From Psychroflexus halocasei (GTDB taxonomy: Bacteria > Bacteroidota > Bacteroidia > Flavobacteriales > Flavobacteriaceae): DNA of 59,241 nt. How positions within the stretch are numbered: position 1 is the stretch's first letter; each line of letters starts with the position of its first letter. Positions 1 through 59,241 of this stretch are shown piece after piece. The notes beneath the pieces are model-generated. The model was not told where the DNA came from. It saw nothing but the letters and a program-made list of their open reading frames with translations, and ran no database searches. The translations under genes were made by a program, and so were the position numbers. The stretch covers positions 1-59,241 of the forward strand of contig NZ_FNQF01000010.1 of assembly GCF_900107595.1 (NCBI RefSeq), given 5' to 3'.

Positions 1-91
<91 letters not shown>

Positions 92-102
92 CTTTTTATA
101 CT

Positions 103-138
103 AAAGCCTGTAAGAACAATCTTATAGGCTTTTTTGTT
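103..138 (+). terminator. Rho-independent terminator of the rRNA operon
   Basis: An 11-base inverted repeat with one mismatch (AAGCCTGTAAG ... CTTATAGGCTT) is followed by a run of T. It sits just after the 5S gene and before the thioredoxin promoter. Confidence 0.8.
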
Positions 139-196
139 TTTACTTCATTTTGTATTAAATCTCACTTAAAATTTATACAAGTCCAGATATATTCTT

Positions 197-204
197 TATT
201 TTTG
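197..204 (+). promoter_or_regulatory. Bacteroidota -7 box of trxA
   Basis: TATTTTTG matches the Bacteroidota -7 consensus TAnnTTTG, 19 bases before the trxA start codon. No good -33 TTTG is visible at the usual spacing. Confidence 0.5.
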
Positions 205-223
205 TTATTAAACAATTTTAATT

Positions 224-541
224 ATGGCATTAGAAATAAAAGATCAAGATTTTGAAAAGACAGTATTAGAAAATGATAAGCCTGTCCTTATCGACTTTTG
301 GGCTGCATGGTGTGGACCTTGTCGTATGTTAACGCCAATCGTTGATGAATTATCCAAAGAATATGATGGTAAAGCAGTGATCGGTAAGATTGATGTAGAC
401 GCTAATCAAGATTTTGCTGCTAAATACGGTGTGAGAAATATTCCAACTGTTTTAGTTTTTCATAAAGGTGAGCTTGTTAAACGCCAAGTTGGTGTTGCTC
501 AAAAAGAGACTTATAAAGAAATTTTAGATGAATTGATTTAA
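224..541 (+). CDS. trxA: Thioredoxin
   Basis: A 105-residue protein of normal length for a stand-alone cytoplasmic thioredoxin, which reduces protein disulfides with electrons from thioredoxin reductase. The active site WCGPC is at residues 29-33 (Cys30, Cys33), and the cis-proline of the thioredoxin fold is Pro74 in RNIPT. There is no signal peptide or membrane segment. It is a single-gene unit: its own -7 box lies upstream and a strong hairpin terminator begins 25 bases after the stop codon. Confidence 0.97.
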   Translation: MALEIKDQDFEKTVLENDKPVLIDFWAAWCGPCRMLTPIVDELSKEYDGKAVIGKIDVDANQDFAAKYGVRNIPTVLVFHKGELVKRQVGVAQKETYKEILDELI

Positions 542-565
542 AATTGTCTTCTAATTAATTACTTT

Positions 566-594
566 AGGGTTTAGTTTAACTAAACCCTTTTTTT
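566..594 (+). terminator. Terminator after trxA, abutting the next start codon
   Basis: A perfect 9-base stem (AGGGTTTAG ... CTAAACCCT) with a 5-base loop and an 8-T tract. The T tract ends on the base before the ATG of the DUF58 gene, so no ribosome binding site separates terminator and start. Confidence 0.85.
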
Positions 595-1494
595 ATGCTC
601 AAAACTTCAATTGACTTGAAACACTTTGATTTTAAAGTTAATCGAATCGTTGAAGGCTTTATTTCTGGCTTTCATAAGAGTCCTTTTCACGGTTTTTCTT
701 CCGAATTTGCTGAACATAAATTTTACAATCAAGGCGACTCGACTAAACATATCGATTGGAAATTGTTTGCAAGAACTGAAAAGCTCTACATTAAAAAATT
801 TCAAGATGATACAAATTTGAGATGCCATTTTATTTTAGATGTTTCTTCTTCAATGTACATGGAGTCTAAGAGTAATAATCACTCTCCTGATAATAAAATC
901 GAATTTTCAGCTTTAAGCATTGCTTCAATATGTAAACTTCTCATCAATCAAAGAGATGCTTTTGGTTTAAGTTTTTTTGATCAGGAGTTAAAACTTTTTT
1001 TAGATGAAAAAAATAGTCAGAAACATTATAGACTTCTTGAGCATAAGTTGGTCTCCGTTATTTCAGATAAAGGCTCGTTTAACGAAACAGACTTCTATTC
1101 AAATTTTGAGTTTATAGCTAATAAAATACATCAACGCTCAGTTGTTGTTCTTTTTAGTGATATGCTTTCTGATAAAAGAGATGAGTTGATAGATGCACTA
1201 AAGCTCTTTAAACATAAGAAAGCTAAAGTTATTTTATTTCATGTTTTAGATTTTCAACAGGAAGTCGACTTTAATTTTAAGAATAAAGCTGTTAAGTTTA
1301 AGGATTTAGAATCAAATCAAGCTATACAGGTTTTTACAGATTTATATCAAACATCTTATCAGAATTATATGAAGAATTATATAAATGAATTAAAATTAGT
1401 CTGCTTAAGATATAAGATTTCATATGTAGAAGCAGATATTAATGAAGGATATCAAAAAATATTAGAATCTTATTTTGTTGAAAATCAGAAGTAA
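595..1494 (+). CDS. DUF58 domain protein (VWA-like)
   Basis: A 299-residue soluble protein of the DUF58 family, whose members usually sit beside MoxR AAA+ ATPases and are thought to be chaperone-type adaptors. The conserved N-terminal block VEGFISGFHKSPFHGFSSEF spans about residues 19-38 and HIDWKLFART about 52-61. A MIDAS-like D-x-S-x-S (Asp82, Ser84, Ser86) opens the von Willebrand A fold. No moxR or BatA-type partner is visible in the window; one could lie elsewhere in the genome. The N-terminal match supports the ATG at 595 although it directly follows the trxA terminator T tract, so initiation may be leaderless or depend on read-through. Confidence 0.88.
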   Translation: MLKTSIDLKHFDFKVNRIVEGFISGFHKSPFHGFSSEFAEHKFYNQGDSTKHIDWKLFARTEKLYIKKFQDDTNLRCHFILDVSSSMYMESKSNNHSPDNKIEFSALSIASICKLLINQRDAFGLSFFDQELKLFLDEKNSQKHYRLLEHKLVSVISDKGSFNETDFYSNFEFIANKIHQRSVVVLFSDMLSDKRDELIDALKLFKHKKAKVILFHVLDFQQEVDFNFKNKAVKFKDLESNQAIQVFTDLYQTSYQNYMKNYINELKLVCLRYKISYVEADINEGYQKILESYFVENQK

Positions 1495-1560
1495 AGACTC
1501 TTAGTGAAAAATATTTTAAATTTATTTTTATTTGAAGCTTGCAGAACCAAAAAAGGGTTG

Positions 1561-1568
1561 TATATTTG
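1561..1568 (+). promoter_or_regulatory. -7 box of tRNA-Asp
   Basis: TATATTTG is a perfect TAnnTTTG box, with a TTG about 19 bases upstream (1539-1541). It lies 18 bases before the tRNA 5' end. Confidence 0.6.
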
Positions 1569-1586
1569 CAACCGCAATACGCACAC

Positions 1587-1660
1587 GGTCTGGTAGTTCA
1601 GTTGGTTAGAATACCTGCCTGTCACGCAGGGGGTCGCGAGTTCGAGTCTCGTCCAGACCG
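1587..1660 (+). tRNA. tRNA-Asp (GTC)
   Basis: A 74-base cloverleaf. The acceptor stem is GGTCTGG/CCAGACC with discriminator G. The anticodon arm CCTGC-CTGTCAC-GCAGG gives anticodon GTC, and the T loop is TTCGAGT. CCA is not encoded. Confidence 0.97.
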
Positions 1661-1802
1661 CAATTAAAGTTAATGTTGTGTTGTGAATAATTAAGTTTAT
1701 TCGAAATCAGAGTTAATACTTTGTAGAAGCTTTTCCATAGGAAAGGCTTTTTTTATTTACAGACTAACCTGCTTTATGATACTATCTTTACTTTATTTAC
1801 GT

Positions 1803-1832
1803 TTTGTTTTTCATTTGTAAAAACTATATTTG
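1803..1832 (+). promoter_or_regulatory. Promoter of the wza-wzc operon
   Basis: A -33 TTTG (1803-1806) and a perfect -7 TATATTTG (1825-1832) are separated by 18 bases, a good match to the Bacteroidota primary sigma factor promoter. The wza ATG follows 21 bases later. Confidence 0.7.
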
Positions 1833-1853
1833 TGACTCCTAAGAATCTGTTAA

Positions 1854-2639
1854 ATGAACAAAACCTTTATCCTACTTTTATTGCTAATTATAACAATGTC
1901 TTCTTGTATTAGTAGTAAACGATTGAATTATTTGCAAGTTGATAAAAGTGATCAAGAAATTGATTCAATTCTGCAATTACGACAACTTCCTGAGCCTTAT
2001 CGACTACAAATAAATGATCTTTTGAGCATTAGAATTAAGGCCATGGATCAAGATTTAGTTGGAATGTTTAATCCAGTTGGTGATGATAACACCAATGCTA
2101 CAACTGAAGAAAGAGCATATTTCGATGGTTTTTTGGTTGACAGAAGAGGCGAAATTAGAATGCCAACTTTAGGTCAGATTAAAGTTATTGGACTTACTCT
2201 AAACGAAGTTCAAAATAAAATTAAAAATAAACTCTTAGATGATTATTATAAAAGTTCTTCGGAATTATTTGTTACAGCAAAATTAGCTGGATTAAGATAT
2301 ACGACTATAGGCGAGATAGGTACTGGAAGTCAGGTTATTTATAAAGAGCAAGTGACCATTATGGAAGCTATTGCTAATGCTGGTAATATTACAACTTATG
2401 GTGATCGAAAAAATGTAAGAATATTACGACAATACCCTGGTGGCCAAAAAATGTTGAACGTTGATCTTACTTCTATATCAGCGCTTAACACAGATCAATA
2501 TTATATCCAACCTAATGATGTAATTATCGTCGATACTTTACCAGAGAAAGCTATTGGCTTAGGCGAAAATGCTTTAGCTATTTTCACATCTATCCTTGGA
2601 GTTATTACTTCAATTACAGTAATTTTAATACGTCTTTAA
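1854..2639 (+). CDS. wza: Polysaccharide export outer membrane lipoprotein (Wza family)
   Basis: A 261-residue protein with a lipoprotein signal peptide (hydrophobic stretch, then MSSC with the lipidated Cys18). The polysaccharide export domain (about 45-150) is followed by an SLBB domain (about 155-230), and a hydrophobic C-terminal segment ends the protein. Wza-type proteins form the outer membrane channel for capsule or exopolysaccharide. Its own promoter lies upstream. wzc starts 4 bases after its stop codon, the standard Wza-Wzc pairing. Confidence 0.92.
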   Translation: MNKTFILLLLLIITMSSCISSKRLNYLQVDKSDQEIDSILQLRQLPEPYRLQINDLLSIRIKAMDQDLVGMFNPVGDDNTNATTEERAYFDGFLVDRRGEIRMPTLGQIKVIGLTLNEVQNKIKNKLLDDYYKSSSELFVTAKLAGLRYTTIGEIGTGSQVIYKEQVTIMEAIANAGNITTYGDRKNVRILRQYPGGQKMLNVDLTSISALNTDQYYIQPNDVIIVDTLPEKAIGLGENALAIFTSILGVITSITVILIRL

Positions 2640-2642
2640 GCT

Positions 2643-5123
2643 ATGGAAGATGAATTTGAGTTTGAAGACAAAACCCTAATTTTTGATTTTAAAGGTTTTC
2701 TTCTAAAAATTTTGAGTTATTGGTATATTATCTTGATCAGCGTTATTGTTGGTTTAGGTATTGCTTATTATATAAATGTTCGAAAATTACCAATCTATAA
2801 AATTAGCAGTATGGTTACTGTTAAGGATGACGGTAATCCTCTTTTTACTTCTAATACTAGTTTAACTTTTAATTGGGGTGGCGTTTCAAATAAAGTAAAC
2901 ACAGCTGTTACAACTCTTCAAACACGTTCTCATAATGAGAAAGTTGTAAAACGCTTGAAATCTTATATTCATTATTTAGAAGATGGCAAGTATCAAAAAG
3001 TTAATGCTTATGGCCGTGCTCCATTTTTTGTGGAAGATGATACAACTGCATTTCAACTTTTAAATCGTGAACTTGAAATAAAAGTTATTGATTCGCTTTA
3101 TTATCAATTAAGTTTAATTTTTGAAGAAGATGCAGAAGATCAAACACTTTCTTTTTTGAGTTATGGTGATCTTGATCGTAAGTCTGAAATTGTTGATGCG
3201 AATAATTATACCATAAAGTTACCATTTAACAAGCATGTAGATACACCCTATTTTACGGGACGTATCATGTTGAATGGTAAAGAAATTACTTATAATAAAG
3301 CTTATTACATAAAATTTGAAAACTTTTTTAGCACTGTTAAACGTTTTCAAAATATTGAAGCAGAAACTGAATCTAAAGGTTCTTCTATTATTAATTTAAG
3401 CTTAGTTGGTGAAAATAAGGCTGAACTCGTTGATTATCTCAATTCTACTGTTAATGTTTTAAGTCGTGATGTTCTTAATAGAAAGAATTTATTTGCGACC
3501 AAAACGATAAAATTTGTCGATAGTATATTGAGTGTCAAAACTGATGAACTGAAAGAAGTTGAACGCGAATTAAATCAATTTAAAATCGATAATGACATTA
3601 TTGATTTAACAGCCGAAAGTGAAAACTTAAAAGAGCGTTTGAAGGAATATGATACAGAAATTAATAGTATTGAGCGTCAATTAGATTATTATAAATTATT
3701 AGAGAATTATTTAAGAAATAGAAGTGATTATTCTGATGTTCCCGCGCCTTCTGTTGCAGGCATTGAAGAATCAAGTATTTCAAAAGCAGTTTCAAAAATT
3801 GTTGAATTATCAGTTCAAAGAGGAAATTATAGTTTTTCTTTAAAGTCAGATGCACCAATATTTAAAGATATTGATAGACAGATTAACTCTACAAAAACCG
3901 TCATTTTAGAAAATATTGAATCTTCTAGAAGCATATTAAATGATCAAAGGAGAAGTCTGAAAACTAAAATTTCTAGTATTGAAAAGGAAGTTAGAGATCT
4001 GCCTAAAGATCAGCAAGAGCTATTGAAAATTGAAAGACGCTTTCAGATCAGTGAGAATACGTATACAGTTTTCTTACAAAAACGAAATGAAGCTAGCTTA
4101 ATAAAAGCAGCAAATGTAAGTGATATCGAAATTATAGATGAAGCTAAAGACACTGGAGGTGGAAAAATAGGTCCTAATACACAGCTTAACTACGTTATGG
4201 CTCTACTAATTGGTTCTATCGTTCCTTTGTTGTTTATCTTTATTATCGTTTTTCTTGATAATAAGATTTCAAAACCAGCTGATGTTGAAAAACTTTCTAG
4301 AATACCAATTATTGGTGTTATTGGTAAAAGTCGATTAGATGATAAATTGGCTGTTTTCACGAGACCTAGATCTTCTATTTCCGAAAGTTTTAGAGGTATA
4401 AGGACAAGTCTGCAATTTCTTTATAAACGTGATGATAACCCTGATGATACAAAAGTAACGCTTGTGACGTCTTCAGTTAGTGGTGAAGGAAAGACGTTTA
4501 CAGCAATTAACCTTGCTTCAGTTTTATCTTTGAGTGGAAAAAAAACCATATTAGTTGGTCTTGATTTGAGAAAGCCAAAAATATTTGATGATTTTAATAG
4601 ACATAACGAAGTCGGTGTTGTTAACTATCTTATAGGTGATAAAAACATCGATGAAGTTATTCAGGGTACTGATTATGAGAATCTTGATTTAATCGTATCG
4701 GGGACAACACCTCCAAATCCTTCAGAACTATTAATGGGGTCTCAAATGGAACAGTTGATAAATGAGCTCAAGGAGAATTATGATTATATTGTGCTTGATA
4801 CTCCGCCAGTGGGCTTAGTGACAGATGCCATGAATTTGTTTAAATATACTGATGCAATTTTATATTTAATTAGACAGAATTACACTAAAAAGGGTATGCT
4901 GAGTCTAATAAATGATAAGTATAGTAAGGGTGAAATTAAAAATGTAAGCCTTGTTTTGAATTCATTTGAAACTAAAAACAAATATGGCGCTGACTATGGT
5001 TATGGCTATGGATACGGTTATGGAAGGTATGGTAATGGATATCATGATTTGGAAAAAACTTATTCGTTTAGAAATAAAATTAAAGAATCTTTAAAATCAC
5101 TAATCAACAAACTGTTTAACTAA
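2643..5123 (+). CDS. wzc: Polysaccharide co-polymerase / tyrosine autokinase (Wzc family)
   Basis: An 826-residue inner membrane protein that controls chain length and couples Wzy polymerisation to Wza export. The first membrane segment is about 28-46, then comes a long periplasmic Wzz region with coiled-coil stretches (about 285-480), and the second membrane segment is about 517-540. The cytoplasmic BY-kinase has Walker A SGEGKT (Lys617), Walker A' with Asp641, and a Walker B reading VLDTPP. The C-terminal tail at 781-800 has eight tyrosines alternating with glycines, the autophosphorylation cluster of this family. It is fused to its kinase as in Gram-negative Wzc. Confidence 0.95.
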   Translation: MEDEFEFEDKTLIFDFKGFLLKILSYWYIILISVIVGLGIAYYINVRKLPIYKISSMVTVKDDGNPLFTSNTSLTFNWGGVSNKVNTAVTTLQTRSHNEKVVKRLKSYIHYLEDGKYQKVNAYGRAPFFVEDDTTAFQLLNRELEIKVIDSLYYQLSLIFEEDAEDQTLSFLSYGDLDRKSEIVDANNYTIKLPFNKHVDTPYFTGRIMLNGKEITYNKAYYIKFENFFSTVKRFQNIEAETESKGSSIINLSLVGENKAELVDYLNSTVNVLSRDVLNRKNLFATKTIKFVDSILSVKTDELKEVERELNQFKIDNDIIDLTAESENLKERLKEYDTEINSIERQLDYYKLLENYLRNRSDYSDVPAPSVAGIEESSISKAVSKIVELSVQRGNYSFSLKSDAPIFKDIDRQINSTKTVILENIESSRSILNDQRRSLKTKISSIEKEVRDLPKDQQELLKIERRFQISENTYTVFLQKRNEASLIKAANVSDIEIIDEAKDTGGGKIGPNTQLNYVMALLIGSIVPLLFIFIIVFLDNKISKPADVEKLSRIPIIGVIGKSRLDDKLAVFTRPRSSISESFRGIRTSLQFLYKRDDNPDDTKVTLVTSSVSGEGKTFTAINLASVLSLSGKKTILVGLDLRKPKIFDDFNRHNEVGVVNYLIGDKNIDEVIQGTDYENLDLIVSGTTPPNPSELLMGSQMEQLINELKENYDYIVLDTPPVGLVTDAMNLFKYTDAILYLIRQNYTKKGMLSLINDKYSKGEIKNVSLVLNSFETKNKYGADYGYGYGYGYGRYGNGYHDLEKTYSFRNKIKESLKSLINKLFN

Positions 5124-5134
5124 AAATCTATTTT

Positions 5135-6421
5135 ATGAAAAAACAACCATGTATATCTATTATAGGTCTCGGATATGTGGGATTACCTTTAGCTGTTGCT
5201 TTCGCCAAAAAATTTAAGGTGATAGGTTTTGATATAAATGCTAAACGCATCGAAGAATTAAACGATGGTCTCGACCATACACTTGAAGTTGATAATGAGC
5301 TTTTACAATCTGTTTTAAAGCATAATGATGATACAGGTCTTGTTATTACTAATGATCAAAACCTTTTATATCAAGCTGATGTTCATATTGTGACGGTACC
5401 AACACCAACAGATAAAAATCGTCAACCAGTTTTGACACCTTTAATAAAAGCGTCTGAAACCATAGGACAAATCATGAAAAAAAATGATATTGTTATCTAT
5501 GAATCTACCGTTTATCCAGGTGTTACAGAAGATGTTTGTGTCCCTGTTTTAGAAGAGAAATCTGGTTTAAAATTTAATCAAGATTTTTATGCAGGATATT
5601 CTCCAGAAAGAATCAATCCAGGAGATAAAGTTCATACTGTTACTCAAATTCTTAAAGTGACGTCTGGTTCTACGCCAGAAATCGCAAAATACGTAGATGA
5701 TTTATATGCAGAAGTAATTACTGCGGGTACGCATATGGCTCCAAGCATTAAAGTAGCAGAGGCAGCAAAAGTTATTGAAAATTCTCAACGAGATATTAAT
5801 ATTGCTTTTGTAAATGAGTTATCTAAAATTTTTAGAAAGTTAGATATTGATACAGACGCTGTTATTGAAGCTGCAGCAACCAAATGGAATTTTGTAAAAT
5901 TTACACCAGGTTTAGTTGGTGGACATTGTATTGGTGTTGATCCTTATTACCTTGCACAACGTGCGTTAGAAGTTGGTTATAATCCTGAAATAATTTTAGC
6001 TGGTCGTCGTATGAACGACGGAATGGGAGAGTACGTTGCCCAAGAAGTTATCAAAATGATGGTTCAGAAAGAAGCTAAGGTTAAGAACGGAAAAACACTT
6101 GTTTTAGGCATTACTTTTAAAGAAAATTGTCCTGATGTTCGTAATACAAAAGCGATTGATGTCATCAATGAGTTGAAAGCTTACAACATGCAAGTTGATG
6201 TTTGTGATCCATGGGCAAATCCAGAGGAAGTTAAATCAATCTTTAACCTCGATTTGTTGACCGACTGTTCTAAACTAGACTCAAAGTACGATTCAATTGT
6301 TTTATGTGTATCTCATAAAGAGTTTTTGAATTTAGATTATAAGGCTCTTAAAAATAAAAATGCTGTTTTGTTTGATGTTAAATCATTCTTACCAAAAGAA
6401 ATCGTTGACGGTCGTTTGTAA
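5135..6421 (+). CDS. Nucleotide sugar dehydrogenase (UDP-HexNAc type, WbpO/TviB-like)
   Basis: A 428-residue NAD-dependent dehydrogenase that oxidises C6 of a UDP-sugar to a uronic acid. The Rossmann motif GLGYVG starts at about residue 11 and the catalytic Cys265 lies in GGHCIGVDP. The block [14 protein letters not shown] matches the UDP-GlcNAc/GalNAc dehydrogenase group (WbpO, TviB) more than UDP-glucose dehydrogenases. It is the third gene of the wza-wzc operon, 11 bases after wzc, and is followed by a terminator. It is paralogous to the gene at 14882, which carries extra inserted residues. The exact substrate cannot be fixed from sequence. Confidence 0.88.
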   Translation: MKKQPCISIIGLGYVGLPLAVAFAKKFKVIGFDINAKRIEELNDGLDHTLEVDNELLQSVLKHNDDTGLVITNDQNLLYQADVHIVTVPTPTDKNRQPVLTPLIKASETIGQIMKKNDIVIYESTVYPGVTEDVCVPVLEEKSGLKFNQDFYAGYSPERINPGDKVHTVTQILKVTSGSTPEIAKYVDDLYAEVITAGTHMAPSIKVAEAAKVIENSQRDINIAFVNELSKIFRKLDIDTDAVIEAAATKWNFVKFTPGLVGGHCIGVDPYYLAQRALEVGYNPEIILAGRRMNDGMGEYVAQEVIKMMVQKEAKVKNGKTLVLGITFKENCPDVRNTKAIDVINELKAYNMQVDVCDPWANPEEVKSIFNLDLLTDCSKLDSKYDSIVLCVSHKEFLNLDYKALKNKNAVLFDVKSFLPKEIVDGRL

Positions 6422-6453
6422 TAAGTTTTATTAAACAGTTTAGTTTTAAATTA

Positions 6454-6490
6454 AAAAAGCTGTCTTATTCTCTTAAGACAGCTTTTTTTA
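6454..6490 (+). terminator. Terminator of the wza operon
   Basis: A long perfect inverted repeat (AAAAAGCTGTCTTA ... TAAGACAGCTTTTT) ends in a T tract 33 bases after the dehydrogenase stop codon. The A and T runs make it potentially bidirectional. Confidence 0.88.
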
Positions 6491-6674
6491 GATAAATGGT
6501 GTATTATATTTAATTTGAATGGTAATTTTTTTAACTCAACTTTTAAATTTTGATTTGTTATTGTTTCAATTATCTTAAATAAAACGTCGAACTCTAATTT
6601 AAAATATTTTTAATAAACAACTTATTACTATTGCTTAATGTTTATTAAGATTTTACAATTGAAGATGAATAAAA

Positions 6675-6845
6675 ATGTCATTAAGAGATGAACCGGATAT
6701 CAACTATAAACTTATTTTGAAGTTGTATCAAAATAACAATTTAATAAAGTCTAATTTATCTTTTTATAGAAAGATAAGTCAGAGTCAGGTAATAAAATTA
6801 TTTTTTTCTGAATTTATTAAAAGCAATTGCAGTACCAGCAATTAA
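6675..6845 (+). pseudogene. Possible relic of an EPS-associated MarR-type regulator
   Basis: A 56-codon open frame whose first 20 or so residues (MSLRDEPDINYKLILKLYQ) resemble the start of the small winged-helix regulators found at exopolysaccharide loci. The helix-turn-helix part is not recognisable, and the frame then runs antisense into the next gene. This is either a truncated relic or chance; the resemblance is from memory of the family. Confidence 0.25.
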
Positions 6846-7022
6846 TCCTAAACCTAACATTCCATCAATAGGTAATGGGCGTTCATCATCAACATTAACA
6901 TCAAAACCTGGAGGAGAAGGAGGTCCACTGGAGCCTTGAGCGAAACTAGTTGCTGATACACTTAAGCATAAAAACAGAATGAGTTGAAAAAAAACTTTTT
7001 TAGTTGATGACTTATATTTCAT
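6798..7022 (-). CDS. Small PID-CTERM sorting-signal protein
   Basis: A 74-residue secreted protein made almost only of targeting signals. An N-terminal signal peptide (about 1-29) is followed by a Pro/Gly-rich stretch (31-39), then Pro51-Ile52-Asp53, a hydrophobic segment (54-69) and a basic end (FRKK, 71-74). This three-part C-terminus is the PEP-CTERM-like layout recognised by exosortase-type enzymes; the PID version is seen in Bacteroidota. Only about 20 residues would remain between the two signals. Its promoter (TATATTTG on the minus strand, 7045-7052) lies just upstream. The function is unknown. Position next to an exopolysaccharide operon fits the known link between exosortase and EPS genes. 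Confidence 0.75.
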   Translation of the reverse strand: MKYKSSTKKVFFQLILFLCLSVSATSFAQGSSGPPSPPGFDVNVDDERPLPIDGMLGLGLIAGTAIAFNKFRKK

Positions 7023-7044
7023 AATTGGTTCGGTTTATCAGATG

Positions 7045-7052
7045 CAAATATA
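7045..7052 (-). promoter_or_regulatory. -7 box of the PID-CTERM gene
   Basis: The minus strand reads TATATTTG, a perfect TAnnTTTG box, 23 bases before the ATG. No clear -33 element. Confidence 0.55.
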
Positions 7053-7292
7053 CAGATAATTGTAATAATACCTTATCCATTTAAAACATAATTAAATAAA
7101 TGCTTTATTTTAACTTTAAGTACAGTAAAATGTTATAATTAAAATAAAATAAATCATCTTTTTTTAATTATTTAACTTTCTTGCAGTATAAAAAAACTGA
7201 AAAGTTTAATTTAATTATATTGTCATTTTCTTCAAAATGTAAAATTTTAGATCATTTTTAGAAGTTTAAATGTATCGATTTAAAACCTTGAA

Positions 7293-8357
7293 CTAAATTT
7301 TAAATCGCCAATTGTGAGGATCTTCAGCTCTATTGTATTGAATATCCTGTAAACGTTTTTTAAAATGCATACCAAACGAGTCTTTCATTTCAGGGAGATC
7401 GTAATATGTATCATCATATTCAAAACCTTCAACGGCAACAATTGTTGCAGCAGTACCAGCTCCAAATATTTCTTTAAGTTCACCAGCTTTTGCAGCATCT
7501 ATAATGCGTTTGACCTCAACACGGTCAATTTCAACATCTAGACCCTCATCTTTAGCAAGTTGAATAATTGATCTTCTGGTAATGCCATCTAAAATTCGAT
7601 CATTGGTTGGTGCCGTAAGCAATTTATCATTAATACGGAAAAAGATATTCATCGTTCCGGCTTCCTCCATGTACTGATGCGTATTTGCATCTGTCCATAT
7701 AATTTGGTCTAAACCCTTTTCTTTAGCCAGTTTAGTCGGATAAAACTGAGCGCCATAATTACCAGCAGCTTTTGCATAACCAACGCCACCATCTGCCGAT
7801 CTGCTGTAATCTTGGGCAATCAAAACTTTTACTGGTTTTGAATAATAAGCCTTTGCTGGGCAAGTAATGATCATAAAGCGATATTGATTAGATTCTGATG
7901 CAGAGACACCTGGTTCTGTCGCAATCGCAAATGGACGGATGTATAATGAGTTGCCTTGTCCTTTTTTTACCCAGTCTTTATCAAGTTGCATCAAGGTTTT
8001 GAGGCTTTCCATAAAATATTCTTTAGGAAATTCAGGAATCGCCATACGTTTTGAAGAAATATTGATACGATTCAGGTTGTCTTCAGGTCTGAATAACCAG
8101 ACATCATCATGATCGTCTTTAAAAGCTTTCATGCCTTCAAAAACAGCTTGTCCGTAATGAAACACTTTAACTGATGGCTCAAAACTCATAGGCCCATAAG
8201 GTGCTATCACTGGTTTTTGCCATTCCCCATCAATGTAATCACAATACATCATGTGGTCAGCGTAGTTTTTGCCAAATTGTAAGTTGTCAAAATCAACTTC
8301 CTCTAATCTAGATTTTTTAGTTTTTGTAATATTTAAAAGTGAATTTAATTGACTCAT
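7293..8357 (-). CDS. ilvE: Branched-chain amino acid aminotransferase
   Basis: A 354-residue PLP enzyme of the class IV (BCAT group II) type, catalysing the last transamination in Leu, Ile and Val synthesis. The PLP lysine is Lys196 in GGVGYAKAAGNYG, and the downstream blocks EEAGTMNIFF and GTAATI are conserved family motifs. It stands alone on the minus strand with a -7 box CAAATATA (minus TATATTTG) at 8373-8380. It is an ordinary housekeeping gene separating the wza operon from the accessory region. Confidence 0.95.
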   Translation of the reverse strand: MSQLNSLLNITKTKKSRLEEVDFDNLQFGKNYADHMMYCDYIDGEWQKPVIAPYGPMSFEPSVKVFHYGQAVFEGMKAFKDDHDDVWLFRPEDNLNRINISSKRMAIPEFPKEYFMESLKTLMQLDKDWVKKGQGNSLYIRPFAIATEPGVSASESNQYRFMIITCPAKAYYSKPVKVLIAQDYSRSADGGVGYAKAAGNYGAQFYPTKLAKEKGLDQIIWTDANTHQYMEEAGTMNIFFRINDKLLTAPTNDRILDGITRRSIIQLAKDEGLDVEIDRVEVKRIIDAAKAGELKEIFGAGTAATIVAVEGFEYDDTYYDLPEMKDSFGMHFKKRLQDIQYNRAEDPHNWRFKI

Positions 8358-8372
8358 TTTTTAAAATTTTAG

Positions 8373-8380
8373 CAAATATA
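8373..8380 (-). promoter_or_regulatory. -7 box of ilvE
   Basis: The minus strand reads TATATTTG 16 bases before the ilvE start codon, matching TAnnTTTG. Confidence 0.5.
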
Positions 8381-8454
8381 CAAATTTTAAATATGGCCTT
8401 TTGTTTTAATTGATCCCTTTATATTAAATTGCGATCTCAAAATATATATTTAAC

Positions 8455-9051
8455 ATGAAAAAACTATTTTTATTACTTATTACATTAGGATTGTTTGCAT
8501 GCGCTGACAATAAATCAAACGGTTCTAAATCATCAACCCCAGAACAAACACTTGAGAATGATCAAACAATGTCACATGATTCTGATCACTCAGAAGAAGA
8601 AATGAAAGCAGAAAAAGGTGTTTCTCAAGATGATATCGATCCTAACCAAACAGACTTTGGTGCCAATTTTAAAGAAAAAGACGTTAAATCCAATGCGGAA
8701 ATGTTAGCGCTTTATAAAGATATGAAAGTTGGTGACACTTTATCAATACAATATGAAGCTGAAATTAATTCTGTTTGTCAAAAGAAGGGATGTTGGGTGC
8801 GTTTAAAACTTGATGATCAAGATGAATCTTTTATAAAATTTAAAGATTATGCATTCTTTTTGCCAAAAGATGCTGAAGGTAGAAAAGCTGTTGTACAAGG
8901 TAAAGCTTATGTAAAAGAAGTTTCAGTAGATGATTTAAAACATTTTGCTGAAGATGCAGGAAAAACTGAAGAAGAAATTGCTAAAATTTCAGAACCAGAA
9001 TTAACTTATGCTTTTATGGCTGATGGTGTTAAGTTAGAACCTAAGTCTTAG
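8455..9051 (+). CDS. DUF4920 domain lipoprotein
   Basis: A 198-residue lipoprotein: signal peptide with lipobox LFAC (Cys16), then an acidic, Ser/His-rich linker to about residue 65. The C-terminal domain, with the block CQKKGCWVRL (about 118-127), matches DUF4920, an OB-like fold seen in Bacteroidota lipoproteins of unknown role. The paired cysteines in that block could bind a metal or form a disulfide. It is monocistronic with a terminator directly after it. Confidence 0.85.
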   Translation: MKKLFLLLITLGLFACADNKSNGSKSSTPEQTLENDQTMSHDSDHSEEEMKAEKGVSQDDIDPNQTDFGANFKEKDVKSNAEMLALYKDMKVGDTLSIQYEAEINSVCQKKGCWVRLKLDDQDESFIKFKDYAFFLPKDAEGRKAVVQGKAYVKEVSVDDLKHFAEDAGKTEEEIAKISEPELTYAFMADGVKLEPKS

Positions 9052-9074
9052 TAGCATATTAAAAATTATAAATC

Positions 9075-9105
9075 AAAAACCCTCGAAGTTCGAGGGTTTT
9101 TTTTA
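9075..9105 (+). terminator. Terminator after the DUF4920 gene
   Basis: A perfect stem (AACCCTCGAA/TTCGAGGGTT) with almost no loop, followed by eight T. Confidence 0.85.
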
Positions 9106-9127
9106 TTGAATCTATTCTCAAATACAT

Positions 9128-9361
9128 TTACTTAACAATCAATTTCTGAACAAGCTTTTGCTTAAGCTGATCAGATGTAATATTGATAAAATACACGCCA
9201 GAAGCTAAGTTTAAATTCTCTAAAATGATGCTTCCGTTTTGTGCTTCTTGACGAAGATCAAGCAGCTGACTTCCTAAGACCTTATGAATTTTAATATCAA
9301 ATTCAGCTTGTAGATGCTTTGGTAAATCAATATTTAAAAGTCCAGCCGTTAATAGATCAGT
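9128..9361 (-). pseudogene. C-terminal remnant of a T9SS-secreted protein
   Basis: A 77-codon minus-strand frame without a start codon, closed upstream by a stop. Its translation is a typical type A T9SS sorting domain: ...FDIKIHKVLGSQLLD... and ...LASGVYFINI..., ending LVQKLIVK-stop. The body of the gene is gone and the upstream DNA shows no continuation in other frames that I can recognise. It is a deletion relic. Confidence 0.8.
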
Positions 9362-9564
9362 TCAAAACACCAATTATTTATTGTCAAGACCTCTTATTTT
9401 AAAATGATAGACTTTAATTTTTATTCATGTAAATATCTATACAATTAGCCTTAGTGGCTAGATTTTAGTTTTATAATGATTCTGAATAGGTATAGCAAGC
9501 GTTAAAGCTTAATTAATTATTTCGATATGATATTTCTTTAAGCTAAATTGTCAATAAAAAATTG

Positions 9565-10479
9565 ATGCGAGTATTAGTTACAGGTGCAACGGGTTTGGTA
9601 GGGCAAGAGCTTGTAAAACAATTACATGCTGAAAACATTAGTGTGAATTATTTAACAACCTCCAAAGAGAAGGTAAAATCTCAACCTAATTATCAAGGTT
9701 TTTATTGGAATCCGAGAAAAAATGACATCGATAAAAATTGTTTTAAGGCTGTGAATGCTATTATCAACTTAGCGGGTGCTAGCGTAGGAAAGCCTTGGAC
9801 TTCAAGCCATAAACAAGCACTGATTGATAGTCGTCTGAATACTATCGACTTATTAAAAAGCTCGCTTAAAAATATTGAACACAACATCGATCATTTTATT
9901 TCTGCAAGCGCAATAGGTATTTATGAAAGTGATTACCGCATTTTACATGATGAAGATTCAACAGCATTAGCTGATGATTTCTTAGGTGAACTTGTCAAGA
10001 TGTGGGAAGCCAAGGCTGAAGAAATGTCAGCTTTAGGTATGGAGGTGAGTTTAGTGAGGACAGGTATTGTTTTGTCAGAAAATGGTGGCGCATTAGAGAA
10101 AATTAAAAAACCAATTCAAAATTATGTTGGAGCTGTTCTTGGAGATGGTAAGCAATGGCAATCGTGGATTCATATTAGTGATATAGCTAGTATTTATGTT
10201 CATATACTAGAGTCTAAATTGGAAGGTGTTTTTAACGCAGTATCACCAAATCCATCGACTAATAAAGAATTGACAGTTCAAATATCTGAAATTTTGAATA
10301 AACCGTTAATTCTTCCGCCAGTTCCGAAATTTGCAGTAAAGATTTTGTTAGGAGAGAGATCGACTTTGGTCTTAGCAAGTCAGATGGTTAGTGCGCAAAA
10401 AATTCAAACCTCAGGATATCATTTCAAATATGTCCAGATAAAAGCAGCATTAGAAGATGTGCTTCCTCATCAAAAATAG
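9565..10479 (+). CDS. TIGR01777 family SDR epimerase (YfcH-like)
   Basis: A 304-residue short-chain dehydrogenase/reductase-like protein. The N-terminal Rossmann motif GATGLVG (8-14) and the family blocks NLAGASVGKPW and WQSWIHISD are present, with a C-terminal DUF1731-like part. The ATG at 9565 is chosen over the TTG one codon upstream. The family is widespread, sometimes called SulA-like, and its reaction is not established. It is monocistronic. Immediately after its stop codon the sequence changes to 7-base-periodic repeats. Confidence 0.88.
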   Translation: MRVLVTGATGLVGQELVKQLHAENISVNYLTTSKEKVKSQPNYQGFYWNPRKNDIDKNCFKAVNAIINLAGASVGKPWTSSHKQALIDSRLNTIDLLKSSLKNIEHNIDHFISASAIGIYESDYRILHDEDSTALADDFLGELVKMWEAKAEEMSALGMEVSLVRTGIVLSENGGALEKIKKPIQNYVGAVLGDGKQWQSWIHISDIASIYVHILESKLEGVFNAVSPNPSTNKELTVQISEILNKPLILPPVPKFAVKILLGERSTLVLASQMVSAQKIQTSGYHFKYVQIKAALEDVLPHQK

Positions 10480-10602
10480 GGGTTAGGTATTAGATATTAG
10501 GAACTAGGGGTGTGAGGTGAGTGGTGAGTTTTTGAGTCAATGAGTTTTTGAGAGGTGAGACACTAGAAATTCATAATTTAGAATTTTGAATTCTAAATTA
10601 GT
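10480..10602. repeat. Heptad-word tract after the TIGR01777 gene
   Basis: From the stop codon onward the DNA can be split into 7-base words of related sequence: TTAGGTA, TTAGATA, TTAGGAA, then TGAGTGG-type words, then ATTCATA, ATTTAGA, ATTTTGA, ATTCTAA. The words drift along the tract rather than repeating exactly. The AT words also form a hairpin (10574-10600). Confidence 0.6.
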
Positions 10603-10603
10603 A

Positions 10604-10653
10604 CTGTCATGCTGAGCAAATGCCGCCATAGGCGAAGTGCGATTCAGCATCTC
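10604..10653. repeat. REP-like palindromic repeat
   Basis: Starts CTGTCATGCTGA and ends GATTCAGCATCTC, with a variable middle containing GCCATAGGC. It is nearly identical to the copy at 58594-58643 and related to 12526-12573. Confidence 0.7.
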
Positions 10654-11010
10654 TTTACAAGGTGAAGTTCTTTTCATTTTCTTTGCTCACCCAAAGAAAA
10701 CGAAACAAAAGAAAAGGTGTCTTTTTTATAGGTGTTTTGTCTATCGACAAACCAGAAAACTCTCGCTAAAATACCTCCAAGGCTTCGGTATTTTTTAACG
10801 CTCAACTTTTCTTACACTTAAAAAAAGAAGACTGAAACCTGATGATTCAGTTTTAATTTAAGAATTGAAAGGCTTAAAGCATAGTGCTTGCAGTGAATCA
10901 ACATATTCACGACTTGTTTGCCAAGCTATTTCTTATATTATTCCACTCACTAAATAATAATGATAAGAGGTGTAAATCTTAAAGCAAATTCAAAATTCAT
11001 AATTGAAGAG
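10654..11010. other. Gene-free repeat-derived DNA
   Basis: No plausible coding frame. It contains fragments shared with other gene-free stretches of the window: a CACGACTTGTTTGCC...TATTCCACTC segment near 10908-10955 resembles 49120-49143 and 49687-49721, and ATTCATAATTGAAGAGAACGG near 10994-11014 recurs near 58943-58963. Confidence 0.5.
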
Positions 11011-11230
11011 AACGGCCTATTTTTTATGTTTTTTAGGAAACTAGAAAGCGTAGAAGAAAGGCAGAGGGAGCAATGCGCGAGTGAAACGGTTCGCGTTGCG
11101 GGGGCAGGGATGCTTTCGTTGCTTTTCTAAAACAGAAAAATAAGCCTAGACTTTTTTGTTACTTTTTTGGCAATGAAAAAAAGTAAAAGAACATCAATAG
11201 AAGTTCCTTTCATTTTGCCTTGACGCAAAA
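11011..11230. repeat. Long dispersed repeat, module B, copy 1
   Basis: About 220 bases closely similar to 48772-48994. Shared landmarks are CGGCCTATTTTTTATG, GGCAGAGGGAGCAAT, GTGAAACGGTTCGCGTTGCG and TTCATTTTGCCTTGACGC. A short piece of its left end recurs at 58961-58985. It encodes no recognisable protein. Confidence 0.75.
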
Positions 11231-11353
11231 CCCCTGTTGTCTTTTTCGCTTCATGCTTATGACTTCGTCAAGCACTTTCGCGAAAGCCACAGGTATTTCT
11301 TTAAATTAGTCACTTGAGTTATATTGAGATTTTAGAGTTAAATAAAACCGATT
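11224..11353. repeat. Long dispersed repeat, module A, copy 1
   Basis: About 130 bases, nearly identical to 12795-12924 and related over its first 90 bases to 58788-58878. Landmarks are GCAAAACCCCTG, CGCGAAAGCCACAGG and GAGTTATATTGAGATT. It joins directly to module B here. Confidence 0.78.
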
Positions 11354-11628
11354 CACTAGTCACTAGTCACGAAAAACAGAATTAGTCTTGAGTCTAAAAG
11401 TCGTGTGTCTTGATTCTAAGGGGAACCGATTCACTAGACACCAATCACGAATCACAAATCACGAATTCACGAATAGGCGAATAACCGATTATACGGATAA
11501 CAGAAAACCGATTCACTATTCACTATTCACCATTCACTATTCACCATTCACTATTCACCATTCACTATTCACCATTCACTATTCACCATTCACTATTCAC
11601 CATTCACTGAAAAACCGACAACAGACAA
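11354..11628. repeat. Heptad-word tract with a perfect ATTCACY array
   Basis: From 11511 to 11608 there are 14 consecutive heptamers, ATTCACT or ATTCACC, mostly alternating. Upstream words (GAATCAC, AAATCAC, CGATTCA) are degenerate versions. The array ends 20 bases from the stop codon of the minus-strand gene at 11629. A plus-strand open frame across it is only the translated repeat. Confidence 0.85.
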
Positions 11629-12258
11629 CTACTCCACAAAAACACTCATGGAAGCCGTTTCTTCTTCAGCACCCAAATAACCAAACCAAGTTAGAGGAGG
11701 AGACGTGCCTTGCCAAACTTCCGGAATCTTAAAGTGCGCTTGTTTGTCTTCTCGTAATGCTAAGTTGGCCTTGAAATAAAATTGATGAAGCTGAGGTTGA
11801 TAAAGCACAACAAACAATTCATCATCAGCCTGTGCAAGTGCTTGATTTTCTTCCGATGTCCAACTGACACTTCGTGTGAAGCTATCGACTTCAATTATAT
11901 TAAGATGAGCAGGAGGGCGTATCATTCCGTAACTCATCAGGGCTTTAGAAAAATTGATAGAAAATTGTTGATTATTTTCAGAGATGGCATGCTTAAGGTA
12001 ATAAGATTTAATAAGGTGATATGTTGCTTTTTTCTGGTTGATAGGGAAGTAAGTTTGCTTTAAAATAAACCTCGCAGCATTTAAAAAATGCATCACGCAT
12101 TTCATTTTGTCACGTTGACGAAGTTGACCTTTTTTGGCTGGTCTTTGAGTCGGTCTCGGGGCGCTACTCACATAATTACCATACTTACCTTTTTTGAAAA
12201 CGAGATTCCCAGCCTTTCCAGATAGCGAGCCGATAGAGTTATGAATAATATGTGCCAT
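11629..12258 (-). CDS. DUF6266-like family protein
   Basis: A 209-residue protein. The N-terminus has the pattern SxGSLSGKAGNLVFKKGKYGNYV (about 8-30) followed by RPTQRPAKKGQLRQRDKM. This resembles the Bacteroidota family DUF6266, where a Gly-rich start and a conserved PxxxxxxGQxxxR segment precede an Ig-like beta-rich region. There is no signal peptide. The function is unknown. It is isolated between repeat tracts, with a heptad array just past its stop codon. Confidence 0.6.
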   Translation of the reverse strand: MAHIIHNSIGSLSGKAGNLVFKKGKYGNYVSSAPRPTQRPAKKGQLRQRDKMKCVMHFLNAARFILKQTYFPINQKKATYHLIKSYYLKHAISENNQQFSINFSKALMSYGMIRPPAHLNIIEVDSFTRSVSWTSEENQALAQADDELFVVLYQPQLHQFYFKANLALREDKQAHFKIPEVWQGTSPPLTWFGYLGAEEETASMSVFVE

Positions 12259-12525
12259 ACGTGTTTGATTTTGATCCTAAAGATACGTGGGGCGTTTAAT
12301 GATTAAGCGAGGTCTTTCACATGCAAATTGTAGTGATGAAGTATACTTAGCGCGTTGTTCCTTCGATATAAGTAGGTAGTTCCCTTGATATGACAGGCCT
12401 TTATCGAAGAAAACTCGAAGGAGCATCGAGTCTGTACCGAACTAAACTTGCTTATACCTGGGGGTAATATGGAGTATCATGCCAGTATCTATGGAGTTAA
12501 GCACTGTATTTAGACAGCTGATTTA
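12259..12525. other. Gene-free stretch
   Basis: I see no coding frame with family resemblance, no tRNA and no clear terminator. Short direct words (TCGAAGRA..., ATCGAAG) recur but form no array. Confidence 0.4.
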
Positions 12526-12628
12526 CTGTCATGCTGAACGGCCTGACGGTAGGAAGGCTAGATTCAGCATCTCATTTCCATATCTGTCATTCTGAAGACA
12601 CGAGTACGGGAGTGTCATTCAGAATCCC
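12526..12628. repeat. Two adjacent REP-like palindromic repeats
   Basis: The first copy (12526-12573) runs CTGTCATGCTGA...GATTCAGCATCTC. The second (12584-12628) runs CTGTCATTCTGA...TTCAGAATCCC with inner GACACGAGTACGGGAGTGTC. The same pair, in the same order, recurs at 58594-58698. Confidence 0.75.
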
Positions 12629-12794
12629 ACCAATTGGAGACGAATCAATAATTGCATCGAAGTCTTCCTTTAAGTCATTATTGAATATTACATAGTGATT
12701 TCTTTCATTTTTTCCATTGATGAAAAAACGAAACAATCCCGAATAGGTCGGGACTAACGAAAAAAGAGGAGAAAATTTTTGCTTCGTTCCTCTA

Positions 12795-12924
12795 CGCAAA
12801 ACCCCTGATGTCTTTTTCGCTACATACTTATGACTACGTCAAGCACTTCCGCGAAAGCCACAGGTATTTCTTTAAATTAGTCACTTGAGTTATATTGAGA
12901 TTTTAGAGTTAAATAAAACCGATT
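12795..12924. repeat. Long dispersed repeat, module A, copy 2
   Basis: Closely matches 11224-11353 over its whole length, with scattered substitutions. It is followed directly by a short heptad-like tract (ACGATTTTACGAATTCACGAA). Confidence 0.78.
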
Positions 12925-12956
12925 ATACGATTTTACGAATTCACGAATTTACGAAG

Positions 12957-13080
12957 CACCCCGAATAACTCAGGACTAACAAATCATGAGATTCTGATCC
13001 CGACCATTCGGGATCGGGACTAACAAAGCATGAGATTCTGATCCCGACCCCCGAGTTATTCGGGGCGGGGCAGAATGACA
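12957..13080. repeat. Compound REP-like repeat
   Basis: Two nested units starting TGAGATTCTGATCCCGAC (12987 and 13031) share one right end, CAGAATGACA (13071-13080). Inner palindromes are CCCGACCATTCGGGATCGGG and CCCGAGTTATTCGGGG. The outer arms ATTCTG/CAGAAT pair with each other. Confidence 0.7.
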
Positions 13081-13392
13081 GAAAACAGATAACAGAGAAC
13101 TGATAACCGCCAACAGACAACAGAATAACCGATTTCAAAGTTTATAGAGCTAAAATTTGAGTTTCAAAACTTATTAACTTACTTTTGGCGGCAACTAACA
13201 ATTTGATGAAAAAACGAAATAAATATCCTATTCCTTTCCTTGAATAAAAGCATTTCTTGTGCTTAAAACTAAGCCGATTGCAGGTATGACTTTCGTCTAT
13301 TCTCAATTTGTTAAATTTTGTTAATTTAGCCTCAGTGTCTCACAGTAAATGTGACTCACAAGGGCGGAGCCGTGGGAAAAATTTGACAATTT

Positions 13393-13433
13393 TTAGCTGT
13401 ATGCTGTAAGCCTTTAGCTTAAAGCTAAAAACA
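13393..13433. repeat. AGC-type heptad words before a four-helix-bundle gene
   Basis: Reads in sevens as AGCTGTA TGCTGTA AGCCTTT AGCTTAA AGCTAAA, ending at the start codon of the next gene. A similar tract follows the gene (13793-13866). Confidence 0.7.
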
Positions 13434-13787
13434 ATGAGAGATTTTAAAAAATATGATATTTGGAAATTAAGTCATGAACTCACTTTAGAGATTTATCATG
13501 TGACTAAAGAGTTTCCTAATACTGAAAAGTATCAGTTGATATCTCAAATGCAAAGAGCAGCGTATTCTATACCTTCAAATATTGCCGAAGGAGCAGGTAG
13601 GGGGTCAGATAAAGATTTTAATAGATTTATTCAGATTTCGCTAGGTTCAGTACATGAATTAGAATACTTTATCTTACTTTCCAAAGACTTGCATTACTTA
13701 AGTATTGAAAAGTTCGAAGAGTTGGATTTGAAAATCAATACATTAAAGAGAAAAATGCATAGCCTAAGTAAAAAATTGATAATTTAA
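13434..13787 (+). CDS. Four-helix-bundle protein (S23/IVS-protein family), copy 1
   Basis: A 117-residue, mostly helical protein of the family first known from open frames in 23S rRNA intervening sequences. Family marks are YDIWKLSHEL near the start, QMQRAAYSIPSNIAEGAGRGS (about 38-58) and FIQISLGSVHELEY. The function is unknown; members form small oligomeric bundles. The gene is bracketed by 7-base-word tracts of the AGC type on both sides, which suggests the gene and flanks moved or expanded together. Other family members are at 50955, a split one at 35835-36545 and a relic at 35696. Confidence 0.85.
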   Translation: MRDFKKYDIWKLSHELTLEIYHVTKEFPNTEKYQLISQMQRAAYSIPSNIAEGAGRGSDKDFNRFIQISLGSVHELEYFILLSKDLHYLSIEKFEELDLKINTLKRKMHSLSKKLII

Positions 13788-13792
13788 TATTA

Positions 13793-13866
13793 TTTAGCTG
13801 TAAGTTTAAAAGCAGTATGCTGTAAGCCAATAGCCTAAAGCTTAAAGCCAACAGCTTAAAGTAAAA
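13793..13866. repeat. AGC-type heptad words after the four-helix-bundle gene
   Basis: Words include AGCAGTA, TGCTGTA, AGCCAAT, AGCCTAA, AGCTTAA, AGCCAAC, AGCTTAA and AGTAAAA, in unbroken period 7 (about 13811-13866). Confidence 0.7.
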
Positions 13867-13873
13867 ACAATAT

Positions 13874-14872
13874 ATGAATTTAACACAATTCGAAAGTTTA
13901 AAAAACAAAAAAGTACTCGTAACAGGAGGAGCCGGGTTCATCGGCAGTAACCTCTGCGAAACACTTATAAAAATCGGTGCAAAAGTGACAGCACTTGATA
14001 ATTTCGCAACTGGACATCAACATAATATTGCGCCTTTCCTTAATAAAGAAAACTTCAATTTTATCGAAGGGGATATTCGTGATCTGGAAACTTGTCAGAA
14101 AGCTTGTCAAAATCAAGATTTTGTTCTTCATCAAGCAGCTTTAGGTTCGGTGCCGCGCTCCATCAACGACCCCATTACGTCTAATGAAGTAAACGTAAAT
14201 GGCTTTCTAAATATGCTGGTTGCTGCTCGTGATGCTGGGGTAAAGCGTTTTGTTTATGCAGCAAGTTCTTCGACTTATGGTGACTCTGAGGCTTTGCCTA
14301 AAATTGAAGAAAATATCGGGAAACCGCTATCGCCATATGCTATTACAAAATACGTTAATGAGTTATACGCCGAAAACTTTTTTAAAACCTACGGCCTCAA
14401 TACAATTGGTTTGCGTTATTTTAATGTTTTTGGCCGTCATCAAGACCCAAATGGGGCTTATGCAGCAGTGATTCCGAAGTTTGTGATGCAGTTCATGAAA
14501 CATGAAAGTCCGGTGATTAACGGCGATGGCACTTACTCACGTGATTTTACCTATATTGATAATGTGGTGCAGATGAACCTTTTGGCTATTACAACCGAAA
14601 ATGGAGAAGCCCTTAATCAAGTGTATAATACAGCGGTAGGAGATCGCACCAATTTATTGGAGCTTACGCAATTGCTTAAAAAACACCTGGCAAAATACGA
14701 CGAAAAAATAGCCAATATAGAAATTAAACACGGTCCTAATCGCGCAGGCGATATCCCGCATTCTTTGGCTTCTATAGAGAAAGCAAAAAATAATTTAAAT
14801 TACCAACCCACGCACATCTTCAAAGAAGGCTTAAAAGAAGCGACAGATTGGTATTGGGATAACTTACAATAA
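13874..14872 (+). CDS. UDP-N-acetylhexosamine 4-epimerase (WbpP/TviC-like SDR)
   Basis: A 332-residue extended SDR. The NAD motif GGAGFIGSN is at about 18-26, with the catalytic Ser in AASSSTYG and Tyr-Lys in YAITKY. The block RYFNVFGRHQDPNGAYAAVI is characteristic of WbpP/TviC-type UDP-GlcNAc/GalNAc (and uronic acid) 4-epimerases. It is followed 9 bases later by the matching dehydrogenase, so together they would supply UDP-GalNAc/GalNAcA or GlcNAcA. It is the first gene of the large polysaccharide cluster. Confidence 0.9.
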   Translation: MNLTQFESLKNKKVLVTGGAGFIGSNLCETLIKIGAKVTALDNFATGHQHNIAPFLNKENFNFIEGDIRDLETCQKACQNQDFVLHQAALGSVPRSINDPITSNEVNVNGFLNMLVAARDAGVKRFVYAASSSTYGDSEALPKIEENIGKPLSPYAITKYVNELYAENFFKTYGLNTIGLRYFNVFGRHQDPNGAYAAVIPKFVMQFMKHESPVINGDGTYSRDFTYIDNVVQMNLLAITTENGEALNQVYNTAVGDRTNLLELTQLLKKHLAKYDEKIANIEIKHGPNRAGDIPHSLASIEKAKNNLNYQPTHIFKEGLKEATDWYWDNLQ

Positions 14873-14881
14873 AACAACAAC

Positions 14882-16243
14882 ATGGAAAAAATAGCCATCA
14901 TTGGCCTAGGATATGTAGGTCTCCCTTTAGCACGTCTTTTTGCTACCAAATTTCCGGTAGTAGGCTTTGATATCAATCAGCCTCGCGTAGATGCCTTACA
15001 AGCGGGTCACGACGATACGCTCGAAGTCGAAGACGACCTGCTACAAGCCGTCATCAAGACGCAAAATCCTGTAAAAGGAGCCTGCACTGAGCTTGATCGC
15101 TCAGAGAGCGAGCATAGTCGAAGTGAGAACGGCCTCTTCTGCACCACCAATTTAAAAGACCTCGAAGCCTGTAACTATTACATCATCACGGTCCCTACTC
15201 CGGTAGATAAAAACAACAGTCCTGTTTTGGTGCCTTTGCAGAAAGCCAGTGAAACGGTAGGAAAAGTTTTAAAGAAGGGCGATATCGTGATTTATGAATC
15301 TACGGTATACCCGGGAGCAACCGAGGAGGAATGCATTCCTATCTTAGAACAAGCCTCAGGTTTGGTGTTTAACCAAGACTTTTATGTAGGCTATTCTCCA
15401 GAGCGTATCAACCCAGGGGATAAAGAGCACACGGTAGAAAAGATTTTAAAAGTAACTTCTGGAAGTACTCCAGAAATAGGAGAAAAAGTAAACGATTTGT
15501 ACAAGGCGGTGATCACTGCGGGAACGCACTTGGCACCAACCATCAAAGTGGCAGAAGCCGCCAAGGTGATTGAAAATTCTCAACGCGATATCAATATTGC
15601 TTTTGTAAATGAGCTAGCCAAAATTTTTAATATTTTAGATATAGACACTCAGGCGGTCTTAGAAGCTGCAGGCACCAAATGGAATTTCCTTCCTTTTAGA
15701 CCCGGCTTAGTAGGCGGACATTGCATTGGCGTAGATCCTTATTATTTGGCACAAAAAGCGCAAGAACGAGGCTATCATCCCGAGATTATTCTGGCAGGCC
15801 GCCGCATGAACGACAGCATGGGCCAATATGTGGCTAGTGAGGTGATTAAGCTCATGCTCAAGAACGATATTAAAATAAAAAATGCCAACATTTTAGTCTT
15901 GGGGATTACCTTTAAAGAAAACTGCCCCGATGTGCGCAACACCAAGGTAGTAGATGTGATCAAACACCTAGAAGAGTACGAAACGAAACTTACCATCTAC
16001 GACCCATGGGCAAACCCCGAAGAAGTACAACACGAATATGGAATAACCTCTCATGGCACCCTGAGCCCTTCGACTTCGCTCAGGGCAGGCTCAGTCGGGT
16101 CTCATCATAAGTACGACGCCATCGTTCTTACCGTAGCCCACAAGCAGTTTTTAGAATTTGATTTAGACCAGCTCAAAGCAGATAAGGCCGTGGTCTATGA
16201 TGTGAAGGGCGTGTTAGGAGATAAAGCGGAGGCTAAATTATAA
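14882..16243 (+). CDS. Nucleotide sugar dehydrogenase (TviB/WbpO-like) with repeat-derived insertions
   Basis: A 453-residue paralogue of the 428-residue enzyme at 5135, with [10 protein letters not shown] at the start and the catalytic Cys281 in GGHCIGVDP. It would oxidise a UDP-HexNAc to the uronic acid. Two stretches have no counterpart in the paralogue: about 19 residues around [18 protein letters not shown] and about 11 around [11 protein letters not shown]. Both are translations of palindromic repeats embedded in frame (15085-15125 and 16059-16085). The second lies between conserved blocks DPWANPEEV and KYDAIVL in the C-terminal domain, the first between the first strands of the NAD domain. 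Base composition is visibly more GC-rich than in neighbouring genes. Activity may be retained because both insertions fall in loops. Confidence 0.9.
15085..15125. repeat. REP-like palindrome inserted in frame in a coding gene
   Basis: Begins CACTGAGC and ends GTCGAAGTG, with an inner palindrome GCTCAGAGAGCGAGC-like segment. The family form CACTGAGCTTG...CGAAGTG is typical of dispersed bacterial intergenic palindromes. Confidence 0.75.
16059..16085. repeat. REP-like palindrome inserted in frame in a coding gene
   Basis: Arms CCCTGAGC (16059-16066) and GCTCAGGG (16078-16085) enclose the loop CCTTCGACTTC. This is a classic dispersed palindrome. Its translation SPSTSLRA is absent from the paralogous enzyme. 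Confidence 0.85.
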
Positions 16244-16245
16244 AT

Positions 16246-17646
16246 ATGAGGGTGAAAAGAATATGTTGTATCGGAGCTGGTTATGTGGGAGGGCCTACTA
16301 TGGCTATTATCGCACAAAAAAATCCTTCTATTGCAGTCACAGTAGTAGATATCAATGCTAATCGTATTGCAGCTTGGAATGATGAAAATCTAGATAACCT
16401 ACCTATTTATGAACCAGGATTATCGGAAGTTGTGAAAGAGGCTAGAGGGAAAAATCTTTTTTTCTCTACAGCAGTAGACCAAGCCATAGAAGAAGCCGAT
16501 ATGATTTTTATTTCGGTAAATACCCCTACCAAAACTTATGGAGTAGGAAAAGGTATGGCAGCTGACTTAAAATTTATAGAACTTTGTGCTCGTCAAATCG
16601 CTAGGGTTTCTAAAAGCAACAAGATAGTTGTAGAGAAATCTACTTTACCCGTTCGCACGGCAGAGGCTCTTAAAAGTATCTTAGACAATACGGGTAATGG
16701 GGTTAATTTTCAAATCCTTTCCAATCCTGAGTTTTTAGCAGAAGGAACCGCAGTAAACGATTTATTAAATCCAGACCGGGTATTAATAGGAGGAGATATA
16801 GACCATGAGAAAGGAAAAGAAGCTATGCAGGCTTTAGTTGATGTGTATGCTAGCTGGGTTCCTAAGGAGCGTATTTTAACCACTAATATATGGTCTTCAG
16901 AATTATCAAAACTGACTGCGAATGCTTTTTTAGCACAGCGAGTTTCCTCCATCAACGCATTGTCTGAACTCTGTGAGGCTACTGGTGCCGATGACAATGA
17001 AGTGGCAAAAGCGATTGGAGCCGATTCTCGTATAGGATCTAAATTTTTACAAGCTTCAGTCGGTTTTGGAGGATCTTGTTTTCAAAAAGACATTTTAAAC
17101 CTGGTGTATATTTCTCGCTCACTTGGTCTAGCAGAAGTAGCCGATTATTGGGAACAAGTGATTACCATGAATGATCATCAAAAAGATCGTTTTGCGAAAA
17201 AAATGGTGAGTACCATGTACAATACCGTTTCTGGCAAGCAAATCGCCTTGTTGGGTTGGGCATTTAAGAAAGATACCAACGACACGCGAGAATCAGCTGC
17301 AATTTATGTAGCCGATGAGTTATTGGCAGAACAGGCACAACTTCATGTTTTTGATCCTAAAGTGCAGAAGCAACAAATATTAAACGATTTAAAAACCTTG
17401 AATACGCGTTCTGAAGAAGAAAATGCCAATTTGGTAAGCATTTATAATGATCCGTTTAAGGCATGTGAAGACGTTCATGCCATTGCGGTAATGACCGAGT
17501 GGGATGAATTTAGGGAGTATGATTGGCAAAAAATATATGACCAGATGATGAAACCAGCTTTTGTGTTTGATGGACGAAATATTTTGGATGCTAAAAAATT
17601 AGAAGCAATTGGCTTTAGCGTTTTTCAAATAGGAAAGGCAAATTAA
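16246..17646 (+). CDS. ugd: UDP-glucose 6-dehydrogenase, copy 1 (eukaryote-like class)
   Basis: A 466-residue enzyme converting UDP-glucose to UDP-glucuronate with two NAD. The NAD motif GAGYVGGPT (10-18), the blocks VNTPTKTYG and [12 protein letters not shown], and the catalytic Cys278 in [10 protein letters not shown] match the class that includes animal UGDH. It starts 2 bases after the preceding dehydrogenase. A second copy, about as long and with most residues identical, lies at 34201, so the two bracket the repeat-unit genes. Confidence 0.94.
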
Positions 17647-17768
17647 TTGTTGAATAAAGTATAACAACCTAATAAATTGAAAGACCCTTATAATGAGGTG
17701 ATTTTGGTTAAGGCTATTAAGATTAGAATTTTAAGAGTAATAGATTATTGTCTAGCAAAAAATAAATA

Positions 17769-18830
17769 ATGAAAGAGGAAAAAAATATTTTAGTAACAGG
17801 GGGTGCCGGGTTTATAGGTTCTCATGTGGTGCGCCTTCTAGTAAATAAATATCCACATTATAATATTTTCAATTTAGATAGTCTTACGTATGCAGGGAAT
17901 TTAGAAAACTTGAGTGATGTTGAGGATAAAGGAAATTATTTCTTTATAAAAGCTGATATTTTAGACGTAGATGCGATTGATAAGCTATTTGCAGAGCATA
18001 AATTTGATGGAGTGATTCATTTGGCTGCAGAGTCTCACGTAGACCGTTCTATTAAAGATCCGCTTGTTTTTGCTAAAACGAATATATTAGGGACTTTAAA
18101 TCTTTTAGAAGCTGCTAAAAAATATTGGAAAGAAAACTATGAAGGAAAGATTTTCTATCATGTGAGTACCGATGAGGTTTATGGTAGTTTAGGCCAGGAA
18201 GGGCTTTTTACCGAAAGCACTTCTTATGATCCTAATTCGCCCTATTCAGCTTCTAAAGCAAGTTCAGATCATTTTGTTAGAGCTTATGGAGAAACCTATG
18301 GCATGCCTTATGTGATCTCGAATTGCTCTAATAACTATGGTGCCAACCAATTTCCAGAAAAATTGATTCCTTTATTTATTAATAACATCATCCAAAACAA
18401 AGCTTTACCCGTGTATGGAGATGGGAATTACACTAGAGACTGGCTCTATGTGATTGATCATGCCATGGCAATTGATTTGGTTTTTCATGAAGGAAAAAAC
18501 GCTGAAACCTACAATATAGGAGGATTCAATGAATGGAAGAACATCGACCTTGTGAAGACCCTTTGCCAGCAAATGGATGAAAAACTTGGAAGAAAAGCAG
18601 GGGAGAGTGAGCGGTTAATCACATACGTCAAAGATCGTCCAGGGCATGATTTGCGCTATGCCATTGATGCTTCAAAAATCAATAAGGAATTGGGATGGAA
18701 ACCTAGCCTTACTTTTGAAGAAGGCTTGTCGAAAACCATCGATTGGTATTTAAATAATAAAGAATGGATGAACCGAGTGACCAGTGGAGATTATCAAAAG
18801 TATTATGAGGAGCAATATAAATTCGAATAA
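17769..18830 (+). CDS. rfbB: dTDP-glucose 4,6-dehydratase
   Basis: A 353-residue extended SDR making dTDP-4-keto-6-deoxyglucose. The NAD motif GGAGFIGSHV is at about 11-20, the active site is STDEVYGS, and the Tyr-Lys pair is in YSASKASSDH. The family block NCSNNYGANQFPEKLIPL is intact. With RmlA (19291) it feeds dTDP-sugars, but no rmlC or rmlD is present, so the product likely goes to the WecE-like (23819) and VioA-like (53445) aminotransferases rather than to rhamnose. Confidence 0.96.
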   Translation: MKEEKNILVTGGAGFIGSHVVRLLVNKYPHYNIFNLDSLTYAGNLENLSDVEDKGNYFFIKADILDVDAIDKLFAEHKFDGVIHLAAESHVDRSIKDPLVFAKTNILGTLNLLEAAKKYWKENYEGKIFYHVSTDEVYGSLGQEGLFTESTSYDPNSPYSASKASSDHFVRAYGETYGMPYVISNCSNNYGANQFPEKLIPLFINNIIQNKALPVYGDGNYTRDWLYVIDHAMAIDLVFHEGKNAETYNIGGFNEWKNIDLVKTLCQQMDEKLGRKAGESERLITYVKDRPGHDLRYAIDASKINKELGWKPSLTFEEGLSKTIDWYLNNKEWMNRVTSGDYQKYYEEQYKFE

Positions 18831-18862
18831 AACTCGAATGAGAACGAATTAAACCGAATTGA

Positions 18863-19258
18863 ATGGATCCGAGTAAAATACTTTATAAAGATGAAAGTTA
18901 TAAAATAATCGGATGCTGTATGACTGTTCATAATGAATTAGGAGCTGGGTTTTTGGAAGCGGTGTATGAAGAGGCATTAGAAAAGGAGTTTCAAAGGCAA
19001 CAAATTCCTTATCAAAAGCAAGTAAAACTTGATTTGTATTATCAAGGACAGAAATTGCAGAAAAAGTATCGTGCTGACTTTATCTGCTACGATAAAATAA
19101 TTTTGGAACTAAAGGTTGTGCAAAACATACCTTTAGCTTTTTATAAGCAACTTAGAAATTATTTGAAAGCAACAAATTTAGAATTGGGAATGTTGATTAA
19201 TTTTGAATCATCTTCTTTGACCTATAAAAGAATATTAAATAAACCAGATTCGGATTAA
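18863..19258 (+). CDS. GxxExxY family protein
   Basis: A 131-residue protein with the family signature G-F-L-E-A-V-Y (about 29-35) and the downstream nuclease-like pattern [17 protein letters not shown]. This D...ExK arrangement resembles PD-(D/E)xK folds. The biological role is not known. It sits between rfbB and rfbA, which are normally adjacent. Its flanks (18834-18862 and 19245-19285) contain short repeated CGAAT/ATTCG words, so it looks like an inserted passenger gene. Confidence 0.85.
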
Positions 19259-19290
19259 TTCGAAATAATTCGGATAAATTAGTATACTAT

Positions 19291-20163
19291 ATGAAAGGAA
19301 TTATATTAGCAGGAGGTTCAGGTACTAGGTTGCATCCGCTTACGTTGGCGGTAAGCAAACAGTTGCTTCCTATTTATGATAAGCCGATGATTTATTATCC
19401 GCTATCGGTTTTAATGTTGGCGGGGATTAAGGAGATCTTGATTATTTCAACTCCCCATGATTTACCCAACTTTAAAAAATTGTTGGGCGATGGTTCCCGT
19501 TTTGGAATTCAATTAGAATACAAAGAACAACCCAGTCCCGATGGATTAGCACAAGCTTTTATTTTAGGAGAAGCCTTTATTGGTGATGATGATGTATGTT
19601 TAGTGCTAGGCGACAATATTTTTTATGGGGCAGGCTTGCAAAAACTTCTATTTGATGCGGTTAAAACGGTTGAAGAAGAAGGTAAAGCCATTGTATTTGG
19701 GAATTATGTTCATGACCCTCATCGTTATGGGGTAGCGGAGTTTGATGAGAACAAAAATGTGATTAGTATTGAAGAAAAGCCAGAGAACCCTAAATCAAAC
19801 TTTGCCGTCATTGGATTGTATTTTTACCCCAATTCTGTGGTGGAGATTGCCAAGAACGTAAAACCCTCTCATCGGGGAGAATTAGAAATTACTTCGGTGA
19901 ATCAAACCTACTTAGACCAAGAAAATTTAAAAATGCAAATTTTGAGTCGTGGTTTTGCGTGGTTAGATACAGGAACCCATGAAGCTTTGACCGAGGCTAC
20001 AGAGTTTGTAAAAGCGGTAGAAAAACGTACAGGTTTAAAGATTGCGTGTTTAGAAGAAATCGCTTTGCGTATGGGGCTAATTGATGAAAATAAGCTTCAA
20101 GAAAATATAAAAAATTTGAAGGGTGATTACTTTGATTACTTGAACCAAATTATCGTTAGATAA
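19291..20163 (+). CDS. rfbA: Glucose-1-phosphate thymidylyltransferase
   Basis: A 290-residue nucleotidyltransferase joining dTTP and glucose-1-phosphate to dTDP-glucose. The signature [11 protein letters not shown] (8-18), the block [10 protein letters not shown] and the product-site region VLGDNIFYG are all present. Full length for RmlA. It works directly before RfbB in the pathway. Confidence 0.96.
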
Positions 20164-20184
20164 AAATTAAATTGTATTGCTATT

Positions 20185-22071
20185 ATGGGAATCTTTAAAA
20201 GCTTAAAAAGAGCCTATTTAAAAAAAATAGATGGAATAGGTTTAGCTATTTTTAGAATTGTGTTTTCGCTAGTTTTTCTGGGTGAAGTTTTACAGTTAAA
20301 TTATTTTCAGCATTTGGTTTTTGATAAAATCCCTTATGTCTCACCAGGAGAAATTGCCATGTGGCCAATTTTTTTCTTTTGGATTATAGCTATAATCTTT
20401 GTGATCTTTGGTTTGTTTACAAGAATTGCAACCATTGTAAATTATATTTTAACGGTAATTGTTTTAGGGACTATTTCATCTTTTGAATACCATATGTTCT
20501 ATACTTACTTAATCGTTTATTTCTTGTTTATGTTTCTTCCTATATCGAGAAATTTATCATTAGATAGGTTGCGAATAAAATTAAAATATTCAAATACTAA
20601 GTTTAGATATAATCCACCTACAAAGGTGTCTGTCATAAATTATTATTTGATCATCATTTTCGCATTAGGATTTGTTTATTTTGATTCGGTATTTTTTAAA
20701 TTAACTTCAGATTTGTGGATGAATGGTTTAGGCTTGTGGTTTCCAGCATCAATGCCTCAAGCAAACTTTTTTAATATCTCACCACTGCTAAACCTTAAAT
20801 ATTTAGTTATCGGGTTAGGCTATTTGACTTTTGTCTTTGAAGCTATTTTTTTATTCGTTTTTTGGAGAAAAAACTGGAGGTTGCCAGTTTCCATTATTGG
20901 GGTAGGATTACATATAGGGATACTCATTTGCTTTCCTATACCCTTTTTCGCTATAGGGGTGACAGGTGTTTACTTATTGTTGATACCCGTTTCATTTTGG
21001 CGTAAATTATTTGTAAAAAAGTCAACTAAAAAACTGGTAAAATTCTACTACGATGCAGAATGTCCTTTGTGTAATCGCACCAGAATCATTTTAGAACATT
21101 TTGATACTCATCAAAATATTTCATTTTTAACAGTACAAGGCAATGCAGCTCAAGAAAATGCCTTAGAGAGTATAGGAGAGGAAACCCTTTTAAGAGACAT
21201 TCATAGTGTAGATCAAAATGGGAAAGTGTATCAAGGAGTAGATACCTACATAAGAGTTTTAAAGACCATTTGGTACTTGAAACCCTTAGCTTGGTTCATA
21301 GCATTTCCAGGAATTTATCATATAGGAAAAAAAACATATAATTATGTAGCCTTAAATAGAAATACAGAACGCTGTACAGAAGAAACCTGTGGTTATGAAA
21401 TACCCTCTCTTCCTCCTAAAGAGTCTGAAATGAAAATTCTTACAAATTTTACACTTCAAGACTTAAAGATAAGGACATTATATGTAGGTTTAGTAATCTT
21501 ATGTTTACTGCAATTGGCAGTAACTTATAATTCTCCTTTAATGATCAATTTTAGGAAATCAGTGGGGATAAATGATAATTCGGCGGTAAAAGCAACGGTG
21601 TATACGGCTAAAATAATGCACAATTCTTTTAGCAAGCCTTTTTTTGGCATTACCCATCACGGAGTTTTTATGGATTCACATTTTGGAGGATATAATCATA
21701 GCATAGCCGTACTCTATAAAAATAATAACAAAACAGTTTGGCTTCCCATATTTGATCAAGACGGGACTCCTGGAGATTACCTTTTTGGATCAAATTGGGT
21801 AAAATGGACGTTTAGGTCAAACTCTCCTGTAATTAATCAAAAAAAATTAGAAAATAGTATTCGAGATTTTACCGCTTTTTGGGCTAAGAAAAACAAGATA
21901 AGTCTTGAAAATGCCACATTTGAAATTAAAGTAAAAAAGAACAGAGTCCCCAAACAGTGGGAAGAGGATTTTTTAAATAAACAATTGGAGCAACCCTGGC
22001 TTGATGGAGGGAAAGTAGAGTGGAAGAATAAAGAATATTATCCAAACATTAAGGATATTGAAAAAATATAA
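20185..22071 (+). CDS. HTTM-type membrane protein fused to a DCC (DUF393) thiol-oxidoreductase domain
   Basis: A 628-residue protein. The N-terminal 270 residues hold several hydrophobic segments in the pattern of HTTM (vitamin K-dependent gamma-carboxylase-like) proteins. A short linker leads to a DCC/DUF393 domain beginning KFYYDAECPLCNRTR (about 287-301) with its Cys-x-x-Cys pair. After it comes another membrane segment (about 430-450) and a soluble C-terminal region of about 170 residues with no family I recognise. Such fusions occur in Bacteroidota, but placement inside an O-unit cluster between rfbA and an ATP-grasp gene is unusual. No role in sugar synthesis can be claimed. Confidence 0.75.
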   Translation: MGIFKSLKRAYLKKIDGIGLAIFRIVFSLVFLGEVLQLNYFQHLVFDKIPYVSPGEIAMWPIFFFWIIAIIFVIFGLFTRIATIVNYILTVIVLGTISSFEYHMFYTYLIVYFLFMFLPISRNLSLDRLRIKLKYSNTKFRYNPPTKVSVINYYLIIIFALGFVYFDSVFFKLTSDLWMNGLGLWFPASMPQANFFNISPLLNLKYLVIGLGYLTFVFEAIFLFVFWRKNWRLPVSIIGVGLHIGILICFPIPFFAIGVTGVYLLLIPVSFWRKLFVKKSTKKLVKFYYDAECPLCNRTRIILEHFDTHQNISFLTVQGNAAQENALESIGEETLLRDIHSVDQNGKVYQGVDTYIRVLKTIWYLKPLAWFIAFPGIYHIGKKTYNYVALNRNTERCTEETCGYEIPSLPPKESEMKILTNFTLQDLKIRTLYVGLVILCLLQLAVTYNSPLMINFRKSVGINDNSAVKATVYTAKIMHNSFSKPFFGITHHGVFMDSHFGGYNHSIAVLYKNNNKTVWLPIFDQDGTPGDYLFGSNWVKWTFRSNSPVINQKKLENSIRDFTAFWAKKNKISLENATFEIKVKKNRVPKQWEEDFLNKQLEQPWLDGGKVEWKNKEYYPNIKDIEKI

Positions 22072-22073
22072 TT

Positions 22074-23189
22074 ATGTCCAAAAAACTAGCCATCATAGGA
22101 GCCTCGTATTTACAGCTGCCCTTAGTTTTAAAAGCAAAAGAGTTAGGTGTTGAAACGCATTGTTTTGCGTGGGAGCAGGGTGCAGTATGTAAGGATTATT
22201 GTGATTATTTTTACCCTATCTCTGTTATAGAAAAAGAAGCAATTCTTGAGGAGTGTAAAAGAATAGGTATTGATGGTATTACTACAATTGCAAGTGATTT
22301 ACCTATGCCAACCATTGCCTACGTTTCAGAAAGATTAAATTTAGTTTCTAATCCTTATGAAGTATCTCTTAACGCGACCAATAAAGGATTAATGAGAAAT
22401 TGTTTTAAGAATGCTGGCGTTCCAATTCCAAAGTTTATGAACGTCAATACTAAAGATGAAACACTTTCTAAGGAATTAAACTATCCGGTTATTGTTAAAC
22501 CGAAAGATCGTTCGGGAAGCAGAGGAGTAACAAGAGTAAATCACAAAACAGCGTTAGAAGCTGCCATTAAAGTGGCTTTAGAAAGTTCGTTAGTGAAAGA
22601 AGCAATTGTTGAAGAATTTATAGAAGGGCAAGAAGTAAGTGTAGAAACTATAAGTTGGAAAGGCAAGCATTATCTTTTGACTATTACCGATAAAATCACA
22701 TCTGGTGCCCCTAATTTTGTAGAATTGGAACACCACGAGCCTTCAAATCAAAACGAAAAGATCCAAGAAAAAATAAGAGAGATAACTATTGACTCCTTAA
22801 ATGCACTGGGGATAAAAAATGGTGCGGGCCATACTGAAGTAAAAATTGATTGTGATGGGAATGTTTTTGTAATTGAGGTAGGAGCCCGTATGGGTGGTGA
22901 CTTTATTGGCTCACATTTAGTAGAGCTTTCTACAGGTTATGATTATGTAAAAGGAGTTATAGATGTTGCCCTAAATAACTTAATAAGTCCAAAATTAACA
23001 AAAAAACAATATGCAGGGGTTTATTTTTTATGTAAACAAACTGAGGCACTAATGCCTTATTTTAATCAGAAAAATGATTTTGAGGTTGCAAAAGAATTAC
23101 AAGATGAAGATTTAAAAACCGCATTGAGCAGTAATGATCGTTCGGGATATTTGATTTATAGAGCTGATAAGAAAATTAAACTAATATGA
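22074..23189 (+). CDS. ATP-grasp carboxylate-amine/thiol ligase-like protein
   Basis: A 371-residue protein with a pre-ATP-grasp Rossmann-like start (IIGASYLQLPLV) and an ATP-grasp core: PVIVKPKDRSGSRGV (about 137-151), EEFIEGQEVSVE and the metal-binding segment FVIEVGARMGGDF. It would activate a carboxylate as an acyl phosphate. It begins 2 bases after the membrane protein and overlaps the NeuD-type gene by 4 bases, so it is translationally coupled to amino-sugar genes. A plausible inference is attachment of an acid or amino acid to the amino sugar made by the WecE-like enzyme. Confidence 0.82.
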   Translation: MSKKLAIIGASYLQLPLVLKAKELGVETHCFAWEQGAVCKDYCDYFYPISVIEKEAILEECKRIGIDGITTIASDLPMPTIAYVSERLNLVSNPYEVSLNATNKGLMRNCFKNAGVPIPKFMNVNTKDETLSKELNYPVIVKPKDRSGSRGVTRVNHKTALEAAIKVALESSLVKEAIVEEFIEGQEVSVETISWKGKHYLLTITDKITSGAPNFVELEHHEPSNQNEKIQEKIREITIDSLNALGIKNGAGHTEVKIDCDGNVFVIEVGARMGGDFIGSHLVELSTGYDYVKGVIDVALNNLISPKLTKKQYAGVYFLCKQTEALMPYFNQKNDFEVAKELQDEDLKTALSSNDRSGYLIYRADKKIKLI

Positions 23190-23815
23190 AAACATTAGCC
23201 ATTATTGGTTGTGGAGAGCTCGGAATGCAAATAGGTCATTATGCTCTAACAGATAAACACTTTCAAAAAGTCGTTTATTTTGATGACTTTTCATCTGGAA
23301 TAACGAGCAATGGGAAAAAAATTATTGGAAAAATAATAGATATAGAAAATACTTATAAAAAAAATGAATTTGATGAACTTTTCATAGGTATAGGGTACAA
23401 ACATATGGAAAAGAGAAAAGAAATTTTTGAAAAATTCCATCATAAAATTCCTTTTGCAAATATTATACATTCCAGTGCTTATGTAGACCCAACAGTCAAA
23501 ATAGGATCAGGAACAATTATATATCCTATGTGTGTAATAGATAAACAGGTGACAATTGAAGACAATGTTCTAATAAATAATAATGTAGTGGTTTCACACG
23601 ACAGCAGTATTGGAGCGCATTCATTTTTATCCCCTTCAGTAGCAATTGCAGGCTTTGTTTCAATTGGAAATAGAAATATTATAGGAATTAACACTACTAT
23701 AGTTGATACCTTGTTTACAGCTAATCAAATTCAAACAGGAGCTGGAACGGTTGTAATTAAAAATTTATTAAAAAGCGGATTATATGTAGGTAATCCAGCT
23801 AGATTTATAAGATAA
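23186..23815 (+). CDS. NeuD/PglD-type sugar acyltransferase, copy 1
   Basis: A 209-residue protein: an N-terminal PglD-like Rossmann part (IIGCGELGMQIG) followed by left-handed beta-helix hexapeptide repeats from about residue 95, ending in the typical GNPAR. Such enzymes use acetyl-CoA to acetylate an amino or hydroxyl group of an activated sugar. It overlaps the ATP-grasp gene (ATGA) and precedes the WecE-like aminotransferase by 3 bases. It is therefore the best candidate for acylating dTDP-Fuc4N, in place of WecD. Confidence 0.85.
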   Translation: MKTLAIIGCGELGMQIGHYALTDKHFQKVVYFDDFSSGITSNGKKIIGKIIDIENTYKKNEFDELFIGIGYKHMEKRKEIFEKFHHKIPFANIIHSSAYVDPTVKIGSGTIIYPMCVIDKQVTIEDNVLINNNVVVSHDSSIGAHSFLSPSVAIAGFVSIGNRNIIGINTTIVDTLFTANQIQTGAGTVVIKNLLKSGLYVGNPARFIR

Positions 23816-23818
23816 AAA

Positions 23819-24946
23819 ATGATACCATTTAACAAACCTTACGTTACCGGAAAAGAAACTGAATATATTCAAGAAGCCGTGGCTTCTGGTAAAATCTCTG
23901 GGGATGGGATATTTACCAAAAAATGCCATACTTTTTTTGAAACCCAATTGGGTTTTCAAAAAGTATTGTTGACTACCTCTTGTACAGATGCCTTAGAGAT
24001 GGCTGCCATTCTTATAGACATTAAGCCAGGGGATGAGGTAATAATGCCTTCATACACCTTTGTGTCTACCGCAAATGCGTTTATTCTTCGAGGAGCAAAA
24101 ATTAAATTTGTAGATAGTAGAACAGATCATCCAGGTATGGATGAAGATGCTATTGAAAAGCTAATTACCCATAAAACAAAAGCAATCGTACTAGTGCATT
24201 ATGCTGGGGTGGCTTGTGATATGGATAAAGTAATGGACATTGCTAAACAACACGATCTTTTTGTGATTGAAGATGCCGCACAAGCCATTGATTCTTATTA
24301 TAAAGACAAAGCTTTGGGGAGTTTTGGTCATTTAGCCGCTTTTTCATTTCATGAAACGAAAAATATAATCTCTGGAGAGGGAGGAATGTTGGTCATTAAT
24401 GATGAACGTTTTGAACAGCGAGCAGAGATTATTCGTGAGAAAGGCACTAACCGTTCTGCTTTCTTTCGAGGAGAGGTTGACAAATATGGTTGGGTTGATA
24501 TGGGAAGTTCTTTTTTACCTTCAGATATTATCGCTGCATTTTTGTATGCTCAATTGGAAAGCCTTAAAGAAATTCAAAATAAGCGAAAAGAAATTTGGAC
24601 TAATTATGACCAAGCTTTTCGTGGGGTTTTAGATGAAAAACATGAAGTTCAATTGCCGTGTATCCCAAAATTTGCAACTAATAATGCACATATGTATTAC
24701 TTGGTTTGTAAAGATAAGAAAGAGCGAAAAGCCTTGCTGAAATACTTAAAAGAAAATGGCATTCTTGCGGTGTTTCATTACTTGTCGCTTCATAAAAGTT
24801 CATTTTATAAAGCAAATTGTCACGGGGAAGAACTTACCTATACAGATTTTTATTCGGACTGTTTGGTGAGGTTGCCTCTTTTTTATGAACTTACTTCTCA
24901 AGATCAAGCCTTCATTATTGGTAAGATTCTTAAATTTTATCGATAA
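23819..24946 (+). CDS. wecE: dTDP-4-amino-4,6-dideoxygalactose transaminase (WecE-like)
   Basis: A 375-residue DegT/DnrJ/EryC1 aminotransferase. Blocks such as GDEVIMPSYTFVSTANAF, VHYAGVAC, REKGTNR and the opening MIPFNKPYV follow enterobacterial WecE closely. The PLP lysine is Lys181 in FHETKN. WecE transfers an amino group to C4 of dTDP-4-keto-6-deoxyglucose, giving dTDP-Fuc4N. The upstream RmlA and RmlB make that substrate, and a GT56 enzyme follows 10 bases downstream, as in the ECA pathway. Confidence 0.9.
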   Translation: MIPFNKPYVTGKETEYIQEAVASGKISGDGIFTKKCHTFFETQLGFQKVLLTTSCTDALEMAAILIDIKPGDEVIMPSYTFVSTANAFILRGAKIKFVDSRTDHPGMDEDAIEKLITHKTKAIVLVHYAGVACDMDKVMDIAKQHDLFVIEDAAQAIDSYYKDKALGSFGHLAAFSFHETKNIISGEGGMLVINDERFEQRAEIIREKGTNRSAFFRGEVDKYGWVDMGSSFLPSDIIAAFLYAQLESLKEIQNKRKEIWTNYDQAFRGVLDEKHEVQLPCIPKFATNNAHMYYLVCKDKKERKALLKYLKENGILAVFHYLSLHKSSFYKANCHGEELTYTDFYSDCLVRLPLFYELTSQDQAFIIGKILKFYR

Positions 24947-24956
24947 AACGTTCCAG

Positions 24957-26120
24957 ATGAAGATTATTCATATTGCTTCCGATCAAAAGTTTATCAATAG
25001 CGCCTATTTTCAATTTGAATCTTTATACCCAGGAGAGAATCTTTTTTATCTCTTTGTGGACGATATTGAACAAACTTTAAAATATGTGCAGCAAGAAGAG
25101 CGCATGGTTTTAGTTGAAAAAAGTGTGGAACAATCAAAGGGTTTACCAAATAAATTCGGTGAAGCTTCCATGGTTTTTTTTCATGGGCTAGAGTATTATA
25201 GCAGTATCGTTTTAAACAGAACACCAAATAAATATAAAAAAATATGGATTTTGTGGGGCATGGAAATCTATAGTAATCCATACTTGTTTAAGGCTCAAAG
25301 TATTTTAGATGCACAAACTCTTGAACTTTTTGAGAGTAATAAGGCTAAAAGAAATATTGGTAAAAAATTTAAAGATATATTTAGAGGATTTTTTTACAGG
25401 ATAAAATATAGAACCTATGGTCCCTATAAAGAAGTTTTAGCAGCTATAAATAAAGCTAATTATTGTGCAATTCTTTATAAGGAAGAATTTAATTTAGTGA
25501 AAAATAAATTACCAGATAATGAGTTAACTTATTTAAAATATTCTTATTATCCAATTGAAAAAATGTTGGATGACCCCAAAAATAAAGTCACTGACAATAA
25601 TATTTTATTGGGGAATTCGGCTTCTTATACCAACAATCATCTAGAAGTTTTTTCAATATTATCTAAATTTAATCTCGATAGTCAGAAAGTGATTACTCCC
25701 TTAAGCTATGGAGATCAAAATTATAAAGAGGAAATAATAACAAGAGGACATAAAGAATTTAAGAATAATTTTGAACCTTTGGTGAATTTTATGCCTTTGC
25801 ACGAGTATAATGCATATATACAAAAATGCGGTATAGTGATCATGAACCATCATAGACAGCAAGCTGTGGGCAATGTGCTTACCATGCTTTGGATGGGAGC
25901 AAAAGTTTATTTAGACCAAAGAAATACACTGTATTATTATTTAAAACGTATAGGGATACATATTTATACGGTTTCAGAAGATTTAGTACCGAGTAATTTA
26001 GAAGCCTTAAAACAATTAGACGAAGAAAAGCAGCTTCATAATCGAAATATTTTAAGACAAGAAATAGGAGAAAAAATTTTGCTTAAAAAGCTTAAATCTC
26101 AGATAGAGAAAATAGCATGA
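24957..26120 (+). CDS. GT56 glycosyltransferase (WecF-like 4-acetamido-4,6-dideoxyhexose transferase), copy 1
   Basis: A 387-residue protein starting at the ATG MKIIHIASDQKF; a longer frame beginning at 24885 overlaps wecE and is rejected. Family marks of the GT56/WecF group are WGMEIYSNP, LLGNSASYTNNHLEVF, PLSYGDQNY and the late VLTMLWMGAKVYLDQRN block. WecF moves Fuc4NAc from dTDP-Fuc4NAc onto a lipid-linked acceptor. Position directly after wecE supports the same donor here. It overlaps the flippase gene by 4 bases. A paralogue lies at 55123. Confidence 0.87.
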   Translation: MKIIHIASDQKFINSAYFQFESLYPGENLFYLFVDDIEQTLKYVQQEERMVLVEKSVEQSKGLPNKFGEASMVFFHGLEYYSSIVLNRTPNKYKKIWILWGMEIYSNPYLFKAQSILDAQTLELFESNKAKRNIGKKFKDIFRGFFYRIKYRTYGPYKEVLAAINKANYCAILYKEEFNLVKNKLPDNELTYLKYSYYPIEKMLDDPKNKVTDNNILLGNSASYTNNHLEVFSILSKFNLDSQKVITPLSYGDQNYKEEIITRGHKEFKNNFEPLVNFMPLHEYNAYIQKCGIVIMNHHRQQAVGNVLTMLWMGAKVYLDQRNTLYYYLKRIGIHIYTVSEDLVPSNLEALKQLDEEKQLHNRNILRQEIGEKILLKKLKSQIEKIA

Positions 26121-27406
26121 GTTTAAAGAAGGAAGTTTTTGCAGGTTTAAAATGGTCTACCCTCAGCACGATAATTCTAGCTCTGGTTGCGTTGCTTAAG
26201 ATTTCTATCTTAACTCGTTATTTAGATAAAGCTGACTTTGGACTCATGGCTATGGTTACTTTTGTGATGGGCTTTATGAACTTGTTTAACGATATGGGAT
26301 TAGTTTCAGCCATTCTTCATAAAAGAGGAGTGACCAAAGAAGAATATGGAAGCTTGTATTGGTTGAACCTATTTGTAAGTTTTGCGATGTTTGGCGTGCT
26401 TTGGTTAGTTACACCGTTTATTAGCTATTTTTACGGGGAAGACCAATTAAACATTTTGATTCCATTATTAGGTATTAATCTAATAATTTCTGGAATTGGT
26501 CAAATGTTTAGAACCATTGAGCAAAAAAACCTAAGGTTTAAGAATATTTCACTTATTGAAATAAGTGCTGCTGTCGTGTCTTTAGCACTCGCTATTTACT
26601 TGGCAGTTGATGGATATGGAGTGTATTCTTTAATCTATTCTTCCTTATTAAAGTTTGCGTTAACTAATATATTCTATTTATTCTTAGGCTTAAAACACTA
26701 TGGATTATTATTACATTATAAATTTTCAGAAACGCGCCCCTTTCTTAAAATTGGAATGTATCAAGTGGGAGGTCAAATTGTCAACTATTTTAACCGTGAT
26801 TTGGACATCTTAATTATAGGAAAGTTATTTTCACCAGAATTATTGGGGGGGTATAGTCTGGCAAAACAACTGGTGATGCGGCCCGCACAAATTCTAAATC
26901 CAATCATAACTCGGGTTGCCTCGCCTACTTTGGCAAAGTTTCAAGATAATAAGGAGGTTTTAAAAAGAAATTATCTCAAACTGGTTAACATAATATCAAC
27001 TATAAATTTACCAGCTTATCTGGGATTATTTATATTTGCTCCATGGATAGTACAAATTTTGTATGGAGAAGGTTTTGAAGATATAGTTTCTTTAGTTAGG
27101 GTGCTAAGTGTGTATATGGCGATAAGGGCAATTGCTAATCCTATGGGAAGTTTAGTGATTGCCACAGGAAGAACAGACATAGAGTTTTATTTAAATTTGT
27201 TTGTACTTTTGGTTACACCAATTTGTGTGGTTATAGGTGCCCAATTTGGCATTATGGGAGCAGCCGTAGGAATTACTTTTTCTATACTTCTAATGTTTTT
27301 TCCAGGGTGGAAACTATTAATTTATAAAATGACTGGCGCTACTTTTAAGGAATATTGTAAGGCTATTTTTGTTCTTAAATTGGAGTTGTTGAAAGGAAAG
27401 TTTTAA
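26117..27406 (+). CDS. wzx: Oligosaccharide flippase (Wzx, MOP superfamily)
   Basis: A 429-residue integral membrane protein with about 12 hydrophobic segments across its length. The N-terminal VFAGLKWSTLSTI and LGMYQVGGQIVNYFNRDLDILIIGKL-type block are typical of the polysaccharide_synt/TuaB-WzxC branch of MOP flippases. It would translocate undecaprenyl-linked repeat units to the periplasm. It is coupled to the GT56 gene by an ATGA overlap. Confidence 0.92.
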   Translation: MSLKKEVFAGLKWSTLSTIILALVALLKISILTRYLDKADFGLMAMVTFVMGFMNLFNDMGLVSAILHKRGVTKEEYGSLYWLNLFVSFAMFGVLWLVTPFISYFYGEDQLNILIPLLGINLIISGIGQMFRTIEQKNLRFKNISLIEISAAVVSLALAIYLAVDGYGVYSLIYSSLLKFALTNIFYLFLGLKHYGLLLHYKFSETRPFLKIGMYQVGGQIVNYFNRDLDILIIGKLFSPELLGGYSLAKQLVMRPAQILNPIITRVASPTLAKFQDNKEVLKRNYLKLVNIISTINLPAYLGLFIFAPWIVQILYGEGFEDIVSLVRVLSVYMAIRAIANPMGSLVIATGRTDIEFYLNLFVLLVTPICVVIGAQFGIMGAAVGITFSILLMFFPGWKLLIYKMTGATFKEYCKAIFVLKLELLKGKF

Positions 27407-27431
27407 TGTATCATATTATATTGTAAAGGAA

Positions 27432-28367
27432 ATGAATGTAACAAACGCACATCAAAATATTATGTTTTCAGTCGTTATTCCTGTTCATAATAAATCACCT
27501 CATTTAGAGCGCTCTATAAACTCGGTACTGAATCAAACCTATAAAGGCTTTGAGTTGATCTTGGTAGATGATGCCTCTACAGACGGTTCCTCCGAAAAAT
27601 TAGAAGAATTTCAAGATGAAAACATAAGACTTTTTACTAGGAATACTCCAGGGCCAGGAGGCTATGCCGCTAGAAATCTTGGAATTAAAGAAGCCCGTAG
27701 TGAATGGGTAGCATTTTTAGATGCAGATGATGCTTGGGAGCTTAATTATTTAGAGAATGTTTGTCTAGCTATAAAAAAAGAGCCAACTGCAGAAATTTTT
27801 AGTACAAATTGGGACAACGTTTATTCCTCTAAAGTGGTTAAAAATAATTTTTTTGAAAAATTTGAAGATTTATATGTAAACTTTTCTTTAATTGATTTCT
27901 TTCGAGAAAATTACTTTATTTGGACCAGTGCGGTAACCATTAAAAGATCTCTTCTTATCAAAAGTGAGCTATTTCCAGAAAATAGATGTAAAAGAGGGGG
28001 AGATGTTGATACATGGATCAGGTGTTTGCAATACAGTAAAAAAAATATTTGGATTAATCGTACCTTAGCTCATTATCATAAAAATACCGTAAATCAAGTA
28101 ACAGATAATGCAACAAACCCAGTTAAACAAATATGTGCTTTGGCTACAATTGAAAAAATAAGAGAAGATTCAAATGATAAAAAATTATTAAATTCTATAG
28201 ATTTTTTCTTGTCAAAAGTTGTATATCATAAAATGATCTCCGATTATAGACGAGATTTTAAACCGTCTCTAAAAAAAACAAATATTATACATAATTTAAG
28301 GATGCGATCCCATTTGCTGACAAAATATTTTATTCGTGTAATTTTTTTGGAAAAGAGAAGAAATTAG
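27432..28367 (+). CDS. Family 2 glycosyltransferase
   Basis: A 311-residue cytoplasmic GT-A enzyme. The nucleotide-binding pattern SVVIPVHNKSPHLERSINSV opens the domain (about 13-32), followed by LVDDASTDGS and the metal-binding DADDAW (about 97-102). The C-terminal 90 residues are variable and Lys-rich. The donor and acceptor cannot be told. An internal Met at residue 11 is a possible alternative start. Confidence 0.9.
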   Translation: MNVTNAHQNIMFSVVIPVHNKSPHLERSINSVLNQTYKGFELILVDDASTDGSSEKLEEFQDENIRLFTRNTPGPGGYAARNLGIKEARSEWVAFLDADDAWELNYLENVCLAIKKEPTAEIFSTNWDNVYSSKVVKNNFFEKFEDLYVNFSLIDFFRENYFIWTSAVTIKRSLLIKSELFPENRCKRGGDVDTWIRCLQYSKKNIWINRTLAHYHKNTVNQVTDNATNPVKQICALATIEKIREDSNDKKLLNSIDFFLSKVVYHKMISDYRRDFKPSLKKTNIIHNLRMRSHLLTKYFIRVIFLEKRRN

Positions 28368-28431
28368 ATAGTAGTAAAAGTAATTTTTAGATTTTACTGA
28401 ATAGAAACACCTTTTAATTAAGTTATTAAAT

Positions 28432-29349
28432 ATGTTAGTAGATTTTTTGGATAAAATATATTCTTCTCTAGTGAAGTTAAATAAATTTCAATCTTTCTTA
28501 CGATTTATAATTCGTCGATCGGCTCAACTTATAGTCCCTGTATGGTTTAAATCTATTCCTTCTAGTTCAAATGTTTTGGGAAATAATAATTGTAATAATA
28601 ATGTAACAGTTACACTTACGACTTTTCCTGAGAGGATAAATAAGCTTTGGATAGTTATTGAGTGTTTATTAAGACAAACTAGTACTCCCGATAAAATACT
28701 TATTTGGCTTTCAAAGGAACAATTTCCCAATGGATTTAAAAACATTCCTAAGTCACTAATGCGGTATTTAAACTTAAACTTAATAGAAATATTTTTTGTT
28801 GATGATGATTTACGTTCCCATAAAAAATACTATTATGCTTTTCAGAAATTTCCTCAAGATGTTTTAATAACAATCGATGATGATATTATTTATCCAAGTA
28901 ATATTATATTCGATTTATTAAATTTACACGAACACTACCCAGATACTATTTGTTGTCTCAGAGGTTGGAAAGTTTTACATAATGAGGACGGGGAAATAAT
29001 ACCTTATAAAGATTGGGATAAAATCTCTGGTCTTTTCGGACCCAATTTAAAAATTTTTCACACTAGTGGTGGTGGTACATTGTATCGAACTAATTTTTTT
29101 TCAAAGGAAGTTTTGAATAATGAAGTGTTTATGCAACACTGTTTTTATGCGGATGATGTTTGGCTCAATATTATGGCACAATTAAATAAAACGAAGACAG
29201 TAAAAGGGGAGTATTTCTCAAATCTACTTCCAGTACAAAATGCTTCAAATAAATTGAGTGTCAGTAATGTTGAGCAAGGAGGGAATGATGAACAAATAAA
29301 AGCATTAATAAATTATTATAAAATTAAGGAACATGAAATCTTTTCCTAG
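28432..29349 (+). CDS. GT-A fold glycosyltransferase
   Basis: A 305-residue protein. The core begins near residue 59 (VTVTLTTFPERINKLW), with a metal-binding DDDIIYPSN motif (about 149-157) and the acceptor-side segment FHTSGGGTLYR. This pattern is common in small glycosyltransferases of capsule loci annotated only generally. The N-terminal 55 residues are weakly hydrophobic and could be a membrane-associated tail. Strongly AT-rich like its neighbours. Confidence 0.78.
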   Translation: MLVDFLDKIYSSLVKLNKFQSFLRFIIRRSAQLIVPVWFKSIPSSSNVLGNNNCNNNVTVTLTTFPERINKLWIVIECLLRQTSTPDKILIWLSKEQFPNGFKNIPKSLMRYLNLNLIEIFFVDDDLRSHKKYYYAFQKFPQDVLITIDDDIIYPSNIIFDLLNLHEHYPDTICCLRGWKVLHNEDGEIIPYKDWDKISGLFGPNLKIFHTSGGGTLYRTNFFSKEVLNNEVFMQHCFYADDVWLNIMAQLNKTKTVKGEYFSNLLPVQNASNKLSVSNVEQGGNDEQIKALINYYKIKEHEIFS

Positions 29350-29530
29350 ATATGGATAAAAACATGATTTATTGTTTTTTTTCTAGGGTAATTTTAGTTT
29401 TATAAAAAATGCTTAGATGATTTAAATAAAAAAATTTAATGCAAAGGAGTTTTATAAAAGTTTGTTAATTAAAATTCCAATATTTAGATTGACTTTTTGT
29501 TTTTAAAATTAAATCTTTTAATAAAAAATA
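29350..29530. other. AT-rich spacer before the polymerase gene
   Basis: No gene, repeat array or clear terminator is visible. The stretch is extremely AT-rich. Confidence 0.4.
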
Positions 29531-30655
29531 ATGAAATTAGTAGATTTTTTTAATATTTATTTCTTATCCATATTTGCGTTGGCAATACTTTCTTTTTTTT
29601 TGCTCTTAGAGTATTCAAAAAATAGAAGGTATCCAAAAATTGCAGATAATTTCTTCTTTTTATTAGGCATACTTTTTTATGTTTTTTTTTTCGGTTTAAG
29701 GTCAGAAAATATAGGAACAGACACTCCAGCTTACCTACGTGATTTTGATGTACTTTCAAATTTCACAAAGTTTGAATATGCCTTGAATTTTTCGAAAATA
29801 AATCGTGATAATTTTTTTGTGTTATTTACTTTTTTATCTTCTCAAGTAATCTCTAGAGAAGCTTATCTATGGTTGCTGGCTGCAATCTATATAGGAACGA
29901 TTTATTTTATTATAAAGAAATTAACTTCTAAAGGACGTTTGTTCTTTCTTTTTTCTTTTTTGTGTTTTGGATTTTTCTATAGTATGGGGATAAATATATT
30001 GCGAAATGGTATTTCGGGTATGCTTTGTCTGCTGGGCGTACTTTATTTATTGCAAATTGGCCGAAAGACAGATAATTTTATATCTAGAAATATAAAGGGA
30101 TTTACTCTTTTACTCGTTGGTTCTATGTTCCATTCCTCAGGATTAATTTTTTTATTGACATTCTTGGTCGTGCGTTTCGTGAAAATAAAGATAATATGGT
30201 ATTATTTAGGAACTTTAGTTTTTTATGTTTTAGCTTTTTTTAAGTTTAGCGTTTTAAACCTTCCTATTATCGGCCCCATAGTACAAGCAAATGAAAGAAT
30301 GGAGGCTTATATTTCTGGCGAGGCTTCTCAAGAACCTTCTGGTTTTACTATATACGTAATTGTTTTTCAAACTATAGGTCTCATATATGGAGCTTATTTT
30401 GTTTGGAAATATAAAGATGAAGAATATGCCATTGTTAATAAAATTTATCTTGTGTTAAGTTGTGTTTATCTTCTTTTTTTACAGGTTTCTTTTTCAGATA
30501 GGTTTGGTGTTTTTTCTTGGATTTGGCTTCCTTTGATTTTATGTTTTCCTTTTTTTTATCGAGATAAAGTATTAATTAAAAAAGATTTTTTTAAATATTT
30601 GGTAGTGTCCTTCTTTTATCTGTTTCTAACATATTATCGATTAGAATTGGATTAA
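29531..30655 (+). CDS. wzy: EpsG family protein, probable polysaccharide polymerase (Wzy)
   Basis: A 374-residue membrane protein with about ten hydrophobic segments. The first periplasmic loop carries FFGLRSENIGTDTPAYL, the conserved GxDxxxY-type motif of EpsG/Wzy proteins, and GINILRNGISGMLCLLG is also family-like. Together with Wzx, Wzc and Wza it completes a Wzy-dependent pathway. Wzy proteins are poorly conserved, so assignment rests on topology, this motif and context. Confidence 0.83.
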   Translation: MKLVDFFNIYFLSIFALAILSFFLLLEYSKNRRYPKIADNFFFLLGILFYVFFFGLRSENIGTDTPAYLRDFDVLSNFTKFEYALNFSKINRDNFFVLFTFLSSQVISREAYLWLLAAIYIGTIYFIIKKLTSKGRLFFLFSFLCFGFFYSMGINILRNGISGMLCLLGVLYLLQIGRKTDNFISRNIKGFTLLLVGSMFHSSGLIFLLTFLVVRFVKIKIIWYYLGTLVFYVLAFFKFSVLNLPIIGPIVQANERMEAYISGEASQEPSGFTIYVIVFQTIGLIYGAYFVWKYKDEEYAIVNKIYLVLSCVYLLFLQVSFSDRFGVFSWIWLPLILCFPFFYRDKVLIKKDFFKYLVVSFFYLFLTYYRLELD

Positions 30656-30740
30656 GAATACAATAACTAGTATCTACAAGTAAGTTTTCAATTAGTTTTA
30701 AAACTTAGATGAATATTTCATTAAAGTAAACTCTATAAAA

Positions 30741-31829
30741 ATGAAGAAAATAATAGTTTTAAGTTTTTGCCTTATGTTTTATATAACAGGATGTTTTGGA
30801 CAAAATAAGGATATTTTAGACGAGAATACTGCATACTCTTATGAAGTCTTGAGTAAAATGTCATTAGAAAATAATGCGTATAATTTTATCGCAATGGGTT
30901 ATTTATTAAATGCTAATAATATCATGTATTTAAAAACAAAGGATACTACTTATTTGTCAAAAAACTTAAAATTAGTAGAGAATGTTCTTAAAAGTTACGT
31001 ACCTAATCAGAAAAATAGCAAGAATTGGACGATTCAGGTTTCTAAAAATAATGGAAACTTTAAACATAACGGTTCAGAATCAATTGTTTTTGAGGGGTAT
31101 TTTTTTAGATATGTAGGGCAATTTTTATATATAATTCATAATAATAATCTATTTAAAAGTAAACAACCATCAATATTTAATGGTTTGAAATATTCTTTTG
31201 ACAAATGGAACAAAATTAGTGTTAAGAGACACGGCGATCAGTCTAACTTGTTTCATCAACGCTTCCATATTTCTGCCACTTGGGCAGAAGTCGCTTTGTA
31301 TCTAGATTGTATGGGGGCGCAAAAGCCTTATTATTATTCATTCTATAGCACTTTTGACGAACAATTAGCAGGTGCTCTTATTGAGAAAAAATTTAATGAT
31401 CATCCTTACTATATTTGGAATAGCACTTATCGCAACCGCTTTACAAATGCTTTGAAGAAAAGAAAATCTAATCCAAATATTATCCAGGATGTTACTCATG
31501 GCAACCATGTAGTAGAATATGTTTTAACCGCTGTTAAATTAGGAAGTGAGACTTGGTCGAAAGAAGACTTAAAAAAATTTAGTAATACTATTTTGTATAG
31601 TATGTATAACAACATGGAACATAGATTCAGCGACAATGTCGATGGAAGTTTCTCGAAAAATGAAAGTTTTCAAAATACAGGCTGGAAAGTTTCTGATGGT
31701 TGGATAAAATTAATACCCTATGATGAAGAATTGGCTGTTTTATTTAAAAATTTTTATAAAAAAAACCAATTAAAAATAAAGAACAGTTCTTTATCCTTAC
31801 AATTCCAAGCTAATTTATATAACGAGTGA
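30741..31829 (+). CDS. Unassigned lipoprotein, possible helical-toroid polysaccharide enzyme
   Basis: A 362-residue protein with a lipoprotein signal peptide (ITGC, Cys18). The rest is mostly helical with conserved-looking aromatic and His clusters, such as LFHQRFHISATWAEVALYLD and DVTHGNHVVEYVLTAVKLGS. Spacing of helices and His/Tyr pairs recalls alpha/alpha-toroid lyases or hydrolases that trim exported polymers, as AlgL does in alginate loci. That is an inference; I do not recognise a family. It lies between the polymerase and a GT4 gene and overlaps the latter by 4 bases. Confidence 0.6.
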   Translation: MKKIIVLSFCLMFYITGCFGQNKDILDENTAYSYEVLSKMSLENNAYNFIAMGYLLNANNIMYLKTKDTTYLSKNLKLVENVLKSYVPNQKNSKNWTIQVSKNNGNFKHNGSESIVFEGYFFRYVGQFLYIIHNNNLFKSKQPSIFNGLKYSFDKWNKISVKRHGDQSNLFHQRFHISATWAEVALYLDCMGAQKPYYYSFYSTFDEQLAGALIEKKFNDHPYYIWNSTYRNRFTNALKKRKSNPNIIQDVTHGNHVVEYVLTAVKLGSETWSKEDLKKFSNTILYSMYNNMEHRFSDNVDGSFSKNESFQNTGWKVSDGWIKLIPYDEELAVLFKNFYKKNQLKIKNSSLSLQFQANLYNE

Positions 31830-32941
31830 TTTTACAAATTGCAAACGACTATTCAGGCTCAACAGTTTATAAAAGCCTTGCACAAGCCTTAGATGAAAAA
31901 GGCCTAACACAGGTTATTTATACATCAATTCGGGAGAAATCTTTAATTGGCAAGAATAAAATAGACTTTAAAGATCCGAACTCGAAAATCATCTACAGCC
32001 CCATACTTAATTCACATACCGATCGTATTTTTTATAAGCAAAAAATAAAAAAAATACTGAAAGATGTAGATTCTAAAATTGATGTACAAACAATAAGCTG
32101 TATTCACGCACATACTTGGTATAGCGATGGTGGGGTAGCTTATGAGTTAAGTAAGAAATACAATATTCCTTACATCATAGCCATAAGAAATACAGATTTG
32201 AATTTGTTTTGGAAATTACCCCATTTAAAAAAATATGGATTAGAGATTTTAAAAAATGCTTCTCGTGTTATTTTAATTTCGAAAACATATAAGGATAGAG
32301 TGCTCCGTGATTCAAAGATAAAACCGCTTATACATTCAAAATACAGTTTTATTCCTAATGGGATTGATGACTTTTGGATTCAAAATAGGGAAGAACGAAA
32401 AGAAAGCATCCCTAATATCCCCAAATTACTTTTTATAGGTAAGTTTTCACCTGGTAAGAACGTGATGAGACTAATCCAAGCAGTTGAAAGTTTAAAAAAA
32501 CAGGGTATTCCCTGTGAATTAAACCTTATTGGAGGCGGTGGAAAAGCTGAAACAAAAATTTTAGAATTTATTAAAAATAAAAAAAATATCACTTTTCATG
32601 GTAAAATATTCGATAAGGAACGGCTTAAAGAATTTTATATACGTTCAGATATATATACCATGCCTTCTAAAGCCGAAACTTTTGGATTAGTTTACATTGA
32701 GGCGCTATCACAAGGAATCCCAGTTGTTTTTACCAAGAATGAAGGAATTGATGGTCTTTATAAAAGGAATATAGGAGAAGCTGTTGATTATAATAGTGTA
32801 GAAAGTATAGCCAATGGCATTAGAAGAATAATTATCAATTATAATAATTATAATTTTAGCCCTAAAGAAATCATCAAAAATCATGAGTGGAAGGAAATAG
32901 CAATCGAATACATTCAGATTTATAAAGCAATCACAATATAA
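31826..32941 (+). CDS. Family 4 glycosyltransferase
   Basis: A 371-residue GT-B enzyme starting at GTG inside the stop codon region of the preceding gene. The C-terminal Rossmann domain has KLLFIGKFSPGKNVMRLIQA (about 195-214) and the donor-site pattern MPSKAETFGLVYIEAL with the E-x7-E glutamates. Donor unknown. Translational coupling to the lipoprotein upstream is likely. Confidence 0.88.
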   Translation: MILQIANDYSGSTVYKSLAQALDEKGLTQVIYTSIREKSLIGKNKIDFKDPNSKIIYSPILNSHTDRIFYKQKIKKILKDVDSKIDVQTISCIHAHTWYSDGGVAYELSKKYNIPYIIAIRNTDLNLFWKLPHLKKYGLEILKNASRVILISKTYKDRVLRDSKIKPLIHSKYSFIPNGIDDFWIQNREERKESIPNIPKLLFIGKFSPGKNVMRLIQAVESLKKQGIPCELNLIGGGGKAETKILEFIKNKKNITFHGKIFDKERLKEFYIRSDIYTMPSKAETFGLVYIEALSQGIPVVFTKNEGIDGLYKRNIGEAVDYNSVESIANGIRRIIINYNNYNFSPKEIIKNHEWKEIAIEYIQIYKAITI

Positions 32942-33006
32942 AACTATATTTTTGTTTTATAGATTAAATTTACAGCTATACCTTAAAATATCTAGTTTAA
33001 AAAGAC

Positions 33007-34197
33007 ATGCACATACTTTATATCCATCAATACTTTAAAACCCCAGCTGAACCGGGGGGTACACGCTCATATTGGATAGCTCAAAAATTAATAGAAAAGG
33101 GGCATAAAGTAACCATGCTAAGCACTTCCTCTTCCATTACTAACTCACAGGAGGAGCAGTTTATTGATGGGATTCGAGTTATTTATGTGAAAGTGCCTTA
33201 TGATCAAAAGATGTCTATTGCCGCACGGGTAAAGTCTTTTGTGAGTTTTATGCTAAAGTCTACACGATTAGCAAAAGGGGTTAAGGGTGTAGATTTAGTG
33301 TTAGCAACTTCAACGCCACTAACGGTTGGCTTTCCTGCATTAATATTGAAAAAATTCAAAAGTATACCCTACGTTTTCGAGGTGCGCGATTTATGGCCAG
33401 AGGTGCCTATACAAATGGGTGGTTTAAACAACCCTATATTAAAAAAATTAGCCATTGCTTTTGAAAAAACTATTTATAAAAATGCTACACATATTGTAAC
33501 ACTTTCCCCAGGTATGGCTGAAGGAGTTATCAAATATGAAGCAAAAAGTAAGGTGAGTATGATCCCTAATATGGCAAAAATTGATGCGTTTTGGCCACGA
33601 GGAGTTAATGATGATTTAAGAGAAGAATTAGGATTAAAAAAAGATAGTTTTAAAATGATTCATTTTGGAGCTTTGGGCTTGGCCAATGATGCCATGAATA
33701 TCATAAGAGGAGCAGAACTTTTAAAAGAGGATCTTACCGTAGAGTTCATTTTTATAGGCGGGGGATCAACAGAGGAAGAATTAAAAGCCTATTGCAAAAA
33801 GAACGCTTTAAATAATGTGCACTTTCTAGGGAGATTTCCAATGGAGAAGACCTCAGAGATTGTAAATTTATGTGATGTCTCTATGGTGAGCTTTAAAGAT
33901 CTTTCCATACTTTATACCAATTCCCCCAATAAGTTATTTGATTCATTGTCGGCAGGGAAGCCTCTTATCGTCAATTCAGCAGGATGGACAAAAAATATGG
34001 TTGAAGAACATAAGTGTGGGTATTATGTAAATCCCAGTAATCCGGAAGAACTGAAAGATTGTATTAAGTATTTACAAAGTACGCCAACTGTTCTTCAGAA
34101 AATGGGTAAGAACTCGCGTCAACTGGCTGAAAAAAAATATGATAAATCTATTTTGTGCTCAGAATTCGCTGAGCTAATCAATACTATAAAATTATAA
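33007..34197 (+). CDS. Family 4 glycosyltransferase (WbuB-like)
   Basis: A 396-residue GT-B enzyme. The N-terminus MHILYIHQYFKTPAEPGGTR and the FEVRDLWPE block are typical of the WbuB-like GT4 subgroup, which includes FucNAc-type transferases. The C-terminal donor domain carries FIGGGSTEEEL and the NSPNKLFDSLSAGKPLI segment. It ends 3 bases before the second UDP-glucose dehydrogenase gene. Confidence 0.88.
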   Translation: MHILYIHQYFKTPAEPGGTRSYWIAQKLIEKGHKVTMLSTSSSITNSQEEQFIDGIRVIYVKVPYDQKMSIAARVKSFVSFMLKSTRLAKGVKGVDLVLATSTPLTVGFPALILKKFKSIPYVFEVRDLWPEVPIQMGGLNNPILKKLAIAFEKTIYKNATHIVTLSPGMAEGVIKYEAKSKVSMIPNMAKIDAFWPRGVNDDLREELGLKKDSFKMIHFGALGLANDAMNIIRGAELLKEDLTVEFIFIGGGSTEEELKAYCKKNALNNVHFLGRFPMEKTSEIVNLCDVSMVSFKDLSILYTNSPNKLFDSLSAGKPLIVNSAGWTKNMVEEHKCGYYVNPSNPEELKDCIKYLQSTPTVLQKMGKNSRQLAEKKYDKSILCSEFAELINTIKL

Positions 34198-34200
34198 AAA

Positions 34201-35592
34201 ATGGAAATTAAAAAAATATGTTGTATCGGTGCGGGCTATGTAGGAGGGCCAACCATGTCTGTGATTGCCCAGCAATGTCCCCATATTCAAGTTACTGTGG
34301 TCGATTTAAACCAAGAGCGTATTGCGGCTTGGAATGATTCAAATTTAGAGAATCTTCCTATTTATGAGCCAGGTTTAAGTGATGTGGTTAAAGAGGCAAG
34401 AGGTCGTAATCTTTTTTTTTCTACAGAAATTGAGAAAGCAATCCATGAAGCCGATACCATCTTTATATCGGTAAATACGCCCACAAAAACCTATGGAAAA
34501 GGGAAAGGACTCGCGGCAGATTTAAAATGGATAGAGCTTTGTGCTAGACAAATAGCTAAAGTAAGTACCACAGATAAAATAATTGTTGAAAAATCAACTT
34601 TACCTGTAAGAACGGCCAGCACCATAAAAGATATTTTAAAGCATACAGGCAATGGGGTAAATTTCCAGATTTTATCCAACCCTGAATTTTTAGCAGAAGG
34701 TACTGCGGTTCAGGATCTATTAAAACCTGACCGTGTTCTAATTGGGGGTGATCAATCCGAAAAAGGAAAAGAAGCTATTCAGGCTTTAGTAGAGGTTTAC
34801 GAGCGTTGGATACCTCGTGAGCGCGTGCTAACTACGAACCTTTGGTCTTCTGAATTGTCAAAATTAACGGCGAATGCTTTCTTAGCCCAGCGGGTTTCAT
34901 CCATTAATTCTTTATCAGAACTTTGTGAACGTACAGAAGCAGATATAAGTGAAGTTTCACGTGCTATTGGTACAGACAGTCGTATTGGTCCTAAGTTCTT
35001 AAAAGCCTCTGTAGGTTTTGGAGGCTCTTGTTTTCAAAAAGATATCTTAAACCTAGTATATATATGTAGAACTTATGGATTAACTGAGGTGGCGGAGTAT
35101 TGGGAACAAGTGATTAAAATAAATGACCATCAAAAAAGACGTTTTGCGACTCAAATTATTACCAACTTATACAATACAGTTAATGCTAAGAAAATAACCT
35201 TCCTAGGTTGGGCATTTAAAAAAGATACCAATGACACAAGAGAGTCTGCTGCGATTTATGTGGCCGACCACTTGCTGTTTGAAAAAGCAAAGCTATCGGT
35301 TTATGATCCAAAAGTAACCGAGCAACAAATGTTAGCAGATTTAGATTATTTGAATACCCGTAGTGCGCAAGAGAATCAGGAACTGGTGACTGTAGAACAA
35401 GATCCCTATGAAGCCTGTGAAGACTCGCATGCCATTGCGGTTTTGACAGAATGGGATGAATTTAAAGACTATGACTGGCAGCGGATTTATGATAAGATGT
35501 TAAAGCCAGCTCACATTTTTGATGGTCGTAATATTTTAGATAAAGAACAGCTGGAGAAAATTGGTTTTAAAGTGTTTAGTATTGGAAGTTAA
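34201..35592 (+). CDS. ugd: UDP-glucose 6-dehydrogenase, copy 2
   Basis: A 463-residue enzyme highly similar to that at 16246: same NAD motif GAGYVGGPT, same [11 protein letters not shown] block, catalytic Cys277 in [10 protein letters not shown]. By eye the two differ at many synonymous and some non-synonymous sites, so the duplication is not recent. It is the last intact gene of the cluster's long plus-strand run; repeat and relic DNA begins right after it. Confidence 0.94.
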
Positions 35593-35649
35593 ATGAAGTA
35601 ACCAAAAAATAGGCAAGCAATTAGTGAATTTGATTAAATATTTTGAAAA

Positions 35650-35693
35650 CAAGTGAACCAGTTGACCAGTAAACCAGTGTACAAGTCAACCAG
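35650..35693. repeat. Short-period (8-base) ACCAG repeat tract
   Basis: ACCAGTTG, ACCAGTAA, ACCAGTGT, ACAAGTCA, ACCAGTAG read as degenerate 8-base words (about 35657-35696). This differs from the 7-base period seen elsewhere. Confidence 0.5.
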
Positions 35694-35695
35694 TA

Positions 35696-35775
35696 GATAT
35701 AGAGGTTTGGAAGAATTCTATTAATTTTGTGACTCAGCTTTATCGAGAAACACAGGAATTTTCTGCAAACAGAAC
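35696..35775 (+). pseudogene. Relic of a four-helix-bundle gene (N-terminal part)
   Basis: In frame from 35696 the DNA reads DIEVWKNSINFVTQLYRET, then QEFSAN. This is the family's conserved opening (compare DLDVWKESMKLTSLAY at 50955), after which similarity is lost. There is no start codon in frame close upstream. It is a truncated copy just ahead of another, interrupted family member. Confidence 0.6.
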
Positions 35776-35834
35776 GTTACGGGTTAACAGGTTAGCGAGT
35801 TATAAACCTAAGACCTTAATTTAAAAAAGAGAAA

Positions 35835-35996
35835 ATGTCAAAAATTAATACCTTTGAAGAATTAAAAGTTTGGCAAACGAGTAGGACATTGAATAAACGA
35901 ATGTTCGAAATATTTAGAACCAAACAAGATAAAAATACGGGATTTTTAATCAATCATATGTTTAAAACCAGTGGTAGTATTATGGATAATACTTGA
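35835..35996 (+). pseudogene. Four-helix-bundle gene, 5' part, interrupted by a GIY-YIG element
   Basis: Fifty-three codons open with MSKINTFEELKVWQTSRTL and run to FKTSGSIMDNT, then hit a stop that belongs to the inserted element (35993-36284). The family normally continues MDN-IAEGFER. The missing part resumes at 36285 in an open frame. It is one host gene split in two. Confidence 0.85.
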
Positions 35997-36284
35997 CCTG
36001 TGAAATTAATTCAAATCATTATGGGAGGTTTTTTCTATGTTTATATTTTGAAAAGTGAAGTTGATGGTAAAAACTATACAGGTTATACGAAAGATTTGAA
36101 TTTACGATTTAACCAGCACAATAATGGCTATGTAGAATCTACAAAAAATCGTAGGCCTTTAAAATTAATTTATTTTGAAGCTTGTTTATCCCAAAATGAT
36201 GCATTAAAAAGAGAAAAATACCTTAAAACACATTATGGTAAAATGTTTTTAAAAAAAAGACTCAAATCGTATTTCACAGGTTAA
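35993..36284 (+). mobile_element. Mini-element carrying a GIY-YIG gene, with terminal inverted repeats
   Basis: The ends are TTGACCTGTGAAAT (35993-36006) and ATTTCACAGGTTAA (36271-36284), inverted repeats matching at 13 of 14 positions. The 292-base unit holds one gene and splits a four-helix-bundle gene exactly at a conserved motif. AC before and AC after could be a 2-base target duplication. The stop codon of the GIY-YIG gene is formed by the right terminal repeat. Confidence 0.7.
36021..36284 (+). CDS. GIY-YIG family endonuclease-like protein
   Basis: An 87-residue single-domain protein. YVYILKS (6-12) and YTGYTKDL (19-26) are the GIY and YIG elements, Arg29 is the catalytic arginine and Glu66 in KREKYLK the metal ligand. 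The ATG at 36021 is chosen because the family begins a few residues before the YVYIL motif; a GTG at 36000 lies inside the terminal repeat. Small GIY-YIG proteins of this UvrC-like type are abundant in Bacteroidota, with no settled role. Here it is the only gene of a small inserted element, so it may act in its own mobility. Confidence 0.87.
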   Translation: MGGFFYVYILKSEVDGKNYTGYTKDLNLRFNQHNNGYVESTKNRRPLKLIYFEACLSQNDALKREKYLKTHYGKMFLKKRLKSYFTG

Positions 36285-36545
36285 ACAGAAGGCTTTGAGC
36301 GTGATGGGACTAAGGAATTTAAACACTTTTTGTCAATTTCGAAAGGAAGTGCTGGGGAATTAAGGTCTCAGTTCTTTAGAGCTTTAGATATTGATGTAAT
36401 TAATCAAACCGAATTTGAAGAATTGAATATGATGACAACTATTATTGGAAAACAATTAGGGGCATTTATGAATTATTTAAAGTCAACAACTATTAAAGGT
36501 AAAAAATTTTCAGAACCCAGTGAAGATTATGAGTTGCTGAGTTAG
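36285..36545 (+). pseudogene. Four-helix-bundle gene, 3' part
   Basis: Directly after the element the frame reads TEGFERDGTKEFKHFLSIS and continues to GELRSQFFRALDID and a normal C-terminus, ending ELLS-stop. Joined to the 5' part it would give a family member of about 140 residues. A TTG at 36330 could in theory start a 71-residue fragment, but there is no reason to think it is a gene of its own. Confidence 0.85.
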
Positions 36546-36614
36546 GACGTTGTCACACTCTCCCTTTAACGAACCCAAAACCCGTAACTCGCAACCCGTA
36601 ACCCAAAAACACTC
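36546..36614. repeat. Short heptad tract before the sugar transferase gene
   Basis: CCCGTAA CTCGCAA CCCGTAA CCCAAAA is in period 7 (36580-36607), ending 7 bases before the ATG. Confidence 0.6.
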
Positions 36615-37238
36615 ATGTACAAAACCATCCTCAAACCCCTTTTCGACTTCCTCGCCGCTTTAGTAGGCTTGGTGCTGCTGAGTCCTATTTTTATCATCGT
36701 TATGATTGGGCTGGCAATTGCCAACAACGGGAAGCCTTTTTTCTTTCAACGACGCCCAGGCAAAAACGAAAGAATTTTTAGTATCATCAAGTTCAAGACG
36801 ATGAACGACAAAAAAGATGCTAAGGGGGAACTTCTTCCAGATGCAGACCGACTCACAGGTATAGGGAGTTTTGTGCGGAAAACAAGTTTAGATGAAATTC
36901 CACAGCTGCTTAATGTACTCAAAGGCGATATGAGCTTGGTTGGGCCAAGGCCATTATTACCTCAGTATTTACCTTTGTATAGTGAAGAACAAAAAAAACG
37001 TCACTGGGTACGTCCTGGGATTACGGGTTGGGCGCAAGTCAATGGAAGGAATGCTATTTCTTGGGAACAAAAGTTTACTTTTGATGTGTGGTATGTCGAT
37101 CATCAAAGCTTCAGTTTAGATTTAAAAATCTTTTTTTTAACAATGAAAAAAGTATTGATTTCTGAAGGAGTCAGTCAAGACGGACAAGCGACAGCTGAAG
37201 CTTTTAAAGGAAATGATAAATTAGATAATAGACATTAG
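36615..37238 (+). CDS. pglC: Undecaprenyl-phosphate sugar-phosphate transferase (PglC-like)
   Basis: A 207-residue small monotopic phosphoglycosyl transferase, which starts repeat-unit assembly by loading the first sugar phosphate on undecaprenyl phosphate at the inner membrane. A hydrophobic re-entrant helix (about 12-35) is followed by KFKTMND (59-65), the catalytic Asp93-Glu94 in [18 protein letters not shown], and GPRP. The short PglC form lacks the WcaJ N-terminal domain. With PglD, PglE and PglF homologues nearby, di-N-acetylbacillosamine phosphate is the likely substrate. Confidence 0.9.
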
Positions 37239-37862
37239 ATTTTTAGACACTAGAAGCTAGAAATTCAGAATTTAAAATTTTAAATTAAAAATATTTACTG
37301 CCTATAGCATACTGCGTAAAAACGATTTTACTAATCAACGAATTTACAACCTATGAGATTCTGAATAAATCTCTCCTATCGTCGATATTTTCCAGAATGA
37401 CAGATAACTGTCAACCGACAACAGAATTAGTCGTGAGTGGTGAGAAATTGAAATTGAAGCTGAAATTCAAATCGAAAATCGATTGACCATTCCCAACGAA
37501 TGCATAAACCGAATCACCATTCATGAATCACAATTCACAGAGTAACTGAGAATAGATACAAGACATAGGATAGGGAAAACGATTTCACAAATAAACGATT
37601 TTACAAAAAACAGATTACTGACAACAGACAACAGAATTAGTCGTGAGTCAAAAAGTCATGGTTCGTGATTCTTAAGAAATCGAAGTGACAGCTGAGAACG
37701 GAAAACTGAGAACCGATTACTCGACTATTTAAATAAACGATTTCACAAAAAACAGGTTACAGACAACAGACAAAAAAGTAAATCTAAAACTTTGTAAAAT
37801 AATAAAGCACTATCTTCTGCTTCATAAACTTTATATAAGTTTGTAAACCTATTATACCAAAT
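37239..37862. repeat. Gene-free DNA of heptad words with one REP-like repeat
   Basis: At 37232-37290 words TAGACAC, TAGAAGC, TAGAAAT, TCAGAAT, TTAAAAT, TTTAAAT run in period 7. A REP-like unit TGAGATTCTG...CCAGAATGACA occupies 37354-37402. From about 37420 to 37760 degenerate words such as GATTTCA, CAGACAA, CAGAATT and GAATCAC follow. A TAAGTTTG box (37836-37843) resembles the -7 consensus before the next gene. Confidence 0.65.
37836..37843 (+). promoter_or_regulatory. -7 box of the pglD-nagB unit
   Basis: TAAGTTTG fits TAnnTTTG and lies 19 bases before the start codon. No -33 element is obvious. Confidence 0.45.
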
Positions 37863-38471
37863 ATGAAAATCAATTTATTCGGAGCTAGCGGTCATGCTAA
37901 GGTCATTATTGACATTATTAGAAACTGCAACCTAGAAATTAATTATATTTTTGATGATAATGCTGAGATCAAAAATATTCTTGGTTGCAAGGTCAACGCA
38001 AAGTATTCATTAGATGAAGTTTCTTCATCACCTGTCGTCATCAGTATTGGAAACAATCAGATTCGACAAAGGTTGGCTCATCATTTAAATTGTAATTTCT
38101 CAAAAGCTTTAATTCATCCATCAGCAGTCGTTTCTCATGATGCTCAATTAAAGGAAGGAACTGTTGTGATGCCAAATTCAGTGATCAACAATTCCGCTAA
38201 AGTTGGTGCGCATTGTATCATCAACTCAGGAGCAATTATAGAGCATGATTGTCAAATAGGCGATTTTGTGCATGTCTCACCTCAAGCCTCTCTTGGGGGT
38301 CATGTTGAGGTTGGTGAAGGGACACACATTGGTATTGGAGCTTCTGTGATTCAGAATATTAATATCGGAAAAAACTGCATCATTGGAGCTGGCGCTGTCA
38401 TTATTTATGATATCCCAGACGGATCAACTGTCGTTGGTAATCCTGGTCAAATCATCAAGCAAAATAATTAG
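37863..38471 (+). CDS. pglD: UDP-4-amino-sugar N-acetyltransferase (PglD-like)
   Basis: A 202-residue enzyme: N-terminal PglD_N Rossmann-like part (LFGASGHAKVIIDI, 5-18), then hexapeptide repeats from about 85. The acetyl-transfer histidine is in IIEHDCQIGDFVHVSP, and the end is GNPGQ. In bacillosamine synthesis PglD acetylates the C4 amine of UDP-4-amino-4,6-dideoxy-GlcNAc. It is separated from pglC only by repeats and followed by nagB. Confidence 0.85.
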   Translation: MKINLFGASGHAKVIIDIIRNCNLEINYIFDDNAEIKNILGCKVNAKYSLDEVSSSPVVISIGNNQIRQRLAHHLNCNFSKALIHPSAVVSHDAQLKEGTVVMPNSVINNSAKVGAHCIINSGAIIEHDCQIGDFVHVSPQASLGGHVEVGEGTHIGIGASVIQNINIGKNCIIGAGAVIIYDIPDGSTVVGNPGQIIKQNN

Positions 38472-38519
38472 ACCTAAACAACAACCCATCTTAGAATTAA
38501 ACGAATTTCTATTAAAGTT

Positions 38520-39302
38520 ATGACAAACCAATCTCATAAAACATCTGTTACAAATAATCTCAAGCTTTTTAGTGAAGCTCAACAAGCCTCATTATATGTT
38601 GCCCATCAAATCGCAAATCTAATTAATGAAAAAGAAAAACAAGGCAAGCCTGCCGTTTTAGGTTTAGCTACCGGCAATACACCCAAAGGTGTTTATCAAG
38701 AGTTAATTCGTTTGCATCAAAATGAAGCATTGAGCTTCAAAAATGTCATCAGCTTTAACCTTGATGAATATTATCCTATTTTACCAGATGATCAGCAGAG
38801 CTATACTTATTTTATGCGACAGTTTTTATTCAAGCACGTCGATATTAAACCAGAGCATACGCATATTCCACACACTGATTTTTCAGAAGAAGGCATCGCG
38901 CAGTATTGTCAAGAATATGAAGATAAAATTGAAAGTCTTGGCGGTTTAGATTTGCAACTTTTAGGAATTGGCAGAAACGGACACATTGGTTTTAATGAGC
39001 CTGGTTCTAGTTTTGAGTCAAAAACGCGTTTAGTTCATCTAAATTCAGTCACGAGAGAAGATGCAAAAGCAGCCTTCGGATCAATGGATAAAGTACCTCA
39101 AAAAGCGATTAGCATAGGGGTTGATACAATTTCAAAAGCCAAAAAAATAATATTATTAGCCTTAGGTAAAAGGAAATCTGACATCATGAAATTAGCAATT
39201 CATGGCGATGTCACCACTCAAGTTCCTGCATCCATATTACAAACATTACCACAAGCCGAATTCGTTCTCGATCACGGTGCAGCGGGAGAAATTAAAAGCT
39301 AG
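38520..39302 (+). CDS. nagB: Glucosamine-6-phosphate deaminase
   Basis: A 260-residue enzyme interconverting glucosamine-6-phosphate and fructose-6-phosphate plus ammonia. The conserved FNLDEYYPI (about 78-86), LLGIGRNGHIGFNEPGS (about 146-162) and the C-terminal GVDTI block are intact. It lacks the long C-terminal extension common in Bacteroidota NagB. Near amino-sugar genes it could tune the GlcN-6-P supply for UDP-GlcNAc. Confidence 0.93.
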   Translation: MTNQSHKTSVTNNLKLFSEAQQASLYVAHQIANLINEKEKQGKPAVLGLATGNTPKGVYQELIRLHQNEALSFKNVISFNLDEYYPILPDDQQSYTYFMRQFLFKHVDIKPEHTHIPHTDFSEEGIAQYCQEYEDKIESLGGLDLQLLGIGRNGHIGFNEPGSSFESKTRLVHLNSVTREDAKAAFGSMDKVPQKAISIGVDTISKAKKIILLALGKRKSDIMKLAIHGDVTTQVPASILQTLPQAEFVLDHGAAGEIKS

Positions 39303-39401
39303 TCTTAAAACACTAACCTAAAATCTACTGCCTAAAAACCTAAGTTCACAAAACAATTATCACTTTACACAACTTTTTTTAAATTCAATTAAAATTCTGC
39401 A

Positions 39402-39433
39402 TTTGTCAGTTTGAAATTTTTAAACTATTTTTG
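39402..39433 (+). promoter_or_regulatory. Promoter of the T9SS surface protein gene
   Basis: TTTG (39402-39405) and TATTTTTG (39426-39433) are separated by 20 bases, matching the Bacteroidota promoter. The start codon follows 22 bases later. Confidence 0.65.
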
Positions 39434-39455
39434 TATGAATTAATACCAAAAAATT

Positions 39456-42400
39456 ATGAGAATAAAACTACTGCTTCTTACACTAATGTTGTCATTTAGC
39501 ACAATAAACGCTCAGCAAATTACAGAACTTTGGACAAACTATGACGGTCTATGGAGTTCAAGTGATACAAGCATTAACCCAGTTCGCCCAGATGACAGTC
39601 ATGAATTATTGGCTTTTAGATATGGGGCAACAATTTTTTCAACGGGTGTTGATGATTTAACCCTAACAAATAATAGCATAAGCTACACGCCAGAAGTTTA
39701 CCGTGCATTGCCATTAGGTTTTTTACCAACCACAGGAGGTGGCTTTTACTATGTAGGTCTAGGTCAATTAGCAGATGGTATTAATAATGGGACTGATAAC
39801 AGCTCGACTAATCCTTTTAACACGATCACAAATGGAAATCAGGTTGCAAATTTTTTAACCGATGGTATTAACGGACTGGATCTTGGAACTAATATTACAA
39901 ATATTCCACAAAGTACAATAACGAGATTTTCATTGAGCTCAAACGGAATTTCACTTTCTAGGATTGATGATAATATTCCGGATATTATCGTTTCTCAAAC
40001 AGCTTTACCTTCTGGTGGGAGTGGTTTTGATAGACTTTTTTTTGTAGATAGTTCGGGATCAGTGGTCGGTAATGTTGTAACCATAAACTTCGCATCTTCT
40101 ACTGAGCCAGCTTTAGGAAATTGGAATCCAGACTTCTATAATTTTAATTCTACAGGTAATTCTGGATATACACTTACAAATGGAACAAGATCTATTCATT
40201 TAAAAGCGATTGAAATTACAGCCTTTGGTATTGGTGATACAAATTACCAAGATGCAGTAGAGTTAAGATATGAGCCCCGTGGCTCTTCGGATCCATCTTT
40301 CATTGCTTTTAATGAACCTTCTTTAGGTGTCGCTTCACAGCTTAACGTTTTAACACAGCCAACAAGTCAAAATTGCGATGGGACTTTGCTAAGCGATATT
40401 ACTGTTCAGCTTGAAGATGATAATGGTGCTGCCGTTCCGCAAGATAATATTGCAATTACGGCAAGCTTGTATTCTGGTCCAGGAGAGTTACTCGGAACAC
40501 TAACTAAACTAACAAACACTATCGGTGTGGCAACCTTTGATGATTTATCTTTTTCAATAGGAACTGCACATAGAATTGAATTTAACTATGCTTCTTTAAA
40601 TTCAGCAGTGTCTGATGTTATTGAGGCCGCAACAGGTTGTACGGATTTCGTTTGGAATGGTAATACTGATTCTCAATGGAATGTTGCGACAAACTGGACA
40701 CCTAATGGTGTGCCTAATGGAAATAATAAAGTAACGATTCCTAATAGCCGACCAAATTACCCAATTTTAACAGCAGATGCAGGTGCAGGTGAGTTGGTGA
40801 TGAGCTCAAATGCAACCATCAATGTTAACGGGTATCTATTTGCTATTAATGGTGATATGTTAACTGATGTTGGTGCAAAAATCGATGCAAGTTCGCCTAA
40901 TTCAACTTTGCACATGTCTTCAAATACGCTACAAAATATACCAGCAGATTTATTAGAAACATCCGTTGCTAACTTTGTTGTAGAAAATGAAATAGGAGTG
41001 ACCTTAAATTCAAAAATGGACATAACTGAAAGCTTATCTTCTTTAGAAGGAGCAATAACCACTGGAGGTTTTATAACGATGAAATGTTCATTTAGCTCAC
41101 CATCATCAGCTGCAGTTATTAAGCAAGTTAAAGGAAGTATTTCAGGAAATATTACAACAGAACAGTGTTTCCCTGAAAAAAGGGCTTTCAGAATGTTGTC
41201 TCCATCTGTAACAACTTTAACAAGCATTCGCGAAAATTGGCAAGAAAACCCAACTGATTATCTCGATGCTTCGCCTAATGGTTTTGGAACACATATTACA
41301 GGTGTAGAGCCAGGGTCATCTTATGCTTCAGTGTCTCAAGATGGTAATAATGGTTTTGATTATAACCCGTCTGGTAATCCTTCTATTTTCATTTTTGATA
41401 ATGCAACTCAATCTTGGGAAATACAGCCTAACACGACAACAAATTTAGTTGCTGGTCAGCCATACCGATTAATGATTAGAGGTGATAGAACAATTGATAT
41501 CACAAGTAATGCAACACAATCAACCGATACGCGTTTAAGAGAAACTGGAGTCGTTGAAACAGGAGTACAAACCATCACTGGTCTTAATTCAACTTTTGAA
41601 GCTTTCAATTTTGTCGGAAATCCTTATCATGCACAAGTTGATTTAAATACTGTTTTAAATAACTCAACTAACGTTAATGCTGGAGTCGTTTATTTCTGGG
41701 ATCCAACAATAAATACCCGTGGAGGTTATGTTACCGTTGACCTTCCTGACGGTATTAACTCAGTAGGGTCAGATGCTACAAATATATTACAAGTGAAACA
41801 AGCTGTTTTTGTTTTAACGAATAACCAAGGTATTGCACCATTTGTAGTTTTTGAAGAAACTGATAAAATTGAAAGTAACACTCAGTTAAGTGTTTTTTCT
41901 GAAGAAGGCGGAATCAATAGATCAAGCTATATCAATGTTCAATTATTTTCTGATGAAGCTTTAAATAATTCTGAAAAGCCTTATGATGGAATCAGAATAA
42001 ATTTTAGCGATAAATTTTCTAACACGATTGAAGATGATTATGCTAAAATGGGGAACCTTGATGAAAATTTGACCAGACTTAATGACAACTATTACTTGGC
42101 AATTGAATACAGAGAAATGCCTGTTCATGAAGAAGTTTTAGATTTGTTTGTAAACAATTACAGAACTTTAGATTATAGTTTCGTTATCGAAAGCGAAGGT
42201 GATTTAGATAAAGATACTTATTTAGTTGATGAATACTTAGATGAAGAAATTGAAATAACTTCTTCATATTTTGCACACGCATTTTCTGTTAATCCTAATA
42301 TTGCAGAAAGTATTGATGCAAGTCGTTTTAAATTAAAATTTAAAAATGTCACTTTAGGAACAGAAAACCCTGATAAAATTGATTTAAAAATCTATCCTAA

Positions 42401-42623
42401 CCCAGTTGCTTCAAACAGCTTTGAAATACAAGGATTAAACCCTAGCACAGATACTGAAATTATTATTTATGATAATTTAGGAAGAGAAGTATTTAAACAT
42501 ACTGCTCAAAATCAATCTAAAGTTGAATTAAATAAAATTAAACTAGAGACAGGTATTTATTTTGTAAAAGTGATTGATATGGAATCATCTAGAAGCCAAT
42601 CATTAAAATTAATTGTTGAATAA
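39456..42623 (+). CDS. Large T9SS type A secreted surface protein
   Basis: A 1055-residue protein with a signal peptide (cleavage near Ala-Gln, residues 19-20) and a C-terminal type A sorting domain of about 75 residues: KIYPNPVASNSFEI, IIYDNLGREVF, TGIYFVKVID, ending LKLIVE. The T9SS would export it and the PorU machinery attach it to surface polysaccharide. The middle is low-complexity and beta-rich, with an Ig-like segment (about 300-390) and a segment with WNVATNWTPNGVP repeated-strand pattern. No catalytic domain is seen; adhesion or matrix roles are possible. It has its own promoter and terminator and is unrelated to its sugar-gene neighbours except by context. Confidence 0.9.
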   Translation: MRIKLLLLTLMLSFSTINAQQITELWTNYDGLWSSSDTSINPVRPDDSHELLAFRYGATIFSTGVDDLTLTNNSISYTPEVYRALPLGFLPTTGGGFYYVGLGQLADGINNGTDNSSTNPFNTITNGNQVANFLTDGINGLDLGTNITNIPQSTITRFSLSSNGISLSRIDDNIPDIIVSQTALPSGGSGFDRLFFVDSSGSVVGNVVTINFASSTEPALGNWNPDFYNFNSTGNSGYTLTNGTRSIHLKAIEITAFGIGDTNYQDAVELRYEPRGSSDPSFIAFNEPSLGVASQLNVLTQPTSQNCDGTLLSDITVQLEDDNGAAVPQDNIAITASLYSGPGELLGTLTKLTNTIGVATFDDLSFSIGTAHRIEFNYASLNSAVSDVIEAATGCTDFVWNGNTDSQWNVATNWTPNGVPNGNNKVTIPNSRPNYPILTADAGAGELVMSSNATINVNGYLFAINGDMLTDVGAKIDASSPNSTLHMSSNTLQNIPADLLETSVANFVVENEIGVTLNSKMDITESLSSLEGAITTGGFITMKCSFSSPSSAAVIKQVKGSISGNITTEQCFPEKRAFRMLSPSVTTLTSIRENWQENPTDYLDASPNGFGTHITGVEPGSSYASVSQDGNNGFDYNPSGNPSIFIFDNATQSWEIQPNTTTNLVAGQPYRLMIRGDRTIDITSNATQSTDTRLRETGVVETGVQTITGLNSTFEAFNFVGNPYHAQVDLNTVLNNSTNVNAGVVYFWDPTINTRGGYVTVDLPDGINSVGSDATNILQVKQAVFVLTNNQGIAPFVVFEETDKIESNTQLSVFSEEGGINRSSYINVQLFSDEALNNSEKPYDGIRINFSDKFSNTIEDDYAKMGNLDENLTRLNDNYYLAIEYREMPVHEEVLDLFVNNYRTLDYSFVIESEGDLDKDTYLVDEYLDEEIEITSSYFAHAFSVNPNIAESIDASRFKLKFKNVTLGTENPDKIDLKIYPNPVASNSFEIQGLNPSTDTEIIIYDNLGREVFKHTAQNQSKVELNKIKLETGIYFVKVIDMESSRSQSLKLIVE

Positions 42624-42672
42624 TTACGTGTTACGATAATTGTTTTAGAATCAAAAATTTAGTTTTAAAAAA

Positions 42673-42710
42673 GTCCTTTCACCTCATCAAAGTGAAAGGA
42701 TTTTTCTTTT
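42673..42710 (+). terminator. Terminator after the T9SS surface protein
   Basis: Stem TCCTTTCAC/GTGAAAGGA with a 9-base loop and a T-rich tail. Confidence 0.85.
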
Positions 42711-43120
42711 GCAGTCAATTTATTTTATAATTTATAGAATTATCAAAATTGACCTTACCAAAACAGATGTTTTTTAGTCATTAATTTAGTAGATAGTAAT
42801 TAGTAGTGAGAGGTGAGAAATTGAAATTGAATCTGAAGCTGATCATAGACGATGAGATACAAGATTTTAGACACTATACTCTAAATCCAACATCTATTAT
42901 CTAGCATCTATTGTCTAACATCTGAAACCTAAAACCTTCTCAGTTTGAGTGCGCGTTGTTTAAGCGTGTATCGAGAACAAATGTCAGCAGTGTATAGTCG
43001 TTAGAGGTTGGAAATTCAAAATTTCTAAAGTGATTACACCATTATACGAATACACGATTACACGATCAACGAAAAACTAAAAACGAAAAACAAAAAACCT
43101 CGATTCAACCTTATATTTCT
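42711..43120. repeat. Gene-free DNA with heptad words
   Basis: From about 42860 words such as TAGACAC, TATACTC, TAAATCC, AACATCT, ATTATCT, AGCATCT, ATTGTCT, AACATCT run in period 7; later ACACCAT-TATACGA-ATACACG-ATTACACG words appear (43030-43080). No coding frame. Confidence 0.6.
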
Positions 43121-43128
43121 TATTTTTG
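43121..43128 (+). promoter_or_regulatory. -7 box of the pglE-like gene
   Basis: TATTTTTG fits TAnnTTTG, 45 bases before the start codon. Confidence 0.5.
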
Positions 43129-43173
43129 CGTCAATCTTAATAAACCGATTTACTTCATCAATCCATTGAAATT

Positions 43174-44313
43174 ATGAACGAAAAAATATGGCTTTCTTCG
43201 CCACACATGGGGACAAAAGAGCAAGAATACGTTAATGAAGCATTCGAAACCAATTGGATCGCCCCTCTCGGCCCACATGTCAATAATTTTGAGAAAGAAC
43301 TTTCCAGTTATATAGATAAAAATAAACACACAGCTGCTTTAAGCTCAGGTACATCAGCAATTCATTTAGCCTTAATACTGGCTGGTGTTCAAAGAGATGA
43401 TTTTGTTATTTGTCAATCCATGACGTTCTCAGCTTCTGCAAATCCGATTATCTATCAAGGAGCGCATCCTGTTTTTGTGGATAGCGAAAAGGAAACTTGG
43501 AATATTTGTCCTGTTCATTTAGAAAAAGCCATTAAAGGCACGATTGATAAACATGGCAAGAAACCTAAAGCGATTATTGGCGTTCATTTGTACGGAATGC
43601 CTTACAAAGTTGATGAGGTCAATGCGATTGCAAAAAAATACGATATTCCTGTTATTGAAGATGCAGCAGAAGCTTTAGGCAGTTTGTATAAAAATAAACA
43701 TTGCGCAAGCTTAGGGAATTATGGAATTTTGTCTTTTAACGGAAATAAAATTATCACAACTTCAGGAGGTGGCGCTTTGGTGTGTCAAAATGAAGAAAAG
43801 AAACAAAAAGCAATTTTTCTATCAACTCAAGCTCGGGATGATGCGCCACATTACCAACACTCTGAACTTGGTTTTAATTACCGCTTATCAAATGTTGCTG
43901 CCGGAATTGGTCGCGGTCAATTAGAAGTGATTGAAGATAGAGTAGAAGCAAGACGTTCAAACTATGAGTTCTATCGAGAAGAATTTTCTAATCTTGATGG
44001 TTTTGAATTTTTAGAAGAACCAAAGAATCTTAAAAGTAACCGTTGGTTGTCAACAGTTCTAATTCATCCAGAAAAAACAGGTGTCACAAGAGAGGATATA
44101 CGTTTAGCATTGTTAAAAGAAAATATAGAAACCCGTCCTTTATGGAAACCAATGCATTTGCAACCATTTTTTAAAGCAGCCGATTATTATGGTGATGATG
44201 TTGCCGAAACACTTTTTGAAAAAGGTTTGTGTCTGCCAAGTGGCTCTAACTTGTCTCAAAAAGATTTAGATAGAGTGAAGAGAGCAGTTCTTGAGGTTGT
44301 CAAGGAACGTTAG
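43174..44313 (+). CDS. pglE: UDP-4-keto-sugar aminotransferase (PglE-like)
   Basis: A 379-residue DegT family PLP enzyme. The opening IWLSSPHMGTKEQEYVNEAF, ALSSGTSAIHLAL, EDAAEALGS and FNGNKIITTSGGG (PLP Lys192) fit the PglE/EpsN branch, which aminates C4 of UDP-4-keto-6-deoxy-GlcNAc. The dehydratase making this substrate (44955) is the next gene, and the acetyltransferase acting afterwards is pglD at 37863. It has its own promoter and is surrounded by repeat tracts. Confidence 0.88.
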   Translation: MNEKIWLSSPHMGTKEQEYVNEAFETNWIAPLGPHVNNFEKELSSYIDKNKHTAALSSGTSAIHLALILAGVQRDDFVICQSMTFSASANPIIYQGAHPVFVDSEKETWNICPVHLEKAIKGTIDKHGKKPKAIIGVHLYGMPYKVDEVNAIAKKYDIPVIEDAAEALGSLYKNKHCASLGNYGILSFNGNKIITTSGGGALVCQNEEKKQKAIFLSTQARDDAPHYQHSELGFNYRLSNVAAGIGRGQLEVIEDRVEARRSNYEFYREEFSNLDGFEFLEEPKNLKSNRWLSTVLIHPEKTGVTREDIRLALLKENIETRPLWKPMHLQPFFKAADYYGDDVAETLFEKGLCLPSGSNLSQKDLDRVKRAVLEVVKER

Positions 44314-44453
44314 TAACAAGTATCAAGTAGTGAGTATTGAGTAACTGAGAACCGGTTAGTCGATTAAACGAAAAAACTAGATCTTAGACAATAGATGCAA
44401 GATATAGGAAATAAGAAACCGAACTTGAAGTCGAATCTGAAATTGAGTAGTAA
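44314..44453. repeat. Repeat-derived DNA shared with 48480-48540
   Basis: The segment TTAGACAATAGATGCAAGAT (44384-44403), with the following GAAACCGAACTTGAA..., recurs at 48484-48530. There is no coding frame. Confidence 0.55.
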
Positions 44454-44605
44454 CTGTCAGTTCGAGTATTTTTTCGTAGTGATAACGGAGAAAACAATGT
44501 ATCGAGAACAGAATTTTCCTCATAATGCTCTCTATACAACGCATTGAGAAAATTAAAGTCATTTAAAATGCCTTATTTTCTAACAATGCCCACTCGAACT
44601 GACAG
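44454..44605. repeat. MITE-like element with 14-bp terminal inverted repeats
   Basis: CTGTCAGTTCGAGT (44454-44467) and its exact reverse complement ACTCGAACTGACAG (44592-44605) bound a 152-base unit with no gene. Its left half recurs at 48541-48601 without the right end. Confidence 0.75.
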
Positions 44606-44621
44606 CACTTGTTTTAAGTTA

Positions 44622-44669
44622 TGAGATTCTGATCTGCGATCCCGAAACTTCAGGTCGGGGCAGAATGAC
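44622..44669. repeat. REP-like palindromic repeat
   Basis: TGAGATTCTGAT at the left, CAGAATGAC at the right, and an inner palindrome around CCCGAAACTTCAGGTCGGGG. Confidence 0.7.
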
Positions 44670-44689
44670 GGATGTTTTGCGAAGCACAA

Positions 44690-44875
44690 AAACCGAATCA
44701 CGGTAAACTGACAATCGAAAACCGACTACACGGATAGTCAAATAAACAAATACATGGAAAACTATAAACGATCAACTAACAACTGACAACAGAAAACCGA
44801 CTACCGACTACCGACTACCGACTACCGACTACCGACTACCGACTACCGACTACCGACTACCGACTACCGACTACC
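44690..44875. repeat. Heptad tract with ten exact CTACCGA copies
   Basis: Degenerate words (GAATCAC, GACAATC, GAAAACC) lead into ten perfect tandem copies of CTACCGA (44801-44870), ending in CTACCCA just before the promoter of the next gene. Confidence 0.9.
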
Positions 44876-44896
44876 CAAAACTGATTCGTCAAAAAA

Positions 44897-44927
44897 TTGA
44901 TTGTTTATTAAAAATAACTTAATTTCG
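44897..44927 (+). promoter_or_regulatory. Promoter of the pglF-like gene
   Basis: TTG (44897-44899), a 20-base spacer and TAATTTCG (44920-44927), a near match to TAnnTTTG. The same TTG-N19-TAATTTCG arrangement precedes the wzm gene. It makes a TTG codon at 44901 an unlikely start, so GTG 44955 is preferred. Confidence 0.6.
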
Positions 44928-44954
44928 CATATAACTAATCCTAACATCTATCCT

Positions 44955-46862
44955 GTGATCGAACTTCTTAAAAGCAGATTAAGACGTCAAACACCGCGTT
45001 GGTTAATTTTTATAATTGACCTTCATGTTGTTTTAATGACTTTTTTACCTGCTTACTTTTTGATTTTTAAGCTGCACTGGGAACCTTTTTCAACCAGTTT
45101 TATCAAGTTGATTTGTGCAACCCTCATTGTGTACGCTATTTTATTCGTAATCTTCAAAACTTACAGAGGGATTATTCGTCATACAGGCTTTAATGATATG
45201 CTTAGAGTTTTGTGGGTAGGACTTACAGCGCTTATATTGCTATCTATATATGTTTCACTTTTAGACTTTAATTCGTCTAAAATGATATACTCGATATTAG
45301 TGGTTCATTTTTTAATCAACAGTATGAGCCTGATTTTTTTAAGATTTGCTTACAAGTCAATTTATTTTCAATACATACAGGCAAAGTCAAGCCAAAAAAA
45401 AGTAATGATCTACGGTGCGGGCGAGTCAGGAATTATAACGTACAATGCCTTGTCAAATGAAAGAGGTCTAGCTAAAAACATCGTTGGGTTTATTGATGAT
45501 AACCCAAAAGTACAGAAAAATAAAATCAACGGAAAGTCAGTTTATTCTCCAAGCATCATTGATTTAGAGTTTATTGAAAAGAATCATATAAAAGAAATTA
45601 TTTTTTCAATTCAGAATATATCTTCTAAAAATTTAAATAATTTAGTTTCAAACTTTGAAAACTTCCCCGTTAATCTAAAAATAGTTCCTCCGCTCAGAAA
45701 TTGGATAGATGGCGATTTAAAAGCACAACAAATTAAAGATATTCGTATTGAAGATTTATTAAGTCGAGATCCTATTCAATTAAAAAAAGAAAGCGTCTCT
45801 AAACAGTTAGAAGATCAGGTTGTCTTAGTCACAGGTGGAGCAGGGTCTATTGGTAGTGAGATAGTTAGCCAGATACTGAATTATCCATGCAAAAAGATTG
45901 TATTAGTTGACCAAGCCGAAACCCCAGTTTATGATATTCAGCAAACATGCTTAGCAAGGCGCAATGAGGATTTACCGGAAATCATATTTGTTGTAGCTGA
46001 TGTAAGAGATCAAAAAAGAATGGAATCGCTATTTAAGAAACATAAGCCTGACGTGGTTTACCATGCAGCTGCCTACAAACATGTTCCTTTAATGGAGAGT
46101 AACCCTTATGAGGCATCAAGTACCAATATTTTAGGAACAATTAATATTATAGACTGCGCAATTGCTTTTAAAACTAAAAAATTTGTGATGGTCTCTACAG
46201 ACAAAGCTGTTAATCCTACAAATGTGATGGGAGCTACTAAAAGGATAGCAGAATTATATGTGTCGAAAGTTTCAAAAAAACAAAATCAAACAAAATTTAT
46301 AACAACGAGATTCGGAAATGTTCTAGGCAGTAATGGCTCTGTGATTCCTTTATTTAAAAAACAAATAATGAATGGAGGCCCTTTAACAGTCACGCATAAA
46401 GATGTTACACGCTATTTTATGACTATACCTGAAGCTTGTCAGCTTGTATTGGAAGCTGGAGCAATGGGTGAAGGAGGGGAGATTTATGTATTTGATATGG
46501 GAGAAAGCGTCAAAATTTATGACCTTGCCAAAAGAATGATTCAGCTCAGCGGATTGCAATATCCTAATGATATTGACATTAAGATCGTTGGTTTACGTCC
46601 TGGAGAAAAAGTTTATGAAGAATTATTGGCTGATGGTGAAAATACAATAGCAACACATCACGAAAAAATATTAATAGCAAAAGCAAGGGATAATAATATC
46701 AAAAACTTTGAAACCATTTTAGACAAACTAATTCAATTTGAAATTGAAGCAGATGAGGAAAGTATGAATATGGAGTTAGTTGACATCATAAAGAAATTAG
46801 CACCAGAATATATTTCTCAAAACTCAATTTACCAAAGTTTAGACCCAAAAAGAGCTGGATAA
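44955..46862 (+). CDS. pglF: UDP-GlcNAc 4,6-dehydratase, membrane-bound (PglF/CapD/WbpM family)
   Basis: A 635-residue protein if started at GTG 44955. Four membrane segments occupy roughly residues 20-150, then comes a CoA-binding-like Rossmann region (MIYGAGESG) and the catalytic SDR domain with GGAGSIGSEI. The catalytic part reads STDKAVNPTNVMGATKR, where the usual Tyr is Met, as is typical of the PglF/WbpM group. It produces UDP-4-keto-6-deoxy-GlcNAc, the substrate of the PglE-like enzyme directly upstream. Confidence 0.9.
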   Translation: MIELLKSRLRRQTPRWLIFIIDLHVVLMTFLPAYFLIFKLHWEPFSTSFIKLICATLIVYAILFVIFKTYRGIIRHTGFNDMLRVLWVGLTALILLSIYVSLLDFNSSKMIYSILVVHFLINSMSLIFLRFAYKSIYFQYIQAKSSQKKVMIYGAGESGIITYNALSNERGLAKNIVGFIDDNPKVQKNKINGKSVYSPSIIDLEFIEKNHIKEIIFSIQNISSKNLNNLVSNFENFPVNLKIVPPLRNWIDGDLKAQQIKDIRIEDLLSRDPIQLKKESVSKQLEDQVVLVTGGAGSIGSEIVSQILNYPCKKIVLVDQAETPVYDIQQTCLARRNEDLPEIIFVVADVRDQKRMESLFKKHKPDVVYHAAAYKHVPLMESNPYEASSTNILGTINIIDCAIAFKTKKFVMVSTDKAVNPTNVMGATKRIAELYVSKVSKKQNQTKFITTRFGNVLGSNGSVIPLFKKQIMNGGPLTVTHKDVTRYFMTIPEACQLVLEAGAMGEGGEIYVFDMGESVKIYDLAKRMIQLSGLQYPNDIDIKIVGLRPGEKVYEELLADGENTIATHHEKILIAKARDNNIKNFETILDKLIQFEIEADEESMNMELVDIIKKLAPEYISQNSIYQSLDPKRAG

Positions 46863-46951
46863 ATTAATCTAAATTAAGTAATCCTTAACATTAACCCTTA
46901 AGAATCAATTAAATGTTAATTGGAATTTAGGTTTTGTGTGTAATTAATATA

Positions 46952-46959
46952 TATATTTG
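46952..46959 (+). promoter_or_regulatory. -7 box of the OmpA-family gene
   Basis: TATATTTG is a perfect TAnnTTTG box 25 bases before the ATG at 46985. It rules out in-frame starts further upstream. Confidence 0.6.
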
Positions 46960-46984
46960 TAAAATAATCAAAATGAAGATAATT

Positions 46985-48289
46985 ATGAAAAAAGTTACAT
47001 TTTTAGGCTTGGCGATGCTGCTAGGAGTTTCAATCGCACAAGCACAGACACCAATGTCTGAATCTGTTCAAGAAAAAAGCATGGACTATAACAAATGGTC
47101 TATCAATGCCAATGTTGGTTTATTAACAGCCTCTGGTCCATACATAAGTGGTCATTCAGACTACTTATCTGATCTTACCTATGGATTAGGTGTGCGTTAC
47201 ATGTTTAATGATAAAGTTGGTTTAATGGTAGATGGTGCTTTCGCAAAAGTTGAAAGCGACGAACATTCTGCTTTTGACTTTAGCACAAAATATTCACGCG
47301 TTGGTTTACAAGGTGTCGTTAATTTAGGCTCAGTTCTAAATTTCAATACTTTCACAAATCGTTTAGGTTTATTAGCTCATGCTGGTGCTGGAGCAACTTT
47401 TTTATCTTATGATGACGGCGCTTTAGCTGACAATGAGAAAGCAGTTCACTTAATACTTGGTTTTACACCACAGTTTAGAGTTAGCGATCGTGTTTCTCTA
47501 TTTCTTGATGTTGCTATGCAAGGTAACTTAAAGCAAGATATAACTATGGATGGAATGCAATACACAAGAGGTTCTTCAACTCATGGATTTGACGGAATGG
47601 TAACAACGCTTTCTGCAGGTATCTCTGTTTACTTAGGTGGTAATCAATATCACGCTGATTGGGCGGCTGCTGGTAAAGCTAATGAATTAGACAACCGTGT
47701 CACAAATACAGAAAACAAATTAGACGAAATTGAAGATAAAATGGCTGATGATGACCGTGATGGCATCCCTAACTATTTAGACGAAGAGCCAAACACTATT
47801 AATGGTGTTGCTGTAGATGCTAAAGGTAGAGCAGTTGATACTGATGGTAACGGTATTCCTGATGAGATTGATAAATCTTTACAAAAGAAATATATCACTA
47901 AATCAGAATTTGAAAACAACTACCAAGGTGGTGATGTCAATAGTGTAAAAGCTATGGCTAATTCAGGATTAATTAGTGTATTCTTCAAATTTGATAGTAC
48001 TCAACCAGAAGATCATTCTTATGCAGCAATCAATAAAATTGTATTGTACATGAAATCTAATGAAGGATCAACAGCTAAATTAACTGGCTATGCTGATCAA
48101 ATTGGTAACAAAAACTACAATATGCAACTTTCTAAAAAAAGAGCTAAATACGTTTATGATGTATTAGTTGCTTCAGGAATTAGCGAAGATCGTTTGTCTT
48201 ACGAAGGTGGAGGAATGGATTCTTCAGTAAATAAAGATTCTTCAAATGCTAGAAAATTAGTTAGAAGAGTTGTTTTTGAAATTAAGTAA
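46985..48289 (+). CDS. OmpA family outer membrane protein
   Basis: A 434-residue protein starting at the ATG that gives a clean signal peptide (MKKVTFLGLAMLLGVSIAQA). Residues about 30-220 form an N-terminal beta-barrel-like region. A linker holds acidic TSP3-like calcium motifs (DDRDGIPNYLD, DTDGNGIPDEID), and the C-terminal OmpA domain (about 310-434) binds peptidoglycan, with LTGYADQIGNKNYNMQLSKKRA as its core. It stabilises the envelope. It is monocistronic, with a promoter box and a strong terminator. Confidence 0.93.
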   Translation: MKKVTFLGLAMLLGVSIAQAQTPMSESVQEKSMDYNKWSINANVGLLTASGPYISGHSDYLSDLTYGLGVRYMFNDKVGLMVDGAFAKVESDEHSAFDFSTKYSRVGLQGVVNLGSVLNFNTFTNRLGLLAHAGAGATFLSYDDGALADNEKAVHLILGFTPQFRVSDRVSLFLDVAMQGNLKQDITMDGMQYTRGSSTHGFDGMVTTLSAGISVYLGGNQYHADWAAAGKANELDNRVTNTENKLDEIEDKMADDDRDGIPNYLDEEPNTINGVAVDAKGRAVDTDGNGIPDEIDKSLQKKYITKSEFENNYQGGDVNSVKAMANSGLISVFFKFDSTQPEDHSYAAINKIVLYMKSNEGSTAKLTGYADQIGNKNYNMQLSKKRAKYVYDVLVASGISEDRLSYEGGGMDSSVNKDSSNARKLVRRVVFEIK

Positions 48290-48313
48290 TTTACTTACAT
48301 ATTTTTAAATAAA

Positions 48314-48346
48314 GACACCTTTCGGAAACGGAAGGTGTTTTTTTTA
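48314..48346 (+). terminator. Terminator after the OmpA-family gene
   Basis: Inverted repeat ACACCTTTC...GGAAGGTGT followed by eight T. Confidence 0.85.
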
Positions 48347-48771
48347 TCGTAGTTGTTAGTGTTTTATAGATTTTAGATAATAGAAGAAAGATATGAGAGA
48401 TGAAAAATTCAAAATTTAGAATTCAAAATTTAAAATTGTTAAACCGATTCCACCATGACACGAATAAACGAAAAAGCAGACCTTAGACAATAGATGCAAG
48501 ATGTAGGAAACAAGAAATCGAACTTGAAATTGAAAAGTAACTGTCAGTTCGAGTATTTTTTTGTAGTGATAACGGAGAAAACAATGTATCGAGAACAGAA
48601 TTAGTTTTGAGTCAAATGATTATGGGTCGTGAGTCAAAGAGTAACTAGTAATTAGTAGGGAGAAGGTAATAGGTAGTAAGTGAGAGGTAGGTTTTAAGTC
48701 AACGAGTTTTTGAGTTAATGAGTTTTTGGGTCATTCAAAATTTATAATTCAGAATTTTAAATTTAAAGATT
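48347..48771. repeat. Gene-free DNA with heptad words and a partial MITE-like copy
   Basis: AT-type words (TTCAAAA, TTTAGAA, TTCAAAA, TTTAAAA; about 48401-48437) run in period 7. At 48541-48601 the left half of the element at 44454 recurs. The rest is GTGAGT/TAGTAA-type words. Confidence 0.6.
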
Positions 48772-48994
48772 CGGCCTATTTTTTATGTTTTTTTGAAAAC
48801 TAGAAAGCGCTGAGAAAGGCAGAGGGAGCAATCTGCGAGTGAAACGGTTCGCGTTGCGGGGCAAAGCATCTTTAGCTAGTTTTTAGAAACAGGAAAATAA
48901 GCCTAGTCCCGACCCTTCGGGGTGCTTCTTTTCGGCAATGGAAAAGAAGAGAGAATATCAATAGAAGTTCCTTTCATTTTGCCTTGACGCAAAA
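48772..48994. repeat. Long dispersed repeat, module B, copy 2
   Basis: Closely similar to 11011-11230. A REP-like core CCCGACCCTTCGGGGTG (48905-48921) replaces part of the middle of copy 1. Confidence 0.75.
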
Positions 48995-49020
48995 CGAAAC
49001 AAAAAGTCAAGAATAAGAAA

Positions 49021-49180
49021 AGGAAATTTTCACTTCACTATCGTTTTGTGAAACCGCTGCTCAAACTGCGCTACATGCTATTTTTTGCAAAAAATCAAAA
49101 AGCACTTCCGCTTGTTTGACAGGCTATTTCTGATATTATTCCATTATACAAATAATCGAATACACGAAAAACGAATCACG
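49021..49180. repeat. Direct repeat, module C, copy 1
   Basis: About 160 bases, nearly identical to 49598-49760. Landmarks are AAACCGCTGCTCAAACTGCG, CTACATGCTATTTTTTGCAA and CTTGTTTGACAG. Confidence 0.8.
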
Positions 49181-49560
49181 AATCACGAAACACGAAACAC
49201 GAAACACGATTCACTAATCACGAAAAACAGATAAAAGAATTAGTCTTGGGTTTAATAGTAACTAGTAATTAGTAATGAGTAACTAAGAACGGAAAACTGA
49301 CAACAGACAACCGACTACACGAATAGTCGAATAAACGATTACACGAAAAAACGAAAAACTATAAACAATAAACTGAAAACGGTAAACTGAAAACAGATAA
49401 CCGAAAACTGACAACCGGAAACTGAAAACAGAATTAATCATGGGTCAAATAGTCTTGGGTCGTGAGTCTTGTGAGTCGAATAACGGATTCACAATTCACC
49501 AATCACTGAGAACAGGATAACCGAAAACTCATAAATTGTATCCCTTTCATTTTTTCCAAT
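49181..49560. repeat. Heptad-word tract
   Basis: Words such as CACGAAA, CACGATT, then ACTGAAA, ACGGTAA, ACTGAAA, ACAGATA, ACCGAAA, ACTGACA, ACCGGAA, ACTGAAA, ACAGAAT (about 49371-49436) in unbroken period 7. Confidence 0.75.
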
Positions 49561-49597
49561 GATGAAAAAACGAAACAAAAAAATCTTAAATAATAAT

Positions 49598-49760
49598 AGG
49601 AAATTTTTACTCCGCTAAAGCTCCATAAAACCGCTGCTCAAACTGCGCTACATGCTATTTTTTGCAAAAAATCAAAAAGCACTTCCACTTGTTTGACAGA
49701 CTATTTCTTATATTATTCCATTATACTAATAATCGAATACACGAAAAACGAATCACGAAT
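49598..49760. repeat. Direct repeat, module C, copy 2
   Basis: Second copy of 49021-49180 with few substitutions. Its right end runs into CGAATCACGAATCACG heptads in both copies. Confidence 0.8.
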
Positions 49761-49941
49761 CACGAAAAACAGACAACCGACAACAGAAAACTGACAACCG
49801 AATCACAATTCACGAATCACGAAAAAACAGACAACCGACTACACGAATACTCGAATAAACGATTACACGAAAAACTAAAAACGATCAACTAAAAACGGTA
49901 AACTGAAAACAGATAACCGAGAAACCGACAACAAACAAACC
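49761..49941. repeat. Heptad-word tract before the ABC transporter genes
   Basis: GACAACC/GACAACA and GAATCAC/AATTCAC words, then ACTGAAA and ACAGATA words, run to the promoter of the permease gene. Confidence 0.65.
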
Positions 49942-49971
49942 TTGCTGTCTCATAAAAAAATCTTAATTTCG
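49942..49971 (+). promoter_or_regulatory. Promoter of wzm
   Basis: TTG (49942-49944), a 19-base spacer and TAATTTCG (49964-49971), 14 bases before the wzm start. It resembles the promoter before the pglF-like gene. Confidence 0.6.
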
Positions 49972-49985
49972 CTGATCAATCTAAC

Positions 49986-50879
49986 ATGAAAAAAGTGACG
50001 CATAGCAAAACCCAGCAATCATCGCTAGAGGATAAAGAATGGCTCTACGAAATCAATTCTGAAAAAGGTCTTTTAGATTTTAATTTTAAAGAAATTTGGC
50101 GTTATCGTGACTTGCTCATGCTTTTCGTTAAGCGTGATATCGTGACCGTTTATAAACAAACAATACTCGGACCACTTTGGTACTTGATTCAACCGTTGTT
50201 TACATCGGTTATTTTTACCTTAATTTTTAATAATGTCGCCAACGTCAGTACAGGTGTGGTGCCTAGCTTTTTATTTAACCTCGCTGGTATTACCGCCTGG
50301 AACTATTTTAAAGAATGCCTTAACGGCACATCTGGCACATTTACAAAAAACCAAAACATCTTCGGTAAAGTTTATTTTCCGCGAGTCATTATGCCAATGT
50401 CAATCACGGTTTCCAACCTCTTGAAGTTTTTTATACAACTCAGTATTTTCGTCGGATTCTATATTTATTATGTCGCTCAAGGCGCAAACGTATCACCAAA
50501 TGCAAGTCTGATTCTTTTCCCGGTTTATATCTTAATGATGGCACTTTCAGGCTTAGGACTCGGGATGGTCATTTCAGCATTTACCACCAAGTACCGCGAC
50601 TTAACAAAGCTACTCACTTTTGCAGTTCAGTTGCTCATGTATCTCTCAGCAGTACCTTTTCCTATGCAAAAAGTACGTGACGATTTACCAGAATATTACT
50701 GGGCTTTTAAATACAACCCAATTGCACAAATTATTGAAGGATTTAGATATATGACACTCGATACAGGACTCTTTTCATGGCTTGGCTTTGCCTATGCCTT
50801 AAGCTTTTCTGTACTCGTTTTCCTTGTCGGACTCGTTATTTTTAACAGAACCGAGAAGAATTTTATTGATACTGTTTAG
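49986..50879 (+). CDS. wzm: ABC polysaccharide exporter permease (Wzm)
   Basis: A 297-residue inner membrane protein of the ABC-2 family with six hydrophobic segments between about residues 60 and 290. The coupling-region motif WRYRDLLMLFVKRDIVTVYKQT and the GPLWYLIQPL block are typical of Wzm/RfbA-type permeases. It would export a finished undecaprenyl-linked polysaccharide with its ATPase partner. That partner (51525) is about 650 bases away, separated by an inserted four-helix-bundle gene and repeats. Confidence 0.93.
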   Translation: MKKVTHSKTQQSSLEDKEWLYEINSEKGLLDFNFKEIWRYRDLLMLFVKRDIVTVYKQTILGPLWYLIQPLFTSVIFTLIFNNVANVSTGVVPSFLFNLAGITAWNYFKECLNGTSGTFTKNQNIFGKVYFPRVIMPMSITVSNLLKFFIQLSIFVGFYIYYVAQGANVSPNASLILFPVYILMMALSGLGLGMVISAFTTKYRDLTKLLTFAVQLLMYLSAVPFPMQKVRDDLPEYYWAFKYNPIAQIIEGFRYMTLDTGLFSWLGFAYALSFSVLVFLVGLVIFNRTEKNFIDTV

Positions 50880-50954
50880 TGGTGAGTGGTGACTAGTGAA
50901 TGGTGAGTAGTCGAGTCACGAATCACAAATCACTGATAAACAAATTTGTTGGAT
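50880..50954. repeat. Strand-switching heptad tract between wzm and a four-helix-bundle gene
   Basis: Reads AGTGGTG AGTGGTG ACTAGTG AATGGTG AGTAGTC and then GAGTCAC GAATCAC AAATCAC (about 50878-50933). GTG-ending words give way to CAC-ending words, their reverse complements, without losing the 7-base phase. Confidence 0.8.
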
Positions 50955-51308
50955 ATGGATCATAAAGATTTAGATGTTTGGAAAGAGTCTATGAAGTTAA
51001 CATCACTGGCTTATAATTTGGCAAACGAAATGCCAGATAGTGAACGTTATGTTTTAAAATCTCAGTTTTTGAGATCAGCTATTTCAGTTCCATCTAATAT
51101 TTCAGAAGGCGCAGGGAGAGAATCGGATAAAGAGCTTTTAAGGTTTTTAAGTATAAGTTTAGGTTCTTTAGCTGAATTAGAAACTCAATATTTGATTGCT
51201 ATTGATCAAAAATACATTCAGAAATCTATTACATTTGAAAAACAAATTACGAATACTAGAAAGTTAATATTTGGTTTTAGAAATTACATAAGAAGAAAAA
51301 ATGACTAG
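50955..51308 (+). CDS. Four-helix-bundle protein (S23/IVS-protein family), copy 2
   Basis: A 117-residue helical protein starting at the ATG MDHKDLDVWKESM; a TTG three codons upstream is less likely. The family core FLRSAISVPSNISEGAGRES and FLSISLGSLAELETQY is intact. It splits the wzm-wzt pair and is bracketed by strand-switching heptad tracts on both sides. The function is unknown; context suggests a passenger gene rather than a transporter part. Confidence 0.85.
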   Translation: MDHKDLDVWKESMKLTSLAYNLANEMPDSERYVLKSQFLRSAISVPSNISEGAGRESDKELLRFLSISLGSLAELETQYLIAIDQKYIQKSITFEKQITNTRKLIFGFRNYIRRKND

Positions 51309-51524
51309 TGGTGGATAGTGAATGGTGAGTAGTGACTGGTGAATAGTGAGTAGTCGAGTCACGAATCACAAATCACAGACAACGAATCACGAATCACGAG
51401 TTATGGTGAGTGGTGAATAGTAAAAACATGAATCACAAATCACGAATTATAGTGAGTAGTCGAATCACGAAATCACAGACAACGGAATCACAGACAACAA
51501 ATCACGAAAAAACAAATCACTGAC
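51309..51524. repeat. Strand-switching heptad tract between a four-helix-bundle gene and wzt
   Basis: GTGAATG GTGAGTA GTGACTG GTGAATA GTGAGTA turns into CACGAAT CACAAAT CACAGAC. Then GTG-type words return (about 51404-51420), followed by CAC-type, GTG-type and CAC-type words again. At least two full sense/antisense alternations fit in about 200 bases. Confidence 0.8.
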
Positions 51525-52778
51525 ATGAACACCATCCTAACCGCCAGAAACATCTCAAAACAATACCGCCTTGGTTTGGTGGGTACTGGTACATTGAGTC
51601 ATGATCTTAACAGGTTTTTGCACCGCATACGCGGGAAAGAAGATCCGTATTTGAAAATTGGTGCTGAAAACGACAGAGCTTCAAAAGCGAAAGAAGATTA
51701 TGTATGGGCGCTGCGCGACATTAATTTTGATGTGAAAGAAGGCGAAGTTTTAGGCATTATTGGCAAAAATGGCGCTGGGAAATCAACCTTATTAAAAATA
51801 TTATCACGGGTAACCATGCCCACCACAGGCAGCATCAAAACCAAAGGCCGTATTGCCTCTTTACTGGAAGTTGGTACAGGCTTTCACCCAGAGCTGACTG
51901 GCCGTGAAAATATTTATCTGAACGGTGCAATTTTGGGCATGACCAAATCAGAAATACAAGAAAAAGAAGAAGAAATTATCGATTTCTCTGGCTGTGCCAT
52001 GTATATTGACACGCCAGTAAAGCGCTACTCATCAGGGATGCGCGTGCGACTCGCCTTTGCGGTGGCGGCACACCTTGAGCCAGATATTTTGGTGGTTGAT
52101 GAAGTTTTGGCCGTTGGCGATGCCGAGTTTCAGAAAAAAGCCATTGGCAAAATGAAAGACATTTCAGGCACAGGCGGACGTACGGTTTTGTTTGTGAGCC
52201 ACAATATGGCAGCAGTAAAGAGTTTATGCACCAGAGGCGTTGTACTCGAAAACGGAACTTCCGTTTTTGAAGGTTCAGCTGAAGAAAGTGTGGATTATTA
52301 TTTGAAAATGGGAAATAAAAAAGGAGCAGAATATTTACGTTATTTTACTCCTGATGAATGTGAAAGTTTTAATTTTAGATTATATTCTTTTGGAGTAAAA
52401 GCCGCAAATAAAGAATTTGGTAGTACTATATTACGAAGTGATAAAATTGAATTTCACATTGAATTTGATAATTATTATCAAGAAAAACTCTTATTTGGTC
52501 TTAGGTTTAAAGATGAAAAAGGAGAGATTATTTTTGTAACTACTGATAGTGAATTTATTAGTTTTAAAAAAACTAAAACTAAATTAAAGTTAGAGATACC
52601 AAACTTCTTTTTTAATCAAGGAGTTTTCTTTGTTGATATTCAGGCAAATGATGGTAGAAATCTACTCATGCGATTTAGTGATGTGTTAAACTTTTCAGTA
52701 GTGCAAGAAACTGTGAAAGAAGGTTATTGGCAAGGTAAAACTCCAGGTCCTCTAAAACCAAATTTTAAATGGATTTAA
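51525..52778 (+). CDS. wzt: ABC polysaccharide exporter ATPase with C-terminal Wzt domain
   Basis: A 417-residue protein. The ATPase has Walker A GKNGAGKST (Lys86), signature YSSGMRVRLA (about 168-177), Walker B ILVVDEVLAVGD and switch His226. From about residue 265 a beta-sandwich Wzt_C domain follows, which in known systems binds the non-reducing-end modification of the polymer and sets export specificity. Base composition drops sharply from GC-richer to very AT-rich at the domain boundary (near 52320), so the gene looks like a mosaic. It is the partner of Wzm (49986). The next gene, a sulfotransferase, starts 1 base after its stop. Confidence 0.93.
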   Translation: MNTILTARNISKQYRLGLVGTGTLSHDLNRFLHRIRGKEDPYLKIGAENDRASKAKEDYVWALRDINFDVKEGEVLGIIGKNGAGKSTLLKILSRVTMPTTGSIKTKGRIASLLEVGTGFHPELTGRENIYLNGAILGMTKSEIQEKEEEIIDFSGCAMYIDTPVKRYSSGMRVRLAFAVAAHLEPDILVVDEVLAVGDAEFQKKAIGKMKDISGTGGRTVLFVSHNMAAVKSLCTRGVVLENGTSVFEGSAEESVDYYLKMGNKKGAEYLRYFTPDECESFNFRLYSFGVKAANKEFGSTILRSDKIEFHIEFDNYYQEKLLFGLRFKDEKGEIIFVTTDSEFISFKKTKTKLKLEIPNFFFNQGVFFVDIQANDGRNLLMRFSDVLNFSVVQETVKEGYWQGKTPGPLKPNFKWI

Positions 52779-52779
52779 T

Positions 52780-53433
52780 ATGATTTTTAAAAGAAAGGTT
52801 CAAAAATCTAAAGTTTTCTGTGTAGGTTTAAATAAAACAGGAACTACTTCTTTAGAAAAAGAAATGATGGATTTTGGGTACTCTGTTGGAAATCAGATGG
52901 ATGGGACTAGACTGACAAATGATTGGAAAAAAAGAGAGTTTTCACGAATAATAAAATTAGCAAAGACTGCTGATTTTTTTCAAGATGCTCCTTTTAGCTA
53001 TCCTTTCACTTATGTCATAATGGATCACTTTTTTCCTAAATCTAAATTTATACTTACAATACGAGACAACTCTGAACAGTGGACAGATTCATTAACGAAA
53101 TTTCATTCAAAATTATGGGGAGATGGTAAAAACCCTCTATCTAAAGAGGAGTTATTGAATGCTCCAGGTATTTATCCAGGTTTTAGATACGATGTTATTA
53201 AGTCTTTATTTGATGTAACCGATGATGACTTATACAACAAAAGAGTTTTAAGAAATTATTATAATCAGCACAACAATAATGTTAAAGAATACTTTCGTCA
53301 CAGGCCAAATGATTTATTAATTCTTAATATTTCTAAACCAACTGCATATATTGAATTATGTGATTTCTTAAATGAAAAACCAAGAAAAACTACTTTCAGT
53401 TGGGAGAACAAAACAGCTGATATAAAGAAATAA
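52780..53433 (+). CDS. Sulfotransferase family protein
   Basis: A 217-residue cytoplasmic enzyme. The PAPS-binding P-loop-like motif VGLNKTGTTSLEK is at about 15-27 and the 3'-phosphate region FILTIRDNSEQWTDSL at about 90-105. These fit the sulfotransferase family that moves sulfate from PAPS to a hydroxyl. It is as AT-rich as the Wzt C-terminal domain before it and nearly joined to it. A reasonable inference is sulfation of the exported glycan. Confidence 0.82.
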   Translation: MIFKRKVQKSKVFCVGLNKTGTTSLEKEMMDFGYSVGNQMDGTRLTNDWKKREFSRIIKLAKTADFFQDAPFSYPFTYVIMDHFFPKSKFILTIRDNSEQWTDSLTKFHSKLWGDGKNPLSKEELLNAPGIYPGFRYDVIKSLFDVTDDDLYNKRVLRNYYNQHNNNVKEYFRHRPNDLLILNISKPTAYIELCDFLNEKPRKTTFSWENKTADIKK

Positions 53434-53444
53434 TTTTATCAATT

Positions 53445-54509
53445 ATGATCAACGTCACTAAAACATTTTTTCCGCCCATCGAAGAATACCAAGCACAAAT
53501 ACAGCGTATTTGGAAAAATGAATGGTTGACGAATAATGGTGAGCTTTATAAAGAGCTGTCTCAAAACTTAGTTGATTATTTAGGCGTTAATAAAATTATC
53601 CCGATGACAAATGGCACGCTGCCGATGCAAATCGCTTTAAAGGCTTTTGCAGAAGGAGGCGAAGTCATCACAACGCCATTCAGTTATGTGGCAACCACTT
53701 CCAGTATTGTTTGGGAAAAATGCACCCCGGTTTTTGTAGATATCCATCCCGAATATCTAAGTATAGACGAAAGCAAAATAGAAGCTGCAATAACGGACAA
53801 AACAACTGCTATTTTAGCAACTCATGTTTTTGGAAATCCTTGTCATATAGAAGAAATCGAGCGTATCGCTCATCAATATAACTTAAAGGTGATTTATGAT
53901 GCAGCGCATTGTTTTGCTGTAAAATACCAAGGACAATCTATTTTTAATTATGGCGATGTGAGTACTTGTAGTTTTCATGCCACCAAGCTTTTCCATACAG
54001 GCGAAGGCGGAGCTGCTTTTGTACAAGATGAGAAAACTTATCATGAGATTTTTTACAGACACAACTTTGGTCATAATGGCCCTTTAGAATATCATGGTTT
54101 GGGCATCAATGCAAAAATGAGCGAATTGCAAGCCGCGATGGGCTTAAGCGTTTTACCTTATATGGATAAGATTATCCAGGAGCGAAAAAAAGTTTGTGAT
54201 TATTACGATGCATATCTTGATTTTTCAAAACTATCTAAACTCAAGATACGCCCAGGAACTGATTGGAATTACAGCTATTATCCTGTTGTTTTCAAAACAG
54301 AAGAAGATTTATTAAAAGCGGAAGCTAAACTAAAACAACACAATATTTATCCACGACGTTATTTTTATCCAAGCTTAGAAAGCTTACCTTATATCAATAC
54401 AAACACATGTGACGTTGCAGCAAGTATTTCGCAACGGGTTTTGTGTTTGCCTTTATATGTTGGATTAGACACATTAGACTTAGAACTTATAATAAAATCA
54501 ATATGTTAA
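53445..54509 (+). CDS. vioA: dTDP-4-amino-4,6-dideoxyglucose aminotransferase (VioA-like)
   Basis: A 354-residue DegT family PLP enzyme. The opening INVTKTFFPPIEEYQ, the WLTNNGELYKEL block, TTPFSYVATTSSIVWEKC and FHATKLFHTGEGGA (PLP Lys181) match the VioA branch, which makes dTDP-Qui4N from dTDP-4-keto-6-deoxyglucose. That intermediate would come from RfbA and RfbB far upstream. It overlaps the acyltransferase gene by 7 bases. Distinction from Fuc4N-forming relatives rests on remembered family patterns. Confidence 0.85.
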   Translation: MINVTKTFFPPIEEYQAQIQRIWKNEWLTNNGELYKELSQNLVDYLGVNKIIPMTNGTLPMQIALKAFAEGGEVITTPFSYVATTSSIVWEKCTPVFVDIHPEYLSIDESKIEAAITDKTTAILATHVFGNPCHIEEIERIAHQYNLKVIYDAAHCFAVKYQGQSIFNYGDVSTCSFHATKLFHTGEGGAAFVQDEKTYHEIFYRHNFGHNGPLEYHGLGINAKMSELQAAMGLSVLPYMDKIIQERKKVCDYYDAYLDFSKLSKLKIRPGTDWNYSYYPVVFKTEEDLLKAEAKLKQHNIYPRRYFYPSLESLPYINTNTCDVAASISQRVLCLPLYVGLDTLDLELIIKSIC

Positions 54510-55123
54510 TTGTTGGAGCTAAAGGTTTTGCAAAAGAGGTTTTACAAAGTTTAAACTCATCAGAGCTTGAACAGCTAGCTTTTTATGATGATGTAACTAA
54601 AAATGCTCCTGAGTTATTATATGGTAAATATCCAATATTAAAAACAAAGACTGAGGCACAAGATTTCTTTACATCAAGTTCAAATAAATTTACACTTGGT
54701 ATAGGAAATAGTAAAATAAGGTATAAGCTTTACAAACAGTTTAAAGACTTAGGAGGAGTTTTACAAAGTACGGTAAGTTCTGAGACTAATATCGGAAAAT
54801 ACAGTACAATAAAAGAAGGTTGTAATATTTTGTCTGGTGTTCATATTTCTAATGATGTTTTAATAGGAAAGGGTTCATTGATTTATTACAATGTGATCAT
54901 CACTCATGATGTTAAAATAGGAGATTTTGTAGAGTTATCACCAGCTTGTAAACTATTAGGTCGTGTAAATATAGGTGATTATGTACAGATAGGAAGCGGA
55001 GCTATCATTTTACCAAATTTAAGTATAGGAGTAGGGGCAGTAGTCGGAGCAGGTGCAGTTGTTACAAAAGATGTTCCTTCAAATTCAGTAGTCGTAGGGA
55101 ATCCAGCTAAAAGAATTAAATAA
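54503..55123 (+). CDS. NeuD/VioB-type sugar acyltransferase, copy 2
   Basis: A 206-residue protein started at the ATG MLIVGAKGFAKEVLQ inside the end of vioA; a longer frame is only overlap. A Rossmann-like start is followed by hexapeptide repeats from about 95 to the GNPAKRIK end. It would N-acetylate dTDP-Qui4N as VioB does. It shares 1 base with the next gene (TAATG), so all three genes are translationally coupled. Confidence 0.84.
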   Translation: MLIVGAKGFAKEVLQSLNSSELEQLAFYDDVTKNAPELLYGKYPILKTKTEAQDFFTSSSNKFTLGIGNSKIRYKLYKQFKDLGGVLQSTVSSETNIGKYSTIKEGCNILSGVHISNDVLIGKGSLIYYNVIITHDVKIGDFVELSPACKLLGRVNIGDYVQIGSGAIILPNLSIGVGAVVGAGAVVTKDVPSNSVVVGNPAKRIK

Positions 55124-56295
55124 TGAAAATACTACATATCTGTAATGATGAAAAATTTATCAATGCAGCCAATAATACTTTTGAAAAGATATATCCACAG
55201 GATAATTTATTTTTAATTCTACATCCAAACGATAAAAAGTTAACACACGTTAAACTTAAAGAAAATACTAAAACATTTTTACCTGAAACAATAGAAGATT
55301 TTTCTGAAACCATAAGTAAAGCCGATGTAGTTTTTTTTCATAGTTATATTCCTATAATGAAAGTAGTATTTCGTTATATCTCTAGAACTTCAAAATTAAT
55401 ATGGTTTTGTTTTGGTATGGAGGTTTATAATGATCCGAAACTATATTCAAGAAAAAAGTTGTTAGATAAAAGAACTCTATCACTCTTTCCACCACAGAAA
55501 AGACCTTTTAAAAAAGAACTTAAAGATTCTTTAAGACCTTATGTAAGAAATTTTAAAAGAGACTTGCCTTTAAGCAGGATAGAAAAGAAACTTCTGAATC
55601 TCAGGAAAATGGATTATATCGCTGCCGTTTATCAAGAAGAATTTGATTTCGTTAAATCAAGGCTTAAATCTGATGCAGAGTGGTTGAGATTTTGCTATTT
55701 TTCATTAGAATATATGGTTGACTTAAATGATCAAGTAATTAATAATAAGAAACAGCATTATTTTATTGGAAATTCAGGTCATATCTCTAATAATCATATT
55801 GATGTTTTTGCAAGTATCAATTCATTGGCTAATATCAAAAGTTCAGTAATTGTTCCTTTAGGTTATGGTAACAAGCAATATATTGATATGGTAACAAAAG
55901 AGGGTTTTGAAACATTTGATGAAAATTTTAAACCGATACTGAGTTTTCTTCCTTTAAAAAAATACAATGAGTATTTACAAACTACTAAAATTGCTATATT
56001 TAATGCACGTCGTCAGCAAGGTGTAGGAACAATTATTCCTGTGATTTGGCATGGTGCAAAAGTTTTTTTGAGCAAGCGCAATACATTTTATCATTATTTA
56101 AAGCGCATTGGTATTCTTGTTTATTGTTATGAGACCGAATTGAATAAAGAAAACTTGAAGGATGGTTTAAGCATTGCTGAAATTGAACATAATAGGGAAA
56201 TACTTTACCAAGAACTTAATGAAAAACATTTATTAAAAGAATTAAAAGAACAGTTAGATTTCATATTGGAAAATCAACAAATTCATCCCGAATAA
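55123..56295 (+). CDS. GT56 glycosyltransferase (WecF-like), copy 2
   Basis: A 390-residue paralogue of the enzyme at 24957: start MKILHICNDEKFINAANNTF, WFCFGMEVYNDP, YFIGNSGHISNNHIDVF, PLGYGNKQY and VIWHGAKVFLSKRNTFYHYL all align with it. It probably transfers the 4-acetamido-4,6-dideoxyhexose made by the two genes before it. Its last codons and stop (CATCCCGAATAA) lie within a REP-like sequence CCCGAATAACTCGGGAC, so its C-terminus may have been rewritten by a repeat insertion. Confidence 0.86.
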   Translation: MKILHICNDEKFINAANNTFEKIYPQDNLFLILHPNDKKLTHVKLKENTKTFLPETIEDFSETISKADVVFFHSYIPIMKVVFRYISRTSKLIWFCFGMEVYNDPKLYSRKKLLDKRTLSLFPPQKRPFKKELKDSLRPYVRNFKRDLPLSRIEKKLLNLRKMDYIAAVYQEEFDFVKSRLKSDAEWLRFCYFSLEYMVDLNDQVINNKKQHYFIGNSGHISNNHIDVFASINSLANIKSSVIVPLGYGNKQYIDMVTKEGFETFDENFKPILSFLPLKKYNEYLQTTKIAIFNARRQQGVGTIIPVIWHGAKVFLSKRNTFYHYLKRIGILVYCYETELNKENLKDGLSIAEIEHNREILYQELNEKHLLKELKEQLDFILENQQIHPE

Positions 56296-56496
56296 CTCGG
56301 GACTAACGAAAAAAAATAGACATCAGACACTAGAAGTTGGACAGCCGAAAACGAATCACCATTCACCAATCACAGATAACTGAGAACCGAAAACTGAGAA
56401 CCGAAAACTGAGAACCGAATCACGACTCACTAGTCACTAATCACTAATCACTAATCACGAAAAATCGAATCAACGAATAACCGATTATACAATTCA
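56296..56496. repeat. Heptad-word tract after the GT56 gene
   Basis: GAATCAC CATTCAC CAATCAC AGATAAC TGAGAAC CGAAAAC TGAGAAC CGAAAAC TGAGAAC, then CTAGTCA CTAATCA CTAATCA CTAATCA, all in period 7 (about 56351-56460). Confidence 0.8.
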
Positions 56497-56544
56497 TGAG
56501 ATTCTGATCCCGGTCCCGAAACTTCGGGACGGGGCAGAATGACA
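56497..56544. repeat. REP-like palindromic repeat
   Basis: TGAGATTCTGATCCC at the left, CAGAATGACA at the right, with inner palindrome GTCCCGAAACTTCGGGAC. Confidence 0.75.
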
Positions 56545-56576
56545 GATGTCAGAGAACAGAAAACTGAGAACTGACT

Positions 56577-56894
56577 TTATTCTGTTCTTTTTATTTTAGC
56601 TGGATATTGTCGGGTATCAAAAACATCATTTATCTCAATTTTACTCTCAACAATATTAATCCAGTAGATTATTTTATAGTTTTTGTAAACTAAAAATCTA
56701 AATTCTTGTTTTCGATCTTTGAGTAATTCCTCGATTTGTCCAATTTCGGGTTGTTGCTCAAGCTTTAGTGCCTCATTATAAATTCCGTCTGTCAGCTTCT
56801 TGGCGACCCGATAACTTACTTTTTTATCGTAGTAATCAAATATTTTTTTAAGTTCCCTTTCGGAGAATTCAGTCCAATAAACTTCTAACCCCAT
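56577..56894 (-). CDS. RelE/ParE family toxin
   Basis: A 105-residue protein with the ParE-like layout: helix-rich N-terminus (VYWTEFSERELKKIFDYY), RVAKKLTDGIYNEALKLEQQPEIG and the C-terminal strands FRFLVYKNYKIIYWI. ParE/RelE toxins act on gyrase or on ribosome-bound mRNA; the target here cannot be told. It overlaps its antitoxin gene by 10 bases. A REP-like repeat and heptads lie just past its stop codon. Confidence 0.88.
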   Translation of the reverse strand: MGLEVYWTEFSERELKKIFDYYDKKVSYRVAKKLTDGIYNEALKLEQQPEIGQIEELLKDRKQEFRFLVYKNYKIIYWINIVESKIEINDVFDTRQYPAKIKRTE

Positions 56895-57127
56895 TTTTCC
56901 ATTTTGGCTTTTAAGTCACTTGCTTTGGTTAGTCTTCCATTTTTAGAGTCTTCCATTGATTTATCAATACGTTCGTTAAACTCTTTAATAGTCATAGACT
57001 CAAATTCTTCTTTTTCAGAAGTTTTGTTTTCTATCCGTAAAATTTTTTCAAGACGGTTTATCACATCTTCACTTTCAACTTTTAGAAATTTTTGAATAAA
57101 TTCTATTTTTCTAGTTTGAATATCCAT
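56885..57127 (-). CDS. Antitoxin partner of the RelE/ParE toxin
   Basis: An 80-residue charged protein with a helical N-terminal part (MDIQTRKIEFIQKFLKVES) and a C-terminal half rich in Glu/Lys that would wrap the toxin (EFNERIDKSMEDSKNGRLT). It resembles the short antitoxins paired with Bacteroidota RelE/ParE toxins. It is first in the pair, with a minus-strand -7 box TATATTTG at 57144-57151, so the module is likely autoregulated. Confidence 0.82.
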   Translation of the reverse strand: MDIQTRKIEFIQKFLKVESEDVINRLEKILRIENKTSEKEEFESMTIKEFNERIDKSMEDSKNGRLTKASDLKAKMEKWG

Positions 57128-57143
57128 TTTTTACGATTTTTAT

Positions 57144-57151
57144 CAAATATA
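57144..57151 (-). promoter_or_regulatory. -7 box of the toxin-antitoxin operon
   Basis: The minus strand reads TATATTTG, 17 bases before the antitoxin start. Confidence 0.55.
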
Positions 57152-57229
57152 CGAATTAAACATTTTGATATTTTCTTAGTATCAGAATTTTTCAGCTTTT
57201 TGCCATCTGAAAGCGAGACTTTAGATAAC

Positions 57230-57625
57230 CGATAACAGAATTATTCTTGAATCTAATAACCATGAGTCAATGAGTGACAAGTAGTGAGAGACTAGAGGTG
57301 AGTTTTTGAGTCGTGAGTCTAATAGTCTTGGGTCAAAAAGTAACTAGTGATGAGTAACCAGTGACGAGGAGAAAGTAATCGACTACACGAAAAACAGAAT
57401 TAGTCATGGGTCAAAGGGGCGAGGGTTGAAGAGAGGTGAGAGCATCCTAATTCAAAATTTTGAATTTTAAATTCTAAATTAAAAAAGCCTAAAGCTATTT
57501 GACTAGTCATCATTACACGAATAAACGATTTCACGGATAACCGATAACTGAGAACCGAATCACGATTCACAGATCACTAATCACGAAAAATCGAATCACG
57601 GCAAACTGATAACCGAATCATTAGT
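57230..57625. repeat. Heptad-word tract between the two toxin-like loci
   Basis: GTG-type words (GTGAGAG, GTGAGTT) and TAACTAG/TGAGTAA words occupy 57270-57380. AT-type words (TTCAAAA, TTTTGAA, TTTTAAA, TTCTAAA; 57452-57479) and GAATCAC/GATTCAC words (57555-57600) follow. No coding frame. Confidence 0.65.
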
Positions 57626-57643
57626 CATCTTTTGGAGTTATTT

Positions 57644-57796
57644 TTATTCTGGCTTTATTTTCACAATTTTATTATCTTTCATAATGACTAACTCACTATT
57701 TTTTTCTTTTTTAAATTCGATAAGCTTTTCGTAAACTTTTTCAAGTCCAGTAACAATCTTATCTTTCAATTCAATTTGTTTATCTTTTTTTGTCAT
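57644..57796 (-). CDS. Small partner ORF of the zeta-like kinase
   Basis: A 50-residue, highly charged protein (MTKKDKQIELKDKIVTGLEK... ending KIVKIKPE) overlapping the 3' end of the zeta-like gene by 17 bases. It is a continuous frame with a good start and a composition like that of small helical antitoxins. Similar short frames accompany zeta-type genes; an antitoxin role is inferred from position only. Confidence 0.55.
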   Translation of the reverse strand: MTKKDKQIELKDKIVTGLEKVYEKLIEFKKEKNSELVIMKDNKIVKIKPE

Positions 57797-58366
57797 AATA
57801 TTCTTTTAAATGTGAAAATTTATTCTTGTTAAGAATATCAAGTTCTTCTGTAATTATTTTTTGAGCTATTAATTCGTGTTTTCCGTAAGAATTATCGAAT
57901 ATCAGAACATTATCAATTATAGGTAAATAAATATCGAATAAATTATATATTCCCTTTAAATATCTTCTTTCAATGACATCTTCTGGTATATGATGCCCAC
58001 CTTCTTTTACTCTTATTTTTACACGTTCTTTTGCTAATTCAATATTATCTAACCAAAAAAACAATAAAGTAACCGTATATCCTTGTTCTTTTGCTTTTGA
58101 TATTTTGTTTTTATAACTTCTCGTTGATAATGTAGTTTCAAAAGCAAAGCTTTCATTTTCTTTTAAAAGCTCATTAATTCGATTAATCATTATTCTACCA
58201 GACTCAAATGAGACCGTTTCAGGCTGAAAAGGTGAAAGACCTTTGGCGATTTCTCAGCATTAACAAACTCCTTACATTCAATAATTTCAGGTAAAATGGT
58301 ATAGGAGGCGGTTGTTTTTCCTGCTCCGTTACATCCTGCTATAATGTAAAGATTTTTATCTTCCAT
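57780..58366 (-). pseudogene. Zeta-toxin-like AAA ATPase, frameshifted
   Basis: The minus-strand frame starts at 58366 (MEDKNLYIIAGCNGAGKTTA), with a full Walker A (GCNGAGKTT). It then breaks near 58250-58256: family members continue VNADEIAKGLSPFQPE, but here one base is missing after VNA-(D/E). The correct continuation lies in the +1 frame and runs through MINRINELLKENESFAFETTLS to DKKR-stop at 57780. Zeta-like kinases phosphorylate UDP-sugars such as UDP-GlcNAc. The reading frame is broken unless this is a sequencing error. Confidence 0.8.
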
Positions 58367-58532
58367 CTTACAAACTTAATCTTTAAAAACTAAAATTTAA
58401 TGAGAAAGCTATAATAATTTTATGTGATATAAAAGCCTAATCAGTAATTAGAGGTGAGAGTTGAGGAATTCAAAATTAAAAAAGCCTAAAGCTTAAAGCC
58501 TGCTGCCTAAAATCTGATATCTTTATAAATCG

Positions 58533-58581
58533 TGAGATTCTGAATAAATATCTCCTATCGTGGATATTTTCCAGAATGACA
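58533..58581. repeat. REP-like palindromic repeat
   Basis: TGAGATTCTGAATAAATATCTCC at its left is shortened here to TGAGATTCTGAATAAA; the right end is CCAGAATGAC. It is nearly identical to 37354-37402. Confidence 0.7.
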
Positions 58582-58593
58582 AACCATGATTCA

Positions 58594-58698
58594 CTGTCAT
58601 GCTGAACAAATGCAGCCATAGGCGAAGTGCGATTCAGTATCTCATTTCCATATCTGTCATTCTGAAGACACGAGTACGGGAGTGTCATTCAGAATCTC
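58594..58698. repeat. Pair of REP-like repeats (same pair as 12526-12628)
   Basis: CTGTCATGCTGA...GATTCAGTATCTC (58594-58643) is followed after 10 bases by CTGTCATTCTGA...TTCAGAATCTC (58654-58698), in the order and spacing seen at 12526-12628. Confidence 0.78.
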
Positions 58699-58787
58699 AT
58701 CAATTGAAGTTCCTTTCATTTTGCCTTGACGCAAAACGAAACAAAAAGTCAAGACTAATTTCAGGAAATTTTTGCTTCGTTGCTCAA

Positions 58788-58878
58788 CGCAAAACCCCTG
58801 ATGTCTTTTTTGCTTCATACTTATCACTATCGTGATGAACTTCCGCGAAAGCCCCAGGTATTTCTTTAAATTAGTCAG
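58788..58878. repeat. Long dispersed repeat, module A, copy 3 (truncated)
   Basis: Matches the first 90 bases of 11224-11353 and 12795-12924, then diverges. A small piece of module B's left end follows at 58943-58985. Confidence 0.7.
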
Positions 58879-59123
58879 TTACTTTCATAATTCATCTCCG
58901 TTGAGCTATTATATATTTCTTGTAAGGATAAGAGTCATTCAAAATTCATAATTGAAGAGAACGGCCTACTTTTCATGTTTATTCAAAAACAATAAATCCC
59001 GAAGTTTCCTTTAGGTTTGCAATACATAAATTTACTTATCTTAAAAAGGATGATAATGATAATGAAAATTTCTTTTTTTACTTCTTTTTTTCTTTGTTGA
59101 TAAGTCTAGATTTGTTGATAAAC

Positions 59124-59241
59124 AAAAAAAGAACGGGGTGAACTTTCGAAGTCTCTAGGCTAATGGCCTTAGTCCCGTATTAGTCCCCGTTCTTTATTAA
59201 CCCGGTTGCAAGGACCAAATAGAATTTTAGCAATTTACCTA
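59124..59241 (-). ncRNA. 3' end of a probable structured RNA, cut by the window edge
   Basis: On the minus strand an 11-bp perfect stem (59185-59195 with 59128-59138, AAAGAACGGGG/CCCCGTTCTTT) closes a 46-base region. Inside it are two hairpins, CTAAGGC-CATTA-GCCTAG and ACTT-CGA-AAGT. The stem is followed by seven U, as in an intrinsic terminator. No protein frame is evident. It is either the end of a small RNA or an elaborate terminator of a minus-strand gene beyond the window; I cannot name the family. Confidence 0.5.

Follow-up and report, generated by a model that had tools for sequence, protein, structure and literature searches.

We analysed a window of 59,241 nucleotides from Psychroflexus halocasei (contig NZ_FNQF01000010.1). 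Between positions 35,835 and 36,545, a gene for an S23 (four-helix-bundle) protein is interrupted by a short insert that carries a single gene, for a GIY-YIG nuclease, and that begins and ends in inverted repeats. The features of this locus are the following:

35835..35991, + strand: interrupted S23 gene, 5' part; PF05635 positions 1-45; 75% identity to the left parts of L086-L088
35992..36285, + strand: inserted element of about 290 bp (~294), bounded by comparison with the uninterrupted relatives L086-L088 and by the 14-bp arms
35993..36006, + strand: left terminal inverted repeat, TTGACCTGTGAAAT, 13/14 complementary to the right arm
36021..36284, + strand: GIY-YIG nuclease gene, 87 aa from ATG; PF01541, 7.9e-18
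36271..36284, + strand: right terminal inverted repeat, ATTTCACAGGTTAA, containing the nuclease stop codon
36286..36545, + strand: interrupted S23 gene, 3' part; PF05635 positions 48-105, 5e-13; TIGR02436; 67-68% identity to L086-L088

The arms are separated by 264 nt. Their ungapped core scores 11, a value reached by none of 57 control placements of the same geometry at the same locus (maximum 10). The window copy, like a transposon, is bounded by paired inverted repeats at the site of insertion. The nuclease frame is open from a GTG at 36000 as well as from the ATG at 36021, and its stop codon (36282-36284) falls within the right arm. The S23 frame is terminated by a TGA in the left arm (35994-35996), three bases ahead of the possible GTG start.

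Taken alone, the left flank (35835-35993) matches PF05635 weakly (9.6e-4, under the family cut-off); the right flank (36285-36542) covers positions 48-105. Because the two flanks match positions 1-45 and 48-105 of one profile, the host gene has been divided without any sizeable loss. Uninterrupted S23 genes from same-genus relatives read ATGGATAATATTGCGGAAGG (L086 and L087) or ATGGATAATATTGCAGAGGG (L088) at the matching place, where the window reads ATGGATAATA[CTTGACC...GGTTAAA]CAGAAGG. Three bases of the uninterrupted sequence (TTG) are not recognisable at the window junction, which accounts for the residue or so that the initial annotation counted as missing, and no target-site duplication is visible in this comparison. 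The relatives are 68% identical to the window in the right half and so are not alleles of its site. The initial annotation had described a GIY-YIG element with terminal inverted repeats splitting a four-helix-bundle gene within a motif, at the cost of about one residue, and containing as its only gene an 87-residue protein whose stop codon lies in the right repeat; the arm controls, the uninterrupted relatives and the profile match bear this description out.

The window protein is a member of the GIY-YIG nuclease superfamily, scoring 65 bits against PF01541 (cut-off 22.6). In an alignment of 57 members over 86 columns, the catalytic-type residues Y18, G20, R28 and H32 are invariant and E64 is present in at least 90% of rows. 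AlphaFold2 predicted a single compact domain (mean pLDDT 95.6). The closest solved structures by profile were UPF0213 proteins (1zg2, 1ywl), followed by SLX1, and a fold search returned 1zg2 first and then ten SLX1 chains, with I-TevI much weaker (E 0.3). The encoded protein is a bare GIY-YIG domain, of 81-87 aa across the family, and we found in it no further DNA-binding domain that would explain target choice. No recognised transposase (DDE, HUH, serine or tyrosine) was detected either: Pfam, PHROGs and PDB searches gave GIY-YIG-type matches only and NCBIfam gave nothing, and by this measure the element does not qualify as an insertion sequence (IS).

The window assembly (2.67 Mb) holds one close copy only, with two further matches at 34-36% identity. 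Exact matches to the end pattern TTNACCTGTGAAAT in this assembly are the two arms alone. Allowing one mismatch, the pattern occurs at 17 places (13 forward, 4 reverse; 15 inexact), compared with 3+3 for a reversed-pattern control, and no miniature gene-less copy was seen among the 17. Elsewhere in the window, arrays built from units of 7 or 14 bp, for example (ATTCACT)14 and (ACCGACT)11, occupy 11511-11608, 44796-44875, 49157-49433 and 56378-56461, and a second, uninterrupted S23 relative at 51105-51293 is 35-38% identical to the right half of the split gene.

Paired ends across the family

A scan of GTDB genomes yielded 52 related loci, and from fetched loci we compiled a table of 135 distinct GIY-YIG places. 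Small GIY-YIG genes are usually annotated without a function beyond 'putative nuclease'. The initial annotation had called them common in Bacteroidota, and 269 of 397 genomes of the window's taxonomic family indeed have a GIY-YIG match at E<=1e-3. Most of these small genes are not of the paired-end kind: among the matches listed, the window copy and L004-L013 (70-85% identity) are the only close relatives that show ends of this type or remnants of them. More widely, at E<=1e-22 the window's phylum has matches in 16 of the 395 genomes sampled. G463 is a Moranbacteria MAG; in a sample of 286 genomes from its phylum, 87 have a match at E<=1e-15. By record title, hosts include Bacteroidota, Patescibacteria, Elusimicrobia, Nitrospinae, Planctomycetes (Scalindua), Omnitrophica and Neomarinimicrobiota; many are MAGs, and single assignments may be wrong. 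Element length is 265-422 bp (median 292) in the 77 members of the tree set described below that have an arm score of at least 10. Copy number is low, at 1-5 matches per genome across 33 genomes (E<=1e-12), unlike that of an actively spreading transposon.

We then asked of these homologues what the initial annotation had proposed to ask, namely whether they too have paired termini. Among places with at least 90 bits, the arm score was at least 10 in 72 of 95 and at least 12 in 57 of 95, compared with 34 and 9, respectively, of 924 control placements of the same geometry; some rows scoring at least 10 may be chance (e.g. L176). End sequences vary by lineage (e.g. TGTGAAAT, TGTCAAAT, TGTTAAAT, CGTTAGAAAT, GGTGCTACAACTTCG), and the two arms within one element agree. 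In 51 distinct pairs from 74 places chosen by an arm score of at least 8, with the arms anchored separately, seven inner positions gave 258 matches against 170 for shuffled pairs (sd 11, 0/2000). When places were taken regardless of arm score, 75 of them supplied 50 distinct pairs, with 246 matches against a shuffled mean of 165 (sd 11, maximum 200, 0/2000). Locus by locus, no arm control was as good in 40 of 84 loci, one of the 40 (L015) being of the tRNA type described below. L033, a clear family member, was equalled by 4 of 55 controls, and the arms of the epimerase class are eroded and mostly fail the chance control.

Applied to 965,810 fetched bases, our own criterion returned 671 short hairpins, of which 139 were runs of N. 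Two hairpins in this survey have family-type ends and no gene: one of 37 bp adjoins the element in L042, and one of 57 bp lies within another GIY-YIG gene in L070, at a TTT/AAA site. These two cases, few as they are, look like miniature derivatives, and such gene-less forms suggest that the ends are what moves.

A search for carriers gave two relatives in IMG/VR (one scan), two plasmid records and 14 phage records. No obvious vehicle emerged from it, the plasmid and phage relatives all being below 60% identity and none spanning 80% of the query. One IMG/VR contig (L243) holds a relative whose ends look like TTTACCCCGT...ACGGGGTGAA. Genome G612 has five copies in all at E<=1e-22; two of them (L184 and L186) are 97% identical and sit at the same motif of closely similar tyrosine recombinase genes, which could reflect either a recent jump or joint duplication of gene and element. 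In L057, two elements lie within 2 kb, one in S23 and the other at the epimerase motif, and in L040 a partial GIY-YIG copy lies upstream of the epimerase fragment.

Empty sites and insertion junctions

Empty sites in relatives had likewise been proposed as a check, and uninterrupted relatives of host genes do exist. The genome of L034 (same sequence as L093; 89% identical to the window copy) also carries an uninterrupted paralogue, L109. For two other elements, queries made of the joined flanks recovered empty orthologues. The first, L177, lies in a tyrosine recombinase gene (PF00589), and its empty orthologue L218 comes from the same genus; the flanks are 83% identical over 1104 bp and 86% over 138 bp, and they adjoin to within 3 bp. 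Where L218 reads ATGTT^AAAAC, L177 reads ATGTT[CACCCC...GGGGTA]AAAAC. The second, L055, lies close to the stop codon of what, from its sequence, we take to be an F1-ATPase beta gene. Its empty orthologue L246, 93% identical in the left flank, reads GAGATT^AAGAAATAG, and L055 reads GAGATT[CACCC...GGGT]AAAAAATAA. Judged from these alignments, the insertion is clean between TT and AA in both pairs, which come from two host phyla.

Other junctions differ from these: L051 is flanked by TCCA left and right, TTG has been replaced in the window-type S23 insertions, and L182 seems to be short of a few bases. Among 77 elements that could be anchored at the C-run and its mirror (not the 77 measured for size), 11 had identical flanking 4-mers, compared with 1.8 expected; seven of the 11 belong to the start-codon class. 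Most Bacteroidota-type elements end TTYA...TRAA, and as the right tetramer TRAA contains the nuclease stop codon, we claim no duplication for them. On shuffling, direct and inverted 4-mer similarity both exceeded chance, so the 4-mer test does not separate the two. We found no constant target-site duplication: the two best orthologous pairs are clean and 4-bp direct repeats occur mainly in the start-codon class. The initial annotation had proposed alignments to define ends and target duplications; comparison with the empty orthologues fixed the boundaries of L177 and L055. In L095 (G398), the left part of S23 runs directly into CAGGTTAG|ACAGAAGG, the right junction of the window type; this is possibly the deletion scar of an element.

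IS200/IS605 elements insert cleanly without duplication, and the clean junctions and gene-less hairpins could accordingly be read as those of a mobile palindrome that depends on a Y1/REP-type (RAYT, IS200-like) transposase acting in trans, with the GIY-YIG gene a passenger in the loop. Y1_Tnp matches were present in 15 of 17 element-bearing genomes tested. The element-bearing G939 and G467 gave no Y1 match (their assemblies may be incomplete), the only Y1 match in the window genome sits in a 1207-residue open frame, and no Y1 gene was found inside the element. The ends of IS200/IS605 elements are separate hairpins and not arms that pair across the element, and 86 of 92 family rows tested with at least 79 residues keep the GIY-YIG frame open and free of internal stops, which is unexpected of a mere passenger. 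We consider this explanation quite unlikely; a Y1 transposase may nevertheless help in trans.

Targets, repeated movement and host effects

Seven window-type elements share one S23 codon position. Their nucleases are 74-92% identical and their S23 hosts 25-60%; between the window copy and L033, for example, the nucleases are 92% identical and the hosts 26%. Similar nucleases in such divergent hosts argue for repeated movement, and descent with the host gene does not explain the pattern.

For a tree we drew 92 nucleases from 96 places with an arm score of at least 10 or recognised ends, leaving out L017, L019, L029 and L208, which are without family ends. Target labels, assigned from flank translations, were start codons (18), epimerase (15), S23 at N-x-A-E-G (12), tyrosine recombinase (8), REP-type transposase (7), S23 at a second motif (2) and other (30, including L057_163, an epimerase-type insertion by sequence). 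Labels changed 24 times on the tree, compared with a shuffled mean of 55 and 0 of 200 shuffles as low; the tree is weakly resolved, with 8 of 89 inner branches starred as strongly supported. Profiles of 10 host pieces agreed with the labels in seven cases (FGE-sulfatase, epimerase, Lcl_C, PDDEXK_3, S23 and phage integrase twice) and gave no Pfam match for the other three, and a REP-associated transposase model matched 4 of 4 proteins, all below its curated cut-off. On these labels, element lineages are specialised on different target motifs.

An abutting frame of at least 80 codons was present at 67 of 96 loci, in the sense orientation relative to the nuclease at 61 and antisense at six; of the latter, L017, L019 and L208 are without family ends, and L043, L197 and L215 have a sense host frame too. 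All 13 epimerase loci examined have one layout: a 5' fragment that breaks off at TGGAGF or a variant of this motif, then the element, and just after it the start of an epimerase frame that contains the complete motif. The start-codon branch is recognised by an ATG on both sides, found in 18 of its 21 loci; the right ATG opens a frame of at least 80 codons in all 18, and in 11 of the 21 the left ATG shares the reading frame of the nuclease, which there probably uses the host's start signal. The insertion in L055 is at the extreme end of the gene and touches the last codons only, and those in L036 and L058 are at or near the ends of host domains.

The sense orientation, together with the fold of the transcript, could point to an RNA-level intervening sequence, in which cutting or splicing of the transcript at a stem formed by the paired ends would spare the host gene. 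Folded as RNA, the window element closes on its terminal stem (z -3.46, 0/100 shuffles as good), and S23 itself takes its name from rRNA intervening sequences. At the window junction, however, TTG is lost and bases are changed, so that simple removal would not restore the original sequence; the intact downstream epimerase and the insertion of L055 into last codons only are what one would see in the absence of RNA repair. No RNA family scored above its gathering score in the window stretch or at 18 other loci, and we regard an RNA-level intervening sequence as highly improbable. On the same search (window positions 35700-36700 and the 18 loci) we rejected a group I/II intron or ribozyme. The insert is not a 23S rRNA intervening sequence (IVS) either: S23 here is a protein gene that has been split, and the ORF within the insert encodes a GIY-YIG protein.

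The constancy of the targets also bears on whether the insert is a free-standing homing endonuclease cassette, which would spread by cutting empty alleles at a conserved motif and being copied in by homologous repair, its inverted ends being only translational-control or terminator-like hairpins with no part in movement. Each lineage keeps one target motif, copies per genome are few, and in the epimerase and tRNA classes the intact gene that follows gives the appearance of homing cassettes that restore their target. Hairpins that control expression, and translational coupling, are known for free-standing GIY-YIG homing endonucleases of T4 (PMC2988022). Against such a cassette, the arms covary and coincide with the edges of the insert in the copies that have a known empty orthologue, and ends of this type also bound the gene-less hairpins inserted at other places. 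S23 hosts that are 25-60% identical in protein would, moreover, offer little homology for repair. We judge homing rather unlikely.

Candidate mechanism and known systems

Comparison between loci shows that these elements move, and we infer the part played by the enzyme. The reading that we favour, and hold to be somewhat probable, is that of a minimal motif-targeted DNA element of ~290 bp that is moved by its own GIY-YIG nuclease acting on base-paired ends. The two ends would pair with each other, as a cruciform or as a hairpin in single-stranded DNA; the SLX1/UPF0213-like nuclease would cut both there and at the target motif, leaving the host to complete the joining. According to the titles of the matched structures, SLX1 cuts branched DNA, and an SLX1-like fold with such an activity would fit ends that must pair. 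Expression of the nuclease gene may depend on hijacking the translation of the split host gene. Insertions would survive at places of low harm, such as dispensable-looking genes, gene ends and recreated start codons, and at epimerase sites where an intact gene follows. The suggestion of the initial annotation that a GIY-YIG gene can be the core of a minimal mobile element gains support from the paired ends and empty orthologues, and neither of the two outcomes that it named as refuting was observed.

UPF0213 proteins (1zg2, 1ywl), the best match in sequence and fold, share the single GIY-YIG domain, to which the element gene adds paired boundaries; UPF0213 proteins are not known to be mobile. 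Insertion sequences and MITEs likewise have a single gene between terminal inverted repeats and gene-less miniature forms (two seen here). Unlike them, the element has no known transposase domain, is ~290 bp long, shows no constant target duplication and targets conserved coding motifs. REP palindromes and their RAYT genes share the property of palindrome mobility, and RAYT genes are also targeted by one branch of elements; the arms of the element differ in lying ~270 bp apart around a GIY-YIG gene, with the Y1 gene not inside. The GIY-YIG element of Allomyces atp6 is organellar and reportedly brings a replacement gene end, and is not known to have paired termini. It resembles the epimerase class in that a piece of an interrupted gene stands beside an intact gene, but it acts at the other end of the gene.

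With the T4 seg genes and the I-TevI family, the element shares a selfish GIY-YIG gene in or near a conserved target. The T4 enzymes join the nuclease to a separate DNA-binding region and their genes are intergenic, whereas the element has a bare domain of 81-87 aa, paired boundaries and insertion inside coding motifs. In rRNA genes of CPR bacteria (Patescibacteria), GIY-YIG ORFs occur in insertions that match no intron, and the authors describe them as sparse and outside the homing pattern (PMC11270868). These are GIY-YIG proteins in non-intron inserts, as here, in a study devoted to rRNA genes; the words 'inverted repeat' are absent from the main text of PMC11270868, as they are from that of a 2006 survey of the GIY-YIG superfamily (PMC1564403). 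Also near in subject is an account of tandem amplification by the GIY-YIG enzyme SegB (PMC13096335).

A distant GIY-YIG group in the window's taxonomic family adjoins tRNA genes (L015-L018, L020-L023, L025, L027-L029 and L032). The order there is a 5' tRNA piece, often a GC-rich palindrome such as CCTGCCTGCCGGCAGGCAGG, the GIY-YIG gene and an intact tRNA, the last being present in all 13 listed loci (Arg-tcg in 10, Arg-acg, Ala and Met in one each). In some genomes this unit stands in tandem (matches in G143, G198, G372 and G389), for example at 307-bp spacing in G198.

Our full-text search, mostly of open-access journal papers, found no description of such an element, and the evidence points to an apparently undescribed, very small kind of mobile DNA in several bacterial phyla. 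More tentatively, and with less than even confidence, we propose that it is the smallest autonomous DNA transposon so far, with ~270-300 bp and a nuclease of ~85 residues, in which GIY-YIG chemistry replaces the known transposases and the ends are recognised by their base-paired shape and not by their sequence. If the ends are recognised in this way, lineages would be free to change their end sequence provided that both arms change together. One branch of the widespread small GIY-YIG genes gains an identity here, as self-contained mobile elements with ends, targets and empty sites, and a testable question is raised of how a nuclease without a separate DNA-binding domain arrives at conserved codons. 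If the nuclease alone suffices, the element would lower the known minimum for autonomous mobile DNA and would provide a very small protein with motif-directed insertion.
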